A stretch of DNA of 64,000 bases from assembly GCF_009674585.1 (NCBI RefSeq), contig NZ_WKJP01000001.1, positions 620,001 through 684,000 of the forward strand, read 5' to 3'. The notes beneath the pieces are model-generated. The model had not been told where the DNA came from and did not search any database. It saw only the letters and a list, made by a program, of their open reading frames with translations. The position numbers and the translations under genes are program-made. Within the stretch, counting starts at the first letter, position 1; every line of letters begins with the position of its first letter. The DNA is from Haloferax marinisediminis (lineage in GTDB: Archaea; Halobacteriota; Halobacteria; Halobacteriales; Haloferacaceae). Below are positions 1-64,000 of the stretch, piece by piece.

Positions 1-1032
1 TACGCCGTCGCGGCACTCGGCCACTCGCACCCTGCGGTCACCTCCGCGATTCAGGAGCAGGCCGCGAAGTTGACCTACGTGCAGGCGTCGTATCCGGTCG
101 AGGTTCGCACCGAACTGTACGAGAAACTCGCCGCACTCGCACCGGGCGACATCGAGAACGTCTGGCTCTGTAACTCCGGGACCGAGGCGAACGAAGCGGC
201 GATGAAGTTCGCCCGCTCGGCGACCGGCCGCCAGAAGATTATCGCCACCAAACGCGCCTTCCACGGGCGCACCCTCGGTTCACTCGCGCTCACGTGGAAA
301 CAGAAGTACAAGAAGCCGTACGAACCGGTCGCTGGCGGCGTCGAGTTCGTCACCTACGGCGACGAGGAAGAACTGGCAGAAGCCATCGACGACGAGACGG
401 CCGCCGTCTTCCTCGAACCGATTCAGGGAGAGGGCGGCATCAACCCCGCTTCGGCGGAGTACCTACAGGCCGCCCGCGACCTGACCGAAGACGCGGGTGC
501 AGCACTCGTCTTCGACGAGATTCAGACCGGAATCGGTCGCACTGGGTCGCTGTGGGCCTGCGAGAACGCCGGCGTCGTCCCCGACATTCTCACGAGTGCG
601 AAAGGCATCGCCAACGGTCTCCCACTCGGCGCGACGCTCTGTGCCGACTGGATTGCCGACGGCGCGGCCTCCCACGGGTCGACGTTCTCCGGCGGTCCCG
701 TCGTCTGTGCCGCCGCAAACGCCACCCTCGACACCATCGTCGAACAGGACATCCCCGGCCACGCAGCAGCGGTTGGGAACTACCTCACCAGCGAACTCGA
801 AGCAGCCGTCGAGGAACACGACCTGCCAGTCCGCGAGGTCCGCGGCGAAGGTCTGATGATTGGCGTCGAGGTCAAACGCGGCGCGAACCGCACGCTGAAG
901 CATCTCGCACTGTCCGAGCAGTTGCTCGCACTTCCGGCGGGGCGGACCGTCGTGCGGTTCCTCCCGCCACTCATCATCGAGGAAGAACACGCGGACCGCG
1001 CAGTGGATGCGATGACGAACGTGTTGTCATGA
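1..1032 (+). CDS. argD: Acetylornithine / LysW-acetylornithine aminotransferase, 5' truncated
   Basis: Class-III PLP aminotransferase that makes the amino-group transfer step of arginine (and possibly lysine) synthesis, cytoplasmic. The frame is open from base 1, so the N-terminus lies outside the window; 343 residues are present. Visible family marks are the substrate/cofactor loop 'NSGTEANEAAMKFAR', 'FHGRTLGSLALT', the 'DEIQTGIGRTG' aspartate motif and the Schiff-base lysine in 'SAKGIANGLPLG' (Lys codon 601-603). It overlaps the next gene by 4 bases (ATGA), so both are translated from one mRNA. In haloarchaea this pathway probably uses the LysW carrier protein; that is family knowledge, since LysW itself is not in the window. 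Confidence 0.95.
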   Translation, partial: YAVAALGHSHPAVTSAIQEQAAKLTYVQASYPVEVRTELYEKLAALAPGDIENVWLCNSGTEANEAAMKFARSATGRQKIIATKRAFHGRTLGSLALTWKQKYKKPYEPVAGGVEFVTYGDEEELAEAIDDETAAVFLEPIQGEGGINPASAEYLQAARDLTEDAGAALVFDEIQTGIGRTGSLWACENAGVVPDILTSAKGIANGLPLGATLCADWIADGAASHGSTFSGGPVVCAAANATLDTIVEQDIPGHAAAVGNYLTSELEAAVEEHDLPVREVRGEGLMIGVEVKRGANRTLKHLALSEQLLALPAGRTVVRFLPPLIIEEEHADRAVDAMTNVLS

Positions 1033-2114
1033 ACGCTGGAACCACACACGACAGCCACAGCGAGACGGACGCCGCCCTCGTCGCCGACACCGACTGGGCC
1101 GAAGCGCGTCGTCTCCTCTACGACATGGTGTCGACCCCTTCCGTCTCGGGCGACGAGGAAGATGCCGCCGAGGTGCTGAAGGCGTTCTTCGAAGCACACG
1201 ACCGTGAAGTGTGGATAGACGAGGTCGGAAACGTCCGTGCACCTGCCGACGACTCGGTGCTCCTCACCTCACACATCGACACTGTCCCCGGAGAGGTTCC
1301 CGTCAAAGTCGAAGACGGCGTCCTCTGGGGTCGCGGAAGCGTCGACGCCACCGGTCCACTCTGTTCGATGGCCGCGGCGGCCGTCGAGACAGGCGTCTCG
1401 TTCGTCGGCGTCGTCGGTGAAGAGACCTCTTCGCGCGGTGCGTGGCACCTCGTCGAAGACCGCGAGGCACCCGACGCCGTCATCAACGGCGAACCATCCG
1501 GGTGGGACGGCGTGACCCTCGGCTACCGCGGATTCCTCTCGGGGACGTACGTCTCGACCAGTGAGTTGGGACACTCGTCGCGCCCCGAAGACAACGCCAT
1601 CCAGTCGGCCGTCGCGTGGTGGTCACGCGTCGCCGACTTCTTCGACGAAGAGTACGACGGCGTCTTCGACACGGTGACGACCAAGCCCGTGAACTTCGAC
1701 GGCGGTCCCACCGAGGACGGCCTCGCCGTCGAGGCGACGGTGGACGTGCAGTTCCGCGTCCCGCCGCGCCTCACTATCGACGACGTACGCGAAGTCGCCG
1801 AGGGTGAACTCACCCGCGGGAGCGTCCACTGGAACAAACCCATCCCACCGGTCATGATGAGTCCGCGCACGGAAGTCGCGCGGGCGTTCCGCGTCGCAAT
1901 CCGTGGCATCGGCGGGACGAAACCACGCCTGCTTCGCAAGACCGGGACCAGCGACATGAACATCTTCGCCGGGACGTGGGACTGCCCGATGGCGACCTAC
2001 GGCCCCGGCAACTCGGACCTCGACCACGCACCCGACGAACGCCTCGAACTCACCGAGTTCGACAACTCCATCGACGTGCTCGTGGAGGTCTGTAAGACGC
2101 TGGCCGAGGACTGA
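1029..2114 (+). CDS. argE: [LysW]-ornithine/lysine hydrolase, M20 family
   Basis: Zinc-dependent M20 deacylase of 361 residues that releases ornithine (or lysine) from the carrier-bound intermediate, the step before ArgF. Metal-binding signatures are 'SHIDTVPG' (around residue 82), 'GRGSVDATGPL' (Asp ligand) and 'GEETSSRGA' (catalytic Glu pair); a later 'SDMNIF' and C-terminal 'GPGNSDLDHAPDE' carry the remaining ligands. The ATG at 1029 overlaps the argD stop and is the obvious start, although the frame is open further upstream. Equivalent names are lysK/argE; the sequence alone does not tell whether it also serves lysine synthesis. Since this window also holds lysC (aspartate/DAP route to lysine), arginine is the likelier role. 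Confidence 0.93.
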   Translation: MNAGTTHDSHSETDAALVADTDWAEARRLLYDMVSTPSVSGDEEDAAEVLKAFFEAHDREVWIDEVGNVRAPADDSVLLTSHIDTVPGEVPVKVEDGVLWGRGSVDATGPLCSMAAAAVETGVSFVGVVGEETSSRGAWHLVEDREAPDAVINGEPSGWDGVTLGYRGFLSGTYVSTSELGHSSRPEDNAIQSAVAWWSRVADFFDEEYDGVFDTVTTKPVNFDGGPTEDGLAVEATVDVQFRVPPRLTIDDVREVAEGELTRGSVHWNKPIPPVMMSPRTEVARAFRVAIRGIGGTKPRLLRKTGTSDMNIFAGTWDCPMATYGPGNSDLDHAPDERLELTEFDNSIDVLVEVCKTLAED

Positions 2115-2172
2115 CCCTCGAATCACAGCCGACTGAGACACGGAATCGACACGGAGACACGACACTCACACA

Positions 2173-3072
2173 ATGCTCGAAACGACACACTTCACCGACA
2201 TCGACGACATCAGCGCATCGGAGTTAGACCGCGTCCTCACCCGCGCCGCCGACATCAAGTCCGGCGCAGACGAGACGCAACTCCCCCGAGCGACGCTGGC
2301 GATGCTCTTCGAGAAGCCGAGTACGCGTACTCGTGTCTCCTTCGAGACGGGCATGACCCAGTTGGGCGGTCACGCGCTGTTCCTCGGCCCCGAAGACATC
2401 CAACTCGGCCACGGCGAACCACTCTCAGATACCGCTCGTGTGCTGGGTCGCTACGGCGACGCCATCATGGTGCGCCTGTTCAAGCACGACGACCTGCTCG
2501 AAATCGCCGAACACTCTGAGGCACCGGTCATCAACGGTCTGACCGACGACGCTCATCCCTGCCAGACGCTCGCCGACTTGCTCACTATCCGTGAACACGT
2601 CGGCGAGTTCGACGAAGTACAGGCAGCGTGGGTCGGCGACGGGAACAACGTCGGTCAGTCGTTCGTCCTCGGGTGCGCCATGGCGGGCATCGACCTGACG
2701 GTTGCGACACCGCCAGACTACGCGATGGACGACGAGGTCATCGCACGCGCGGCCGAACTCGGGGAACCACCGAAGGTCACGACGAACCCCGACGAAGCCA
2801 TCGCAGACGCCGACGTCGTCTACACCGACGTGTGGATTTCGATGGGCCAAGAGAGCCAACGCCACGAGAAACTGCAGGCGTTCGAAGGCTTCCAACTCAA
2901 CGAGGACTTCCTGGCCGACACCGACGCGAAGGTCATGCACTGCCTCCCCGCACATCGCGGCGAGGAGATTACCGGAGACGTCCTCGAAGGCGACCAGTCT
3001 ATCGTCTGGGACCAAGCAGAGAACCGTCTGCACGCCCAGAAGGGACTCATCGTCGAGTTGCTCGATAAATAA
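2173..3072 (+). CDS. argF: Ornithine carbamoyltransferase
   Basis: Makes citrulline from ornithine and carbamoyl phosphate. At 299 residues it has the normal family length. Motifs: carbamoyl-phosphate loop 'EKPSTRTRVSFE' (about residues 47-58), 'DDAHPCQTLADLLT' (about 122-135), the 'DVWISMGQE' region and the ornithine-binding 'MHCLPAHRGEEI' (about 255). The ATG at 2173 gives the expected N-terminus. The 58-base gap after argE has no TATA-like element, so I infer co-transcription with argD-argE. It is convergent with the next gene on the minus strand, only 12 bases apart. Confidence 0.97.
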   Translation: MLETTHFTDIDDISASELDRVLTRAADIKSGADETQLPRATLAMLFEKPSTRTRVSFETGMTQLGGHALFLGPEDIQLGHGEPLSDTARVLGRYGDAIMVRLFKHDDLLEIAEHSEAPVINGLTDDAHPCQTLADLLTIREHVGEFDEVQAAWVGDGNNVGQSFVLGCAMAGIDLTVATPPDYAMDDEVIARAAELGEPPKVTTNPDEAIADADVVYTDVWISMGQESQRHEKLQAFEGFQLNEDFLADTDAKVMHCLPAHRGEEITGDVLEGDQSIVWDQAENRLHAQKGLIVELLDK

Positions 3073-3084
3073 GCGAACCGTCGC

Positions 3085-3549
3085 CTACGCTTCTGCGCCT
3101 GCGCCGCCTTCCGCCTCGGGTTCGGCTTCCGACGGAATGAGACCGAGTTGCTGCATCGTTCCGTAGTAGTCGAAGGCGTCCCACTGTTCTGCGATTTTGT
3201 CGCCCTCGAACCGGTAGATGCTGATGCCGCTCGATTTCCAGTGGTTCCCCGTCGGTTCCGTGGTGAGGTACGACGGCGCTTCGTTCGTCCCTTCGAGCGT
3301 GTAGCGGACGGCAACCTGGTCGCCGGCAGCGAACATGCCTTCGATGGTAAATTCGAGGTCCGGCGTCCCGTCGAGGGCCTCCTGCATCATCTTCTTCGCT
3401 TCGTCGAGGTCGTGGTCACCCATCGTGTCGTGCATGACGAAGTCCTTGGTCGCGATTTCGTCGAACGCTTCCGGGTTGCGGTCGTTCCACATCGCCTCGC
3501 CGATCTTTCGAATCATCGGTTTCATCTCTGCTGTCGGTATCAGGTCCAT
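3085..3549 (-). CDS. SnoaL-like ester cyclase family protein
   Basis: A 154-residue protein of the SnoaL/NTF2-like cone fold: 'MWNDRNPEAFDEIATKDFVMHD' type opening, 'LDEAKKMMQEALDGTPDLEF', 'AVRYTLEGTN' and 'ISIYRFEGDKIAEQWDAFD' are typical of polyketide-cyclase-like proteins. The family binds small hydrophobic ligands and covers many activities, so no substrate can be named. The C-terminal tail is rich in Glu/Ala/Gly and probably disordered. A TATA-like element (minus-strand gattatt, about 3580-3587) lies about 34 bases before the ATG, so it is transcribed alone. Confidence 0.8.
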   Translation of the reverse strand: MDLIPTAEMKPMIRKIGEAMWNDRNPEAFDEIATKDFVMHDTMGDHDLDEAKKMMQEALDGTPDLEFTIEGMFAAGDQVAVRYTLEGTNEAPSYLTTEPTGNHWKSSGISIYRFEGDKIAEQWDAFDYYGTMQQLGLIPSEAEPEAEGGAGAEA

Positions 3550-3668
3550 CTCAGTTCACCGCGTGTACGTACGACTCGAATAATCATAGAAGGTTTGTCA
3601 CAAAAACGAGTCTGTCTCTGGTGGCTGGTGGTCCAGTCGAGAAAAACCGAACCCTAGTCGTGTCGGTT

Positions 3669-4130
3669 CTACATCGTCCGGTCGAAGATTGGATACGCCA
3701 GTCCGAGGACGGCACCGAAGACGACGTGACCGACGAGACTGGTCGTGCTGATGTTCGGGAGCGGCGGGTTAGCGGGCGACCCGACGGCGCTCAGCCAGAC
3801 GGGCATGACGAGGACGGCGAGAACCACCCAGAGCGCCACACCGTAGGCGATGCCGAGGCCGAGTGACTTCGCGGTCGTGTCGAGGCCCAGGACGCCTGCG
3901 AGGCCGGCGAAGGCGACGCCAAGAATCGCGCCGTGAGCGACGTGAATCGTGAAGCCAGCAGTGCCACCCGCGAGGGTGTACATCGATGGGATGGCAACTT
4001 CGAGGACGGGGCGCATCTGCATCACCATCATCGCCCCCATGACGATGGCAGCGACGGCGCCAGCGGCGACGCCTGCGACCCAGTTTCCGTCGAGTGTCGA
4101 TTCGGTTCGTGCTGTCGTCTGTGTCGACAT
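3669..4130 (-). CDS. Conserved four-helix integral membrane protein
   Basis: A 153-residue protein with about four hydrophobic segments: 'VAGVAAGAVAAIVMGAMMVM' near residues 17-36, a stretch around 'GGTAGFTIHVAHGAILGVAFAG', 'GIAYGVALWVVLAVLVMPVW' and a final 'LVGHVVFGAVLGLAYPIFD'. The pattern of small residues and a conserved His in helices 2 and 4 is seen in haloarchaeal membrane proteins that databases sometimes label 'histidine kinase' without good reason. I see no kinase motifs. Function unknown. A minus-strand TATA-like gattaatt at 4157-4164 lies about 30 bases before the start. Confidence 0.75.
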   Translation of the reverse strand: MSTQTTARTESTLDGNWVAGVAAGAVAAIVMGAMMVMQMRPVLEVAIPSMYTLAGGTAGFTIHVAHGAILGVAFAGLAGVLGLDTTAKSLGLGIAYGVALWVVLAVLVMPVWLSAVGSPANPPLPNISTTSLVGHVVFGAVLGLAYPIFDRTM

Positions 4131-4280
4131 GTGGCCGCACGTTCATCGGTTCCGCAATTAATCCTCTCTCGGACGGGTGAGACTGCCGCATTGCGGGGAT
4201 ACGATTATATGGAGTGGTCCGCGTCGGGCGGTGACGCCGACAGGAGCACTCGCGGTTACGTGGGGGTTCCCCTCCGAGAC

Positions 4281-4287
4281 TTTTAAT
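4281..4287 (+). promoter_or_regulatory. TATA-like box for the XPD-like helicase gene
   Basis: TTTTAAT lies 24-30 bases before the GTG at 4311. This is the spacing expected for a leaderless archaeal transcript and is the reason for choosing that GTG. The ATG at 4291 is in a different frame. Confidence 0.6.
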
Positions 4288-4310
4288 CAGATGGCGGCCG
4301 AGAACCGTTC

Positions 4311-6518
4311 GTGGCCCACGCGAACGGTCCCCGCGACGACGATAACGACTCGGAGAGAGCGTGGCGCTTCTTCCCGTACGACGAACCGTACCCGAATCAG
4401 GAGGCGGCGATGTCCGGTATTTCGGACGCCCTCGACGACGAGCGCAACGTCCTCCTCGAAGGTGCGACTGGGACGGGAAAGACCATCTCGGCACTCGTCC
4501 CGGCGCTGGAGTACGCCCGTGAACACGACAAGACGGTGGTCATCACCACGAACGTCCACCAGCAGATGCGGCAGTTCATCGAAGACGCCCGCGCCATCAC
4601 CCGACGCGAACCCATCCGAGCGGTGGTGTTCCGCGGCAAGTCCTCGATGTGCCACATCGACGTGGGGTTTCAGGAGTGCCAGACCCTCCGCGACACGACA
4701 AGAAGCATCGTCGAAAAGGAGTCCGACAAGTCTGAACTCTCAGAACAGGCCCAGACGCTCCTCGACCGGATGCGTGAGGGCGAGTCGGGTGCTGGTGAGG
4801 CCAGAACTGCCGTCACGAACGAACTCGACGCCATCGACGACGAGTTAGAACAGTTGAAAGAGGGCAACTACTGCGACCACTACTACAACAACCTCACGCA
4901 GAACACCGACGAGTTCTTCCAGTGGTTGTTCGACGACGTGCGGACGCCCGACGAGATTTTCGAACACGCCGGGCGACAGGACCTCTGTGGCTACGAACTG
5001 CTGAAAGAGGGGATGGAAGGTGTCGACCTCGTGGTCTGTAACTACCACCACCTGCTCGACCCGATGATTCGCGAGCAGTTCTTCCGGTGGTTAGACCGCG
5101 AGGCCGACGACATCATCACCGTCTTCGACGAGGCGCACAACATCGAGGGGGCGGCGCGTGACCACGCCAGCCGCGCCCTCACCGAGAACACCCTCGAAAG
5201 CGCGATGAACGAGTTGGTGGACGTAGACGACTCGCGCGCCGAGAGCGCCCGCAACGTCGTCGGGGCGTTCCTCGACGCACTCCGCGAGAGCTACGACGAA
5301 GCGTTCGGGTTCGGCGAACGCGAACAGGTCGGCGAGAACTGGTACGACCTCTCTATCGCCAGCCAAGGCCGCAGAGACGACCTGACGATGGAGTTCCTCC
5401 GGTCGTACGAGGGGCGCGGCATCGACGTGGAAGTCGAACTCGCCTTGCAGTTGGGCAAACGCCTCGACGAGCAGTACGAAGACGAGTACAAGAACGGCGA
5501 GGCGACGACGCGGAAAGAGTGTCAGACCCTGCAGGCGGCGAACTTCATCGCCGACTGGATGGAGATGGGTGACGAACTCGGCCGCCATCCCATGCTGTCG
5601 GTGCGGCGTGACGGCGGCACCGAGGAGATATACGGCCGTGCCGAACTCTACACCTGTATCCCTCGGGACGTGACCCGCGAGTTGTTCAACGAGGTCCACG
5701 CGAGTATTCTGATGTCGGCGACGCTGCGGCCGTTCGACGTGACAGAACAGACACTCGGCCTCGAAAAACCCGTGACGATGGCCTACGGGCTCGAATATCC
5801 CGAGGAGAACCGACGGACGTTCGCCGTCTCGTTGCCGGCGCTGTTCTCGTCGGAACGCGACAATCCAGCGACCCAAGAGACCATCGAGCAGTTGCTGGTC
5901 GACGCGGCCCGCTTCACACCGGGGAACACGCTCGTGTTCTTCCCCTCGTACGCGGAAGCAGAGCGCTACCACGAGCGACTCAGGGCGAATCCGATGGCCG
6001 ACTTCGACTTCTTCCTCGACGAACCGGGCGTCCGCGCTGAGGAAGCACGACAGGAGTTCGTCGGCAAAGACGACGCTATCCTCCTCACGTCGCTGTGGGG
6101 AACACTCGCCGAAGGGGTGAGTTTCGACGGCGACGACGCGCGAACCGTCGTCGTCGTGGGCGTTCCGTATCCGCACCTCTCCGAACGATTGGAGGCAGTT
6201 CAAGACGCCTACGACCGCATCTATCGCGGCAAGAAAGAAGCAGGGTGGCGCTACGCCGTCGAGATTCCGACCATCCGCAAGACCAGACAGGCACTCGGGC
6301 GCGTCATCCGTGCGCCCGACGACTTCGGTGTGCGCATCCTCGCCGACAAACGCTACACGCGCGAGAGTTCGTCGATGGGCAAGTACGGCGTTCGTGGGTC
6401 GTTCCCCGTCGAAGAGCGGGCAGAACTGGTCGACATCGCGCCGGAGAAACTCAAGTTCGCGATGCTGAACTTCTACAACGACCACGACGCGTACGACGGC
6501 GACCCGCCACGGCCCTGA
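4311..6518 (+). CDS. XPD/Rad3-family ATP-dependent DNA helicase
   Basis: A 735-residue superfamily 2 helicase of the XPD/DinG group. Walker A 'GATGTGKT' (about residues 50-57), Walker B 'VFDEAHN' (about 271), motif VI 'QALGRVIRAPDDFG' near the end. Four cysteines between motifs Ia and II ('SMCHID', 'QECQTL', 'NYCDHY', 'DLCGYE') fit the iron-sulphur cluster of XPD-type helicases. It unwinds DNA 5' to 3' in the known family, usually in nucleotide-excision repair. The GTG start is supported by the TATA-like box at 4281. No partner gene lies in the same operon; the following P450 is 76 bases downstream. Confidence 0.93.
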   Translation: MAHANGPRDDDNDSERAWRFFPYDEPYPNQEAAMSGISDALDDERNVLLEGATGTGKTISALVPALEYAREHDKTVVITTNVHQQMRQFIEDARAITRREPIRAVVFRGKSSMCHIDVGFQECQTLRDTTRSIVEKESDKSELSEQAQTLLDRMREGESGAGEARTAVTNELDAIDDELEQLKEGNYCDHYYNNLTQNTDEFFQWLFDDVRTPDEIFEHAGRQDLCGYELLKEGMEGVDLVVCNYHHLLDPMIREQFFRWLDREADDIITVFDEAHNIEGAARDHASRALTENTLESAMNELVDVDDSRAESARNVVGAFLDALRESYDEAFGFGEREQVGENWYDLSIASQGRRDDLTMEFLRSYEGRGIDVEVELALQLGKRLDEQYEDEYKNGEATTRKECQTLQAANFIADWMEMGDELGRHPMLSVRRDGGTEEIYGRAELYTCIPRDVTRELFNEVHASILMSATLRPFDVTEQTLGLEKPVTMAYGLEYPEENRRTFAVSLPALFSSERDNPATQETIEQLLVDAARFTPGNTLVFFPSYAEAERYHERLRANPMADFDFFLDEPGVRAEEARQEFVGKDDAILLTSLWGTLAEGVSFDGDDARTVVVVGVPYPHLSERLEAVQDAYDRIYRGKKEAGWRYAVEIPTIRKTRQALGRVIRAPDDFGVRILADKRYTRESSSMGKYGVRGSFPVEERAELVDIAPEKLKFAMLNFYNDHDAYDGDPPRP

Positions 6519-6594
6519 GACAGGCACGAACGTCCCAGTGAGCGGGACGTCCCTCGCCGTGCGATTCTTCCCTCTGCGAACCAACACATACCTG

Positions 6595-7974
6595 ATGAGC
6601 GCGACCCCTCCCGGTCCGAAGGGAATCCCAGTCTTCGGCGCCAGTCGGCAGTACGCCCGCAACCCGTTCCGGTTCCTGACGGCAGTGGCGGATTCCTATG
6701 GCGACGTGGTCCACTTCGACCTCGGCCCGCTGGACACCTACATGCTGACGAACCCGACCGACATCGAACGCGTCCTCGTGAGCGAGGCGTCGAAGTTCCG
6801 AAAGCCGCAGTTCCAAGACCGGGCAATCGGTGACTTGCTCGGCGACGGCCTCCTCATGAGTGAGGGCGCGACGTGGCAGAAGCAGCGCCAACTCGCCCAA
6901 CCCGCGTTCGACATGCGCCGTATCTCGACGATGGCGGGGATGATGACCGACCGCACCGAGAGGATGCTCTCGGAGTGGCACGACGGCGACGTGGTCGACG
7001 TGCAACTGGAGATGACGCGACTGACCGTCGAGATAATCGTCGACGCGATGTTCGGCGCGGACCTCGACGACGAGCGTATCCGACTGATTCAGGAGAACCT
7101 CGAACCACTCGGGACACGGTTCGAACCCGACCCGATTCGCTTCCTCATGCCCGACTGGGCACCGACGAGAGAGAACCGCGAGTACCACCAGTCGCTGTCG
7201 AAGCTCGAAGACCTCATCTGGGATATCGTCGACGAGCGCCGCGGGACCGAGTACGGACCGACGCCGGCGTCGTCGGTGGCGAACAGCGACTCGGTCGAGG
7301 GAGAACCGATGGACCTCCTCTCGATTCTCCTCCGCGCCTACGACGAGGGCGAACAGACGGAGAAGAACCTCCGCGACGAACTGATGACGATGCTGCTCGC
7401 GGGCCACGACACGACAGCGTTGACGCTCACGTACGCGTGGTACTTGCTGTCTCAGCATCCCGAGGCCGAGGCGAAGCTCCACCGCGAGTTGGACGACGTG
7501 CTCGGCGGACGAACGCCCACGTTCAAAGACGTTCGGCAGTTAACGTACACAGAACGCGTCCTCAACGAGTCGATGCGGCTGTACCCGCCGGTGTACGTCA
7601 TGTTCCGTGAACCCAAAGTCGACGTACGTCTCGGTGGCTACCGTATCCCCGAAGGGTCGGCGATTATGCTCCCACAGTGGGTCGTCCACCGCTCGGAACG
7701 CTGGTGGAACAACCCACTGGAGTTCGACCCCGACCGCTGGTCACCGGAGCGGACGAGAGACCGACCACGGTTCGCCTACTTCCCGTTCGGTGGCGGGCCC
7801 CGCCACTGCATCGGCAAACATCTCTCGCTGCTCGAAGGGCGACTCATCCTCGGGACAGTCGCACAACAGTACGAACTCGACTACATCCGAGACGAACCGT
7901 TCTCGCTTCGTGGGTCGCTGACGATGCACCCCCAAGAACCGATGGGGATGCGACTGCACGCCCGCGAAGACTGA
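6595..7974 (+). CDS. Cytochrome P450
   Basis: A 459-residue haem-thiolate monooxygenase. Signatures: I-helix 'LLAGHDTTALT', K-helix 'LNESMRLYPP' (ExxR), and haem loop 'FPFGGGPRHCIGKHLS' with the Cys ligand. The N-terminus 'MSATPPGPKGIPVFG' has the usual proline-rich hinge and no membrane anchor, so the protein should be soluble. The frame opens earlier (GTG at 6538), but the ATG at 6595 gives the normal family start. No redox partner is adjacent; the small ferredoxin at 29527 is a possible donor only by guess. Substrate unknown. Confidence 0.93.
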   Translation: MSATPPGPKGIPVFGASRQYARNPFRFLTAVADSYGDVVHFDLGPLDTYMLTNPTDIERVLVSEASKFRKPQFQDRAIGDLLGDGLLMSEGATWQKQRQLAQPAFDMRRISTMAGMMTDRTERMLSEWHDGDVVDVQLEMTRLTVEIIVDAMFGADLDDERIRLIQENLEPLGTRFEPDPIRFLMPDWAPTRENREYHQSLSKLEDLIWDIVDERRGTEYGPTPASSVANSDSVEGEPMDLLSILLRAYDEGEQTEKNLRDELMTMLLAGHDTTALTLTYAWYLLSQHPEAEAKLHRELDDVLGGRTPTFKDVRQLTYTERVLNESMRLYPPVYVMFREPKVDVRLGGYRIPEGSAIMLPQWVVHRSERWWNNPLEFDPDRWSPERTRDRPRFAYFPFGGGPRHCIGKHLSLLEGRLILGTVAQQYELDYIRDEPFSLRGSLTMHPQEPMGMRLHARED

Positions 7975-7981
7975 CTCCTTC

Positions 7982-8479
7982 TCAGGCGGGGAGCGAGATA
8001 CTCGCTGCAGTCTCCCGGAAGTTCCCGTCGTAGAGGTCGACACGGGAGACGGTCCACTCGACTGGGTCGAACTGTTGGCTCGCAACCGCGCGAGCGTCCG
8101 AAACGTCGCCACCGCGAGCGAGTGTGACGTGCGGCACGTAGTCGTCGCCTTCGAGCGCATCGACCGCGCCGTACTCCTCGACGAGTCGCCAGTGGAGGTC
8201 TTCGAGCCCGGGACTCTCGACGACGAGGTAGACGACCGGTGCAGACCCCCGTGGCGGGTGTTCGAAAAAGTCGATACCCGTCACACGGGCCTCGAACGCC
8301 GGTGCACCGCGGAGTGTCTGCCGAAGGCGCTCGCGGAGTCGGGCGAAGTCGTCGGATTCGAAGCGCTTGCACACGAGCGTGTGCCGGTCACGGACCCGGT
8401 CGAACGAGGCCAGGTACGGGAACAAGTCGGACGCGAGGCGGGCGACCCGCCCCGGAACCGGGACGTTCAGACTGTACAC
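7982..8479 (-). CDS. 2H phosphoesterase (2'-5' RNA ligase-like)
   Basis: A 165-residue protein with the two HxT motifs of the 2H phosphoesterase superfamily: 'RHTLV' near residue 33 and 'PHVTLAR' near residue 117. The family opens or forms 2',5' or cyclic phosphodiester bonds in RNA, often at tRNA ends. It converges with the P450 gene, with 7 bases between stops. A TATA-like ctttgtat on the minus strand (about 8500-8508) lies about 25 bases before the ATG. Confidence 0.85.
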   Translation of the reverse strand: MYSLNVPVPGRVARLASDLFPYLASFDRVRDRHTLVCKRFESDDFARLRERLRQTLRGAPAFEARVTGIDFFEHPPRGSAPVVYLVVESPGLEDLHWRLVEEYGAVDALEGDDYVPHVTLARGGDVSDARAVASQQFDPVEWTVSRVDLYDGNFRETAASISLPA

Positions 8480-8555
8480 GCCAGTGTCTCACGGGAGGGA
8501 TACAAAGGCGTGTCGTCGTCGTCGCGGGCGCGATGTGACCCGACGAGCGTCTGTG

Positions 8556-8750
8556 TTAGATACGGTCGAGTAACCAGAGGACGATGAGCGCTGCGACGAC
8601 GAGGCCCAAGAGCGGCTTGAGCGGGCCCAAGAGCATCGTGAAGAGTCCGAGAATCTCACCGACGATTTCGAGCACCAGCCAGATGAGGACGAGGACCAAC
8701 ACGAGTTTCAGGAGGTCCTCTACGTCGATACCGTCTCGATTCAGTTTCAT
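8556..8750 (-). CDS. Small haloarchaeal membrane protein
   Basis: A 64-residue protein starting 'MKLNRDGIDVEDLLK', followed by two hydrophobic helices ('LVLVLVLIWLVLEIVGEI' and 'LLGLVVAALIVLWLLDRI'). The frame is open further upstream, but the ATG at 8750 follows a minus-strand TATA-like agtatttac (8774-8783) by 24-33 bases, so the short form is chosen. Function unknown. It is divergent from the SPFH gene at 8878. Confidence 0.75.
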   Translation of the reverse strand: MKLNRDGIDVEDLLKLVLVLVLIWLVLEIVGEILGLFTMLLGPLKPLLGLVVAALIVLWLLDRI

Positions 8751-8847
8751 ACACGGCCGGTCGGGGAGTCTGCAGTAAATACTTGGTGGCCAGTGTGAGA
8801 GTCGGTAACTCGGTAGGGTCAGCACGTCTGGTTCGACTGCCGGGTAG

Positions 8848-8855
8848 GTTTATTC
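8848..8855 (+). promoter_or_regulatory. TATA-like box for the SPFH gene
   Basis: GTTTATTC lies 23-30 bases before the ATG at 8878 and decides against the in-frame GTG at 8863, which would be only 8-15 bases away. Confidence 0.55.
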
Positions 8856-8877
8856 GTCTACAGTGTCACTCTCTTTC

Positions 8878-10074
8878 ATGGACAGTGTATTTTACCAACT
8901 TGGGAGGCTCTCCAGTAACTCGTCGGGAGTCGAGTCGTCGGCCTCGGTCGGCGGGTCGTCCCGCATCCCACGTTGGCTTGGTCCCCTCGCACTCGCGGTT
9001 GCGCTGTTCGGCATCGCCGTCGTCGTCTTGCCCGTCACGCCACTGACGCTCGCCGGATACGTCGTCCTCGCACTCGCCATCGCGGCGGTGTACGACGCCG
9101 TCGAAATCGTTCAGGCGTACGAGAAGCGGACGCTCACCGTCTTCGGAGACTACAAAGGAATTCTCGACCCGGGAATCAACTTCGTCCCACCGTTCGTCTC
9201 GAAGACCTACCGCTTCGACATGCGGACGCAGACGCTCGACGTGCCGTCACAAGAGGCCATCACCGAGGACAACTCGCCGGTGACCGCCGACGCCGTCGTC
9301 TACATCCGGGTGATGGACCCCGAGCGCGCCTTCCTCGAAGTCGACAACTACCGACGGGCCGTCTCACTGTTAGCACAGACGACGCTCCGTGCCGCCCTCG
9401 GTGACATGGAACTCGACGAGACGTTGGCGCGACGCGACCACATCAACGCACGCATTCGCCGAGAACTCGACGAACCGACCGACGAGTGGGGCGTCCGCGT
9501 CGAATCCGTCGAAGTGCGTGAAGTGAAACCGTCTGCAGACGTCGAGAACGCGATGGAACAGCAGACTGCCGCCGAACGCCGCCGCCGCGCCATGATTCTC
9601 GAAGCGCAAGGTGAGCGGCGCTCGGCCGTCGAGAAAGCGGAGGGTGACAAGCAGTCGAACATCATCAGCGCACAGGGGAAGAAACAGGCCGCCATCCTCC
9701 GTGCACAGGGTGACGCCATCTCGACGGTGCTCCGGGCCCGCGCCGCGGAGTCGATGGGCGAACGCGCCATCATCGACAAAGGGTTCGAGACGCTGTCGAG
9801 TATCGGCACGTCACCGTCGACGACGTACGTCCTCCCGCAGGAACTCACGTCACTGCTCGGACGCTACGGGAAGGGCCTCTCCGGGTCCGACGTACAGAAA
9901 GCCGCCGGCCTCGGCAGTCAGGAGTTCGACGAAGACACCCGAGAACTCATCGGACTCGACGACATCGACGAAATCCTCAGCGAACTCGGGTCGATCCAGA
10001 CCGACGACCTGTCTACCGACGGTGTCGACATCGAAATCGAAGACGGCGGCGTCGAGATGGAGTCGCAGAAGTAG
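8878..10074 (+). CDS. SPFH / band 7 (stomatin-prohibitin) membrane protein
   Basis: A 398-residue protein with an N-terminal membrane hairpin ('LGPLALAVALFGIAVVVLP', 'LAGYVVLALAIAAVYDAV'), then an SPFH domain ('GILDPGINFVPPFV', 'RTQTLDVPSQEAITEDNSPV', 'AVVYIRVMDPERAF') and a coiled-coil region ('EQQTAAERRRRAMILEAQGE', repeated AQG units). The C-terminal 80 residues are acidic with several 'DDID' type stretches. SPFH proteins organise membrane microdomains and protease complexes. No NfeD partner gene is next to it. Confidence 0.9.
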   Translation: MDSVFYQLGRLSSNSSGVESSASVGGSSRIPRWLGPLALAVALFGIAVVVLPVTPLTLAGYVVLALAIAAVYDAVEIVQAYEKRTLTVFGDYKGILDPGINFVPPFVSKTYRFDMRTQTLDVPSQEAITEDNSPVTADAVVYIRVMDPERAFLEVDNYRRAVSLLAQTTLRAALGDMELDETLARRDHINARIRRELDEPTDEWGVRVESVEVREVKPSADVENAMEQQTAAERRRRAMILEAQGERRSAVEKAEGDKQSNIISAQGKKQAAILRAQGDAISTVLRARAAESMGERAIIDKGFETLSSIGTSPSTTYVLPQELTSLLGRYGKGLSGSDVQKAAGLGSQEFDEDTRELIGLDDIDEILSELGSIQTDDLSTDGVDIEIEDGGVEMESQK

Positions 10075-10560
10075 TCGCACGTCGGTGCGGTTCGTTTTCT
10101 CGGTCGGTCCACAACGGTGAGTCGTCGGTAAAAACAGAGCCTTCGTCCGTTCGAAGAGACCTGAAGCAGCAAGACGCCAGACAGGGGAGACGTAGTCCGC
10201 TGCCTCGAACGACTGCCTCGAAGCTGGTGACACCCTAGTTTGGCTGTCAGTTCGCAGTCGAGGAAGTCGACTCCCCCAGCGGCCACATCTCTGAGACCAC
10301 CAGTTTGTTCCCTGCTTTCAGAGTCTCTACAGGCGCTGTTTCCCGTCGCGCCCGAGACGACACGAACACGAGCGTGGTTCCCCACCACGTCTGCGGCGGT
10401 CCGCAGACATGTAATAATTGCTTGAATGACTATTAGGCGCGTACGAACGTTCTCAGGTGCCGAGAGTTCGTGATAACGATACGGTACGCATTGGCGTCGC
10501 TGACGGTCGGATATCGGTGTGAGAAGTTGGAGCGTGAAACGCGCCGTCGGCGTTCGTGGC
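10075..10560. other. 486-bp intergenic region without a recognised gene
   Basis: No ORF here has convincing haloarchaeal coding character. The main structure is a perfect inverted repeat, GTCTGCGG (10389-10396) and CCGCAGAC (10401-10408), followed at once by an AT-rich tract (10410-10437). The flanking genes end here from both sides, so the AT tract is not the promoter of either. It may drive an unannotated RNA or be a remnant. Confidence 0.5.
10389..10408. repeat. Perfect 8-bp inverted repeat, 4-nt loop
   Basis: GTCTGCGG, loop CGGT, CCGCAGAC. It stands directly before the AT-rich block at 10410-10437, in a region with no gene. Confidence 0.7.
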
Positions 10561-11001
10561 TTAGTCGTCGTTGCTCGCCCGGACCGTCAAGACCGGAGCG
10601 GACGACTGCCTGACGACACGTTCGGTGACGCTCCCGATGAGGTAGTGGTCGAGGCCGGTTCGGCCGTGGGTCGCCATCACGACGACGTCGATGTCGGCGT
10701 CGTCGGTGTACTCGGCGATGACCGAATCCGGAACGCCTTCCTCGATGATGCGCTCGGTGGGCACGTCGTCGGGGAGTGCATCCACCGCGGCATCGACGGC
10801 GGCCTCGGCGCGTTCGCGTTCTGACTCTTTCCACACGTTGGGGGCGATACCAGCGGATGGCGACTCGAACCGGTTGCGCGAGTCGGCGACCGAGAGCACG
10901 TGAACCGTCGCGTCGTAGGTCTGTGCGAGCGTCGTGGCGTGGTCGATCGTTGCTTTTGTCGCGTCACTACCGTCGGTCGGGAGCAGGATGTGGTCGTACA
11001 T
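10561..11001 (-). CDS. Universal stress protein, UspA family
   Basis: A 146-residue Rossmann-like protein: N-terminal 'MYDHILLPTDGSDATKATID' and C-terminal ATP-binding signature 'THGRTGLDHYLIGSVTERV' (G-2x-G-9x-GS). The latter points to the ATP-binding USP class. It is transcribed alone. The leader upstream is unusual: GGTGTGG (CCACACC in the transcript sense) occurs four times at 11006-11079. A TATA-like tract (minus gtttaggt, 11065-11072) would leave a leader of about 40 bases. Confidence 0.88.
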   Translation of the reverse strand: MYDHILLPTDGSDATKATIDHATTLAQTYDATVHVLSVADSRNRFESPSAGIAPNVWKESERERAEAAVDAAVDALPDDVPTERIIEEGVPDSVIAEYTDDADIDVVVMATHGRTGLDHYLIGSVTERVVRQSSAPVLTVRASNDD

Positions 11002-11087
11002 GGGTGGTGTGGACGAAGTGTGCGGTGTGGTTGATGAGGACCTCGTGTGAGTGTGGTGTGGAACCTAAACGAGGTGTGGTTCGTCGG

Positions 11088-12173
11088 TTAGATGCCTGCA
11101 GCCATCAGGAACAGCGCGACAGAGATGACTGCGAAGAGGCCACCGACGAAGGTTTTGATGGTTTCAGTCTCCAGTGCGTTGGACACGTACGGCGCGATTT
11201 GGCCGCCGAGGACCGTCGCAGGGACGGTGAAGACGACCATATTCCACGGCGTCGACGCCAGACTCAGGGTGTGGCCGCCGACGAGGCCGCCACCGAAGAC
11301 GTGCACGAGCGACGCGAGGATGGCGGTCAGCGCGACGACGATGTGGTTGGTACCGATTGCGACGCGGACGGGCACTTTCGTGCTGAGCATCGAGATGATA
11401 CCGAGTTCGCCGACACCGAAGCCAGCGAGCCCCTGGAACGTGCCGCCGATGCTGTAGTTGGCGAAGCGACGGAGGTAGCCGCTACGGGTGTATTTGTAGT
11501 CGTCACCTTCGCGGTCGACGCGGGTGACGGTTCCGTCGTCGTCGGTGCGGACGCCCGCTGGACCGAGCTTACCGGGGTCGTTCGGAAGACTCGACGTGAC
11601 GGTTCCGCCGTCGGTCGCTGCGGCGTGTTCGGAACTCGAGCTACCCGGCTCTTCGTGACCGAGGTCTGCCTTGAACAGCAGGTACGACGCGGCCAAGAGC
11701 GCGATGCCGAGGAGCGCGTGGAAGACGACCTCGGGGATGATGAACGAGAGCAGGGCACCCCCGACGACGAACGGAATCGACCCGGCGACGAGGCTGAGCG
11801 CCAACCGTCGGTCGACGAGACCGTACTGGATGAACGCCACGGCCGAACTAGACAGGCCGAACGCTTCGCTGATGAGTCCCACCTTCACGATGGTCGCAGG
11901 TTCGAGCGGGTGTGCGAACACCGGGAAGATGAAGATGAGGAACGGGACGAACAGTGCCGACCCGCTGATTCCGACCGTGTTCACAGTCGTTGCCCCGAGG
12001 ACGAACACCGGGAACAACCACCAGTAGTTGAGCCAGTAGTCCATACCGACGTCAGTGGGCGTTGGAGCCACAGTGAAGACGGCGGCGATGAACAGCACGG
12101 GTGCGATGAACACGAGGATGTGTTGATACTTCAGGAACGACTTCTGGACGTGACTGAGAGACTGAGAGCTCAT
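11088..12173 (-). CDS. TauE/SafE family anion exporter
   Basis: A 361-residue multispanning membrane protein: about eight hydrophobic segments, with the two family repeats visible as 'VNTVGISGSALFVPFLIFIF' and 'GLAGFGVGELGIISMLS'. A hydrophilic acidic loop of about 60 residues (near residues 175-235) separates the halves. The family exports sulphite, taurine-derived sulphonates or similar anions. The frame continues upstream, but the ATG at 12173 ('MSSQSLSHVQKSFL') gives a plausible cytoplasmic start. A TATA-like tatac near 12243-12251 would give a leader of about 50 bases. Two rhodaneses occur 6 kb away; a sulphur link is only inference. Confidence 0.85.
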   Translation of the reverse strand: MSSQSLSHVQKSFLKYQHILVFIAPVLFIAAVFTVAPTPTDVGMDYWLNYWWLFPVFVLGATTVNTVGISGSALFVPFLIFIFPVFAHPLEPATIVKVGLISEAFGLSSSAVAFIQYGLVDRRLALSLVAGSIPFVVGGALLSFIIPEVVFHALLGIALLAASYLLFKADLGHEEPGSSSSEHAAATDGGTVTSSLPNDPGKLGPAGVRTDDDGTVTRVDREGDDYKYTRSGYLRRFANYSIGGTFQGLAGFGVGELGIISMLSTKVPVRVAIGTNHIVVALTAILASLVHVFGGGLVGGHTLSLASTPWNMVVFTVPATVLGGQIAPYVSNALETETIKTFVGGLFAVISVALFLMAAGI

Positions 12174-12592
12174 TGTTCTCGTTGTTGTCAGTGCGTAGTT
12201 GCAGTCGCGCTCACTCGGGTCGAGTGACGCGAGGAAAACAGATTGTATACCGAATCGCCAGCGGATTCGCACCGCGTGCAAGGTTCATCCACCACAGACG
12301 GTGTGACCGACCCACACACCGGCGTCGCCGGTTGCGAGTGGTCACCCGACGAGTCAAGCGACTGGGGCTCGAACGACGGGAACATCTAGGTGATACCCCC
12401 GTTCGGGTAGGCGTGGTGAACGTTGTGTCCTGCTTGCTCGTCCGCAGCGTCCGCAGAGTTGCGGGTCACGGTGAAACGGGCATAGCGAGGTCGGGCTAAT
12501 AAGTCTTGATACCGACCTAGCTTTTGGGTACGGTCCTCACACCGACGCGCGTCGAAGAAGCGGCGACAAGTGTGGGAACCCCTAGTCTGTAC
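12174..12592. other. 419-bp intergenic region with a promoter-like dyad
   Basis: No recognised gene. At 12486-12521 an imperfect dyad (GCGAGGTCGG / CCGACCTAGC, 9 of 10) flanks the AT-rich CTAATAAGTCTTGAT. This looks like an operator over a promoter, yet no convincing coding frame follows on either strand. The left part (12174-12260) holds the leader and promoter of the exporter gene. Confidence 0.5.
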
Positions 12593-13012
12593 TCAGTCGA
12601 TAGACCCGAACACCCGTCGAACGAGGGCGCGTTCGTTCTCGTAGGTCAGAACGTCGAGGGCATCTTCGGGGGAAACCCACTCGCGCGCACCCACCTCGTC
12701 GTCGGGGTCGAACGGGTCTTCGTCGACGAGGTGCATGTGCCAGATGAAGACCCCTTTTGGGCCACTCTCCGTGTCGGCATCGGCGTCGACCACGTACTCG
12801 TAACGCCCGGCAAAGCGGCCGCATTCGACCGAGGAGCGAGTCTCCTCTGCGACTTCTCGAATCGCAGTCTCGACGAGTGTCTCACCCGATTTGACCTTCC
12901 CCTTCGGGAGCGACCAGTCGTCGTACCGCGGACGATAGACGAGACAGATGCGCCCGTCGTCGCGTCGGAGGAGGCCACCAGCGGCGAACGTGAGTTGGGT
13001 GGCAGTAGCCAC
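12593..13012 (-). CDS. NUDIX hydrolase
   Basis: A 139-residue pyrophosphohydrolase with a complete Nudix box 'GKVKSGETLVETAIREVAEE' (GX5EX7REUXEE). The fold start 'TFAAGGLLRRDDGRICLVYR' is typical of the MutT/Ap4A type. The start is a GTG (13012-13010), one base after the uvrB stop codon. The two genes therefore form an operon, which suggests but does not prove a role in nucleotide-pool or damage clean-up. The substrate cannot be told. Confidence 0.9.
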   Translation of the reverse strand: MATATQLTFAAGGLLRRDDGRICLVYRPRYDDWSLPKGKVKSGETLVETAIREVAEETRSSVECGRFAGRYEYVVDADADTESGPKGVFIWHMHLVDEDPFDPDDEVGAREWVSPEDALDVLTYENERALVRRVFGSID

Positions 13013-13013
13013 G

Positions 13014-15098
13014 TCAGAACTCGTCTGGTGGGGTGAGACCGTCGTCGTCCTCGTCTGGGTACTCGGGTGCGACACCATCTTCGAGACCGTCGACGTCGAA
13101 CTCACGGCGGAGTTTCTGAATACGGTCGCGGATGTCGGCGGCGAGTTCGAATTCGAGGTTGTCGGCGGCCTCCTGCATCCGGTCTTCGAGGAACGCGATT
13201 TGTTCGACTGCTTCGTCCGCGTCCGCAGGTTTGTCGCCCGAGACGCCGCGCGTGTTCGTCTTGCTCCCGGGGAGGTTCGTCTCGCCGACTTCCTTCTCGA
13301 TGGTCTTCGGCGTGTAGCCGTGTTCTTCGTTGAACTCCTGTTGGATACGACGACGACGCTGCGTCTCGGAGATGGCGGCGTCCATCGCGTCGGTGACCTC
13401 GTCGGCGTAGAGGACGACTTCGCCGTTGACGTTGCGGGCGGCCCGGCCCATCGTCTGGACCAGCGTCGTCTCAGAGCGCAAGAAGCCCTGCTGGTCGGCG
13501 TCGAGGATGGCGACGAGCGACACTTCCGGGATGTCGAGGCCCTCACGGAGGAGGTTGATGCCGACGAGCACGTCGATGTCGCCGAGGCGGAGCGACCGGA
13601 TGAGTTCGTGGCGTTCGAGCGTGTCGGTCTCGTCGTGCATGTAGGCCACGTCGACGCCCGCCTCTTCGAGGTACTCGGTGAGGTCTTCGGCCATCCGTTT
13701 CGTGAGCGTGGTCACGAGCACGCGTTCGTCGCGGTCGATTCGGGCGTCGATTCGGGCCATCAGGTCGTCGACCTGTCCCGTCGCCTCCGCGACTTCGACT
13801 TTCGGGTCCACGAGGTGGGTCGGTCGAACGATTTGCTCCACGATTTGCTCGGAGTGTTCGCGCTCGTAGTCGCTCGGTGTCGCGGAGACGAACAGCAACT
13901 TGCCCGTCTTCTCTTCGAACTCCTCGAACGTCAGCGGCCGGTTGTCGTAGGCCGTCGGGAGACGGAACCCGTTTTCGACCAGCGAATCTTTACGAGACTT
14001 GTCACCGGCGTACTGTCCCTTGATTTGTGGGAGCGTCACGTGCGATTCGTCCACGACGGTGAGGAAGTCGTCGGGGAAGTAGTCGAGGAGCGTGTAGGGG
14101 GCGTCACCCACTTCGCGGTCCGAGAGGTGGACCGAGTAGTTCTCGATGCCGGAGCAGTGGCCCGTCTCACGCATCATCTCGATGTCGAAAGTGGTCCGTT
14201 CTTCGATGCGCTGGGCGGCGACGAGGTCACCCTGTCGCTGGAAGTACTTCACCCGCTCTTCCATCAGTTCTTCAATCTCACCGATGGCCTGTTCCATCTG
14301 TTCTTCGGGGATGGAGTAGTGTTCCGCCGGGTGGATGAGGACGGCCGGTTCGGACGATTTAACCTCGCCTTCGAGCGGGTCGAGTTTCATCATCCGGTCG
14401 ATTTCGTCGCCCCAGAACTCGATGCGGACGGCGTAGCGGCCGTACATCGGGAACACTTCGACGGTGTCGCCGCGGACGCGGAACGTCCCCTGATGGAAGT
14501 CCACGTCGTTGCGCTCGTAGTTCAGGTCGACGAGGCGGCCGAGTAGCTCGTCGCGGTCGAGTTCCTCGCCGACTTCGAGGCGGAGGGACATGTCGGTGTA
14601 GTTCTTCGGGTCACCGAGACCGTAGATGGCCGAGACGGAAGCCACGACGATGACGTCGTCACGGGTGAGGAGCGACCGGGTCGCAGAGTGGCGAAGTCGG
14701 TCGATTTCCTCGTTGATGGACATATCCTTGTCGATGTAGGTGTCGGTCTGTTCGATGTACGCCTCGGGTTGGTAGTAGTCGTAGTACGAGACGAAGTACT
14801 CCACCGCGTTGTCGGGGAAGAGTCCCTTGAACTCCTCGTACAACTGGGCAGCGAGCGTCTTGTTGTGCGCGAGGACGAGCGTCGGTTTCTGAATCTCTTC
14901 GATGACCCACGAGACGGTGTTGGTTTTGCCGGAACCGGTGACACCGAGGAGCGTCTGAATATCCGCACCCTCACCGTACGCACGGGCCAACGCCTCGATG
15001 GCTTCGGGTTGGTCTCCCGCCGGTTCGAAGGGGGCGTCGACGCGGAATTCGCGTTCTGCCTCGGGTCTATCGGCAGACAGGGGACCGGACTCGCTCAT
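13014..15098 (-). CDS. uvrB: Excinuclease ABC subunit B
   Basis: A 694-residue damage-verification helicase of bacterial-type nucleotide excision repair. Walker A '[10 protein letters not shown]' near residue 54, the beta-hairpin region '[11 protein letters not shown]', 'DESHVTLPQ', motif VI 'QTMGRAARN', and the C-terminal UVR domain '[20 protein letters not shown]' that binds UvrC. uvrC itself lies 38 kb away at 52835. uvrABC was probably gained from bacteria by an ancestor of the haloarchaea (family knowledge). Confidence 0.97.
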
Positions 15099-15186
15099 TG
15101 CCAGTTGTTGGAAGTCGGCGTACTTGAGCGAGGCGGTGCTTGTCGGCGTGGGAATAGTTTTCCGACGAAACGACGTATGATACAGT

Positions 15187-15456
15187 ATGACACGAGAAGA
15201 GCTCCAGAAGGCGAGTCAACTGCTCAAAGAGGCCGCCGAAAGTACCGATGGAGAAGTCCAGACCCGTCTCTACGACCAGTCCGACCAGTTAGCGAAACTC
15301 GCCGACCGCGAGCAGGGACCGGACCACGGGCGACTCGCCCGACACATGACCGTCCTCCACGACCTCGCCGACCAACTCGACGGTGATGCCGCCGAGAAAG
15401 TTCGAGAAGCCCGACAGCAGGTCCTCGAATACCGAAAGACCGTCCCCGGCGTCTGA
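15187..15456 (+). CDS. Small conserved haloarchaeal protein, helical
   Basis: An 89-residue soluble protein ('[20 protein letters not shown]'), predicted to be mainly alpha-helical with charged heptads. I recognise the pattern from haloarchaeal genomes next to uvrB but cannot give a function. It is divergent from uvrB; the TATA-like tagtttt (15155-15161) lies about 29 bases before the ATG. Confidence 0.75.
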
Positions 15457-15470
15457 CGCCCGGCAGACAG

Positions 15471-15492
15471 ACCCCTTCGTTTCCACTGGAAC
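15471..15492 (+). promoter_or_regulatory. ORB-like element, strong, far from the origin
   Basis: ACCCCTTCGTTT then CCACTGGAAC: a near-ideal archaeal origin recognition box in the same orientation as the one beside orc1. It sits between two convergent small genes, 28 kb from the origin. Confidence 0.7.
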
Positions 15493-15561
15493 GTGAACGG
15501 TTGGCATGCATAGAGAGTGGTCGAGCAGACAGTGGTGAGAGACGATTCGAAGAAGAACGAA

Positions 15562-15759
15562 TTACGCGAGTTTTGACCGCTGACCTATCCAAAATCCGAA
15601 CAGCATAGCCAGAAATAGAATTGCTACTGGAATCCAGAATCCCAAATTAGTGAGCAACGCGAAAGAGAGCATTTCAGGTGCGAAGATGAACATCCAGAGG
15701 GGGATACCAATCACCAAGCTTGCGACAGCGACGAGAATAAATCTGGGATACGAATCCAT
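15562..15759 (-). CDS. Small two-helix membrane protein of lower GC
   Basis: A 65-residue protein, 'MDSYPRFILVAVASLVIGIP' opening helix one, and 'LLTNLGFWIPVAILFLAMLF' helix two. Base composition is visibly more AT-rich than the neighbours, with codons such as ATA, AAT and TTA, which suggests transfer from outside. A minus-strand TATA-like aaattatc (15788-15796) lies about 30 bases before the ATG. Function unknown. Confidence 0.65.
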   Translation of the reverse strand: MDSYPRFILVAVASLVIGIPLWMFIFAPEMLSFALLTNLGFWIPVAILFLAMLFGFWIGQRSKLA

Positions 15760-15863
15760 CTACACCATAGTAATTTCTATGAGTTGATAATTTTCATCCC
15801 TGTCGCTCTCAGTTTCTCCCCCGTCCGCGACAGTAGCCAAATCGACGCGGCAAGCACACTGTC

Positions 15864-15903
15864 CCGCGAGCGAGGCCGAAGGCCGAGTCTCGCGGCCTTT
15901 TTT
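15864..15903 (+). terminator. GC hairpin followed by six T
   Basis: CCGCGAG (15864-15870) pairs with CTCGCGG (15889-15895), with an inner GGCC-GAA-GGCC hairpin, then T6 at 15898-15903. It looks like an intrinsic terminator on the plus strand, though no plus-strand gene ends near it. Confidence 0.45.
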
Positions 15904-15918
15904 CCTCCAGGTTTTTGC

Positions 15919-15959
15919 TCCGAGCGGGTCGCCGGAGGCGACCCCCGAGGAGTAAAAAA
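15919..15959 (-). terminator. U-run plus hairpin after the 199-residue gene
   Basis: Directly after the stop at 15965 the minus strand reads TTTTTT (15954-15959), then a hairpin made of GGGTCGCC and GGCGACCC with outer CTCC/GGAG pairing. A U-run terminator is the archaeal type; the hairpin follows it here. Confidence 0.5.
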
Positions 15960-15964
15960 GTGGG

Positions 15965-16564
15965 TCAGCAGACGTTCTTCGGCTTGATTCCCATCCCCTC
16001 CAACGTCTCCACGTATTCGTCGTAGGCAGCCTCGACAACCGTGTCGGCAGCGGCTCGGGCGGCGTCTTCGTCGTCGACGAGTTCCTCCACGGCGTCTGCG
16101 AGGCCCTCGACCTGCTCCTGCAGGTCGGACTTGAGCGTCCGGAAGGTGTTGGCGGCCTTGGGGTCGGCGTCGCCGATGAAGAAACCGACCATCTGTTCGA
16201 CGGCCTTGAGGGAAACGACCGCACGCGCGAGCGCGCCGCCGAGTCGCTCGTCTGTCGTGTCGAAGTCAGCGAGAACGCTGTAGATAGTGGGTGCGTCGCC
16301 TTCAGGGTCAGCGTTCACGGTTTCGGCGTGCTCACGGGCCGTGTCGGCGAGGTCCGAAAACAGGGTTGCGGCGTCGTCGTTCGGTTCGTCGTCGGCCCAC
16401 GTGTCGAACAGGTCGACAGCGGCCGCTGCCTCTGCCGCGGCGGCGGCACGAACGGCGTCGCCGTTCATCTCGCCGCCAGTGACGGCGAACAGCGCCTTCG
16501 AAGACCCAAGTCGGGAGAGGGGTGTTTCGTGCGCATCGCGGAGGGAATCGAGGAAGTCGGACAT
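15965..16564 (-). CDS. Conserved haloarchaeal helical protein, ferritin-like pattern
   Basis: A 199-residue acidic protein. Long alanine-rich helices ('AVRAAAAAEAAAAVDLFDTW', 'ARAVVSLKAVEQMVGFFIG') resemble the four-helix layout of ferritin-like or rubrerythrin-like haloarchaeal proteins, but I do not see a clear set of iron ligands. It ends in 'KPKNVC' with a single Cys. The TATA-like gtacaaac on the minus strand (about 16589-16596) fits a leaderless start at 16564. Function unknown. Confidence 0.7.
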   Translation of the reverse strand: MSDFLDSLRDAHETPLSRLGSSKALFAVTGGEMNGDAVRAAAAAEAAAAVDLFDTWADDEPNDDAATLFSDLADTAREHAETVNADPEGDAPTIYSVLADFDTTDERLGGALARAVVSLKAVEQMVGFFIGDADPKAANTFRTLKSDLQEQVEGLADAVEELVDDEDAARAAADTVVEAAYDEYVETLEGMGIKPKNVC

Positions 16565-16713
16565 GCGGGTACGTACGCCCGAATCGGGTTTGTACCCATC
16601 GGCGGCGGCGAGTTCCGGTGGGAGTCTACGACACGTATTCGACCATCCTCGATTGCAGGCCTGACAATCGGTTCACGTATTTAAAACATCACCGACCAGT
16701 CAGAATCTAAAAC

Positions 16714-16723
16714 ATTATATATT
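16714..16723 (+). promoter_or_regulatory. Strong TATA box for the AtoE-type permease
   Basis: ATTATATATT, the most canonical TATA box in this half of the window. Its distance to the ATG at 16750 (27-36) fits a leaderless mRNA; the ATGs at 16732 and 16735 would be too close. Confidence 0.65.
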
Positions 16724-16749
16724 GTATTATCATGATGGTATTCTATAAC

Positions 16750-18174
16750 ATGACGAACGTTGTCAGAGCAGCCGCAGAGAACAGTTCGAAGCTCGTCGAG
16801 CGCTATCTGCCCGACGCGTTCCTCTTCGCCGTCATCCTCACCGGCGTCGCATTCGCGTTGGCGATGGTGTTCGTCGCCCCGGCCGACGGTGTCGGCATGG
16901 CCGGACACGCACAGAATCTGCTCCTCGATGGGTGGTACGGCGGGTTCTGGAACCTGCTGTCCTTCGGGATGCAGATGACGCTCATCCTGATGACCGGGTA
17001 CGCGCTCGCGCAAACCCGGCACGTCGACGCACTGCTGACCAAACTGGCGCGGATTCCGAACTCCGAGAAGGGCGCCGCAGCGATGGTTCCCGTCGTCGCC
17101 GCCGCCGCGTCGTTCGTCCACTGGGGACTCGGTCTCGTCGTCGGGGCACTGTTCGCTCGGAAGATTGCCTCCGAGTTCCGCGCAATCGACTTCCCAATCG
17201 TCGTCGCAGGTGCGTACTCAGGGTTCGTCGTCTGGCACGGTGGCCTCGCAGGGTCGATTCCGCTCTTGTTGAACACCGAGGGGAACTTCCTCATCGAAGC
17301 GGGCGTGCTGAGTTCGACGTACGCGACCGGTGGAACCATCTTCACCGTCGCGAACCTCGTCCTCGTCGTCGCCGTCGGGTTCCTCTTCCTGCCCGCGCTC
17401 TTCGCGCTGATGTACCCGAAATCCGATGCGAAAAAGACGCCAATCGACCCCGAAGAGTTGGAGGCGTCGGCCGATGGGGGGACGACGAACGTCTCGCTTC
17501 CTGACGACGCGTCCATCGCGACCCGTATCGAACACTCTGGCCTCGTGGCGACTGGAATCGGTCTCGCCGGACTCCTCGCAGTGGCCCTCTACTTCGGTGA
17601 AGGCATCACCAACGGGACGATGCCGTGGAACAACCTCAACCTGAACATCGTCAACTTCGCGTTCCTCTTCCTCGGCCTGACGCTCCACGGGACGCCGAAG
17701 GCGTACGTCGAATCCATCGTCGAAGCAGTCGAGAACGTCTGGGGCATCATCCTCCAGTTCCCGTTCTACGCCGGTATCATGGGCATCATGGCCTACGCAC
17801 CCGGCGAGTCGGTCAGCCTCGCGACGCAAATCGCACAGGGTATGGTCGCCGTCTCTCCGGACGGCGCACTCCCTGCGATCGCCTTCTTCACGGCCGGCCT
17901 CGTGAACTTCTTCGTTCCTTCCGGCGGTGGCGAGTGGGCCGTCATCGGTGAGACGCTGGTCAAAGCAGCGCAGGCGTCCGGCACCTCGATTCCGCGCGTT
18001 GCGATGGCCGCCGCGTGGGGTGACGCGTGGACGAACATGATTCAGCCCTTCTGGGCGATCCCGCTGCTCTCCATCAGCGGCCTCTCCGTCCGCGACATCA
18101 TGGGCTACTGCGTGATGGTACTCCTCGGGGCGGGCGTGCTCGTCACTGTCGGTATCAGCGTCCTCCCGATGTAA
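16750..18174 (+). CDS. Short-chain fatty acid permease, AtoE family
   Basis: A 474-residue membrane protein with many hydrophobic segments. Family marks: 'ERYLPDAFLFAVILTGVAFA' at the N-terminus, 'FWNLLSFGMQMTLILMTGYA', 'PVVAAAASFVHWGLGLVVGA', and 'NFFVPSGGGEWAVIGETLVK' near the C-terminus. These match the AtoE/TIGR00366 transporters for short-chain fatty acids such as acetoacetate or butyrate. The start was chosen from the TATA position; ATGs at 16732 and 16735 would add five or six residues. It stands alone, convergent with a rhodanese. Confidence 0.88.
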   Translation: MTNVVRAAAENSSKLVERYLPDAFLFAVILTGVAFALAMVFVAPADGVGMAGHAQNLLLDGWYGGFWNLLSFGMQMTLILMTGYALAQTRHVDALLTKLARIPNSEKGAAAMVPVVAAAASFVHWGLGLVVGALFARKIASEFRAIDFPIVVAGAYSGFVVWHGGLAGSIPLLLNTEGNFLIEAGVLSSTYATGGTIFTVANLVLVVAVGFLFLPALFALMYPKSDAKKTPIDPEELEASADGGTTNVSLPDDASIATRIEHSGLVATGIGLAGLLAVALYFGEGITNGTMPWNNLNLNIVNFAFLFLGLTLHGTPKAYVESIVEAVENVWGIILQFPFYAGIMGIMAYAPGESVSLATQIAQGMVAVSPDGALPAIAFFTAGLVNFFVPSGGGEWAVIGETLVKAAQASGTSIPRVAMAAAWGDAWTNMIQPFWAIPLLSISGLSVRDIMGYCVMVLLGAGVLVTVGISVLPM

Positions 18175-18204
18175 TCCGCAAAAAGAACCGTACTCGAAAC
18201 GAAC

Positions 18205-19065
18205 TCAGTTTCCTTTTTCGACCGGTGCGCCAACGAGGTTGCCCCACTCCGTCCACGACCCGTCGTAGTTGGTGACGTTGTCGTAGCCGAGCAGTTCGTG
18301 GAGCGCGAACCACGCGATGGACGAGCGCTCGCCGATGCGGCAGTAGGCGATGGTGGACTCGCCGCCTTCGATGCCTTCAGCGGCGTAGAGGTCACCGAGT
18401 TCCTCGGCGGACTTGAACGTCCCGTCGTCGTTGACCGTCGCGGCCCACGAGATGTTGCTCGCGCCGGGGACGTGGCCACCACGCTGGGCGGTCTCTTGGA
18501 GTCCCGGCGGTGCGAGAATCTCGCCAGAGAACTCTTCGGGCGAGCGAACGTCGACGAGCGGAAGGCCCTTGTCGACTGCTTTCTGGACGTCGTCGCGGTA
18601 GGCACGAATCTCTTCGTAAGGACCCTTCGCCGCGTAGTCTTGTTCCGGATAGGACGGAACCTCATCGGTGGTTGGATAGTCGTTGTCGACCCAGTAGTCG
18701 CGACCACCGTTCATGAGGCGAACGTCCTCGTGACCGTAGTACTTGAACTGCCAGTAGGTGTACGCAGCGAACCAGTTCGAGTTGTCACCGTAGAGGACGA
18801 CCGTCGAGTCCTCGGAGATGCCGTGGGAACCGAGGAGGTCCTCGAAGTCTTCCTTCGTCAGGACGTCGCGCGTGGTCTGGTCCTGCAGTTGGGACTCCCA
18901 GTTGAAGCCGATGGCACCGGGGGCGTGACTGTCGTCGTACGCCTCCGTGTCGACGTCGACTTCGACGAGACGATACGCCGAGTCGTCGCTCTGGAACTCG
19001 TCGAGGTGGCTTTCCACCCAGTCCGCTGAGACGAGAACATCCTTCGCGTAATCGGAGTTGGACAT
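18205..19065 (-). CDS. tssB: Thiosulfate sulfurtransferase, two rhodanese domains
   Basis: A 286-residue tandem rhodanese. N-terminal inactive domain ('RLVEVDVDTEAYDDSHAPGA', 'STVVLYGDNSNWFAAY') and C-terminal active domain with 'LVDVRSPEEFSGE' and the catalytic loop 'YCRIGERSSIAW' (Cys nucleophile). It moves sulphane sulphur from thiosulfate to cyanide or other thiol acceptors. The ATG at 19065 is chosen because the dyad TACACT-AC-AGTGTA (19066-19079) and the TATA-like agttatgc (19092-19099) lie just upstream; the frame stays open further. It is divergent from a second rhodanese. Confidence 0.92.
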   Translation of the reverse strand: MSNSDYAKDVLVSADWVESHLDEFQSDDSAYRLVEVDVDTEAYDDSHAPGAIGFNWESQLQDQTTRDVLTKEDFEDLLGSHGISEDSTVVLYGDNSNWFAAYTYWQFKYYGHEDVRLMNGGRDYWVDNDYPTTDEVPSYPEQDYAAKGPYEEIRAYRDDVQKAVDKGLPLVDVRSPEEFSGEILAPPGLQETAQRGGHVPGASNISWAATVNDDGTFKSAEELGDLYAAEGIEGGESTIAYCRIGERSSIAWFALHELLGYDNVTNYDGSWTEWGNLVGAPVEKGN

Positions 19066-19079
19066 TACACTACAGTGTA
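19066..19079. promoter_or_regulatory. Perfect dyad at the rhodanese start
   Basis: TACACT-AC-AGTGTA lies directly against the start codon of the minus-strand rhodanese, between its TATA-like element and the ATG. A repressor could bind there; no regulator gene is adjacent. Confidence 0.4.
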
Positions 19080-19317
19080 CGCCAGCAAACGGCATAACTC
19101 TCACAGCGACGGCATGTACGGCCTCACCTCGGGTGATGCGGAAAATGTTGCCCAAATAGCACGCCGTTGGCACCCGATTATCGGCCACTATTCGACTCAT
19201 TTGCCCGGTTTTGGGGCCTGTTTTGGCTGATGCGGTAATACCATCCGGTATTTCGGACACGTGGCGAGGGGTGCATCGAGCCACGAACCTAAATCCGCCC
19301 ACTGAGTAGGTGTCGCT

Positions 19318-20094
19318 ATGGTAGACGTGGTCTCTGCAGCGTGGCTGTCGGAGCGACTCGACGACGTTCACGTCGTCGACGTCCGCGATGGCTGGGAGTT
19401 CGACGGAATCGGTCACCTCCCGAACGCCGTGTCGATTCCGTTCGACGAGTTCCGAAGCGCCGAGGGTGACGTGGGGATGCTCCCCGGCCGCGACGTGTGG
19501 GCCGAGTTACTGTCGGCTGCCGGAATCTCGGCCGACGACGACATCGTCGCGTACGACGACACACACGGTGTCTTCGCGGCTAGATTCATCGTGACGGCAC
19601 TGCTGTACGGCCACGACCCGGCGAAACTCCACCTCCTCGACGGCGACTTCAGCGCGTGGAACCGCGAGTACGAGACGACGACCGACTCAGTCGAGGTACC
19701 CGTCACGACCTACGAGGTATCCGACCCGTCTGCGTCACCACTCGTCGATTTCGAGACGGTCGAATCGGCGCTGGACGACCCCGGGGCAGTCATCGTCGAC
19801 ACCCGTGACGAAGCAGAGTTCGAGGAGGGGCACCTCCCCGGCGCAGTCAACCTCGACTGGCGAGAACTCGTGGACGACGAGACGCGCGGTCTGAAACCGC
19901 GCGACGAACTCGATGCAATCCTCGAATCAGGTGGAATCACGCCCGACCGCCGAATCGTCCTCTACTGCAACACGGCCCGCCGAATCAGCCACACCTACGT
20001 CGTCCTCTCACACCTCGGCTACGACGATATCGAGTTCTACGAAGGAAGCCTCACCGAGTGGGAAGCACGCGACGGGGCGCTCGTCGAAGGCTGA
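19318..20094 (+). CDS. tssA: Thiosulfate sulfurtransferase, second copy
   Basis: A 258-residue tandem rhodanese: first domain 'VHVVDVRDGWEFDGIGHLPN' with an Asp ('AYDDTHG') in place of the nucleophile, second domain 'VIVDTRDEAEFEEGHLPGAV' with the active Cys in 'YCNTARRISHTY'. This loop differs from the CRIGER loop of the divergent paralogue, so their acceptors may differ. TATA-like CCTAAATC at 19288-19295 lies 23-30 bases before the ATG, so the pair is transcribed outward from a shared region of about 250 bp. Confidence 0.9.
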   Translation: MVDVVSAAWLSERLDDVHVVDVRDGWEFDGIGHLPNAVSIPFDEFRSAEGDVGMLPGRDVWAELLSAAGISADDDIVAYDDTHGVFAARFIVTALLYGHDPAKLHLLDGDFSAWNREYETTTDSVEVPVTTYEVSDPSASPLVDFETVESALDDPGAVIVDTRDEAEFEEGHLPGAVNLDWRELVDDETRGLKPRDELDAILESGGITPDRRIVLYCNTARRISHTYVVLSHLGYDDIEFYEGSLTEWEARDGALVEG

Positions 20095-20156
20095 CTGGAC
20101 GCCCGACAAAAGCTGGCGGGACACCCGTCGAAAGCTGACAACACACCTCTCAAACG

Positions 20157-21263
20157 TTAGTGAGCGACGCCGGCAGTCTCGTCTGAGTCGGTGTCGGTGC
20201 CCACCCCGGAACCTACCTCTGGGTCGGAGTGCTGAGGTCCGTCTCTCGGGGCCGAGTCGTCGACCATCGGCCCGTCCTCTTCGACGTTCAGTTCGTCTCC
20301 CAGAATCGAGACCATCTCTGCGAGGAGCGCGACGACGAGTGGTCCTGCGATGATACCGACCGGGCCGAGACTGAGGAGTCCACCGACGAATCCGACGAAA
20401 TAGAGACTTCCGGGGAGGTCGGCCGTCTCTTTTGCGAGACGCGGGCGAATGAGGACGTCGGGAAGCCACGCGATTGCGAAGCCACCGACCACGACGATGA
20501 GCGCGGCGGCCACGACGTTGCCAACTGCGACGTGGTACAGCGCCAGCAGCGCGAGCAGGAAACTCGGGCCGACGATGGGGATAAACTGGAGGATTGCGGC
20601 CACCGTCGAGAGTGTGATAACGTAGTCGTATCCGAGTCCCCAAAACACCACGAGTGCGATGAAGAACGTCCCAACGGCGGTCGCTGCCTGCAGGACGTAG
20701 ATAGCGAAGAGTGTCTCGCGGGCGCGTGTGTTGAGTGCCCTGGCCACGTCGTGGTACTCCATCGGGACCGACGCGAGAAGCGTCCGTCCAACTGAGTCAC
20801 CGCCGAGAACCAGCGAGAACACCAAGAATCCGAACAGGGTGAGTTTGATGAGGACGACAGGTGCCGCCGTGGCGGCGGACCGTCCGAGCGACCGTATCAA
20901 GGAGAAGACCACCGTGAGCACCTCGTTCAGCGTCACCTCGTAGAACATATCGAGGAACTCGAACGAGAGCGCCTCCGGCAGGAGTGAGGCGAGGGCGAAG
21001 AGGTCGTCCAGACGGAGAAAGAGGATGACGAAGAGCGGTGCGAGAACGACGACGACGCCCACTGCGGCGACGACAGTCGCGACCGCACTCGCACCCCATC
21101 GAGATATCCCGCGAGCTTCGAGACGGCGTCTGAGCGGGATGAGGAGGTACGCGACCGTGATTGCGAAAAACACCGTCGCCAGTACGTCGACGAGGATGAA
21201 CGCCGCGAGCAGCGAGATGAGCGCGAGGAGACCGCCGAGGACGTACAGGCGCGAACTAGTCAC
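20157..21263 (-). CDS. AI-2E family (PerM-type) membrane transporter
   Basis: A 368-residue protein with about seven to eight membrane segments: 'LYVLGGLLALISLLAAFILV' at the N-terminus, a large extracytoplasmic loop rich in charged residues, then 'FIPIVGPSFLLALLALYHV' and 'GLLSLGPVGIIAGPLVVALL', which are family signatures. An acidic tail of about 45 residues follows the last helix. The start is taken as the GTG at 21263, right before the first helix; an ATG at 21362 would add 33 unlikely residues. Substrate unknown in archaea. Confidence 0.85.
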   Translation of the reverse strand: MTSSRLYVLGGLLALISLLAAFILVDVLATVFFAITVAYLLIPLRRRLEARGISRWGASAVATVVAAVGVVVVLAPLFVILFLRLDDLFALASLLPEALSFEFLDMFYEVTLNEVLTVVFSLIRSLGRSAATAAPVVLIKLTLFGFLVFSLVLGGDSVGRTLLASVPMEYHDVARALNTRARETLFAIYVLQAATAVGTFFIALVVFWGLGYDYVITLSTVAAILQFIPIVGPSFLLALLALYHVAVGNVVAAALIVVVGGFAIAWLPDVLIRPRLAKETADLPGSLYFVGFVGGLLSLGPVGIIAGPLVVALLAEMVSILGDELNVEEDGPMVDDSAPRDGPQHSDPEVGSGVGTDTDSDETAGVAH

Positions 21264-21360
21264 CCGTGTGGATTCTCCCGCAGGGTGCAAAATCGTTCCG
21301 CCGACAGGACCTGTTCTCACCCGTCTCGGCCTCGAATCTGGCAGGTGAGACACCATGGAC

Positions 21361-21369
21361 ATTAAATAT
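21361..21369 (+). promoter_or_regulatory. TATA box of the thiamine-type ABC operon
   Basis: ATTAAATAT lies 23-31 bases before the ATG at 21392, leaving almost no leader. This also rules out a leader riboswitch. Confidence 0.6.
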
Positions 21370-21391
21370 CACCGAGTACAACAACCGAGTA

Positions 21392-22528
21392 ATGAAGCGA
21401 AGAGCGTTCTTGAAAGCGACGGGGGCAGGTGGGACTGCTGCACTCCTCGCCGGGTGTACCGGAACGACGGATAGCGAGACGACGACGACCGAGTCGGGGG
21501 GCGGGACGGAGACCACCACCACGCAGGGTACGACGGTCGGGGGCGAAGACCAGGTACTCGCTGTCGGAACGTACGCGTCGTTCGTCGACGCACCGAGTTC
21601 GAGTCCCGGTGTCTGGCTCAAAGACCAGTTCGAATCGGAGTTCGACGCGACGCTGGAGTGGCAGACGCCAGAAGCAGGCGTGAACCACTACATCGAACGG
21701 GCACTCCGCGGTGTCGAATCCGGTGCAGACCTCTACGTCGGACTCGACGCGCAGATGCTCGTCCGCATCGACGACAAACTCGACGAGCCGCTGTTCACCC
21801 CGGCAGAAGGGCTCTCGCGCATCGGTGACGTGAACGAAGAGTTATCCTTCGACCCTGAGGGGCGTGCAGTCCCCTACGACACGGGGTACATCTCGCTCGT
21901 CTACGACGAGACGCAGGGTGAAGACGGGGCGTTCACCGCCCCGGAGACGTTCGACGGCCTGCTCGAACCCGAGTACGCAGGCGCACTCCTCGCGCAGAAC
22001 CCAACGTCGTCGGCGACGGGACAGGCGTTCTTGCTCCACACTATCGACGCGAAGGGCGAAGACGGCTACCTCGACTACTGGGCACAGTTGAAGGAAAACG
22101 ACGTGCGCGTGCTCGGTAACTGGGCCGACTCGTACACGGCGTACTCCAACGGCGAGGCGCCGATGGTCGTCTCGTACTCGACCGACCAGGTGTACGCGAG
22201 CCAGTCGGGAGAGGACCTGGCCAAACACCAGATTCGGTTCCTGAACGACCAGGGCTACGCCAACCCCGAGGGGATGGCGACGTTCGCGGACGCCACCCAA
22301 CCCGACCTCGCCACCGAGTTCATGGACTTCGTCCTTCGGCCCGAGGTACAAGCAGAAATCGCCGTTCGCAACGTCCAGTTCCCGGCGACGACGACGGCAG
22401 AACTTCCCGAAGACTTCGCCCAGTACGCCCAAGAACCGCCGGAGGCTGTCACGTTCTCCTACGACCGTCTCAGAGACAACCTGAGTGAGTGGACCGACGC
22501 GTGGGCCCGCGAGTTCGCCAGTAAGTGA
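21392..22528 (+). CDS. thiB: ABC transporter substrate-binding lipoprotein, thiamine type
   Basis: A 378-residue extracytoplasmic binding protein. The N-terminus 'MKRRAFLKATG' carries a Tat-type twin arginine and then the lipobox 'LLAGC', so it is exported folded and lipid-anchored, as usual in haloarchaea. A Thr-rich linker follows (residues about 27-50). The domain around 'ADLYVGLDAQMLVRI', 'PYDTGYISLVYD' and 'WADSYTAYSNGEAPMVVSYS' matches the ThiB/TbpA group. The frame is open upstream, but the TATA box and the signal peptide fix the ATG at 21392. First gene of the three-gene operon. Confidence 0.85.
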   Translation: MKRRAFLKATGAGGTAALLAGCTGTTDSETTTTESGGGTETTTTQGTTVGGEDQVLAVGTYASFVDAPSSSPGVWLKDQFESEFDATLEWQTPEAGVNHYIERALRGVESGADLYVGLDAQMLVRIDDKLDEPLFTPAEGLSRIGDVNEELSFDPEGRAVPYDTGYISLVYDETQGEDGAFTAPETFDGLLEPEYAGALLAQNPTSSATGQAFLLHTIDAKGEDGYLDYWAQLKENDVRVLGNWADSYTAYSNGEAPMVVSYSTDQVYASQSGEDLAKHQIRFLNDQGYANPEGMATFADATQPDLATEFMDFVLRPEVQAEIAVRNVQFPATTTAELPEDFAQYAQEPPEAVTFSYDRLRDNLSEWTDAWAREFASK

Positions 22529-22599
22529 GGCCCCGCCGTGACCGCCGAGAGAACCGAACCCTCACGTGACCGCAGTGACAGGGGTTCAAGTGAGACACT

Positions 22600-24342
22600 G
22601 TGAGCACCATCGACACGCTCGCTGACGCGACTCGGACGCCGGTACGCTGGGTCGCTCGCACGCTCGAAGAGCGTCTGCTCACGCTCGTCGCGATCGGGAC
22701 TGCCCTCGTCCTCTTCGTCCTGTTCTACTACCCCGTTGCGACCGTCTTCGCCGACGCCGTCATCGACGACGGCGCGTTCACGCTCGAACCCATCACGGCG
22801 ATTCTGACGAGTGAGTTCTACCTCGTGGACATCATCTGGTTCACGGCGAAACAGGCGTTCTACTCGACGCTCGCCAGTCTCGCACTCGGTCTCCCCGCGG
22901 CGTGGTTGTTCGCCCGGTTCGAGTTCCCCGGCCGCGAGACGCTTCGCTCACTCACCATCCTCCCGTTCGTCATGCCCTCTATCATGGTCGCCATCGGCTT
23001 CGTGGCGACGTTCGGACGCAACGGGACACTCAATCGCGGTCTCGCACTCGTCGGTCTCCCACCAGTCGAGTTGTTGTTCACGCTCGAAGCCATCATCATC
23101 GCACACGCCTTCTACAACGCACCGCTCGTCGCTCGTGTGGTGACCGCCGCGTGGGAGAGTGTCGACGCTCGTGCCGTCGAAACCGCCCGCTCACTCGGCG
23201 CGAATCCACGGCGAGCATTCCGCGACGTGGTGCTCCCGCAACTCCTCCCGTCGGTCGGTATCGGCGCGACGCTGACCTTCATCTTCACCTTCGCGTCGTT
23301 CCCCATCGTCCTCGCACTCGGCGGGTTCCAACTGGCCACTATCGAGGTGTTCGTCTTCGCGAAGGTTCGTGACCTCGCGTACGCCGAGGCAGCGAGTCTC
23401 GCTGTCATCGAGACGGTTATCTCACTCACCCTGACGGCGGCCTATCTGAGTTACGAGGCACGACAGCGCGCTGCCGGCAGAACGGCGAATCCGCTTCCGC
23501 GGCAGTCGGTCGTTCCGACGGCGTGGACGCCGAAATCGACCCTTCGAACCGTCGGCATCGCCGTCTACACTGCCATCGTCGGTCTCGTGTTCATCGTCCC
23601 CATCGCGAGCATGATTCTCGCGAGCGTCACCGGCGCCGACGGCGGCCTCACCCTCGAACACTACGCCTTCCTCGCGGAGCGACAGGCGACTGGTGCGACG
23701 TATCAGGTCAAGCCACTGCCCGCAATCTGGAACTCGCTCCTCTTCGCCGTTGGCACACTCCTCATCGCCGTCCCGATGGGTGTGACGATGGCCGTCCTCA
23801 CCACCCGCCGGTATCGTGGGCGAACGCTCATCGACGCCCTCGCGATGGCACCCTTCGCCGTCTCAGGAATCGTCGTCGGGCTCGGTCTCCTGCGTGGTCT
23901 CGTCTTCGGTGTCGACGTGTTCGGCACGCGCATCCGTGTGACCGGTGCGCTCGCTATCGTCGCTGCCCACGCCGTCGGCGCGTACCCGTTCGTCACGCGA
24001 AACGTCGCACCGCTGTTCTCCCGCCTCGACGACCGACTCGTAGAGTCGGCGCGGAGTCTCGGTGCGACTCGAACACGGGCCCTCGTCGACGTGGAACTCC
24101 CGCTGGTCTGGACCGGTGTCGTCGCGGGTGCCGCGTTCGCCGTCGCTATCAGTATCGGCGAGTTCGACTCCACGATTATCCTCGCAGAAGGCGCGGGACG
24201 GTACACGATGCCCGTGGCCGTCGAGCGACTCCTCGGCCGTCGCCTCGGTCCGGCGACCGCGATGGGGTGTATCCTCCTCCTCGTCACGTCTGTGAGTTTC
24301 TTCGTCGTCGACCGCTTCGGCGGGCGGTGGGGTGAACTATGA
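22600..24342 (+). CDS. thiP: ABC transporter permease, fused two-domain, thiamine type
   Basis: A 580-residue permease with two BPD-type domains, each with an EAA-like loop ('ETARSLGANPRRAFRDVVLP' near residue 193 and 'ESARSLGATRTRALVDVELP' near 479), and about twelve membrane segments. The fused layout is that of ThiP and of iron FbpB permeases. The GTG at 22600 is the first start after thiB. Its stop overlaps the ATG of the ATPase gene (ATGA), showing translational coupling. Confidence 0.88.
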   Translation: MSTIDTLADATRTPVRWVARTLEERLLTLVAIGTALVLFVLFYYPVATVFADAVIDDGAFTLEPITAILTSEFYLVDIIWFTAKQAFYSTLASLALGLPAAWLFARFEFPGRETLRSLTILPFVMPSIMVAIGFVATFGRNGTLNRGLALVGLPPVELLFTLEAIIIAHAFYNAPLVARVVTAAWESVDARAVETARSLGANPRRAFRDVVLPQLLPSVGIGATLTFIFTFASFPIVLALGGFQLATIEVFVFAKVRDLAYAEAASLAVIETVISLTLTAAYLSYEARQRAAGRTANPLPRQSVVPTAWTPKSTLRTVGIAVYTAIVGLVFIVPIASMILASVTGADGGLTLEHYAFLAERQATGATYQVKPLPAIWNSLLFAVGTLLIAVPMGVTMAVLTTRRYRGRTLIDALAMAPFAVSGIVVGLGLLRGLVFGVDVFGTRIRVTGALAIVAAHAVGAYPFVTRNVAPLFSRLDDRLVESARSLGATRTRALVDVELPLVWTGVVAGAAFAVAISIGEFDSTIILAEGAGRYTMPVAVERLLGRRLGPATAMGCILLLVTSVSFFVVDRFGGRWGEL

Positions 24343-25487
24343 GCAGCGAATCAGAGTTGGAAGCAGAGCCGAACGAGAGTACGGAAAGTTATGCTCGTCG
24401 CCCGAAGACGGAGACACGTGAACTCGGAGGGCATGACGTGAAACTCGAACTCGACGGCGTCTCGAAGCGCTACGGGACGGCGACGGCGCTCGACTCGGTG
24501 TCGCTGTCGGTCGACAACGGCGAATTCTTCACGCTCGTCGGCCCCTCCGGGTGCGGAAAGACGACGACACTCCGCTGTATCGCCGGGTTCGAGTCACCGA
24601 CCGACGGTGAGGTCCGCTTCGACGGCGAGTCGATGACGGGCGTGCCACCCGAAGCGAGGAACGTCGGTGTGGTGTTCCAGAACTACGCGCTGTTTCCGCA
24701 CATGAGCGTCGGCGAGAACGTCGCCTACGGACTCCGGTTCGCAGACCCACCGGGCGGCGTCTCCCGCGACGAGCGCGTTTCGGAACTCCTCGAACTCGTC
24801 GACCTCGCTGGATTCGAAGACCGTGACCCGGATTCACTCTCCGGCGGGCAGCAACAGCGTGTCGCACTCGCACGCGCGCTCGCACCCGGCCCTGACCTCC
24901 TCCTGCTCGACGAACCCATGTCGGCACTCGACGCCCGGCTCCGTGAGCGACTCCGTCAACAGGTCAAGCGCATCCAGTCGGAACTCGGTGTCACGACGGT
25001 GTACGTCACGCACGACCAGTCGGAAGCACTCGCCGTCTCCGACCGCGTGGCCGTCCTCAATCGTGGCCGCGTCGAACAGGTTGGCGACCCCCGCGACGTG
25101 TACCATCGCCCCCGAACCGAGTTCGTCGCGGAGTTCGTCGGCGAGAACAACGTCCTCCACGCAGTCGTGGAGTCTCGACTGGAAACAGGGGGGGTCGAGG
25201 TCGCTGTCGGCGACCAGTCGTTCGTGCTCGACACCGGTGACAACTCGGTCGGCGAGTCGCTCACGTTCTGTGTCCGGCCCGAGGACCTCCACGTCGACGC
25301 CGAGGAAAACCAGATTCGCGGCACCATTACCGACACCGAGTTCCAAGGCGCGACCACGCGCATCAGACTCGATTGGGAGGGAACCGAACTGACCGTCGTA
25401 GTGGCAGACGACGGTGATGAACGGTTCCAAGTGGGGTCGGAACTCGTCGTCGGGTTCGACCCCGACGCGGCGCACATCGTCGCGTAA
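24339..25487 (+). CDS. thiQ: ABC transporter ATP-binding protein, thiamine type
   Basis: A 382-residue ATPase: Walker A 'GPSGCGKTTT', Q-loop 'VVFQNYALFPHM', signature 'LSGGQQQRVALARAL', Walker B 'LLLLDEPMSALD', H-loop 'VTHDQSE', and a C-terminal TOBE domain ('FCVRPEDLHVDAEEN'). An unusual hydrophilic N-terminal extension of about 35 residues comes before the ATPase core; a GTG within the frame at 24438 would remove it, but the overlap with thiP favours the longer form. Substrate assignment rests on the binding protein; TOBE ATPases of this kind also serve iron or sugars. Confidence 0.88.
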   Translation: MSSESELEAEPNESTESYARRPKTETRELGGHDVKLELDGVSKRYGTATALDSVSLSVDNGEFFTLVGPSGCGKTTTLRCIAGFESPTDGEVRFDGESMTGVPPEARNVGVVFQNYALFPHMSVGENVAYGLRFADPPGGVSRDERVSELLELVDLAGFEDRDPDSLSGGQQQRVALARALAPGPDLLLLDEPMSALDARLRERLRQQVKRIQSELGVTTVYVTHDQSEALAVSDRVAVLNRGRVEQVGDPRDVYHRPRTEFVAEFVGENNVLHAVVESRLETGGVEVAVGDQSFVLDTGDNSVGESLTFCVRPEDLHVDAEENQIRGTITDTEFQGATTRIRLDWEGTELTVVVADDGDERFQVGSELVVGFDPDAAHIVA

Positions 25488-25509
25488 ACAGAACGCTCGC
25501 GGTTTCGAC

Positions 25510-26406
25510 TCAGTCGAGTGAATCGGTACTGACGAGATAGACACCGACTGCGAGGACGACTCCACCGACGACGAATCCAGCGTCCACCTGTTCTCCGAGG
25601 AACGCCACACCGAGGAGCGTGCCAACGACCGGTTGGGCGAAAAAGAAAACAGCGACGTGGGTCGCGTCGGTGTACTCCATCCCCTTGTACCAGAAGTACC
25701 ATGCTGTCGCCGTGCTGGCCAACCCGAGGTACAAGACGGCAGCGACGACGGATGTCGTGACGTCGACCGCCAGGAGCGAGACGTCGCGGGCGGCGAGTTC
25801 GAACGGAACGAACAGACCGAACAGCGGTACTGAGAGAATAGTGGCGTACGTGACGGCTTCGAGCGCGGAGTAGCGTCGAATGACGGGTTTTCCGTAGACG
25901 GTGAAGCCCGCGAAGAAGAACGACGAGAGGACGAGCATCGCGATGCCGACGGGGTCGATGTTCGTTGCAATCGTGTCGAGACTTCGTTCGGCGAGGACGC
26001 CGAACGTTCCGAAAACGGCCAGAGAACTCCCCACGAGCGCGCGCCGACTCAGCTGTTCGTCGAGTGCTACGACACCGAGTCCAAGGATGAACACGGGCGT
26101 CAGAACCGTGAGGACCGACCCCTGACTGGCGTTGGTGAGGTCCGTCCCGACGAACTGCGTGGTGAGCGCGGCCGTCAACCAGACCGCGAGTCCGCCGAAC
26201 CGTCGCCACTCTTCGCGGGCGAACGTCCGCCGGGGTGTCGTCGTGGCGACGACCACACCGAGTGCCGCCGCACCCAAAACGATTCGCAAGAATGCGAGCG
26301 TGAGCGGCGGAATCGCGTCGAATCCCCACTTACTCACGACGTACATCCCACCCCAGAGCGCCGACGCGAGGAGTGGGGCGAAGCCAAACAGGGTGGTTCG
26401 GTTCAT
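25510..26406 (-). CDS. DMT-family (EamA) transporter
   Basis: A 298-residue protein with ten hydrophobic segments in two EamA halves. First half opens 'FAPLLASALWGGMYVVSKWG', second half 'IAMLVLSSFFFAGFTVYGKP'; family phrases 'LTPVFILGLGVVALDEQLS' and 'QPVVGTLLGVAFLGEQVDAG' close each half. EamA proteins export metabolites or drugs; the substrate is unknown. It converges with the ABC operon (22 bases apart) and lies directly downstream of the methyltransferase on the same strand. Confidence 0.87.
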   Translation of the reverse strand: MNRTTLFGFAPLLASALWGGMYVVSKWGFDAIPPLTLAFLRIVLGAAALGVVVATTTPRRTFAREEWRRFGGLAVWLTAALTTQFVGTDLTNASQGSVLTVLTPVFILGLGVVALDEQLSRRALVGSSLAVFGTFGVLAERSLDTIATNIDPVGIAMLVLSSFFFAGFTVYGKPVIRRYSALEAVTYATILSVPLFGLFVPFELAARDVSLLAVDVTTSVVAAVLYLGLASTATAWYFWYKGMEYTDATHVAVFFFAQPVVGTLLGVAFLGEQVDAGFVVGGVVLAVGVYLVSTDSLD

Positions 26407-26432
26407 CGAGGGAGAGGAGAGAGAGCGGAAAG

Positions 26433-27113
26433 TTAGGGCGCGACGCCGACGGTGAGCAGTGTTCCGAAGGTCCGGTAGCGGTCGACCATGTCCTCACGGG
26501 TCTCCCAACTGTCCGTCGGGAACTCGTCTGCGGGTGGAATCTCGATGTCCATGTCTGCAATCGAATCCTGTTCGGCGACGTAGAGCCCTGCGTCGCGGAA
26601 CGCGTCGCGGTACTCTTCGTGGGACCAGCGCGTCATCTCGATCGAGATGTTGTCCTGCCAGTGGTGCGAGTGGACGTTCTCTTCGTAGTAGTTGACCGCG
26701 CAGTAGAACGTGCCACCGGGTTTGAGGATGCGAGCGACCTCTTCGAGCGTGTGGTGTGGGTCGGGTGCGTAGTAGAACGCCTCCATCGTCCAGACGTGGT
26801 CGACGCTGTCGTCGGCAAACGGCAGGTCGTCGAAGTCGCCGACGAGGAACTCGATATCCTCGGTGTCGGTGTACTCGCGGGCGTTTCGAATCATCTCGGG
26901 CGACCCGTCGAGGCCAAACCCGTGGCCGATTCCTTTCGTGTCGTAGAGGGCGCGGAGGGCGTACCCGCTCCCGGTTCCGAGGTCGACGACGGTGTCGCCT
27001 TCTTCGACTGGCATCCGCGCGAGGGCGTGCTTCGCGGTGTGCCAGTGTCGGTCTTCCATGCCTTTGTCGCGGCCGTCTGCCGCCCAGGCGTCGAACTCGT
27101 CGCGTACGCTCAT
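26433..27113 (-). CDS. SAM-dependent methyltransferase, class I
   Basis: A 226-residue methyltransferase. Motif I 'VVDLGTGSGYALRAL' near residue 42, acidic loop 'FGLDGSPEM', motif II region 'FADDSVDHVWTMEAFYYAPD' and motif III 'EVARILKPGGTFYCAVNY'. The UbiE/methyltransf_11 subtype usually acts on small molecules or lipids. It is the first of two minus-strand genes; the exporter starts 26 bases after its stop, so they are probably one unit. Confidence 0.87.
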   Translation of the reverse strand: MSVRDEFDAWAADGRDKGMEDRHWHTAKHALARMPVEEGDTVVDLGTGSGYALRALYDTKGIGHGFGLDGSPEMIRNAREYTDTEDIEFLVGDFDDLPFADDSVDHVWTMEAFYYAPDPHHTLEEVARILKPGGTFYCAVNYYEENVHSHHWQDNISIEMTRWSHEEYRDAFRDAGLYVAEQDSIADMDIEIPPADEFPTDSWETREDMVDRYRTFGTLLTVGVAP

Positions 27114-27187
27114 ATCTCCACGTGGAGGTACAGGGTCAAAATCAGTTCGAAGCGTGGTCGCCCGACAGCGATTCCAACAGGCGCGTC

Positions 27188-27195
27188 ATTTAATT
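27188..27195 (+). promoter_or_regulatory. TATA-like box for the DUF2391-like gene
   Basis: ATTTAATT lies 24-31 bases before the ATG at 27219 and supports that start against the far longer open frame. Confidence 0.55.
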
Positions 27196-27218
27196 GCCGC
27201 CGCCGCTACGACCGGAGT

Positions 27219-27677
27219 ATGGTCGGAGTACGCCGTCGATTCGCGCTCGCCGACACGGCACAACAGGTCGTCGGCGGGTTCCTCCTCGCGGGGCCGTTCG
27301 TCGTCACCGAAGAGGTGTGGGTCCTCGCGCGGAGTATGTCGGCACTTCAGGGGTTCCTCACACTCGTCATCGTCCTCACAGTGGGGTACGGAACCCTCTA
27401 CAAGGCGGACAACCGCGACCCCGACAAGGAGAAAGAAGTCGGTGGCATCCCGATTCGGTTCATCTCACTCATCACCGTCTCGTATCTCTCGGTGTTCATC
27501 CTCGCCCTCGCGTTCGACGCGCCGGGAACGTTCCTCTCGGACGTCTCGGGGACCGTCGTGTTCGACTCGTACGGCCTCGAACTCGACCTCGCAGTCCTCG
27601 GCATCACGCTCAAAGCGACGAGCGTCGGCGCGGTGTTCAGCGTCATCGGCGCGGCGACGGCCGACACGCTGTTCTGA
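27219..27677 (+). CDS. DUF2391-type integral membrane protein
   Basis: A 152-residue protein with four hydrophobic helices: 'DTAQQVVGGFLLAGPFVVTE', 'LQGFLTLVIVLTVGYGTLY', 'LITVSYLSVFILALAFDAP', 'LKATSVGAVFSVIGAATADT'. The order and the 'FVVTEEVW' motif agree with the DUF2391/TIGR02587 membrane family. Function unknown. The frame is open for 282 codons upstream, but that part is antisense to the methyltransferase and is not coding. Confidence 0.8.
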   Translation: MVGVRRRFALADTAQQVVGGFLLAGPFVVTEEVWVLARSMSALQGFLTLVIVLTVGYGTLYKADNRDPDKEKEVGGIPIRFISLITVSYLSVFILALAFDAPGTFLSDVSGTVVFDSYGLELDLAVLGITLKATSVGAVFSVIGAATADTLF

Positions 27678-27751
27678 AGACAGACTGAACCACACTGTGC
27701 TGAAGACGGACAGAACCACGCCGTGCTGAAAACGAACAGGACCACACCCTG
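27674..27751 (+). repeat. Three 26-bp imperfect tandem repeats at a stop codon
   Basis: Units at 27674-27699, 27700-27725 and 27726-27751, each starting CTGAA and ending ACC-C-TG, then a partial CTGACCAC. The first unit overlaps the stop codon of the DUF2391-like gene. Confidence 0.75.
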
Positions 27752-27833
27752 CTGACCACTTTACTGCCACTGCATCGTTCTGACTGCCTCGCCGGCCTGT
27801 GATTCTCTCTCGAATGAGGCGAAATGGCATGAA

Positions 27834-27841
27834 GGATTAAG
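27834..27841 (+). promoter_or_regulatory. TATA-like box for the 192-residue gene
   Basis: GGATTAAG lies 24-31 bases before the ATG at 27865. Confidence 0.5.
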
Positions 27842-27864
27842 TCCGCTGAGTATCTGCTTGCAGT

Positions 27865-28443
27865 ATGGATTACGAGCTCGCCATCGAAGAGACGCCCGAG
27901 ACGATTCCGGGCGGCACAGGAATCTTGCTCCTCCATCCGAGTATCGGCGAGACTGACCGCATCGACACTGACTTCTTCAAGGTCGACACCGACCACTTCC
28001 TGGTCATCTCGACGCGGACGACCGCGCGGGAAGTCGAACAGAAGTTAGAGTACTACGAAGTCGACGAGTCTCGCGCAACCATCCTCGATACACTCTCTAT
28101 CGAACGCGGCTACTCCCGCCGGAGTGCCGACAACATCTACTACGTCGCCTCCCCGGACGACTTAGACGCGATCGTCGAGAAGACGCGGCAGTTCTTAGAG
28201 CGACACGACGGAAAACTCCGACTCAGCATCGACTCGGTGACCGAGATGGCCTACTACGCGGACGTCGACCGTGCCTTCGAAGCGACGAAACAGATTCTCG
28301 AACTGCTCGAAGAGTACGACGCAGTCGGTCTGTTCCATCTCTCGAAAGAAGTCCACAACGAAGAGACACTCCAACGCTTCCGCGAACTGTTCGACGGCGT
28401 CGTGGATCTCGACGAAGACGGAACCGTGTCGACGGAGTTCTAA
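27865..28443 (+). CDS. Conserved haloarchaeal protein, KaiC-like pattern
   Basis: A 192-residue acidic protein. Phrases such as 'PGGTGILLLHPSIGETDRID', 'FLVISTRTTAREVEQKLEYY' and 'LRLSIDSVTEMAYYADVDRA' recall RecA/KaiC-type ATPase folds without a Walker A, as in several haloarchaeal families that pair with signalling proteins. I cannot name a function. It is transcribed alone and converges with the next gene. Confidence 0.7.
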   Translation: MDYELAIEETPETIPGGTGILLLHPSIGETDRIDTDFFKVDTDHFLVISTRTTAREVEQKLEYYEVDESRATILDTLSIERGYSRRSADNIYYVASPDDLDAIVEKTRQFLERHDGKLRLSIDSVTEMAYYADVDRAFEATKQILELLEEYDAVGLFHLSKEVHNEETLQRFRELFDGVVDLDEDGTVSTEF

Positions 28444-28471
28444 CACACGACCCCGTCGCTTTGACCGGCGT

Positions 28472-29284
28472 TTATTCGGGTGAATCGCGTTTCTCGCCAG
28501 CCTCTGCTAACTGCTCGAACGTCTTTTGCGCCCACCGGACCGCGTAGGTCGGCCCGTGGTCGAGGTACGCCGACGTGTCCAGCGCCGCGAACGGCGCGGG
28601 GAGGTCACGGCCGTGTTTGATGGCTGAACACGCGAACTCGGTCGCCTCGGCGAACGACAGTCGACCCATCGCCACGAGTCGCGGGAGGTTGGCGAGTCTG
28701 TCGTCGAGTCGCTCGCCAGCATCGACCCACGCGTCGGAGAGGCGGTCGTGTCGGCCGTCCCACGAGGCGAACTCCTCGCGCGTCTGGAGACCGACCCATC
28801 CTTCGTAGAGGGCGGCGGCGACCTGATACACCTCGTTCGGGCCGAGTGGTATCGCGTCCGCGAGGTCACGATAGTGCTCGCCGAAGAACGGCAGGAAGTG
28901 TTCGGGGATGTCGTCGGTGCCGGCCTGTACGAGCGCCTCGGCGATGAGGAAGTCGAGGAAGTCCTCTGGCGTCCCTTTCGCCCGGTACTTCACGAGAACG
29001 GTCGGTGGCGTGGTCTGTCGAGTCCACGTCACAGTCCCGTCGCCGGGCATGCCGATAGTGAAGTCAGACGAGGCGTACCGCCGAAGTGCCTGTGGAGCAT
29101 CGGCTGGTAGCCACTCTGTGGGGTAGGCCGCCGGCGAGAGCGAGTCGGCTACGAGGCCGAGGTTCTCGGCCGCCTCTGGGGGGATGGTGTCGAAATCCCC
29201 GGCCACGTCGACGACGAGCGCATCTGGTGCGTACTCGTCGCGAACCGATTCGAGGTCCGGCGGCAGCGTGCGTGGTTCGAACAT
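28472..29284 (-). CDS. Conserved haloarchaeal protein of unknown function
   Basis: A 270-residue soluble protein with no motif I recognise. Its C-terminal half is helical and rich in Ala, Asp and Trp ('GWVGLQTREEFASWDGRHDR'). It ends 28 bases from the stop of the convergent KaiC-like gene. Its ATG lies only 4 bases after the stop of a 28-codon gene on the same strand, so the two are probably one transcript. Confidence 0.7.
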   Translation of the reverse strand: MFEPRTLPPDLESVRDEYAPDALVVDVAGDFDTIPPEAAENLGLVADSLSPAAYPTEWLPADAPQALRRYASSDFTIGMPGDGTVTWTRQTTPPTVLVKYRAKGTPEDFLDFLIAEALVQAGTDDIPEHFLPFFGEHYRDLADAIPLGPNEVYQVAAALYEGWVGLQTREEFASWDGRHDRLSDAWVDAGERLDDRLANLPRLVAMGRLSFAEATEFACSAIKHGRDLPAPFAALDTSAYLDHGPTYAVRWAQKTFEQLAEAGEKRDSPE

Positions 29285-29288
29285 CTCC

Positions 29289-29375
29289 TCAGGCGAGGCT
29301 CATACCGACGAAGATGACGGCCAGCAAAGCCGACACACCGATGGTACCGAGCACGATTTTCGTCGCTTGGCTCAT
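29289..29375 (-). CDS. 28-residue membrane micro-protein
   Basis: ATG at 29375, stop at 29289. The product begins 'MSQATKIVLGTIGV' and is one hydrophobic helix ending 'FVGMSLA'. A minus-strand TATA-like GTTTAAGC (29399-29406) lies 24-31 bases before the ATG, as in a normal leaderless gene, and the codons are GC-ending. It sits directly before the 270-residue gene. Too short for standard gene calling. Single-helix proteins of this size often regulate membrane complexes; the role is unknown. Confidence 0.65.
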   Translation of the reverse strand: MSQATKIVLGTIGVSALLAVIFVGMSLA

Positions 29376-29431
29376 AGTGGCACGATTACTGCCCCGGCGC
29401 TTAAACCCTTACAGTCTGTCGTCCGGCGAAT

Positions 29432-29453
29432 CTCCACCCGAAACGAAGGGGTT
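29432..29453 (-). promoter_or_regulatory. ORB-like element, strong, reverse orientation
   Basis: CTCCACCCGAAACGAAGGGG followed by TTCGGGG. It keeps the GAAACGAAGGGG core and a G-rich tail, lies between genes, 13 kb from the origin. Confidence 0.65.
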
Positions 29454-29526
29454 CGGGGACAGTCACCACGGGCGCGCTTCACACGTTTCGGAGCGCTAAC
29501 AAAACTGTTCGACCGACGTCGACTCG

Positions 29527-29772
29527 TCAGGGGACGAGTTGTTCGCCGTCGTCGTCGATGATGCGGATGGCTTCGACGGGGCAGACCCGTGCGGCGAACT
29601 TCGCGTCGAACTCCTCGTCTTCCGGGATTTCGAGGACGAACACGCCGTCGTCGGTCTCTTCTGCGCCTTCGAGGTCGGCTTTCCCATCGTCGAGGTTCTT
29701 CTGGAACGTGTCCCATTCGTCGACACACTGGAAGATTCCGATGCAGGTGTCACGGTCGTACTCGACTCTCAT
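29527..29772 (-). CDS. Small ferredoxin
   Basis: An 81-residue acidic ferredoxin. Cluster ligands are 'DTCIGIFQC' at the N-terminus and 'RVCPVEAIRI' at the C-terminus. Only three clear Cys are present, which fits a single [3Fe-4S] cluster or a [4Fe-4S] cluster with one non-Cys ligand. A hydrophilic insert separates the two halves. A TATA-like element on the minus strand (29795-29802) lies 23-30 bases before the ATG at 29772; the longer open frame is not used. It is divergent from hel308. Confidence 0.87.
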   Translation of the reverse strand: MRVEYDRDTCIGIFQCVDEWDTFQKNLDDGKADLEGAEETDDGVFVLEIPEDEEFDAKFAARVCPVEAIRIIDDDGEQLVP

Positions 29773-29817
29773 ACCGGCACCTTCCGTCGGGCCGTACATA
29801 TCCCTGCCGACCCGATG

Positions 29818-29825
29818 GCTTAAAC
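29818..29825 (+). promoter_or_regulatory. TATA-like box for hel308
   Basis: GCTTAAAC lies 26-33 bases before the ATG at 29851. Confidence 0.5.
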
Positions 29826-29850
29826 CGAAAGACGGCCCAAGAGGGAAGCA

Positions 29851-32715
29851 ATGCGAACAGCGGACCTGACGGGCCTGCCGACGGGAGTTCCCGAGGCCCT
29901 CCACGACGAGGGCATCGAGGAACTGTACCCACCGCAGGCCGAGGCCGTCGAGGCTGGCCTGACCGACGGCGAGAGCCTCGTCGCTGCCGTTCCGACGGCG
30001 AGCGGAAAGACACTCATCGCCGAACTCGCGATGCTGTCGAGCGTCGCACGCGGCGGGAAAGCACTCTACATCGTCCCACTCAGAGCGCTCGCCTCCGAGA
30101 AGAAAGCCGAGTTCGAACGCTGGGAAGAGTACGGCATCGACGTGGGTGCTGCCGGTAGCGATTTTAGTTCAGATAGTGGGTGGCTCTCATCGCGCGACAT
30201 CATTGTCGCCACCTCAGAGAAGGTGGACTCACTCATCCGAAACAACGCGGCGTGGATGGACCAGTTGACCTGCGTCGTCTCCGACGAAGTCCACCTCGTC
30301 AACGACCGACACCGTGGGCCGACGCTCGAAGTCACACTGGCGAAACTCCGGCGACTCAACCCGAATCTGCAAGTCGTCGCACTCTCCGCCACCGTCGGCA
30401 ACGCCGGCGAAGTCGCCGACTGGTTGGACGCCACACTCGTGCAGTCCGACTGGCGACCAATCGACCTCAAGATGGGCGTCCACTACGGCAACGCCATCTC
30501 GTTCGACGACGGGAGTCAGCGAGAGGTCCAAGTTGGCAAAGGTGACCGGCAAACATCAGCGCTCGTAGAAGATGTGTTGAACGACATTCCTGAGGCAACA
30601 GATAATGAACCCTTGATGAATCAATCTTCAATTACATTATTTGAGTGTCAGACACAACAGCATGTCAGAAATACTGTAGACTGGTTGAAAGGAAGAGAGT
30701 CTAGCAAACTGACCGAGGAAAAACGGAAGCAATTGGCGGAGATATGGGAGGACATCTCTAATAAAAGAAGTCAAAAAACCGATGGCGAAGACGAGGAAAT
30801 TGATAAAAATGACCGGTTAGCCCGTTCTCTAGCAAGAGGTATTGGGTACTTGCACGACGGGTTGAAACAAGAAGGAGAGCTAAAAAGCCCCTCACAGAGA
30901 TGGGTTGAATCGGCCATCAGTTCGGGATTGGTCAATTTTGTCTGCGTAACACCTGCGTTTCAGTCGGATATCGAATCACTAATTCAGAAATTAGATGCTG
31001 AGCGTGAAAGAAATGTATCCACAATTTCTGTTGGTGGGGCTGCCCTTGTGTTTGTTAACTCAAGACGAAACGCCGAATCGTCTGCTAAACGCTTGAAAGA
31101 AGTGACCGAAAAGTACGTTGGGGGAGAAGAAAAGAAAGAGCTCGCGAATGTTGCGGCAGAAATTCGTGATGTGTCAGACGCAGAAACAAGCGATACACTC
31201 GCTAACTGCGTGGCGAAAGGGGCTGCATTCCACCACGCTGGTCTCGCCCCAAAGCAACGAACACTCGTGGAAGACGCCTTCCGTAACCAGCTCATTAAAA
31301 CAATAAGCGCCACGCCGACGCTCGCCGCCGGCGTCAACACGCCGAGTCGTCGCGTGGTCGTCCGCGACTGGCAGCGCTACGACGGCGACTACGGCGGCAT
31401 GAAACCGCTCGACGTACTCGAAATCCACCAGATGATGGGCCGTGCCGGTCGACCGGGACTCGACCCCTACGGCGAAGCGGTCCTCCTCGCCAAAGACGCA
31501 GACGCCCGCGACGAACTGTTCGAGCGGTACATCTGGGCCGAGGCCGAGGACGTCCACTCGAAACTCGCGGCCGAACCCGCCCTTCGGACGCACCTGTTGG
31601 CGACCATCGCGTCCGGGTTCGCGCACACCCGCGAGGGCCTACTCGAATTCCTCGACCAGACGCTCTACGCGGCGCAGACCGACGACCCAAAGCGGTTAGA
31701 GCAGGTGACAGACCGCGTCCTCGACTACCTCGAAATCAACGGCTTCGTCGAGTTCGAAGGGGACAGTATCCAAGCGACGCCGGTCGGCCACACCGTCTCG
31801 CGCCTGTATCTCGACCCGATGAGCGCGGCCGAAATCATCGACGGCCTCGAGTGGGCCGCCAAACACCGGACGGAGAAACTCCGCGCACTGGAAGGCGAGA
31901 CCACGCCCACGCAAAAACGAGAGTCCGACGCCACCGGCGGATTCCAGAAGGCCAGCGAGATGGTCACCGCCAGCAGTGGGGGCGAGAGCGACGAAGACGC
32001 CGACTTCGAGTCCGACCGAACGTACCCGACACCGCTCGGACTCTACCACCTCGTCTGCCGAACCCCGGACATGTACCAGCTGTACCTGAAGTCTGGCGAC
32101 CGTGACACCTACACCGAACTCTGCTACGAGCGCGAACCCGAGTTCCTCGGTCGGGTCCCCTCGGAGTACGAGGACGTTGCCTTCGAAGACTGGCTCTCTG
32201 CGCTCAAGACGGCGCGACTCCTCGAAGACTGGGTCGGCGAAGTGGACGAAGACAGAATCACGGAACGCTACGGTGTCGGACCGGGTGACATCCGCGGCAA
32301 AGTCGAGACGGCAGAGTGGCTCTTGGGTGCGACCGAGCGCCTCGCGAGCGAACTCGACCTCGACGCCGTGTACGCGGTCCGTGAGGCCAAGAAGCGTGTC
32401 GAATACGGCGTTCGCCAAGAACTGCTCGACCTCGCTGGCGTCCGCGGCGTCGGGCGAAAACGCGCTCGGCGACTGTTCGAAGCGGGCGTCGAAACTCGTG
32501 CAGACCTCCGCGAAGCAGAGAAGTCTCGCATCCTCGCCGCACTCCGCGGCCGACGAAAGACCGCCGAGAACATCCTCGAAGCGGCGGGCCGAAAAGACCC
32601 CTCGATGGACGACATCGACGAAGCAGACGCACCGGAGGACGCCGTCCCCGACGACGCGGGATTCGAGACGGCGAAAGATCGCGCCAACCAGCAAGCAAGC
32701 CTGACTGATTTCTAA
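29851..32715 (+). CDS. hel308: Hel308 helicase with an extra RecA2-like insertion
   Basis: A Ski2-like 3' to 5' DNA helicase for stalled-fork repair, 954 residues against roughly 830 in relatives I recall. Walker A 'PTASGKT' (about 50), 'DEVHLV' (about 147), motif V 'TPTLAAGVN' (488-496), motif VI '[10 protein letters not shown]', ratchet and C-terminal HhH domain ('[16 protein letters not shown]'). Residues about 246-394 are additional and repeat, in degenerate form, the motif order of the following domain: '[12 protein letters not shown]' (327-338) against '[12 protein letters not shown]', and '[13 protein letters not shown]' against '[14 protein letters not shown]'. DNA from about 30545 to 31310 is clearly AT-richer than the rest. 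The frame is intact. It overlaps cgi121 by one base. Confidence 0.93.
30545..31310 (+). other. Low-GC mosaic segment inside hel308
   Basis: Codon use changes sharply (AAT, ATT, TTA, AGA, AAA frequent) and returns to GC-ending codons at about 31310. The block covers the extra RecA2-like part and about 90 residues of the canonical RecA2 start, so the insertion and the flanking normal domain probably came in together by homologous recombination from a low-GC relative. Confidence 0.75.
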
Positions 32716-33209
32716 TGAAAGTACTCGAAGCAGAAGCGACCGTTGCAGACCTCGACGAATTCATCGCCACCGTCGGCGACATCTCCGACGAGACGGGCGC
32801 GACGATTCAGGCGTTCGACGCCCGGTTCGTCGTCGGCCGCGACCACCTCGAACGGGCGGTCGAACTCGCCGACCGAGCAATCGCTCGCGGGAACGAAATC
32901 GCACGGGACCGCGCCGTCGAGTTCATCCTCTACGCCAGCGGCCGCCGGCAAATCAACCGCGCGTTCGAGATGGGCGTCACCGAAGGAACGCTCCCAGTCG
33001 TCATCGTCGTCGACGACGGCGACGAGAGCGCGGCTGAGACGGCACTCTTCGAACGGTTAGACCTCGAAACAGCAGAGACACTCGGCGACTACGACGAATC
33101 GCTCGTCCGCGACTTCTACGAGATCGGCGACGCCGAACTCGCCGCTGCCGACGGTGACCTCTCTGCACTCGTCAACGAGCGCGTTGCGCTCCTCACAGTA
33201 GACCGCTGA
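32715..33209 (+). CDS. cgi121: KEOPS complex subunit Cgi121
   Basis: A 164-residue protein of the Cgi121/TPRKB family. In KEOPS it binds the tRNA CCA end and helps Bud32-Kae1 make t6A37 in tRNAs. Family marks are 'ATIQAFDARFVVGRDHLERA', the 'ARDRAVEFILYASGRRQIN' helix and 'GVTEGTLPVVIVV'. Its ATG shares one base with the hel308 stop (TAATG), so translation is coupled. A functional link with Hel308 is not known to me. Confidence 0.9.
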   Translation: MKVLEAEATVADLDEFIATVGDISDETGATIQAFDARFVVGRDHLERAVELADRAIARGNEIARDRAVEFILYASGRRQINRAFEMGVTEGTLPVVIVVDDGDESAAETALFERLDLETAETLGDYDESLVRDFYEIGDAELAAADGDLSALVNERVALLTVDR

Positions 33210-33262
33210 AGCGATTATAAAGGTCTCTTTCGAGCGTAATCGACCGCTGTCGTGCGATTATT

Positions 33263-33316
33263 CCAGTTGAAACAACCCCCTTCAGATTCCAAAATCTACC
33301 CCTTCGTTTCAACTGG
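33263..33316. promoter_or_regulatory. Inverted pair of ORB-like elements
   Basis: CCAGTTGAAAC (33263-33273) and GTTTCAACTGG (33306-33316) are exact reverse complements. The right arm continues into a good ORB (CCCCTTCGTTTC at 33299-33310, then AACTGGAG). The left arm lacks the AAGGGG part and has AACCCCC instead. An AT-rich spacer lies between. The pair is flanked by cgi121 and tRNA-Gln. Confidence 0.65.
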
Positions 33317-33364
33317 AGAACAGGGGGCGACGGGTCGCCCTGTCAGGTGTAAAACACAGAGAAG

Positions 33365-33437
33365 TAGTCCCACCAGGATTCGAACCTGGGTCGTTGCCCC
33401 CAGAAGGCAACAGGATTGGCCACTACCCCATGGGACT
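33365..33437 (-). tRNA. tRNA-Gln (CUG)
   Basis: Read on the minus strand. Acceptor AGTCCCA (33437-33431) pairs with TGGGACT, discriminator A at 33365. The anticodon stem TTGCC/GGCAA encloses loop TTCTGGG, giving anticodon CUG, which reads CAG (Gln). The T arm is CCAGG-TTCGAAT-CCTGG. No intron, and no encoded CCA. Confidence 0.95.
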
Positions 33438-33569
33438 TCGCATCACTTCGTAATTCGCGGGTATTTGTAAACGTTGCGTGTCGGGGTTGCCGTGTCATGC
33501 GTTCGCATTCCGACGGATGGACGTGCATAAACCACCAACTATTTGCCCTCGTTCTATCCATTGTCGTGT

Positions 33570-34142
33570 ATGTACGTCGGACGATTCGTCGTCGTCGGTC
33601 CCGGAATCGGTGCCTATCGTGTCTCCTCTCGGTCGTTCCCGAATCGACAGGTCGTCGAGCGCGACGGAACCCTGACCGTCGGGCCGACGCCCGACGCCCC
33701 GGAGACTGACAACCCCTACATCGCCTACAACTGTGTCCGCGAAGGCGGCTCGTACGTCGTCGTCGGCAACGGGTCGCAGGTCGACCCCATCGCCGAGAAG
33801 CTCGACATGGGCTACACCCCCCGCGACGCCCTCGCGGAGATTCTCCTCGCACTCGACTACGAGAAAGACGACTACAACACGCCGCGCATCGCCGGCGTCG
33901 TCGGTGCCGACGAAGCCTACATCGGCATCGTCCGCAAAGACGCCCTCATCGTGACGGAAGTCGACGAACCGACGCTCGTCGCAACCTACGAAGAAGACGC
34001 TCCACGAGCGTTCGACCTGAGCGCCGAGAGCGCCGCTGACGCCGCCCGCGAACTCTACGACCACGAGTTCGAACACGCGGTCTGTGCCGCCGCCACGACC
34101 GTCGGCGACGACGTCGAGACGGCCTTCTACAACGGCGAGTAA
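33570..34142 (+). CDS. purO: IMP cyclohydrolase, archaeal type
   Basis: A 190-residue archaeal PurO that closes FAICAR to IMP, the last step of purine synthesis. Recognised from '[20 protein letters not shown]', '[12 protein letters not shown]', '[10 protein letters not shown]' and '[20 protein letters not shown]'. The ATG at 33570 is chosen because the TATA-like CTATTTGC (33538-33545) lies 25-32 bases upstream; the ATG at 33543 would start almost on it. No other purine gene is adjacent. Confidence 0.93.
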
Positions 34143-34211
34143 GTCGAGACGGCCCACGTCGCCTCCGACCTCGGCCACCAACTTTTCACTCGTGAAACCG
34201 TAGTGTCAGCT

Positions 34212-34871
34212 ATGCGTCTGGGCGTCATCTCGGACGTGCATGGGAACCTCCCAGCACTCGACACCGTTCTGGCGGACATGCCACCCGTCGACTGCATCGT
34301 CTGTGCCGGCGACGTCGTCGGCTACAACCCGTGGCCCGACGAGTGCGTGACAGTTCTCTCAGAACGGTCGGTCCCGACCGTCTCCGGAAATCACGACCGG
34401 GCAGTCACCGCTGGGACCGGCTTTCGGTTCAACAGTCTCGCTGCTGCAGGCGTCGACTTCGCCCGCGACGAACTCTCCCCGGCGTCGCTCGACTGGCTCG
34501 CATCGCTCCCAGCGAGACAGACCGTCGCCGATGGGCGCGTCAAACTCGTCCACGGACACCCGGACGACCCAGACCGATACACCTACCCAGACGACTTCTC
34601 ACCTGCGCTCCTCTCGGACGAAGACCTCCTCGTGTTGGGCCACACCCACGTGCAAGGACACGCCGTCTACGACGACGGAATCGTATTGAATCCGGGAAGC
34701 GTCGGCCAACCCCGTGATAGCGACCCGAGAGCGGCCTACGCCGTCGTCGACCTCGACACCATGACCGTCGACGAACACCGAGTCGGCTACGACATCGACC
34801 GCGTCGCCGAGCGAGTTCGTGACGTCGGCCTTCCAGAGCGAATCGCTACCCGACTCTACGAGGGACGCTGA
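34212..34871 (+). CDS. Metallophosphoesterase (YfcE/MJ0936-like)
   Basis: A 219-residue calcineurin-like phosphodiesterase with all metal motifs: 'ISDVHGN' (about residue 8), 'GDVVGYNPWPDE', 'GNHDRAV', 'LVHGHPDDP' and 'GHTHVQG', then 'NPGSVGQPRDSDPRAAYA'. The family hydrolyses phosphodiesters; the natural substrate is unknown. The ATG at 34212 is preferred over the GTG at 34203 because the catalytic strand starts at once ('MRLGVISD'). Confidence 0.9.
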   Translation: MRLGVISDVHGNLPALDTVLADMPPVDCIVCAGDVVGYNPWPDECVTVLSERSVPTVSGNHDRAVTAGTGFRFNSLAAAGVDFARDELSPASLDWLASLPARQTVADGRVKLVHGHPDDPDRYTYPDDFSPALLSDEDLLVLGHTHVQGHAVYDDGIVLNPGSVGQPRDSDPRAAYAVVDLDTMTVDEHRVGYDIDRVAERVRDVGLPERIATRLYEGR

Positions 34872-34910
34872 GCGAAACGGAGCGCGCGGGAAAAACGCAA
34901 ACGAGAGAGT

Positions 34911-36257
34911 TCAGTTCGAGACCGGTTCGAGTTTCGCCGAGAAGTGCCGAAGTTCTTTCATCGGCGGTTCCTCGACGATTTCGAGGCCGTGGTACTCGTC
35001 GGCCGTCTCCATGACCTTCTCCGCCGTCTCGGCGATGTGTTCGAGGTGTTCGCGACTGTACGTCCGCCGCGGCAGTGCGAGGCGAACGAGGTCCGGGCGC
35101 TCAGTTCCCGGGAACGCGAATCCGCCGAGTTCGACGCCGCGGACACCGCCTTCGAGGTAGAGCGCGCAGACGAGTTCCTGTCCCGGATACTGCTCTTTCG
35201 GGATATGCGGGAACATCTCGCTCGCGTCGAGGTAGACTGCGTGCCCACCGGTCGGGAGGTAGACGGGGACTCCTGCTTCGGACAGCAAGTCACCGAGTTC
35301 GGCCACCTGTTCGACTCGGTCAGTCACGTACGGCGGCGCGACCGCTTCACGAAGGCCGACTGCCATCGCCTCGATGTCGCGACCCGAGAGCCCACCGTAC
35401 GTCGGGAAGCCTTCGAAGAGAATCGCTCGCTGTTTGGCGTGTTCGAACACCGTCTCGTCGCGCATGGCGGTGAACCCGCCGATGTTGACGAGGGCGTCCT
35501 TCTTGCCGGACATCGTGATAGCGTCGGCGTGGGCGAACTGTTCGCGGGCGATTTCGGCGACACTCCAGTCTTCGTATCCGGCCTCGTGTTCCTTGATGAA
35601 GTGTGCGTTCTCTGCGAACCGGCAGGCGTCGATGACGAACAGCGCGTCGATATCGTTGGCGAACTCGGCGACAGCGCGGATGTTCGCCATCGAGACGGGT
35701 TGGCCAGCGACAGAGTTGTTCGTAATCGTCTGGACGACGACCGGAATCGCGTCTTCGCCGACCTCTTCGACGAGCGCGTATCCCGCGTCGATGTCGAAGT
35801 TCCCCTTGAACTTCTCGTTCGAGTTCGGGTCACGGGAGGCCGGAGACGGACAGTCGACGGGTTCTGCGCCCTGATTGACGACGTGTGCCCGCGTCGTGTC
35901 GAAGTGCGAGTTGTTCGGGACGACGTCGCCTTCCTCCAGGAGGACGCCGTAGAGGACGTTCTCTGCGCCACGTCCCTGATGCGTCGGGATGACGTACTCG
36001 AAGCCCATCACGTCGTGGACGGACGCGGCGAGTCTCGCGAACGACTCGCTCCCGGCGTAGGCTTCGTCACCGCGAATCATCGCGGCCCACTGCTCGGCAG
36101 ACATCGTTCCCGTTCCTGAGTCCGTCAGTAAGTCGATGTAGACGTCACGAGCGTCGAGGTTGAACACGTTGTACCCTGCCCGTTCGAGGGCGGCCTCTCG
36201 CTCTTCACGAGAGGGAAGTTCGATGGGTTCGACCATCTTCGCTTTGTACGAGCGCAT
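34911..36257 (-). CDS. tnaA: Tryptophanase / tyrosine phenol-lyase family
   Basis: A 448-residue PLP beta-eliminating lyase that splits tryptophan to indole, pyruvate and ammonia. Marks: 'YVIPTHQGRGAENVLYGVLL', 'TNNSVAGQPVSMANIRAV', 'FVIDACRFAENAHFIKE' and the PLP lysine in 'TMSGKKDALVNIGG'. The ATG at 36257 ('MRSYKAKMVEPIE') follows a minus-strand TATA-like element (GTACTATTCTTC, 36282-36293) by about 30 bases, so the longer open frame is rejected. In H. volcanii the equivalent promoter is strongly induced by tryptophan (established knowledge). Confidence 0.93.
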   Translation of the reverse strand: MRSYKAKMVEPIELPSREEREAALERAGYNVFNLDARDVYIDLLTDSGTGTMSAEQWAAMIRGDEAYAGSESFARLAASVHDVMGFEYVIPTHQGRGAENVLYGVLLEEGDVVPNNSHFDTTRAHVVNQGAEPVDCPSPASRDPNSNEKFKGNFDIDAGYALVEEVGEDAIPVVVQTITNNSVAGQPVSMANIRAVAEFANDIDALFVIDACRFAENAHFIKEHEAGYEDWSVAEIAREQFAHADAITMSGKKDALVNIGGFTAMRDETVFEHAKQRAILFEGFPTYGGLSGRDIEAMAVGLREAVAPPYVTDRVEQVAELGDLLSEAGVPVYLPTGGHAVYLDASEMFPHIPKEQYPGQELVCALYLEGGVRGVELGGFAFPGTERPDLVRLALPRRTYSREHLEHIAETAEKVMETADEYHGLEIVEEPPMKELRHFSAKLEPVSN

Positions 36258-36281
36258 ACTCCGAAACACACCCGCGAGTGT

Positions 36282-36293
36282 GAAGAATAGTAC
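36282..36293 (-). promoter_or_regulatory. Probable tnaA promoter element
   Basis: Minus-strand GTACTATTCTTC, about 30 bases before the tnaA ATG. The 211-bp gap to lysC contains no gene and should hold the tryptophan-responsive control region. Confidence 0.55.
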
Positions 36294-36468
36294 AGGCGGA
36301 AAAACGGGGGACTGCGAGCGTTTCCCGGCGTTTGTGGACGACACTGTACATCGGTGCTGTCGGTCTACTGAACACCACTCGCGAGGGTCGTGACTGGTCG
36401 AGCGCAGGACAGAAGAGATGGGTCGTCACCGACGAGAAAAGCGTCCCACTCGGGGACGAGCAGTCGGA

Positions 36469-37647
36469 TTAGAACTCTTGTTGGATGATTTCGAGTGTGT
36501 CTTCGCGGTCGTCCCACGCGACGAAGATAGCGACGGACGTCGCCGACGTGATGACGTCGTGGATGTTGATGCCGGCGTCAGAGAGCGGTTGGACGATGTC
36601 GAGGATGACGCCCGGTCGGTTCGGCAGTTCGCCACCGGTGACGCGGATGACGGCGATGTCGTCTTCGACGGTGACAGAAGAGAGTGCCTCGTCGGCGACA
36701 ACACGGTCGTGGAGGACCGCTTCGGCCTGATTGGCGGACTCTTCGAGGACGTACATCGTGATGGAGTCCATCCCCGAGGCGACCGAGTCGACGTTGATGT
36801 TCTCGTCGCGCAGCGCGACAGCGAGGTCAGCGAGGATGCCCGGTCGGTTCCGAATCGCTCGGCCCGCGACGGTGAGACAGGCCAGCGGTTCTTCTTGCAT
36901 GTCGATGAGGTTGTGGAACTCACCTTCGATGAGCGTCCCACCGGTGAGGAGGTCACCGTGCTGGTAGTGGACGACACGAACGTCGAGGTCTTCGTCCTTG
37001 TACGAGAGCGCAGACGGCGCGACGACTTCGGCGCCACGGAACGAGAGGTTCCGGAGTTCGTCGACAGTGATACGGCCGACGTTTCGCGCACCTTCGACGA
37101 CCCGTGGGTCGCCCGTCATGACGCCTTCCACGTCGGTCACGATGACGACTTCGTCGGCGTCCATGTACTTGCCGAGCATGACGGCGGTCGTGTCGGACCC
37201 ACCGCGGCCGAGCGTCGTGACCTCGCCTTCGAGGTTCTGTGCGAGGAAGCCCGTGATGACCGGGACGACGCCATCTAACTCCTCGGCGAGTTCGGCGGCG
37301 CGTCGCTGGGTCTCTTCGACGTCGACTTCGCCGAGGTCGTTCGTGATGACCGGCCAGTCGTCTGCGCCGGGTTCGACGAACAGGGCGTCGACGCCGCGGG
37401 CCGTGAGGGCCGCCTTCAGCATCCGGACGCTCGTCCGTTCGCCCATCGAGACGATTTCTGCGCGGTCTTTGTCGTCCGCCTCGAACTTGATTTCGTCGAG
37501 GAGGTCGTCGGTCGTCGACCCCATCGCGGAGGCGACGACGGCGATTTCGTGTCCTTTCTCGACGGCCGCCGCGATGGAATCTGCGGCGCGGTTGATTCGG
37601 TCACCGCTCCCGAGAGAGGTGCCGCCGAACTTCGCGACTACGCGCAT
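36469..37647 (-). CDS. lysC: Aspartate kinase
   Basis: A 392-residue aspartate kinase, first step from aspartate to lysine, threonine and methionine. N-terminal 'VVAKFGGTSLGSGDRI', 'VVASAMGSTTDDL', 'RGGSDTTAVMLGKYMDADEV' and 'VIVTDVEGVMTGDPR' form the kinase domain. Two C-terminal ACT domains ('CLTVAGRAIRNRPGILADLA', 'AVIRVTGGELPNRPGVILDI') suggest feedback control by amino acids. metY and metX of the same pathway lie at the right end of the window. Confidence 0.95.
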   Translation of the reverse strand: MRVVAKFGGTSLGSGDRINRAADSIAAAVEKGHEIAVVASAMGSTTDDLLDEIKFEADDKDRAEIVSMGERTSVRMLKAALTARGVDALFVEPGADDWPVITNDLGEVDVEETQRRAAELAEELDGVVPVITGFLAQNLEGEVTTLGRGGSDTTAVMLGKYMDADEVVIVTDVEGVMTGDPRVVEGARNVGRITVDELRNLSFRGAEVVAPSALSYKDEDLDVRVVHYQHGDLLTGGTLIEGEFHNLIDMQEEPLACLTVAGRAIRNRPGILADLAVALRDENINVDSVASGMDSITMYVLEESANQAEAVLHDRVVADEALSSVTVEDDIAVIRVTGGELPNRPGVILDIVQPLSDAGINIHDVITSATSVAIFVAWDDREDTLEIIQQEF

Positions 37648-37800
37648 CGTTCCTCCGGATTGCTGCGCTTCGACGCTTGGTGCTCAATCATGCGAGGGGC
37701 TAACGCGGGGGGACGTATAACTATGTCCTCTTTTTCAACCGTTGCCGACATCCCGAAATCCGGGTGCGAGACGGTCCCTACCCGCTCTCTCGGTGCGGAG

Positions 37801-37807
37801 GTTTATC
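37801..37807 (+). promoter_or_regulatory. TATA-like box for the GNAT gene
   Basis: GTTTATC lies 25-31 bases before the ATG at 37832. Confidence 0.5.
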
Positions 37808-37831
37808 AACGAAGCAGCGGAACGTTCAAGC

Positions 37832-38260
37832 ATGGAAGTCAGAGACGCCGTCGACTCCGACGCTGAGGCGCTCGCCGCCGTCGCCAACGCGCCGATACGA
37901 GCGATGCGTCGGTTGATACGGCATCGAACCGTTCGTGTTGCGACGGACGACACCGGTGCCGACCCACACGCGGACGCCCCGGCGGCGGACGAACCGATTC
38001 TCGGGTTCGTCGGGTTCGACGTTCGAGACGGCGTCGTCCACATCACTCGTCTCGACGGAACCGATGATGCGGCACGTCGGCTCCTCGAAGAACCACTCCG
38101 ATTCGCGAGCGCAGAGGGACTCCCAGTGGAAGTTCTCGTCCTCGAATCCGAACCATCGCTCCGCGAGGCAGTGACGAGCGCCGGGTTCGAACAGGTCAGC
38201 GACGGACCGCGGTTCGACGGCTATCCGACGGTTCGGTATCGACTCTCCGACACGGTGTAA
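37832..38260 (+). CDS. GNAT-like N-acetyltransferase
   Basis: A 142-residue protein with GNAT character: 'MEVRDAVDSDAEALAAVANA' as first strand and helix, 'ILGFVGFDVRDGVVHITRLD', 'RRLLEEPLRFASAEGLPVEV' and 'EPSLREAVTSAGFEQV' at the end. The acetyl-CoA loop (RxxGxG/A) is weak, so activity is uncertain. The ATG is set by the TATA position; the frame is open 30 codons upstream. It is divergent from lysC. Confidence 0.72.
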   Translation: MEVRDAVDSDAEALAAVANAPIRAMRRLIRHRTVRVATDDTGADPHADAPAADEPILGFVGFDVRDGVVHITRLDGTDDAARRLLEEPLRFASAEGLPVEVLVLESEPSLREAVTSAGFEQVSDGPRFDGYPTVRYRLSDTV

Positions 38261-38280
38261 CCGACCGAGGGTAAACGAGA

Positions 38281-38304
38281 GTTCGAGTGGAAGCGAAGGG
38301 GTTC
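38281..38304 (-). promoter_or_regulatory. ORB-like element, reverse orientation
   Basis: GTTCGAGTGGAAGCGAAGGGGTTC: keeps the GGAA-CGAAGGGG core with one change (G for A). It lies between the GNAT gene and polD1, 4 kb from orc1. Confidence 0.55.
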
Positions 38305-38365
38305 AGTCGTCCGCAGTCGGTGCGTCAGATACGCCCTCTGAGAGGCGTGGACACACACGCTGAAC

Positions 38366-39922
38366 TCAGGAGAACTTCCTGACCGTCATGTTCAGCGTGT
38401 CGAGGTCGACGATGGGTGCGTACCCCGAATCGGGGTCGATATTGACGGATTTCTGGAAGTCGGTCTGTGACTGCCAACAGCCGGAGTTGACCGCGAGGAC
38501 GTTGTGGTACTTGCCCCACCCGAGTTTGTGGACGTGGCCGGTGTGGAAGATGTCCGGCACGTCTTCCATGACGAGGTAGTCGAGTTTTTCGGGGGCGAGA
38601 CGTGTGTGACCACCGAACTGCGGGGCGACGTGGCGCTTTTTGAGTAGCTGGTACATCGCCTTGTGCGGTTCGTCGTAACTCGCTTTCTCCGCGGGGAGTT
38701 CGGCGATGACCTCGTCCAGCGAGACACCGTGGTACATGAGGATGTTGACGCCTTCGAGCGTGACCATCGATGGATTACTCGTGATTTTGGCGTCGTGGGC
38801 GGACATGATGTCGCGAAGTTCGTCGTCGAATCCCGGTTGTGGTTCCGCGAGGCGAACCGCGTCGTGGTTGCCCGGAATCATCACGATGTCGAGGTCGCCC
38901 GGAACCGACTTGAGGTGCTCCGAGAACGTCTCGTACTGGTCGTAGATGTCGATGACGTCGAGTTCTTCGTCCTGATTCGGGTAGACACCGACACCTTCGA
39001 CCATGTCACCGGCGATGAGCAGATACTCGACGTGCTCTGCTTCCTCGGTGTGAAGCCAATCGGCGAACCGATTCCACGCCTCGGCCATGAACTCTTGACT
39101 GCCGACGTGGACGTCCGAGATGAGCGCCGCCTGCACGTGGCGGTCTGCAGTGTTCGGCCTGTGGCCCCGTGGAACGTCCGGGAAGTGCATCGAGTCGACG
39201 AAGAGGATACCCGCGTCGCCCGAAAGCGTCCCTTGCACCGCGATACACTCGTCTAAGAGGAGTTCGTTGACGTACGACGCGATGTCTTTGTCCTTCATCA
39301 CGAGACACGGGAACGTCCCGGTCGTGTCTTCGAGTTCGACAATCCAGTGGCCACTCTTCGTCGAGCGAACGTCGTTGACGAGACCGATGAGTTCGGCATC
39401 CTCGCCACCAGACATCTTGGAGATGGCCTTCGCCGGACGGTGGTTGACGCGCCCGCGCAGCATCTTCGAGAGTTTCTCGTACCGGTCGCGGAACACCTTC
39501 ACGAAGTCGTCGTACTCGCCAGTTCCGGTCGACTGGCCGGTCATGTCGTTCGCGATTTCGAGCGACCGAAGAGTGGGGTCTGTCGTTCGCCCACCTGCCG
39601 AGACCTTCGCTTCGTTTGGAGTCGATTTACCAACAGGTTCGGACCCCTCTCCCGATGTTGCAGCGGAAACAGAGGGGTCTGTCGCAGCGGCAGCACTCGG
39701 GGCCGCAGTTCCCGGAGGGTCCGCGGCGGGTGCAGACGCGAGCACCTCGCGGACGTGGTCAGCAGTGATACGAAGCGCGTCGTCCGGGACCGAGTCGACG
39801 ACCTGGGCGAGTGTCACACCCGGGTCGTCCGACCCAGCGATGAGCGTCACGGCCTCGCGTTCGGCGTTGTAGCCGCGACTGACGAGTGCCCGGACGATGC
39901 GCGCCGGCGTCTCCAGTGGCAC
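38366..39922 (-). CDS. polD1: DNA polymerase D small subunit (DP1)
   Basis: A 518-residue small subunit of the archaeal replicative polymerase PolD, carrying the 3'-5' exonuclease. After an N-terminal helical part ('MPLETPARIVRALVSRGYNA') and a low-complexity Ala/Ser/Pro linker, an OB fold ('LIGLVNDVRSTKSGHWIVEL') leads into a calcineurin-like phosphoesterase domain with 'ISDVHVGSQEF', 'IAGDMVEGVG', 'IPGNHDAVR', 'MYHGVS' and 'HTGHVHKLG', all metal motifs intact. The start is the GTG at 39922, supported by a minus-strand TATA-like ctttttgc (39945-39952). It shares a short divergent promoter region with sec11. Confidence 0.95.
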   Translation of the reverse strand: MPLETPARIVRALVSRGYNAEREAVTLIAGSDDPGVTLAQVVDSVPDDALRITADHVREVLASAPAADPPGTAAPSAAAATDPSVSAATSGEGSEPVGKSTPNEAKVSAGGRTTDPTLRSLEIANDMTGQSTGTGEYDDFVKVFRDRYEKLSKMLRGRVNHRPAKAISKMSGGEDAELIGLVNDVRSTKSGHWIVELEDTTGTFPCLVMKDKDIASYVNELLLDECIAVQGTLSGDAGILFVDSMHFPDVPRGHRPNTADRHVQAALISDVHVGSQEFMAEAWNRFADWLHTEEAEHVEYLLIAGDMVEGVGVYPNQDEELDVIDIYDQYETFSEHLKSVPGDLDIVMIPGNHDAVRLAEPQPGFDDELRDIMSAHDAKITSNPSMVTLEGVNILMYHGVSLDEVIAELPAEKASYDEPHKAMYQLLKKRHVAPQFGGHTRLAPEKLDYLVMEDVPDIFHTGHVHKLGWGKYHNVLAVNSGCWQSQTDFQKSVNIDPDSGYAPIVDLDTLNMTVRKFS

Positions 39923-40001
39923 ACGCCGAAATCCGCGGAGCGGAGCAAAAAGGGTGCCGAAACCCAGAACGTTGAAACCCAGTCCGGGTAAATTGGAGGT
40001 G

Positions 40002-40856
40002 ATGAGTGCCGACGACGGTCCCCCGGTCCCCGGAAAACCACGGGGTGGCCCTGACCCCGACGAAGGGTTGCTCAAACGCCTCCGAACGGCGGACGATGGC
40101 CCACTGCTGTTCATCCGTGAAGCGTTGATAAGCGCGTTCACGGTGGTAGCCGTCGGCTTCCTTCTGTTCGCCATCAGTGGCGTCTGGCCCCCGATGGTCG
40201 CCGTCGAGAGCGGAAGCATGGAACCACACATGCACAAAGGTGACCTCGTGTTCATCACCGGCCCAGACCGGTACTCCCCCGACGCGGCCATCGAAGGAAC
40301 GTCCGTCGTCACCGCCGAGACCGGTGCAGCGGTCGGCTATCGGACGTTCGGTGGGAACGGAAACGTCATCGTCTACGACAACCCGGGTGTCGGCGGACCA
40401 CCGATCATCCATCGCGCGATGCTCTGGGTCGAAGAGGGTGAAAACTGGTACGACAGAGCCAACCCAGCGTATGTGTCGGCCGATAGCTGTGCCGAGCTCG
40501 CCAACTGTCCAGCCGAGTACTCCGGGTTCATCACCAAGGGAGACAACAACCCGCGCTACGACCAGGTGAGTGGAATCAGCGAGCCGGTTCGACCTGAGTG
40601 GGTCCAAGGTGTCGCCCGCATCCGCATCCCGTTCCTCGGCTGGGTCCGGCTGACCCTCGCGAGCACGTTGTCGACGACGACACCAATCGGTCCGGTTCCA
40701 GTCGAGCAGGCACTGGCTCCCATGGAGCAGACACCGTCACCCTTCGAGCAGACAGTAGCACCCTTTGAGCAACCACTAGCACCCTTCGAACAGACCACGC
40801 CGCTCACCGAACCCACCAGTCCGGTACACGACGCACAGCGCTCGCTCGCGGCGTAA
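40002..40856 (+). CDS. sec11: Signal peptidase I (Sec11) with heptad repeat tail
   Basis: A 284-residue archaeal type I signal peptidase. One membrane segment ('ALISAFTVVAVGFLLFAISG') is followed by the catalytic Ser72 in 'VESGSMEPHMH', His137 in 'IIHRAM' and Asp181 in 'TKGDNN', the Ser-His-Asp type of archaea. The C-terminus carries five 7-residue units (residues 234-268: 'VEQALAP', 'MEQTPSP', 'FEQTVAP', 'FEQPLAP', 'FEQTTPL') encoded by 21-bp repeats at 40701-40805. This tail is not part of the catalytic domain. The GGAGGTG right before the ATG is too close to be a normal Shine-Dalgarno. Confidence 0.93.
   Translation: MSADDGPPVPGKPRGGPDPDEGLLKRLRTADDGPLLFIREALISAFTVVAVGFLLFAISGVWPPMVAVESGSMEPHMHKGDLVFITGPDRYSPDAAIEGTSVVTAETGAAVGYRTFGGNGNVIVYDNPGVGGPPIIHRAMLWVEEGENWYDRANPAYVSADSCAELANCPAEYSGFITKGDNNPRYDQVSGISEPVRPEWVQGVARIRIPFLGWVRLTLASTLSTTTPIGPVPVEQALAPMEQTPSPFEQTVAPFEQPLAPFEQTTPLTEPTSPVHDAQRSLAA
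40701..40805 (+). repeat. Five 21-bp tandem repeats in sec11
   Basis: In-frame 21-bp units, each with a GAGCAG or variant (GAGCAA, GAACAG) and mostly ending CCC. They encode the heptad tail. Third-position differences between units with kept Glu-Gln and Pro suggest the peptide is under selection. Confidence 0.85.
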
Positions 40857-40895
40857 GGAGTCAGAAGTTTTCTCGCGAGTCGTCTCTGTCTCAGT

Positions 40896-42491
40896 TCAGT
40901 TGTCGAACCGCGCCTGCACGAACGGTTGCGCGCTCTCGATGTCGCCGAGGCGCGAGTCGGTGAGTAAGACGGCCTCGGTCTCGTCGATGGGGACTGAGAG
41001 ACTGATCTCCTTCGTTCGGCCGTAGCGTCCTTTCGAGACGACGACAGCGTTGACGATACCGAGCATGTCGAGTTCCGAGATGAGGTCGGTCACGCGACGC
41101 TGTGTGAGTACGTCGGCGTCGATCTCCTCGCAGAGGCGCTTGTAGATGTTGAACACCTCGCCGGTGTTGATGTTGCGAACGCCGTTCTTCTCGAGGAGGA
41201 TGATAGCGAAGAGGACGATTTTCGACTGCGTGGGGAGCGTCCGGACGACTTCGACGACGCGGTCGAGTTCTATCTTGTCCTGTGCCTGTCGGACGTGCGC
41301 CTCTTCGACCGTGTCGGCCTGTCCGCGCTCGGCGAGTTCACCGGCAGTCCGAAGCAAGTCGAGGGCACGGCGGGCGTCACCGTGTTCCTGTGCGGCGAAC
41401 GCAGCACACAGCGGGATGACGTCGTCGGTCAACGCGCCGCCTTTGAACGCCACGTCGGCGCGGTGCTGGAGAATGTCGCGAAGTTGGTTCGCGTCGTACG
41501 GGGGGAAGACGATCTCCTCCTCACCGAGACTCGACTTGACTCGTGGGTCGAGGAAGTCAGTGAACTTCAGGTCGTTCGAGATACCCATGATGGAGATACG
41601 CGAGTTGGTGAGTTCCGAGTTCATCCGAGAGAGGTTGTAGAGCGTGTCGTCGCCCGATTTCTCGACGAGTTTGTCGATTTCGTCGAGCATGATGACGACC
41701 ACCCGTTCTTTGTAGTCGACGGCGTCGAAGAACGTCGTATAGACGCGGTCGGTGGGCCACCCTGTCATCGGGACGGTCTCCATCTCGTCGGCGTCGGTCT
41801 CCAACTCTTCTGCGCGTTCGTCTATCTCCGCGATAGAGTCGTACGGCGTGTCGACGAGCGCGTTCGGGTCTTCGGTCGCTCGCGTGCGCATCTCGTCGAG
41901 TCGGTCGAGTTCGGCTTCGATGCGTTCGAAGTTCTTCTCGATGAACTTGTTCGCGAGTTGTGCGAGCACGCGATACTGCGTGTCCGTCACCTCGCAATTG
42001 ATGTACTCGACTTCACACGGGACGTCGTACTTCTGGGAGGTGGACTCCAGTTCCTGACTCACGAACTTCGCGCTCGCGGTCTTTCCGGTCCCGGTCTTTC
42101 CGTAGATGAGAATGTTCGACGGCGTCTCGCCCCGAAGTGCAGAGACGAGAATCGTCGCCATCTGGTTGATTTGGTCGGTACGGTGGGGAAGTTCGTGTGG
42201 CGTGTACGAGGGGCGAAGCACCTCTTTGTTCTCGAAGATTGGTTCTCCCGCGAGAAGGTCGTCGAACAGACCCTTCGACCCCTCGTCGTCGTTCAAGACG
42301 ACTTTGTCGAGTCCCACGTCGGGGTCTTTGTGCTGGTCTACGTCGTCCGGAACCTCGGTATCCGGGCCGATACTCGCCTGGATATCGATATCCTCGGCGG
42401 ATACGTCGGTCGACTCCGCGTCTCCGTTACGCGCAGTGTCGTCCGCCTCTTCTCGTCGGTTACCACCTTGTGAATTTTCGTCCTCGCCCAT
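40896..42491 (-). CDS. orc1: Orc1/Cdc6 replication initiator
   Basis: A 531-residue AAA+ initiator that binds ORB elements and recruits the MCM helicase. Walker A 'YGKTGTGKTASA', Walker B 'VVVIMLDEIDKL', sensor 1 'SIMGISNDLKF', and a C-terminal winged helix ('LCEEIDADVLTQRRVTDLIS'). It is longer than the usual 400 or so residues because of an acidic N-terminal extension of about 85 residues, which is low-complexity and probably disordered. Its start lies only 7 bases from an ORB element, so autoregulation is likely. It is the gene on the left side of the origin. Confidence 0.97.
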   Translation of the reverse strand: MGEDENSQGGNRREEADDTARNGDAESTDVSAEDIDIQASIGPDTEVPDDVDQHKDPDVGLDKVVLNDDEGSKGLFDDLLAGEPIFENKEVLRPSYTPHELPHRTDQINQMATILVSALRGETPSNILIYGKTGTGKTASAKFVSQELESTSQKYDVPCEVEYINCEVTDTQYRVLAQLANKFIEKNFERIEAELDRLDEMRTRATEDPNALVDTPYDSIAEIDERAEELETDADEMETVPMTGWPTDRVYTTFFDAVDYKERVVVIMLDEIDKLVEKSGDDTLYNLSRMNSELTNSRISIMGISNDLKFTDFLDPRVKSSLGEEEIVFPPYDANQLRDILQHRADVAFKGGALTDDVIPLCAAFAAQEHGDARRALDLLRTAGELAERGQADTVEEAHVRQAQDKIELDRVVEVVRTLPTQSKIVLFAIILLEKNGVRNINTGEVFNIYKRLCEEIDADVLTQRRVTDLISELDMLGIVNAVVVSKGRYGRTKEISLSVPIDETEAVLLTDSRLGDIESAQPFVQARFDN

Positions 42492-42498
42492 CGTGTAT

Positions 42499-42520
42499 AC
42501 CCCTTCGTTTCAAGTGGAAC
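42499..42520 (+). promoter_or_regulatory. ORB element beside orc1
   Basis: ACCCCTTCGTTT then CAAGTGGAAC, 7 bases before the orc1 start codon. A strong match to the archaeal origin recognition box. Confidence 0.85.
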
Positions 42521-43148
42521 GGACGCCCAAAACGGCATAGAGAGAGTACGAGGCCGGCGATATCCGGCATCTACTCGTGAAGCCACAGAAGGCGCTTCCA
42601 GATGATGCAAAGGAACCAAACGAACAGTTGGTACAAAAATCTTACTTCTCCGACTCGTCACCCCGTCGAACAGCCAAAAATCGAGGGACGGGAACGATTT
42701 CGACACGAGAAGCCGTCTGTTCTGAAATCAGGTGAATCGGGCAAATGAATCGGGCAGGTGAGTCTGAGAACACGTCACGACAGCCTGATAGAACGTCACG
42801 GCAACCCAATAGGATGCCACCAGAACCAGACAGGGTGCGCTACCACACTTGTGTGGAGACCGAGCCAACGAGACACTCAGCTGAAGAAGTCCACAGGGGA
42901 GTCAGTTGTGTTGGGGTGAGTGGTGTGTGGACCCGAAAGGGTGGGGGAGTGAACGCGACGAAGACCGAGAGTGTCGACGTCGACGCGAAACCGCGCGCAC
43001 TGCGAACTCGTCGGTCGGTGACGCGTGTTCAGCGAGTTCTTCACTGAGTTTCGATCTCACGACGCCGACAGAACTGTCGTCTCGTGGTGGGGGAGTCGTC
43101 GAGTTGGAAGGTCTGTCTGGAGGCCGACGCGAAAAATTGGCGTGGCCG

Positions 43149-43170
43149 ACCCCTCTATTTCGTGTGCAAT
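43149..43170 (+). promoter_or_regulatory. Degenerate ORB-like element
   Basis: ACCCCTCTATTTCGTGTGCAAT. The C-run, TTTC and TG-AA spacing are kept; the AAGGGG complement is altered. It resembles the elements at 43228 and 46190. Confidence 0.5.
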
Positions 43171-43227
43171 CGGCGAAAATCGTCTATCGAATAATTCGCT
43201 GGAGAGAAGTGTTCTCTCGGTGGATTA

Positions 43228-43249
43228 ACCCCCTCGTTTCCTGTGCAAT
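43228..43249 (+). promoter_or_regulatory. Degenerate ORB-like element
   Basis: ACCCCCTCGTTTC then CTGTGCAAT, closer to the consensus than the one 79 bp upstream and sharing its TGTGCAAT end. Confidence 0.6.
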
Positions 43250-43302
43250 TAAGTCCCGATTCTCCAGTTCGACGGGAAACCCTTGGTTGTCGATTGCCCC
43301 AC

Positions 43303-43324
43303 ACCCCTTCGTTTCGGGTGGAGT
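43303..43324 (+). promoter_or_regulatory. Strong ORB, left of the unwinding region
   Basis: ACCCCTTCGTTTC then GGGTGGAGT. It faces the AT-rich block and is paired with the inverted element at 43498. Confidence 0.85.
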
Positions 43325-43359
43325 CGCTCGAAGGTGGACCCGGGGTCTCAGGGGTTTCT

Positions 43360-43455
43360 AGAAGCAGGTGGTTTTATTACACGAAATGTGCAACCATAAC
43401 CGTAGTAGAGAAAAGTGCGTTATTATTGTGGGGTTGGATGCTAGAATTAACATCC
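43360..43455. other. AT-rich block, probable DNA unwinding element
   Basis: Contains GGTTTTATTACACG, AACCATAACCG, GCGTTATTATTG and TAGAATTAAC, well above the AT level of the surroundings. It lies between the two strongest oppositely oriented ORBs. Confidence 0.7.
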
Positions 43456-43497
43456 GAACGCCGTCTAGCGGTTACCCCCGCCCCACCCCTTCGGCCC

Positions 43498-43525
43498 GTT
43501 CCACCTGAAACGAAGGGGTGGGGGT
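43498..43525 (-). promoter_or_regulatory. Strong ORB with G-rich tail, reverse orientation
   Basis: GTTCCACCTGAAACGAAGGG, then GTGGGGGT. The G-rich tail is a feature reported for haloarchaeal ORBs. It is mirrored a few bases on by TTGACCCCC. Confidence 0.87.
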
Positions 43526-43662
43526 GTTGACCCCCGATTGTTTCTAGTCCATCGCCACCGACAGGATGGATCCAACTTCGCTCCACTCGCTGTGGCTCCG
43601 TCTCTCCACATCGCTTTCTTGTCGACTCCGGGTGAGATTGGCGCCCACACGAAACAGACCGG

Positions 43663-43686
43663 CTTCCACTCGAAGCGGAGTGGGTG
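43663..43686 (-). promoter_or_regulatory. Degenerate ORB-like element, reverse orientation
   Basis: CTTCCACTCGAAGCGGAGTG, then GGTG; it differs from a good ORB by a few G-for-A changes. Confidence 0.45.
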
Positions 43687-44003
43687 TCCGGCCGGTACTC
43701 GCGTACACACCGACTAAATGCTCGATACACGTTCGATAAACGTCTGATTTTGGAGTCGCACTGCGCACGCACAGGAACAAGAATATCACCGACACCCGAA
43801 TTACCGGTCTGGACACGAGCGAAGGCCTGAGCGGCACCAAAACGAGTGGTTTCGACTAGCTCGACCCGAACAAACGGGGAATTCAATTTCTGCCGTTGTA
43901 TCTGAAAACTGACTAGTGTCTGACGTAGTGCTTAAGTGAGTCCGGTTGGGTGATACCTCCATACGCCCTCCACGACGAGTTCGGGAGGTGCGGGAGGCCC
44001 AGG

Positions 44004-44645
44004 ATGGGACTGCTCACAGATCTAAGAGACAGCATCTCACGAGTCGTCGACCGGCTCTTTTCGGAGAGCGAGCCGAAGCGGATCGGTATTTATGGCCCGC
44101 CCAACGCCGGGAAGACGACTCTCGCAAATCGTATCGCCCGTGATTGGACCGGTGACGCAATCGGTCCCGAGAGCCACATCCCTCACGAGACCCGTCGCGC
44201 ACGACGGAAGGAGAACGTGGAGATCGAACGGAACGGCAAGAAAGTCACCATCGACATCGTCGACACGCCGGGTGTCACGACGAAGGTCGACTACAAGGAG
44301 TTCCTCGAACACGACATGGAGAAAGACGACGCCGTCCGTCGGTCGCGCGAAGCGACCGAAGGTGTCGCCGAAGCCATGCACTGGCTCCGTGAGGACGTCG
44401 ACGGCGTCATCTACGTCCTCGACAGCACGAAAGACCCAATCTCGCAGGTCAACACGATGCTCATCGGGATCATCGAGAGCCAAGACCTGCCGGTGCTCAT
44501 CTTCGCCAACAAAATCGACCTCGAAGAGTCGAACGTCGAGCGTATCGCCAACGCGTACCCGCAACACGAGACGGTCGAACTCTCGGCACTCGAGGGAGAG
44601 AACATGGACGAAGTGTACGCCAAAATAGCGGAGTACTTCGCGTGA
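44004..44645 (+). CDS. oapA: Origin-associated GTPase OapA
   Basis: A 213-residue Era/Obg-like small GTPase: G1 'GPPNAGKTT' (about residues 30-38), G3 'DTPGVTT', G4 'NKID', 'SALEGEN' as G5. The ATG at 44004 has a Shine-Dalgarno-like GGAGG at 43993-43997 and a TATA-like CTTAAGT at 43931-43937, so this operon has a leader. The gene set oapA-oapB-oapC beside oriC1 is conserved in haloarchaea and was named for that; the molecular role is not settled. Confidence 0.92.
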   Translation: MGLLTDLRDSISRVVDRLFSESEPKRIGIYGPPNAGKTTLANRIARDWTGDAIGPESHIPHETRRARRKENVEIERNGKKVTIDIVDTPGVTTKVDYKEFLEHDMEKDDAVRRSREATEGVAEAMHWLREDVDGVIYVLDSTKDPISQVNTMLIGIIESQDLPVLIFANKIDLEESNVERIANAYPQHETVELSALEGENMDEVYAKIAEYFA

Positions 44646-44651
44646 TTCACC

Positions 44652-45044
44652 ATGCCTGAAGCAACGGCGTCCGAAAACGGTTCTGGCGGGGTCCAGATAG
44701 ACCTCTTCAGTGGTAACAGGATGGCAAACCTCACGAGCATGGAGAAGATTCGTCTCATCCTCGACGGCGTTCGTGATGGGAACATCGTCATCCTCGAAGA
44801 GGGGCTCTCACCCGACGAAGAGTCGAAGCTCATCGAAGTGACGATGGCTGAGATAAGCCCCGACGAGTTCAACGGCATCGAGATCGAGACGTATCCGCGC
44901 TCGCAGACCGCAGACCAGAGTTTCCTCGACCGACTCATGGGTCGGCAATCGACACAGAAACTCACGGTCATCGGTCCGGCGAACCAGATTCAAACGCTCC
45001 ACAAAGACGAGAACCTCATTAGCGCGCTCGTCTCGCGGAAGTAG
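44652..45044 (+). CDS. oapB: DUF2073 protein OapB
   Basis: A 130-residue DUF2073 protein with a predicted alpha/beta fold ('GVQIDLFSGNRMANLTSMEK', 'VRDGNIVILEEGLSPDEESK', 'QKLTVIGPANQI'). It starts 6 bases after the oapA stop and belongs to the same mRNA. DUF2073 proteins are almost always next to an Oap-type GTPase, so they probably act together. Some relatives have been tied to RNase P RNA binding; I would not transfer that without proof. Confidence 0.92.
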   Translation: MPEATASENGSGGVQIDLFSGNRMANLTSMEKIRLILDGVRDGNIVILEEGLSPDEESKLIEVTMAEISPDEFNGIEIETYPRSQTADQSFLDRLMGRQSTQKLTVIGPANQIQTLHKDENLISALVSRK

Positions 45045-45092
45045 GGGGCTCACGAACGACCTTCACGCGCCATCCGGCGCCCACATCTATCA

Positions 45093-46139
45093 ATGCCACA
45101 TCAATGCACGACGTGCAGTAAGGTGTTCCCCGACGGTTCGAAAGAGATGCTCTCGGGGTGCCCAAACTGCGGCGGCAACAAATTCCAGTTCAAGCCCGCG
45201 TCCAGTTCCGGCGGTCCCGCCGGGACCACCGCGGGCGGCAGTGACGACACTCACACGCAGCGCGGCGCCGGAACGCGGGACTTGACGTCGTCCGCGGCCG
45301 ACGCCGTCCGTGAACGGGCGGCAGCGACCGAATCCCGCCCCGACACCGGTGACGAAGAAGTAACGGTCAGCGACTGGGTGAACTCCAAGCAAGGCCCCGA
45401 GCCGGCCGCAGACGCCGGTCCCGCCGGTTCTCCAGGTGCGTCTTCGACTGACTCACCGAGTACACCCGCGAACGATTCGCCGAGTGTACCCGCAAGCGAC
45501 TCACCGAGTGGCAGTTCGACGGAACCGTCGGACGACCCAACAGGCGACCCGTCGTCCCGAGGATGGGGCGAGTGGCCCAGCGCCCCCGACAAGATGGCGG
45601 AGTCTGACGCCACGACCGACACCGCTGCAGGCGAACCGACGGTGTCGGAAACGGATACGTCGAGCGACCACAGTCCTCACATTCGCGCACGGGAAACCGA
45701 CGAGGACAACTCCCAGAAGAGCGCTCGAAGCGACGTCGTCACCCCAGAAGAACTCGCGGCGCTCGACGCGCAACGCCGCGACTCCGAACCGCAGACGCAA
45801 CCGGGTGTGACTCCGTCGGACCGCGACGAGACGGCTGACGCACCGGACACGTCTCCACCGAGCAGTGCCTCATCCGACACGACCGCTCCAACCGACACAC
45901 CGCCAGACGTCGATGGGACGGCCATCGAACCCTCCTCTGAGGAGCGACCAAACCTCGACCAACTCCGCGAGGAACTCAACGACCAGTTCGAGAGCATCAA
46001 AATCGTCAACCCCGGTCAGTACGAACTCAACTTGATGGAACTGTACGACCGAGACGAGTACATCATCTCACTTCGCGAAGACGGTCGGTACGTCATCGAA
46101 GTCCCCGACTCGTGGGGCCCCGGTTCGCGAGAAGACTGA
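45093..46139 (+). CDS. oapC: Zinc-ribbon protein OapC
   Basis: A 348-residue protein of three parts. The N-terminal zinc ribbon has 'QCTTCSKVF' and 'GCPNCGGNK' (two CxxC pairs). The middle, about residues 35-280, is a low-complexity stretch of Ser, Thr, Pro, Asp and Glu with short repeats ('ASDSPSG', 'STDSPST'), surely disordered. The C-terminal domain ('FESIKIVNPGQYELNLMELY', 'LREDGRYVIEVPDSWG') is compact and conserved. It is the third gene of the oap operon. Confidence 0.9.
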   Translation: MPHQCTTCSKVFPDGSKEMLSGCPNCGGNKFQFKPASSSGGPAGTTAGGSDDTHTQRGAGTRDLTSSAADAVRERAAATESRPDTGDEEVTVSDWVNSKQGPEPAADAGPAGSPGASSTDSPSTPANDSPSVPASDSPSGSSTEPSDDPTGDPSSRGWGEWPSAPDKMAESDATTDTAAGEPTVSETDTSSDHSPHIRARETDEDNSQKSARSDVVTPEELAALDAQRRDSEPQTQPGVTPSDRDETADAPDTSPPSSASSDTTAPTDTPPDVDGTAIEPSSEERPNLDQLREELNDQFESIKIVNPGQYELNLMELYDRDEYIISLREDGRYVIEVPDSWGPGSRED

Positions 46140-46184
46140 CTCGCTCACTCGCGTCCGACTCCTCTGATTACTCGCTCACTCGCG
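46140..46184 (+). repeat. 14-bp direct repeat, 31-bp period
   Basis: CTCGCTCACTCGCG occurs exactly at 46140-46153 and at 46171-46184, right after the oapC stop. Confidence 0.7.
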
Positions 46185-46189
46185 GCTGA

Positions 46190-46211
46190 ACCCCCCAATT
46201 TCGTGTGGACC
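46190..46211 (+). promoter_or_regulatory. Degenerate ORB-like element after the oap operon
   Basis: ACCCCCCAATTTCGTGTGGACC. It resembles the weak element at 43149 more than the strong ones. Confidence 0.45.
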
Positions 46212-46284
46212 GAACGGTCCAGCCGTCTGATGGGCACAATCATTATATACAGTCACTGAGAGTATATTTGCTTGGGGAAGCGCT

Positions 46285-46395
46285 ATGTCCAACCCGTATA
46301 CTAGTACCAAAGTCGCCGAGTGGGCGGCGCTCGTTGGAGCGTCACTCCCCGAACCGCGACCAGACGACCCCGACACTGCCGACGTCGCGCGGTGA
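46285..46395 (+). CDS. Possible 36-residue protein
   Basis: ATG at 46285, stop at 46393-46395; product starts 'MSNPYTSTKVAEWAALVGAS' and ends in an acidic proline-rich tail. The second half has GC-ending codons as in real haloarchaeal genes. TATA-like GTATATTT at 46260-46267 lies about 18-25 bases upstream and ATTATATA at 46241-46248 about 40. The coding case is fair but not proven. No known motif. Confidence 0.5.
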   Translation: MSNPYTSTKVAEWAALVGASLPEPRPDDPDTADVAR

Positions 46396-46484
46396 CGTTC
46401 GTCACCGACGCAACGGGCGGCAGTTCACTTCACTTTCACCGTGCTCTACGAACCCTTATCGGCGAGGGCGCGTAATCGCAATCG

Positions 46485-49040
46485 ATGCCGGCCTCTGAGG
46501 ACGTCGCGTACGTCGACCACCCGCTACTCGTCCCGTCGTTCATCGAGCGACGGCTCTACCAGATTCGACTCGCAGGCGCCGCGCGCGACGACCACACGCT
46601 CGTCTGTCTGCCGACCGGTCTCGGGAAGACGACGGTCAGTCTGCTCGTCACGGCCGAGCGACTGTACGAAGTCGGCGGCAAGTCGCTGTTCCTCGCCCCG
46701 ACGAAACCACTCGTCCAACAGCACGCCGACTTCTACCGTGAGGCCCTCACCATTCCCGACGACGAAATCGTGGTCTTCACCGGTGACGTTCGACCCGACG
46801 ACCGGGCCGAACTCTGGGAAGAAGCCCAGATAATCATCGCGACACCGCAGGTCATCGAGAACGACCTCATCGGGAACCGAATCTCCCTCCGTGACGTGAC
46901 GCACCTCACGTTCGACGAGTGTCACCGCGCGAGTGGTGACTACGCCTACGTCTACATCGCAGAGCGATACCACGCCGACGCGGCAGACCCACTCGTCACC
47001 GGGATGAGTGCCTCGCCCGGCGGCGACGAGGAAGCCATCCTCGAAGTCTGTGAGAACCTCGGTATCGCCGACGTGGAGGTGATGACCGAAGGCGATGCCG
47101 ACGTCGACGAGTACACGCACGACACGGACGTGGAGTGGAACCGTATCCAACTCCCCGACGAGATTCTGGAGATACGCGACGCGCTCAACGAAGTCATCAC
47201 CGACCGACTGGAGAAACTCAAGCAGTTGGGCGTCGCGCGCTCGACCAAACCCGACGTCTCGCAAAAAGACCTCAACAGGATGCGAGCGGAACTCCAGCGA
47301 CTGATGAACGCGGACAAGTCGGAGGGGTACAAGGGGATGTCCACGCACGCGGAGGTGATGAAACTCCGACGAGCGGTCGAACTCGTCGAGACGCAGTCGG
47401 TCGAATCCGTCCGACGCTACTTCGAACGCCAGCGGAACGCGGCCCGTTCGTCGGGCGCGTCGAAGGCGAGTCAGCGACTCGTCGCCGAACCGAAGGTCCG
47501 CGAAGCGATGCGGAAAGCAGAGTCGTTCGACGGTCTCCACCCGAAGTTTCGGAAGACGCGAATCCTCCTCGCCGAGACACTCGGCATCCACGACGGAGAA
47601 CGCGTCATCGTGTTCACCGAGTCCCGCGACACTGCCGAGGCGTTGACGGAGTTCCTCTCGGAGAACTTCTCCGTCCAGCGATTCGTCGGACAGGGAGACC
47701 GCGAGGGGTCCGACGGGATGTCTCAGAAAGAACAGCAGGAGACGCTCGACAAATTCCGCAGCGGGGAGTTCGAAGTCCTCGTCTCCACGTCTGTCGCCGA
47801 AGAGGGACTGGACGTGCCGGAAGTCGACCTCGTGCTCTTTTTCGAACCTGTGCCGACGGCAATTCGCTCTATCCAGCGCAAAGGCCGAACTGGTCGCCAA
47901 GCCGACGGGCGCGTGGTCGTCCTCCTCGCCGAGGACACGCGTGACGAGGCGTACTTCTGGATTTCACGCCGCCGCGAAAAGACGATGCAGAACGAACTTC
48001 GTGAACTGAAGGGTGCCGCGCCTGAAATCGAGGCCGAACTCGACCACTCTCAACGTGACCTCGCAGAATTCTCGGGTGGCGAGTCCACCGGAAACGCAGG
48101 GGTCGATGGCGCGGCGACCGCGGAAACTGGGCAAAGCGCTGCGTCGCCGTCCGCTGATGCCGCCGACGCCGCCGACGGTACCGAATCAGTCGCCACGGCG
48201 AGCGCAACGAACGGGCAGTCCGGCCTCGCAGACTTCGGACCCTCTGACGAGCAACTGGCACGGGCCGAACCCGACGACGAGGCCGAGGGAGAATCCGAAG
48301 GTGAGACCGAATCTGCCGACGGGAGTGACGACGCCGAAAACAGCGACGACGACACCAACGCAGGCACGATTGCGAAAGCCGGGTCCGACGACGGCGTCGA
48401 AATCGTCGTCGACCAGCGCGAACTCGACTCCCACATCGCGCGGACGCTCTCGAAACGTGACGACCTCACGACTCGACTCGAAACGCTGGCCGTCGGCGAC
48501 TACATCCTCTCGGACCGCGTCGCAGTCGAACGAAAGAGCGTCTCTGACTTCCTCGACACGTTGACCGGTGGTGACCGCTCGTTGTTCGAGCAAATCGCCG
48601 ACCTGACACGACACTACGCCCGTCCGTTACTCATCGTCGAGGGAAGAGGCCTCTACGAAGAGCGGAACATCCACCCCGGCGCGATTCGCGGCGCACTCTC
48701 GTCTGTCGCCGTGGACTTCGGCGTGAGCGTCCTCTTCACCGAGGACGAAGACGACACCGCCGAGATGCTCGCCACCATCGCGACACGCGAGCAGACAGAC
48801 CGCGAACGAAGCGTGAGCGTCCACGGCGGAAAGAGCGCGAAGACGCTCGACGAGCAACAGGAGTACGTCGTCTCCGCCATCGCCGACATCGGTCCCGTGA
48901 CTGCGCGGACCTTACTCGAAGCGTTCGGCAGCGTCGAAGCGGTGATGACGGCGAACGAAGACGACCTGCAGGACGTCCGTGGCGTCGGGAAGGTCACCGC
49001 CGAACGGATTCGTGAAGTCGTCGGGTCTGAGTACCGCTGA
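46485..49040 (+). CDS. hef: Hef helicase-nuclease
   Basis: An 851-residue archaeal Hef (FANCM/XPF-related) for stalled forks. The helicase has Walker A 'LPTGLGKTT' (about residue 44), 'TFDECHRASG' (motif II), and motif VI 'QRKGRTGRQADG'. A low-complexity acidic linker follows (about residues 520-635), then the XPF-type nuclease with 'IVVDQRELDS' and 'VAVERKSVSDFLD' (ERKxxxD) and tandem HhH motifs ('LLEAFGSVEAVM', 'LQDVRGVGKVTAERI'). The ATG at 46485 follows the TATA-like CCTTATC by 25-31 bases. Full length and intact. Confidence 0.96.
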   Translation: MPASEDVAYVDHPLLVPSFIERRLYQIRLAGAARDDHTLVCLPTGLGKTTVSLLVTAERLYEVGGKSLFLAPTKPLVQQHADFYREALTIPDDEIVVFTGDVRPDDRAELWEEAQIIIATPQVIENDLIGNRISLRDVTHLTFDECHRASGDYAYVYIAERYHADAADPLVTGMSASPGGDEEAILEVCENLGIADVEVMTEGDADVDEYTHDTDVEWNRIQLPDEILEIRDALNEVITDRLEKLKQLGVARSTKPDVSQKDLNRMRAELQRLMNADKSEGYKGMSTHAEVMKLRRAVELVETQSVESVRRYFERQRNAARSSGASKASQRLVAEPKVREAMRKAESFDGLHPKFRKTRILLAETLGIHDGERVIVFTESRDTAEALTEFLSENFSVQRFVGQGDREGSDGMSQKEQQETLDKFRSGEFEVLVSTSVAEEGLDVPEVDLVLFFEPVPTAIRSIQRKGRTGRQADGRVVVLLAEDTRDEAYFWISRRREKTMQNELRELKGAAPEIEAELDHSQRDLAEFSGGESTGNAGVDGAATAETGQSAASPSADAADAADGTESVATASATNGQSGLADFGPSDEQLARAEPDDEAEGESEGETESADGSDDAENSDDDTNAGTIAKAGSDDGVEIVVDQRELDSHIARTLSKRDDLTTRLETLAVGDYILSDRVAVERKSVSDFLDTLTGGDRSLFEQIADLTRHYARPLLIVEGRGLYEERNIHPGAIRGALSSVAVDFGVSVLFTEDEDDTAEMLATIATREQTDRERSVSVHGGKSAKTLDEQQEYVVSAIADIGPVTARTLLEAFGSVEAVMTANEDDLQDVRGVGKVTAERIREVVGSEYR

Positions 49041-49187
49041 GCAACACGACTCTCCTGCGCCGTCCCGCAAAAACACCAATTTCTCCCGAGAACGAACGAA
49101 ACTCTGGAGCGACAGTCGTCGCTATTGGTCACTATTGTTGTACCGAAGAAAACATTATATGGCTCGCCACTAAATTACTACTCGAAC

Positions 49188-49412
49188 ATGAGTAACTCTT
49201 CCTCGACCACTGACGCCACGACGGGACAGCGCGCATTCTACGGCGAACCACAACACGAAGATTGCCACGTAGACGACCGCGACATCTTCTGTAACGGAGA
49301 CGAGCGCGTCGACGAGCGCAGTCTGTTCGTCCAGACTTCGCACTACCTCGTGACGACTGACGACGAATTCACTCCTGTCGAACAGACCCAGCGCACCGCT
49401 GGCGTCGCGTAA
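49188..49412 (+). CDS. Small hydrophilic haloarchaeal protein
   Basis: A 74-residue acidic protein starting 'MSNSSSTTDATTGQRAFYGE'. It has two cysteines ('HEDCHVDDRDIFCNGDE') but no CxxC pair, so a zinc site is doubtful. The ATG at 49188 is preferred to the open upstream frame since the strong TATA-like ATTATAT (49154-49160) lies 28-34 bases before it. Function unknown. Confidence 0.7.
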   Translation: MSNSSSTTDATTGQRAFYGEPQHEDCHVDDRDIFCNGDERVDERSLFVQTSHYLVTTDDEFTPVEQTQRTAGVA

Positions 49413-49499
49413 GCACACTCGGTGGTTCGAGGAACCACTTCAGCATTTTACCGAACTATCGATGCCGTTCGAGAGCCGACGGTGTCGGCAGATTTTGGC

Positions 49500-49895
49500 T
49501 CAGGGGACTACGGTCATCGGGACTGCTTCTGCACGGAGGACCGTCTCTGCAGCACTGCCGAAGACCGCGCGCTCGACGGGGCCGTCTTCGTGGTGACCCA
49601 TGACGACGTGGTCGTACCCGTGTTTCGCGACTGTGGCGAGAATCTCCTCTCCGACTCGGTCGGCGTTCCACACGTCTACCGTGATGGTCGTCAGTTCCGG
49701 TTCGTCTGGGACGTCCGACGCGACGAGGCGCTCGCGTGCGTCGTCCATAATCGCGTCAGTGGCATCTGTCTCGTTGTTGGTGAAGTGGACGACGTGAAGT
49801 GTTGCTCCCATGCCGACAGCCATGTCGATGGCGAAGTCGAGGGCGCGCTGACTGGCGTCGGTGCCGTCGATGGGAATGAGAATCTGCATACGCAT
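49500..49895 (-). CDS. Universal stress protein, UspA family
   Basis: A 131-residue USP, 'MQILIPIDGTDASQRALDFA' at the start and 'VVMGHHEDGPVERAVFGSAA' near the end. The glycine signature is partly replaced ('GHHEDGPVERAVFGSA'), so ATP binding is less certain than for the paralogue at 10561. The ATG at 49889 would give a form two residues shorter. Confidence 0.85.
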   Translation of the reverse strand: MRMQILIPIDGTDASQRALDFAIDMAVGMGATLHVVHFTNNETDATDAIMDDARERLVASDVPDEPELTTITVDVWNADRVGEEILATVAKHGYDHVVMGHHEDGPVERAVFGSAAETVLRAEAVPMTVVP

Positions 49896-49942
49896 GGGAG
49901 GGTCCGCGGAGGCGTAAATTCTCCCGTCGGTGTGGTCGTCGG

Positions 49943-50599
49943 CTATCGGTCCAGCGCGGCGATCGCCTCGGCCGCCTCACGTGCGGCAGCGAGGAACTCC
50001 TTCGCACGACGCGGGTCGTCGGTCGACTCTGCCTGCTCTGCGGCCCACGTCAGCGTTCGAACGAGGGACTCGCGCGCACCCGAAACGTCGCCAGACGCAG
50101 TCTGGCGGGCCGACGAACTCCGTTTGTCGACGCCACCGGACTGTGCCCGGCGCCCCGACGACTGTTGCTCGCCGACGTCGCGTGGCGTGTACTCGCGGGC
50201 GGCCTGCGCTTGTTCTTGGACAGCCTCTGTCTGGCCGTTGCCGGGTTGCGGTGTCGACGTGGCATCGGCGGAAGTCGTCGGTTCGGCGACGGTCTGCTGT
50301 TCGTTCGTTGCCTCAGCAGTCTCCGGTGCCGCCTCCGCTTCTGCGACCGCTTCGGCGGCGCTCTCGGCATCTTCGTCCGCGCTCGCGGCGGCCTGTCCCT
50401 GCGTCTGGCAGGTCGGACAGAACTCCTGTCCGTCGTAACGGAAGATGGGGTCGCCACACTGGTCGCAGTGCTTGTTCGTCATCGTCGCGCCCTTCAGGAG
50501 CAACTCGCTCATCCGCTGTGTCGAGCGACGTTTCTCTTCGTCTCGCTCGTACTTCTCCCGAAGTCGCTGACGTTCTGCCTCCTTGTCGAACTCGCTCAT
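49943..50599 (-). CDS. SSSCA1-like zinc-ribbon protein
   Basis: A 218-residue protein similar to the archaeal Sjogren's/scleroderma autoantigen 1 family: a charged N-terminal helix ('MSEFDKEAERQRLREKYERD'), 'MSELLLKGATMTNKHC' and a zinc ribbon 'CDQCGDPIFRYDGQEFCPTC' (two CxxC). A long Ala/Glu/Gln-rich linker and a short C-terminal helical domain follow ('LVRTLTWAAEQAESTDDPRR'). The ATG at 50599 matches the family start. Function unknown. It is divergent from mdh; a dyad lies between them at 50661-50676. Confidence 0.85.
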   Translation of the reverse strand: MSEFDKEAERQRLREKYERDEEKRRSTQRMSELLLKGATMTNKHCDQCGDPIFRYDGQEFCPTCQTQGQAAASADEDAESAAEAVAEAEAAPETAEATNEQQTVAEPTTSADATSTPQPGNGQTEAVQEQAQAAREYTPRDVGEQQSSGRRAQSGGVDKRSSSARQTASGDVSGARESLVRTLTWAAEQAESTDDPRRAKEFLAAAREAAEAIAALDR

Positions 50600-50660
50600 G
50601 TGGGTCTGGACGCCGCGAACCTCGAAAAACCCCACGGCGTGGGCCGAGCGTGTCGGTAAG

Positions 50661-50676
50661 TTCGACGACTGTCGAA
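50661..50676. repeat. Short dyad between SSSCA1-like gene and mdh
   Basis: TTCGAC-GACT-GTCGAA is a perfect 6-bp inverted repeat in the divergent promoter region, next to an AT-rich TTATGAATC. Confidence 0.5.
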
Positions 50677-50751
50677 TTATGAATCGACAAACAGTGCCAC
50701 GGTGCGCGTTCCGAAACGTTTACTCGGAATCCACAGCGTCGTTTATGTGGT

Positions 50752-51666
50752 ATGACGAAAGTTAGCGTGATTGGCGCGGCCGGCACTGTCGGCGCTGCGG
50801 CTGGATACAACCTCGCGCTTCGTGACGTCTGCGACGAACTCGTGTTCGTAGACATCCCGAAGATGGAAGACAAGACGGTCGGACAGGCGGCCGACACGAA
50901 CCACGGCATCGCGTACGACTCGAACACGGTCGTTACGCAGGGTGGCTACGAGGACACCGCCGGGTCCGACGTGGTCGTCATCACGGCGGGCATCCCACGC
51001 CAGCCAGGTCAGACTCGTATCGACCTCGCGGGCGACAACGCCCCCATCATGGACGACATCGGCTCCTCGCTCGCAGAGTACAACGACGACTTCGTCTCCA
51101 TCACGACGTCGAACCCCGTCGACCTGCTCAACCGTCACCTGTACGAGACGGGCGACCGAGACCGCCACAAAGTCATCGGCTTCGGTGGCCGTCTCGACTC
51201 CGCACGCTTCCGCTACGTCCTGAGCCAGCGCTTCGACGCGCCGGTCAAGAACGTCGACGCGACCATCCTCGGCGAACACGGTGACGCGCAGGTCCCCGTC
51301 TTCTCGAAGGTCCGTGTCAACGGCAACGACCCTGCGTTCTCCGCCGACGAGAAGGACGAGATTCTCGGCGACCTCAAGGAGTCCGCCATGGACGTCATCG
51401 AGCGCAAGGGCGCGACCCAGTGGGGTCCGGCGACGGGCGTCGCTCACATGGTCGAAGCCGTTCTGCACGACACCGGCGAAGTGCTCCCCGGTTCGCTCGT
51501 CCTCGACGGCGAGTACGGCTACGAGGACACCGCCTTCGGCGTCCCCGTCAAACTCGGCTCCAACGGCATCGAAGAGGTCGTCGAGTGGGACCTCGACGAC
51601 TACGAGGCCGAACTCATGGACGACGCCGCCGAGAAGCTCCGCGACCAGTACAACAAAATCGCGTAA
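50752..51666 (+). CDS. mdh: Malate dehydrogenase (LDH-like)
   Basis: A 304-residue tetrameric halophilic MDH that interconverts malate and oxaloacetate with NAD in the TCA cycle. Nucleotide loop '[15 protein letters not shown]', specificity loop '[13 protein letters not shown]' (Arg for dicarboxylate), catalytic His in '[14 protein letters not shown]'. TATA-like GTTTACT (50716-50722) lies about 30-36 bases before the ATG. The T-run at 51693-51698 after the stop is a probable archaeal terminator. Confidence 0.97.
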
Positions 51667-51692
51667 GCCGGCCGGCTTTCGCTCCGACACGA

Positions 51693-51698
51693 GTTTTT
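51693..51698 (+). terminator. T6 terminator after mdh
   Basis: GAGTTTTTTCGC follows the mdh stop by about 27 bases; U-runs of this kind end archaeal transcripts. Confidence 0.5.
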
Positions 51699-51743
51699 TC
51701 GCGGTTGCTTCGTCTCGACGTCCGCCGACACACGTGTCTCTGT

Positions 51744-51812
51744 CGAGTCATTCGCGTTCCTCTCATCGAGTCACTCGTGTTCTGCTCATCGAGTACCGAG
51801 TCGCCCGTTTTT
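51744..51812 (+). repeat. 23-bp degenerate tandem repeats
   Basis: Units start CGAGT at 51744, 51767 and 51790. The first two agree at 19 of 23 positions; the third keeps only the first part. They lie between mdh and the CPBP gene. Confidence 0.6.
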
Positions 51813-51864
51813 CCCACCGAGTTCCGGGCCAATCGTTTTCTCACCACCAGTCGATAATTCACGT

Positions 51865-52791
51865 ATGGCTACCTTTGGAGACGCCCCGACGGGGTCGAAC
51901 ACCCGTACCGACTCGGTCGAGCATCGTCGCGTCTTCATCTTCCTCGTCGTCGCCTTCGGGCTCGCGGGGGCGACTGCGCTCGTCGTGTTCGCCACCGGCG
52001 GCTTGACCAACTCCCCGCAGCTCGCCTTTGGCTTGCCACTGTGGCTGGTCCTCGTCAGTACGTTCTACATGTTCTCGCCGGCCGTCGCCAACGTCGTCAC
52101 CCGCCTCGTGACCGATGAGGGCTGGGACGACATGCGGATTCGGCCTGCGGTTCGGTCGAACGCCAGAACCTACCTCCTCGCGTGGCTTGTCCCGGGGCTG
52201 CTGACGGCGATTGGGACGGTGTTGTTCTTCGCCGCTTTCCCGGCATATTTCGACCCCAACGCGTCGGCGTTTCGTGACGTCTTGCCGGCCGGTGCACCAC
52301 TCGGACTCGTCGTGGTCGTACAGCTCCTCCAGGGGCTCGTTCTCGGCGCGACGCTGAACACGGTCTTCGCCTTCGGAGAGGAGCTCGGCTGGCGGGCGTA
52401 CCTCTTACAGAAACTCCTCCCACTGGGCCCTCGTCGCGCCGTCCTCGTGTTGGGCGTCATCTGGGGGGCGTGGCACTGGCCGCTCATCGCGCTCGGCTAC
52501 AACTACGGATTCGACTACGTCGGTGCGCCGTGGACCGGGTTTCTGGCGATGGTCTGGATGACGACGGCGACAGGGACGTTCCTCGCGTGGGTCGCGCTCC
52601 GTGCCGACTCGGTGTGGCCTGCAGCCCTCGGTCACGGGATGATAAACGCCTTCGCGGGAATCGGCTTCATCTTCGCCACGTCCGGTGCGCCATCACTCCT
52701 TGGTCCGACCGTCGTTGGCGCTGTCGTCGCCATCCCGTGGGCAGTCGTCGCTGTGGCTCTCTTGATTCGGTCGCCAGTGTTCGCGACGTAA
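51865..52791 (+). CDS. CPBP-family intramembrane metalloprotease
   Basis: A 308-residue membrane protein of the CAAX-processing/bacteriocin-processing (Abi) family. Motif 1 'FGEELGWRAYLLQ' (EExxxR) near residue 170, motif 2 'WGAWHWPLI' with the conserved His, motif 3 'GHGMINAFAG' (HxxxN). About eight membrane segments. It may cut membrane peptides or prenylated substrates; no target can be named. A TATA-like GTTTTCTC near 51833-51840 fits a leaderless start. Confidence 0.88.
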   Translation: MATFGDAPTGSNTRTDSVEHRRVFIFLVVAFGLAGATALVVFATGGLTNSPQLAFGLPLWLVLVSTFYMFSPAVANVVTRLVTDEGWDDMRIRPAVRSNARTYLLAWLVPGLLTAIGTVLFFAAFPAYFDPNASAFRDVLPAGAPLGLVVVVQLLQGLVLGATLNTVFAFGEELGWRAYLLQKLLPLGPRRAVLVLGVIWGAWHWPLIALGYNYGFDYVGAPWTGFLAMVWMTTATGTFLAWVALRADSVWPAALGHGMINAFAGIGFIFATSGAPSLLGPTVVGAVVAIPWAVVAVALLIRSPVFAT

Positions 52792-52812
52792 CCGTCGGGG
52801 CGAGACGGTACG

Positions 52813-52861
52813 GCCGTCGTTTCAGCTCTTCGGCCTACAGCCGTCGTTTCAGCTCTTCGGC
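52813..52861 (-). repeat. 27-bp tandem duplication at the 3' end of uvrC
   Basis: A 22-bp sequence is exactly repeated at 52813-52834 and 52840-52861 (27-bp period). The right copy encodes the last residues of UvrC ('AEELKRR'); the left copy starts right after the stop codon in the same frame. Confidence 0.85.
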
Positions 52862-54574
52862 AGTCTTCTGGCCGACGCCCGGCACGTCCGTCAGGTCGTC
52901 CAGCGTCGCCTCGCGGACACCGTCGACGCTTCCGAACCGCGTCAGCAGTGCCCGCCGCGTCTTCGGCCCGACACCCGGAACGTCGTCGAGGACGGTCTTC
53001 ACCTCGTCGCGGAGCGTCTGGTGGTACTGGACGGCGAACCGGTGTGCTTCGTCTCGAACTCGCTGGAGGACGTGGAGATGTGGCGCGTCGTCCGGCCAGT
53101 CGAAGGTTCGGTCAGGGGTGATGACGAGTTCGCGCTCTTTGGCGATGCCCACCGCTGGAACGCCCCACCCAGTCTCGTCGAGGGCATCGAGGGCGGCGTT
53201 CAACTGGCCTTTCCCGCCGTCGATGAGGAGTAAATCGGGGTCAGGGCGGTCATCGCGGCCTTCGAGGGCTCGAGTCGCTCGCCAATGAATCAGTTCGCGC
53301 ATGTTCGCGAAGTCGTCGTTTCGCTCCGTGAGTCGCCGGCGGCGGTAGTCGGCCGTCTCGGCACTCCCATCGACGAAACACACGTCGCTCCCGACGACGG
53401 ATTTGCCCTGCGCGTGGCTCACGTCGAAGCCTTCGATGCGGGAGACGCGGCGGACGTCGAGGTTCAGTTCGCGGGCGAGGGTCGCGAGGCCATCGTCGCG
53501 GCCGGCGCGCCTCCGGGCGTTCTTCAACGCGAGTTCGACGAGCTTCGCTTCGCGGCCGGCACCGGGAACGCGGACGCTCACACCCTCTGATTCGAGCCAC
53601 GAGACGACGTCTTGGTCGTCCGGATGTTCGGACAAGACCACCGCGTCGGGGAGTTCGCGTTCGGCGTAGAACTGTGCGAGGAACGCCGAGAGGACGGCAG
53701 CAGTTCGGTCTTCGCCCTCCGGTGCGTCGAGGTGGTGGCGCGTTCTGTCGACTAACTGCCCGCGTTCGGCGTGGAGACGGGCGACGGTGGCCGAATCTCC
53801 GCGGAGTGAGACGCCGAGAACGTCTATCGCCCGCTCGTCGGAGTGCGACGAGACGGCCGCCTCACCAGCGCCGTGGAACGATTCGACTGCGTCGAGTCGG
53901 TCACGCAGGTTGGCGGCGCGTTCGAACTCTTCGTCCTGTGCGGCCGCCTCCATCTCGCGACGGAGTGGGTCGGCGAGCACACCCGTCTCGCCTTCGAAGA
54001 ACCGGACTGCTGACTCGACGTCGTCGCGATAGGCGTCTTCGGCGATCTCGCCGGTACACGGTGCGGTACAGAGGCCCATCTCGAAGTCGAGGCACGGACG
54101 CGACCGATTCGCGTACTTGTGGTCCGAACACCCGCGAAGCCCGTACGTCTCGCGGATGGCCTTCACGACCGTCTCGACGCGCCCTTTGTCGGTGTATGGG
54201 CCGAACACGGTCGCGGAGTCTTCGGGGTCGCGCGTCACGTCGATTCGCGGGACGGGGTGGTTCGTCAGTTGGACGAGCGGGTAGGATTTGTCGTCCTTGA
54301 GGCGGACGTTGTACCGCGGCTGGTGGCGCTTGATGAGGTTCGCTTCGAGGAGGAGCGCTTGTGTTTCGGTGTCCGTGACGGCGAAGTCGATACTCTCCGA
54401 CCGGGCGACCATCCGGGAGATGCGCTCGGACCGCGGGTCTGCATACGACCGGACGCGAGCGCGGATATCGACCGCTTTCCCGACGTAGAGAACCGTCTCA
54501 CCGTCGACGAACTGGTACACGCCGGGGTCAGACGGTAGTTCGCTGGCCCGCTCTCTGACCGCACCTGCGTCCAT
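52835..54574 (-). CDS. uvrC: Excinuclease ABC subunit C
   Basis: A 579-residue dual-incision nuclease. N-terminal GIY-YIG domain ('[18 protein letters not shown]', '[14 protein letters not shown]'), a Cys-containing region ('[13 protein letters not shown]'), UVR domain ('[20 protein letters not shown]'), RNase H-like nuclease ('[20 protein letters not shown]', '[12 protein letters not shown]') and C-terminal HhH pair ('[20 protein letters not shown]', '[19 protein letters not shown]'). Acts with UvrB (13014) on damaged DNA. The tail codons are duplicated downstream of the stop. Confidence 0.97.
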
Positions 54575-54713
54575 CTGCCGGTGGTTACTTCGCGAACGGC
54601 TTGAGGCTGACGCGTCCCCGTTGCTGCGGTTCCGGCGACTTTCGTGTCACTGTATGCAATCTCGTGTGTGGTTCTCCACGATACTATTCGATAGACGACA
54701 CTCCAGTACGCAG

Positions 54714-54754
54714 GTTATCTCACGTGATAATCGGCACGAAACTTACTCGTGCCG
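54714..54754. promoter_or_regulatory. Operator-like dyads around the transducer promoter
   Basis: A perfect 8-bp inverted repeat CGGCACGA (54732-54739) / TCGTGCCG (54747-54754) with the 7-base spacer AACTTAC. Directly upstream is TTATC-TCACGT-GATAA (54714-54729), a 5-bp dyad. The only TATA-like element for the next gene lies inside the spacer. Confidence 0.6.
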
Positions 54755-54775
54755 GGGTCGGAAACCTCGGTTCAA

Positions 54776-56290
54776 ATGGTACTCGGAATCATCACTCGTC
54801 TCCGCTCGTGGGTCGGCAGTCAGACGGCGATTACTGACGGTGGAACCGCTGCAGTCGTCGACGCACCCGACCTGAACGTCGACGACGATGTTCTCCTCGA
54901 CGGCGTCGGACTCCCGGCGTTCGTCCTCGACGAAGCGGGACGAGTTGCAGCGTGGAACTCGGGCGTCGAAGCGCTCACCGGAACCACCGCACATGCGGCA
55001 CTCGGTCACCGAAACCTCGGCGAACTGATGTACAACGACCCGTCGTCGAAGGCGCTCGCACAGACCGTTCTCAAGCACCCGAAAGGGGCAGACGAAGTCG
55101 ACGGCGTCGAGTTAGACGACCCAGACCGACTGCTGTACGCCAAAGAAGAGACGTTCGCCGACGCGCGCGGAGCAGACTGCCACGCGCGCCACACCGCGAT
55201 GCCGCTCTACGAAGACGGTGAGTTAGTCGGTGTCCTCCAGACCGTCCGCAACCGAACCGAGGAAGTCGAGCGACACCGCGAAGTCACCAGCCTCGTCGAC
55301 GAAGTCGAGACGACGCTGCGAGAGTTGAGTCGAGGTAATTTGGATGCTCGCGCCACCATCGACGAAAGCGGCGTCGTCGACGACCAGCTGCTCCTCGTCG
55401 TCGATTCGGTGAACGAGACGGCACGCAACCTCTCGCACCTGGCCGCGAACGTCGAAGACGAGACGGAGACGGCGACGGCTGCGGTCACTCGCGCCGCGTC
55501 TGCTGCCGACGCCATCGTCGAGAACGTCGAGCAGCAACGCACCTTGCTCGACGAAGGTGCGACCCAGATGCAGCAGTTCAGCGCCACGATGGAAGAGGTC
55601 GCTGCGACGGCCGACGAAGTCGACACTGCGGCGGGAGAGGCCCGTGAGGCGGCCGCAGAGGGCCGCGAAGCCAACACCGAAGCGCGCTCGGCAACCGAGA
55701 GCGTCGTCACCATGAGCGACGAACTCGTCGACCGAGTGACCGAACTCGGCGACCGAATGGACGACATCGAGGCCGTCGTCGAGGTCATCTCAGAAGTCGC
55801 CGAGCAGACGAACCTCCTCGCACTCAACGCGAACATCGAGGCTGCTCGCGCCGGCGAAGACGGCGACGGATTCGCCGTCGTCGCAGAGGAAGTCAAGTCG
55901 CTCGCCGACGAGACGCGACAGCACACAGAAGACATCACCGCACAAATCGAGAGCATTCAATCTCGCACCGACGAGGCCGTCAGTGCGGCGACCGAATCCA
56001 ACGACCGAATCGAGCACGCAGACGAGAGCATCACCGAGATGCTCGAAGCGTTCGAAGAGATTGCGTCGTCCATCGACGTCGCCGCCGACGGCGTCGCCGA
56101 GGTGTCGCGAGCGACCGACGAACAGGCCGAAGCAGTCGAAGAACTGACGGTGACTATCGAAGACGTACACGACCGGACCATCGAGACCGAAGGTGCAGTC
56201 GATAGCATCGTCGTGGCCACGGAAGAGAGTACACAAGCGCTCTCGTCGCTTGCGATGGAAGTCGAAGAACTGACCGGCGGACAGGCCTAA
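54776..56290 (+). CDS. Soluble methyl-accepting transducer with PAS domain
   Basis: A 504-residue signal transducer. After about 40 residues comes a PAS domain ('[20 protein letters not shown]', '[18 protein letters not shown]'; residues about 43-160), then a short HAMP-like linker ('[15 protein letters not shown]') and a long coiled coil with the CheA/CheW contact tip '[15 protein letters not shown]'. No membrane helix is present, so it senses a cytoplasmic signal (oxygen, redox or a metabolite). The ATG at 54776 follows an operator-like region. No che genes lie nearby. Confidence 0.92.
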
Positions 56291-56328
56291 TTCGTCACAC
56301 CTGACCCTCGCGGGCACCTATTTTTGAC

Positions 56329-56865
56329 TCAGGCGAACCCGGCGAGGAAGCTTCCGACCGCGTAGGCTACGGCCGCCGCGGCCATGCCGACGACGAACAT
56401 CTCGACACCGTTTGCGACCCACGACCGGTTGGTGACGAGACTTCGACTCGCGCCGACGAGGAAGAACGCGGCGCCCGTGACGAAGATGGAGATGGGAAAC
56501 AGCGGTTCGATGCCGAAGACGTAGGGTAAAAGCGGTGTCCACCCGGCGACGATGAAGGCGGCGAACGTCATCGCGGCGGTCTGAACTGGTGTCTTCCCGT
56601 CTGTTCGGACGTGGCCGTCGCCCACTGCGTCGTGGTAATCTTCCTCCGAGCGTTCCGAGAGGTAGTTACTCATCCCCATCGAGAACCCGTCGGCGAAGAG
56701 GTTCGCGAACCCGAGGACGATGACGATGCCGGGGCTCAGTGCCGCGCCTGCGACGCCGGCGACGACAGCGAACGTCGTGACGATGCCGTCGTTCGCACCG
56801 TAGATTATCTCAGGGAGGTAGCGCCCTGACGACTGCACGTCGTCCCCGAGCAACGTCTCGAGCAT
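56329..56865 (-). CDS. VIT1/CCC1-type membrane protein
   Basis: A 178-residue protein with four to five membrane segments. The family start '[20 protein letters not shown]' and '[20 protein letters not shown]' place it with VIT1/DUF125 transporters for iron or manganese. The metal-binding cytosolic loop is short here ('[14 protein letters not shown]'), so transport ability is uncertain. It converges with the transducer gene. Confidence 0.88.
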
Positions 56866-56990
56866 ATCAGAGACGTACGTTCGCCAGGGAAATAAACCGG
56901 CGGCCGGTCACGAATCGCCCGACCCCCAGCGGACACGAACCGATAGCCGGATACGCCACGTGTAAGAGTGCCCCGGTTGAATCACGGACA

Positions 56991-57263
56991 ATGAGCGACG
57001 ACACTGCGCAACTCTGGTTGGTGGAACGGTCGTACGACGACCGGGACCTCATCGTACTCATCTACGCGACGACCGACGGCGAGTACGAACTCCGTAAGGA
57101 ACTCGCTGCGGCCGTGATGCACCAGCGACGGATGGCCACGACGGCCGCCATCGAAGCACCGACGGAGAACCTCGAACCCGTCACCGACGACGACCTGCGC
57201 GAGCGATACGCCGCCGAGGCGACGAAGATGTCGGAGTCGCACGAGCCCGGAGACGAAGTTTAG
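56991..57263 (+). CDS. Small conserved haloarchaeal protein
   Basis: A 90-residue acidic protein: 'LWLVERSYDDRDLIVLIYAT' suggests a central strand pair, 'YELRKELAAAVMHQRRM' a helix, then an acidic tail. No known motif. A weak TATA-like TGTAAG (56961-56966) precedes the ATG by 25-30 bases. Function unknown. Confidence 0.72.
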   Translation: MSDDTAQLWLVERSYDDRDLIVLIYATTDGEYELRKELAAAVMHQRRMATTAAIEAPTENLEPVTDDDLRERYAAEATKMSESHEPGDEV

Positions 57264-57386
57264 GCCGAGACGCACAGTTCAGCGTGGGTATTTGACGGAC
57301 ACTCGCCCGTGGTTCCACGTCTCGACGTTATCGGCCGTGATTCTCGCACCTAAAACCCTTTAACCCAGTGCGAGGTACGCCCGCCC

Positions 57387-58355
57387 ATGGCCGCCATCGA
57401 ACTGAACGGGGTGACGAAACGGTTCGAAGACGACGGAGGCGTACTCGATACGCTCGTCCCGTCGTCTGAGACCGACGTCGTGACCGCCGTCAACGACCTT
57501 TCGTTTTCCGTGGAATCGGGAGAGGTCTTCGGGTTTCTTGGTCCCAACGGCGCCGGAAAGTCGACAACTATCAACATGCTCTTGGACTTCGTCCGCCCGA
57601 CGAGCGGGTCGGTCCGCGTGCTCGGACACGACGCACAGACCGAGAGTGTCGCTGTCCGTCGCCGAACCGGTGTCCTCCCAGAGGGATACGACGTGTACGA
57701 CCGGCTCACAGGCCGTGAACACGTCGAATTCGCTATCGAATCGAAGGAAGCCGACGACGACCCTGACGAACTGCTCGCCCGCGTCGGTCTCGACCCAGAG
57801 GCCGCCGAGCGACGTGCCGGTGGATACTCGAAAGGGATGGCACAGCGCCTCGCGCTCGCGATGGCGCTCGCCGGCAGTCCAGACCTCCTCATCCTCGACG
57901 AACCGTCGTCGGGGCTCGACCCCGCCGGCGCACGCGAGATGCGCGAAATCGTCCGGGAAGAAGCCGACCGTGGGGCGACGGTGTTCTTCTCGAGTCACGT
58001 CCTCGGACAGGTCGAAGCCGTCTGTGACCGCGTCGGCATCATGCGCGAGGGCGAACTCATCGCCGAAGACAGCATCGAGAGCCTCCGAGACAGAATGGAG
58101 GCCGAAGCCATGCTCCGCCTCGACGTCGAAGGCGACGTCGACGTAGATGCCGTACTCGCCGTCGATGGCGTTTCGTCGGTCGAAACCGGTGACGGACGAC
58201 TCGTCGTCGCGTGTACTGACAGTGCAAAGACGGGCGTCATCGACGCAGTCGAGTCCACCGGAGCGACGGTGGCCGACTTCGAGACCGATTCGGCGTCGCT
58301 GGAGGACATCTTCCTCGCGTACACCGAAGACGAAAAACAGGAGGTCACGGCATGA
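57387..58355 (+). CDS. ABC transporter ATP-binding protein
   Basis: A 322-residue ABC ATPase of the ABC-2 exporter type: Walker A 'GPNGAGKSTTINM', signature 'YSKGMAQRLALAMALAGSP', Walker B 'LLILDEPSSGLDP', H-loop 'FFSSHVLGQ'. An insert after strand one ('VLDTLVPSSETDVVTAVND') and a C-terminal domain of about 90 residues are common in haloarchaeal NatA-like ATPases. It shares ATGA with the permease gene. Confidence 0.92.
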   Translation: MAAIELNGVTKRFEDDGGVLDTLVPSSETDVVTAVNDLSFSVESGEVFGFLGPNGAGKSTTINMLLDFVRPTSGSVRVLGHDAQTESVAVRRRTGVLPEGYDVYDRLTGREHVEFAIESKEADDDPDELLARVGLDPEAAERRAGGYSKGMAQRLALAMALAGSPDLLILDEPSSGLDPAGAREMREIVREEADRGATVFFSSHVLGQVEAVCDRVGIMREGELIAEDSIESLRDRMEAEAMLRLDVEGDVDVDAVLAVDGVSSVETGDGRLVVACTDSAKTGVIDAVESTGATVADFETDSASLEDIFLAYTEDEKQEVTA

Positions 58356-59278
58356 CGCTCGAATCCGTCGCACGAAAGGACTTCCGCGACGCCCTCCGCT
58401 CGCGGTGGCTCTTGGGCCTCACGCTGTTCTTCAGCCTCATCATCGGCGGGTCGACGGCGCTGTTCTTCGGCGTCCTCCTGAAGGGCGCCGGTGCGAACTC
58501 GGAGTCACTGTTCGGACTCACGACTGCACCGGGTGGCCTGTTTAGCTTCTCGTACGCGGGCATGCTCGGGTTCATCCTCGCGCTCATCGCGCTCGTGACC
58601 GCGCACGGGTCGCTCATCGACGAGCGGGAGTCCGGGACGATGAAGCTCCTGCTCTCGCTGCCGAACTCCCGTCGCGACGTGGTGTTCGGGAAACTCGTCG
58701 GCCGGACGCTCGTCGTCATCATCTCGATGCTCGTCGGGTTCGTCATCGCCCTGTTCGCGATGCTCTTCACCGGTGGGCAGGTCATGTTCACGTCCTACGC
58801 CGGACAGGTTGCCCTCTCTGGACTGCTCGCGACGGCGTTCGTCTCCATCGGTATCTGGCTCTCTGCCACCGCCGAGTCACAGCGACAGGCACTCTTCAGC
58901 ACGATTGGGCTGTACTTCATCTTCGCCGTCCTCTGGTCGACGGTTGCGACGGGCGTTCCGCGCCTCCTCAACTGGGCACTCGACAAGGTTCCGGGCGTCG
59001 AGCAGCTGGCTGCTGAACAGATTGTGCTCATGCGTCTGTTCATCAAGTATCTGAATCCGCTCCGGGCCTACGAGACACTCGTCGCACAGCTGTACGGGTC
59101 GGCCGTGGCGGCCCGCCTGTTCAAAGCTGGCCTCGGTGAGCAACTTCTCATCCAACCCGTGCTGAAAGAGTCGATTCCGTTCTACCTCTCCGGCCCGTTC
59201 ATCCTCGCGGTACTCCTCGCGTGGATTGTCGTGCCGCCGCTCCTCGGCTACTGGACGTTCAAACGAGTCGACCTCTAA
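58352..59278 (+). CDS. ABC-2 type transporter permease
   Basis: A 308-residue membrane protein with six hydrophobic segments, e.g. 'WLLGLTLFFSLIIGGSTALF', 'GFILALIALVTAHGSLIDER', 'LVVIISMLVGFVIALFAMLF'. The phrase 'LIDERESGTMKLLLSLPNSR' is typical for ABC-2 permeases such as NosY. It is the partner of the preceding ATPase; the exported substrate is unknown. Confidence 0.9.
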   Translation: MTLESVARKDFRDALRSRWLLGLTLFFSLIIGGSTALFFGVLLKGAGANSESLFGLTTAPGGLFSFSYAGMLGFILALIALVTAHGSLIDERESGTMKLLLSLPNSRRDVVFGKLVGRTLVVIISMLVGFVIALFAMLFTGGQVMFTSYAGQVALSGLLATAFVSIGIWLSATAESQRQALFSTIGLYFIFAVLWSTVATGVPRLLNWALDKVPGVEQLAAEQIVLMRLFIKYLNPLRAYETLVAQLYGSAVAARLFKAGLGEQLLIQPVLKESIPFYLSGPFILAVLLAWIVVPPLLGYWTFKRVDL

Positions 59279-59305
59279 GGTCGGCTGTTGGGACGCTGTT
59301 CTTCG

Positions 59306-61700
<2,395 letters not shown>

Positions 61701-61851
61701 ACATCGACTGTTCGACGAATCGACATGAGTGTTCGGGCCATCGGGCTCGATTCCCCTCTCTGTCGGGTGTTTTCGACGTGGCTCACAACTCGTGGGCAAC
61801 GCTTGCCGTAACTGGCAGTTATTCCCTGCTACAGAATTATGCATCTCATAC

Positions 61852-63186
61852 ATGACCCGAGGTTTCCGCACTCGTGGCCTCCACGCCGGACAGGAACCGG
61901 ACGCAGCCACAGGGGCCCGTGCCCCACCACTCTATCAGACCACGTCGTACGTCTTCGACGACGCTGACCACGCTGCAGACCTCTACGCACTCGAATCCGA
62001 CGGTGACGTGTACTCGCGTATCTCGAACCCGACGACTCGCATCCTCGAACGCCGACTCGCCGCCCTCGAAGCAGGCGTCGACGCAGTGGTCACCTCCTCG
62101 GGAATGGCCGCTCTCGACGCTATCACCACTGTCCTCGCCTCCGCCGGCGACAACGTCGTCCTCGCCGAGGACATGTACGGCGGCACCTCGTCGTACTTCT
62201 CGAAGACCGCCACCCGACGAGGTATCGAACCACGAACCGTCGAGACGTTGGACACGGACGCCTACGCCGACGCCATCGACGAGAACACCGCGTTCGTCCA
62301 CGTCGAGACGGTGGCGAACCCATCCCTGAAGACGCCCGATTTCGAGGCCATCGCCGACGTGGCTCACGACAATCGCGTCCCACTCGTCGTCGACAACACG
62401 TTCGCCACACCCGCGCTCTGTCGCCCCATCGAACACGGCGCCGACATCGTCTGGGAGTCCACGACGAAGTGGATTCACGGGTCGGGAACGACTGTCGGCG
62501 GCGTCGTCGTCGACGGCGGAACCTTCCCGTGGGACGCAGCGGACTACGACGAACTCTCGGGCGAGAACCCCGCCTTCGGCGTCGACTTCGTCGAACGGTT
62601 CGGTGAGCGAGCGTTCTCACAGGTCGTCCGTCACCGTGCCGTCAGGAGCACCGGCGGTTGCCAGTCTCCGTTCGACGCGTGGCAGACGATTCAGGGGCTC
62701 GAAACGCTGGCGCTCCGGATGCGCGCCCACTGCGAGAACGCCCGTATCGTCGCCGAGTTCCTCCGCGACCACGAGGCCGTCTCGTGGGTGTCGTACCCCG
62801 GATTCGAAGACCACGAGACCCACGACCTCGCGTCGAAATATCTCGAAGGCGGATACGCCGGCATGGTCACGTTCGGCCTCGAAGGTTCCGACGACCAGGC
62901 CTCCTACGAGGCCGCCAAGACTGTCTGCGAGTCGGTCGAACTCGTGAGTTTCCTCGCGAACATCGGCGACGCGAAGACGCTCTTGATTCACCCCGCATCG
63001 ACGACGCACGCGCAACTCTCCCACGACGAACAACGCGCGGCGGGCGTCGCTCCCGACATGCTTCGCCTCTCGGTCGGCATCGAAGACGCCGCCGACATCG
63101 TCGCCGACCTCGACCAGGCAATCGAACAGGCACTGGCCGAACGAGCGGACGACGAGCGAACACCGATACTGACGGAGGAACCATGA
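61852..63186 (+). CDS. metY: O-acetylhomoserine sulfhydrylase / Cys-Met metabolism PLP enzyme
   Basis: A 444-residue gamma-family PLP enzyme: '[20 protein letters not shown]', '[20 protein letters not shown]', '[13 protein letters not shown]', '[20 protein letters not shown]' and the PLP lysine in '[12 protein letters not shown]'. Makes homocysteine from O-acetylhomoserine and sulphide. It overlaps metX by ATGA, which supplies the substrate, so the MetY role is favoured over cystathionine synthase. Confidence 0.93.
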
Positions 63187-64000
63187 GTCGCGGACGAGTC
63201 GCACCCGGCCGAAAAGTGGAGTCGGAGGTCGTCGACCTCGGCGAGTTCCGCTTCGAATCGGGTGAGGCGATTCCCAACCTGCAGGTGGCGTACGAAGCCT
63301 ACGGGGAGTTCACCGGCGACAACGCCGTCGTCGTCTGTCACGCCCTCACCGGAAGCCAACACGTCGCTGGTCACGGGAGCGGGGCCAGTGTCTCGGGACA
63401 GGCCCGTGCGTGGTGGTCCGACATCGTCGGCCCAGGCAAGGCAATCGACACGAACGAGTACTACGTCGTCTGTGTGAACGTCCCCGGGTCTTGTTACGGG
63501 TCGAGCGGCCCCGCAAGCGACAGCCCAGACGGGGAACCGTGGGGAGTCGACTTCCCACCAGTCACCGTCACCGACTGGACACGCGCACAGCGCCTCCTCC
63601 TCGACCACCTCGGTATCGGCCGGCTCCACGCCGTCGTCGGCGGGTCCGTCGGTGGGATGAACGCCCTCGACTGGGCCGTTCAGTATCCCGACGACGTAGA
63701 CCGTCTCGTCGTCGTCGCGGCGGCGGCGCGTCTCGACCCGCAGTGTCTCGGCCTCGACGCCGTCGCACGCCGGGCGATTACGACCGACCCGAACTGGAAC
63801 GGCGGTGACTACTACGGCGACGACAGTCCCGACCCAGAGGGTGGACTCGGATTGGCACGCCAAATCGGCCACCTAATGTACCTCTCGAAGGACTCGATGG
63901 ACCGCAAGTTCGGCCGACGGTCCGCTGGTCGTGGTGGCCGTGGGGATACGTACCCTGCGGACCCGGCGGCAGCGTTCTTCCCGTACCGCGAGGTGGAGTC
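63183..64000 (+). CDS. metX: Homoserine O-acetyltransferase, 3' truncated
   Basis: The first 272 residues of an alpha/beta-hydrolase acyltransferase. '[20 protein letters not shown]' and '[14 protein letters not shown]' are typical for MetX; the nucleophile Ser is in '[15 protein letters not shown]'. It activates homoserine for MetY. Start ATG overlaps the metY stop. The gene runs past the end of the window without a stop. Confidence 0.93.

Follow-up and report, generated by a model that had tools for sequence, protein, structure and literature searches.

The cgi121/tRNA-Gln gap and its dyad

The dyad considered here lies in the gap between cgi121, which encodes a subunit of KEOPS, and the convergent gene of tRNA-Gln, within a window of 64,000 nucleotides (the whole stretch of DNA that was analysed). 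cgi121 is preceded by a helicase gene that we take to be Hel308. Farther along the window, at about 42.5-43.5 kb, oriC1 adjoins the gene of its initiator, orc1, the product of which has 2qby_A as its best solved relative (E 1.7e-107).

Table 1. Genes, arms of the dyad and ORBs in the window, with the six recurrent ORB positions (A to F) of the genus Haloferax; matches are counted over the 16 fixed positions of the pattern, and distances are from orc1
Feature	Position	Strand	Evidence or match	Distance and occurrence
Site A, intergenic, ~370 bp upstream of uvrB	15472..15490	-	perfect	about -26 to -29 kb; 11/15 Haloferax at <=1 mismatch
Site B, flanked by two ORFs of the minus strand	29433..29451	+	perfect	-13 to -16 kb; 12/15 Haloferax at <=1 mismatch
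Helicase gene (presumably Hel308-type), upstream of cgi121	29851..32715	+	Pfam PF21280, DEAD, Helicase_C
cgi121 (KEOPS subunit), its 3' end followed by the ORB	32715..33209	+	Pfam PF08617 CGI-121, E 2.7e-10
Left arm with the ORB half-site TCCANNNGAAAC, converging on the right arm; left copy TCCAGTTGAAAC of the repeat	33262..33273	+	exact 12-bp inverted repeat
G-run in place of the left arm's G-string (CCCCC on plus)	33276..33280	-
Right arm TCCAGTTGAAACGAAGGGG = site C	33299..33317	-	perfect, 16/16 of TCCANNNGAAACGAAGGGG	-9 to -13 kb; 12 Haloferax at <=1 mismatch
Right copy GTTTCAACTGGA of the repeat	33306..33317		exact 12-bp inverted repeat
tRNA-Gln (CTG), convergent with cgi121	33364..33437	-	ARAGORN, Rfam RF00005
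Site D		-	not found in the window genome at <=1 mismatch	-3 kb; 5 Haloferax
orc1 (oriC1 initiator gene)	40896..42491	-	Pfam Cdc6_lid, Cdc6_C, AAA
oriC1 ORB, 9 bp before the start codon of orc1	42500..42518	-	perfect
oriC1 left ORB of the divergent pair	43304..43322	-	perfect
oriC1 right ORB of the divergent pair	43500..43518	+	perfect
Site E, inside a helicase/ERCC4-nuclease gene	48084..48102	+	15/16; Pfam of the gene DEAD, ERCC4	+6 kb; 10/15 Haloferax
Site F		+	outside the window	+38 to +42 kb; 9 Haloferax

The two arms of the dyad are separated by 32 nt. The preliminary description had located them correctly and reported an exact match of 11 bp, which in fact extends to 12 bp. The right arm is a haloarchaeal ORB of the oriC1 type, with both the consensus TCCANNNGAAACG and the terminal G-string, and at the 16 fixed positions it is identical to the three oriC1 ORBs of the same genome, those at 42500, 43304 and 43500. 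It resembles the oriC1 ORBs in these fixed positions, in the G-string and in the variability of the NNN, and matches to the shared pattern lie mostly around oriC1. It differs from them in its distance from orc1 (8-13 kb in Haloferax), in having a half-site as partner, in its convergent arrangement and in the lack of an unwinding element. The left arm is a half-site only and not a full ORB, as TCCAGTTGAAAC is followed by AACCCCC and there is no G-string. By itself, the left arm of the window genome scores 10/16 on the full pattern, a value within the range of chance; it is supported by the exactness of the repeat and by conservation, and not by this score. Between the dyad and the 3' end of the tRNA there is in addition a short G+C-rich hairpin (33320-33345), the sequence of which varies within the genus.

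A chance origin of the right-arm ORB was considered and rejected, as neither the Markov null nor the reversed control reaches a comparable score. The pattern CCAGTTGAAAC, with at most one mismatch, has 6 matches in the 64-kb window against 0.61 expected. On the 16-position pattern the window contains nine sites of at least 14 (six perfect, one with 15 and two with 14), whereas a first-order Markov null of 30 replicates gives 0.37 sites of at least 13 per 64 kb and none of at least 14; the reversed control, with at most one mismatch, is matched once in 48 genomes. At up to two mismatches the background becomes clear (CCAGTKGAAACNNNGGGG has 20 matches in the whole window genome against 8 for the reversed control), and for this reason our counts are restricted to 0-1 mismatch or to at least 14/16.

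The dyad is conserved in Haloferax and its ORB recurs after cgi121

The preliminary description had proposed to compare the locus in related genomes. Far from being absent in all close relatives, the dyad is kept in 15 of 15 Haloferax genomes (the window genome included). The right arm retains 14-16 of the 16 positions in all 15, and the left half-site retains 9/9 fixed positions in 13 of them and 8/9 in the other two, with the full pattern of the left arm reaching only 10-12 of 16. The spacing of the arms is constant in 15/15, and the stretch that precedes the dyad varies and contains gaps. At the place of the left arm's G-string, CCCC is invariant in all 15 genomes, and therefore it is a feature of the genus and not the result of decay: the preliminary description was right that the G-run of the left arm is missing and wrong to regard the arm as decayed. 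The arms are exactly identical to each other in the window genome only; in the other 14 they differ, mostly at positions 5-7, which are the NNN of the ORB.

As a separate observation, in four Haloferax genomes (G003, G007, G010 and G012) a segment of about 20 bp from the 3' end of tRNA-Gln is duplicated 63 bp away (65 bp in G003), with similar filler sequence. The duplication has the look of a relic left by an earlier integration event; it is lacking in the window genome.

For the family as a whole we surveyed the 700 bp after cgi121 in the 110 of 117 genomes with a Cgi121 match, 11 of which are Haloferax (G017, G044, G054, G063, G066, G080 and G083 were left out). The end of the match, close to the stop codon, serves as the zero point for offsets; in G050 only part of the gene is matched. 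In 58 of the 110 genomes, representing 18 of 26 genera, these 700 bp include an ORB of at least 14/16 on the opposite strand to cgi121, and in 26 genomes it is perfect. In 57 of the 58 it starts 10-137 bp past the end of the Cgi121 match. Among the controls, 12 is the highest score of the reversed pattern over 220 strands, and the cgi121 strand reaches 14 in a single genome of the 110. The remaining 8 of the 26 genera have no ORB of at least 14 after cgi121. In G091 other sequence intervenes after cgi121, and the ORB, a perfect one, comes 2.2 kb farther on. Second ORB sites, at 39-47 bp from core to core, form tandems in two genomes of genus g26 and two of g8, and in several g14 genomes the second site is divergent and weaker (11-13 of 16). 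Named database records agree for the genus, with an ORB directly after cgi121 in 11/11 Haloferax, these records being probably in part duplicates of the surveyed genomes and hence not independent. Among seven other named genera such an ORB was found in one (Halogranum amylolyticum); in Haladaptatus a perfect ORB occurs 451 bp past cgi121 on the other strand, and the remaining five have none there. The earlier suggestion of a secondary Orc1 site fits these results well: a perfect ORB that is kept in 15/15 Haloferax and recurs in 18/26 genera of the family is a good candidate for such a site.

The ORB does not depend on the neighbouring tRNA gene. tRNA-Gln lies in the examined stretch in 39 of the 58 ORB-bearing genomes and was not found there in the other 19, which means that it is not required, and we rejected a tRNA-linked element on this ground. 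A dependence on the distance from orc1 is suggestive only. The ORB is present in 48 of the 78 genomes in which cgi121 lies within 60 kb of orc1 and in 3 of the 18 in which it lies farther (Fisher p 0.0012, with kinship ignored and some distances being circular ones that assume closed chromosomes). Thirty of these 78 genomes thus have no ORB of at least 14; in genus g25 it is missing in 11/11 genomes, six of which have cgi121 near orc1. Of the 14 genomes in which the two genes stand on separate contigs or no orc1 was detected, 7 have the ORB.

ORBs cluster around oriC1 in Haloferax

The 15 Haloferax genomes contain 126 matches with at most one mismatch, 111 of them on the contig that carries orc1, and all 111 lie within 50 kb of that gene. 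Forty-nine are within 2.5 kb of orc1 and 62 are dispersed. Of the dispersed matches, 59 fall at only six positions, from about -29 to +42 kb relative to orc1, and the orientation at each position is uniform (A to F in Table 1; the overlapping distance ranges of sites B and C are parted by a strand filter). The other three matches lie at +3.9, +4.1 and -4.1 kb. The right arm of the dyad is site C. The uvrB gene near site A was named from Pfam, and the gene around site E is presumably of the Hef type. The remaining 15 matches are on other contigs, and several of them look, by sequence and neighbours, like sites A, B or C severed by contig ends. As in loci of the initiator-titration type (oriC2D, datA, DnaA-box clusters), the motif occurs near but outside the origin and is fixed in place; the dense cluster of sites typical of such loci is absent here, each position having one or two ORBs.

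Two further observations concern individual sequences. TGCAGGCGAAACGAAGGGG, a one-mismatch site that accounts for five of the 15 matches on other contigs, occurs on one strand or the other off the orc1 contig in five Haloferax genomes (G001:C1, G004:C19, G008:C10, G010:C17 and G011:C54). A perfect ORB stands 9 bp before the start of orc1 in G006, G010 and G012 as it does in the window genome, where this ORB (42500-42518) is possibly a site of autoregulation of orc1.

Other haloarchaea keep such single ORBs at other positions near the origin. Our class-wide sample comprised 44 genomes, the window genome included, 17 of them from its family. Perfect ORBs are present in 41 and a perfect divergent pair in 27, so that distances from the pair were counted without the other 14. 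In the 27 genomes, 33 perfect ORBs are separated from the pair by more than 2.5 kb: 23 are up to 60 kb away, 5 at 60-200 kb, 1 still farther (measured linearly, on a possibly circular contig) and 4 on contigs other than that of the pair. The reversed control pattern has no match in any of the 44 genomes. The perfect sites of the sample include one convergent pair within 450 bp, as against the divergent pair in 27 genomes.

Four genomes of another haloarchaeal family, f4 (G126, G138, G143 and G137), share TCCATGCGAAACGAAGGGG and TCCAGTTGAAACGAAGGGG. In the two of them in which the contigs permit both measurements, the respective distances of these sites to the oriC1 pair are about 111-112 kb and 32-37 kb, and the sites perhaps form a dispersed set of that family's own.

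A proposed titration of Orc1 and its alternatives

We tentatively propose, with a little less than even confidence, that the right arm is a selected Orc1-binding ORB outside the origin, accompanied in Haloferax by a genus-specific convergent half-site, and that it is a member of a set that titrates the initiator. Orc1 is the probable ligand of the right arm, since this arm is identical to the oriC1 ORBs at the fixed positions; in addition, the type of a haloarchaeal ORB is reported to go with the family of the adjacent Orc/Cdc6 (PMC3528665), which supports Orc1 as the binder. The same paper reports that certain cdc6 genes have ORBs on either side. The effect of the dispersed sites may, by analogy, be titration: Orc1, encoded beside oriC1, would bind the dispersed ORBs as well as oriC1; because they are close to oriC1, these ORBs would be duplicated soon after firing, and the number of competing sites would rise right then; more ORBs competing at once would leave less free Orc1, and re-initiation at oriC1 would be damped.

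The closest parallel is oriC2D of Haloarcula hispanica, a block of 722 bp with 11 ORBs that immediately follows cdc6E beside oriC2 and represses this origin, likely via titration of Cdc6E (PMC3936714; also reviewed in PMC4010727). Both cases appear to involve extra ORBs that lie near but outside an origin and are proposed to hold the initiator. However, oriC2D is a dense block at oriC2, whereas the Haloferax sites are single, extend over about 70 kb around oriC1 and are known from the motif. Sites for the initiator outside the origin have also been tied to the restraint of initiation in bacteria. In B. subtilis, joint removal of six DnaA-box clusters outside the origin leads to early initiation (PMC5295017), a parallel that is weakened by the statement, elsewhere in the same review, that these clusters have no significant role. 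datA of E. coli, which lies just downstream of a tRNA operon (PMC5295017, PMC10950094), promotes the hydrolysis of DnaA-ATP and is not merely a sink (PMC5295017). The bacterial loci differ from the Haloferax sites in that their initiator is non-homologous, that each cluster has several boxes and that datA acts with IHF in DnaA-ATP hydrolysis. oriC2D, the B. subtilis clusters and datA are thus to be regarded as analogies.

Several observations count against titration. The sites are single or paired ORBs and form no dense array, so that each could hold little Orc1, and their positions and orientations are more fixed than pure titration needs. Moreover, a strong ORB persists after cgi121 in G020, G037 and G058, in which orc1 is 65, 178 and 206 kb away.

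One alternative is an architectural role, in which the dispersed Orc1 sites would anchor the origin domain (in looping, origin pairing or segregation) without serving as a sink, in the manner of the parS sites near bacterial origins. In Haloferax the order, spacing and orientation of the six sites are conserved over about 70 kb, paired sites recur at 39-47 bp from core to core, and distant sites recur in related genomes of another family. However, the positions differ between genera, and of the 28 sites that the class sample has within 200 kb, only 19 are oriented away from oriC1, which is not convincing. We regard this alternative as unlikely, though it deserves to be kept in mind.

Orc1 bound past the end of cgi121 might instead have a local effect, either terminating or insulating the transcription of hel308-cgi121 or controlling these genes. 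The narrow placement of the ORB in the family, 10-137 bp past the end of the Cgi121 match and on the opposite strand in 57 of 58 genomes, is in keeping with such a role, as is the presence of a same-strand site of at least 14 in only one genome of the 110. However, the other sites of the window stand by unrelated genes (upstream of uvrB, between two ORFs and inside the helicase/nuclease gene), the ORB of G091 is perfect although 2.2 kb of other sequence part it from cgi121, and 8 of the 26 genera lack an ORB of at least 14 at this place. A local role in transcription is also improbable in our opinion, almost as likely as the architectural one.

The inverted repeat can fold on either strand, and an RNA hairpin or a transcription terminator had to be considered. 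The folding z-scores are only -1.92 and -1.30, and the folded stretches include the second hairpin; a search of Rfam with positions 33100-33600, up to an E-value of 1, returned the tRNA only. In a hairpin model of the 15 Haloferax sequences (13 distinct rows), 3 of the 12 pairs break freely, all at NNN positions, and no compensatory changes between the arms were found above background, the covariation score being reached in 418 of 500 shuffles. Breaks at the NNN without covariation mean that the arms vary like two separate binding sites and not like paired RNA. Since the arms do not covary, the folding is weak and Rfam has no match besides the tRNA, we rejected this explanation, the probability of which we consider very small.

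A relic or secondary replication origin is hardly credible, even though two inverted ORB-type arms and a mild AT enrichment are present at the dyad. The preliminary description had seen in it a small copy of the origin layout, with an AT-rich spacer, and possibly a relic origin. The layout is, on the contrary, the reverse of that of oriC1: the arms of the dyad converge, with the G-string side inward, whereas the oriC1 pair, 43304 (-) and 43500 (+), diverges with the G-strings outward. In 15/15 Haloferax the ORBs of that pair are 195-197 bp apart from start to start, as compared with the 32-nt spacer of the dyad. The spacer has 53% AT and the window 38%; as the surrounding intergenic stretch as a whole already has 51%, the spacer is no distinct AT-rich element, and nothing like a separate unwinding element is found between the arms. 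The left arm has no G-string, and the minimal oriC1 of H. hispanica is reported to lose function if either of its G-strings is mutated (PMC3936714). The conservation of the dyad also speaks against the status of a relic. On orientation, spacing and AT content we rejected an origin copy, and the example cautions that a lone ORB pair does not evidence an origin.

The least probable of all the alternatives is the barrier next to the tRNA gene that had been suggested earlier, here understood as a replication fork barrier protecting tRNA-Gln: this gene accompanies the ORB in 39 of 58 genomes and adjoins it in Haloferax, but it was not found in the examined stretch of the other 19, and the remaining dispersed ORBs of the window are away from tRNA genes, as the window has but one.

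Returning to titration by the dispersed ORBs, neither the ORB nor the concept that ORBs titrate the initiator is new; what appears to be new is the conserved dispersed set around oriC1. Such a set is not described in the accessible portions of PMC3528665, PMC3936714, PMC4595724, PMC4441112 and PMC4010727. It could have been overlooked because the ORB surveys of PMC3528665 and PMC4595724 were, as their available methods indicate, confined to the gaps beside cdc6 genes. A literature search for dispersed ORBs or for ChIP of Orc1 in haloarchaea found none, with most subscription papers outside its scope, so that the absence of earlier reports is unproven.

On a broader view, we see about an even chance that haloarchaea have a conserved constellation of single Orc1 boxes, with fixed places and orientations over tens of kilobases to either side of oriC1, their ancestral origin, and that it regulates initiation at oriC1 or organises the origin domain. 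Its counterparts in bacteria would be the clusters of DnaA boxes close to the origin, whose initiator is non-homologous, or the parS sites. How the firing of oriC1 is restrained in archaea is poorly known, and the sole tested cis-acting negative control that we found in the accessible literature is that of oriC2 of Haloarcula (PMC3936714). The sites listed here, few and individually named, are conserved candidates for Orc1 binding in a genus that is amenable to genetics, which makes the question open to direct experiment, and the dispersed ORBs may help to control the timing of the start of replication.
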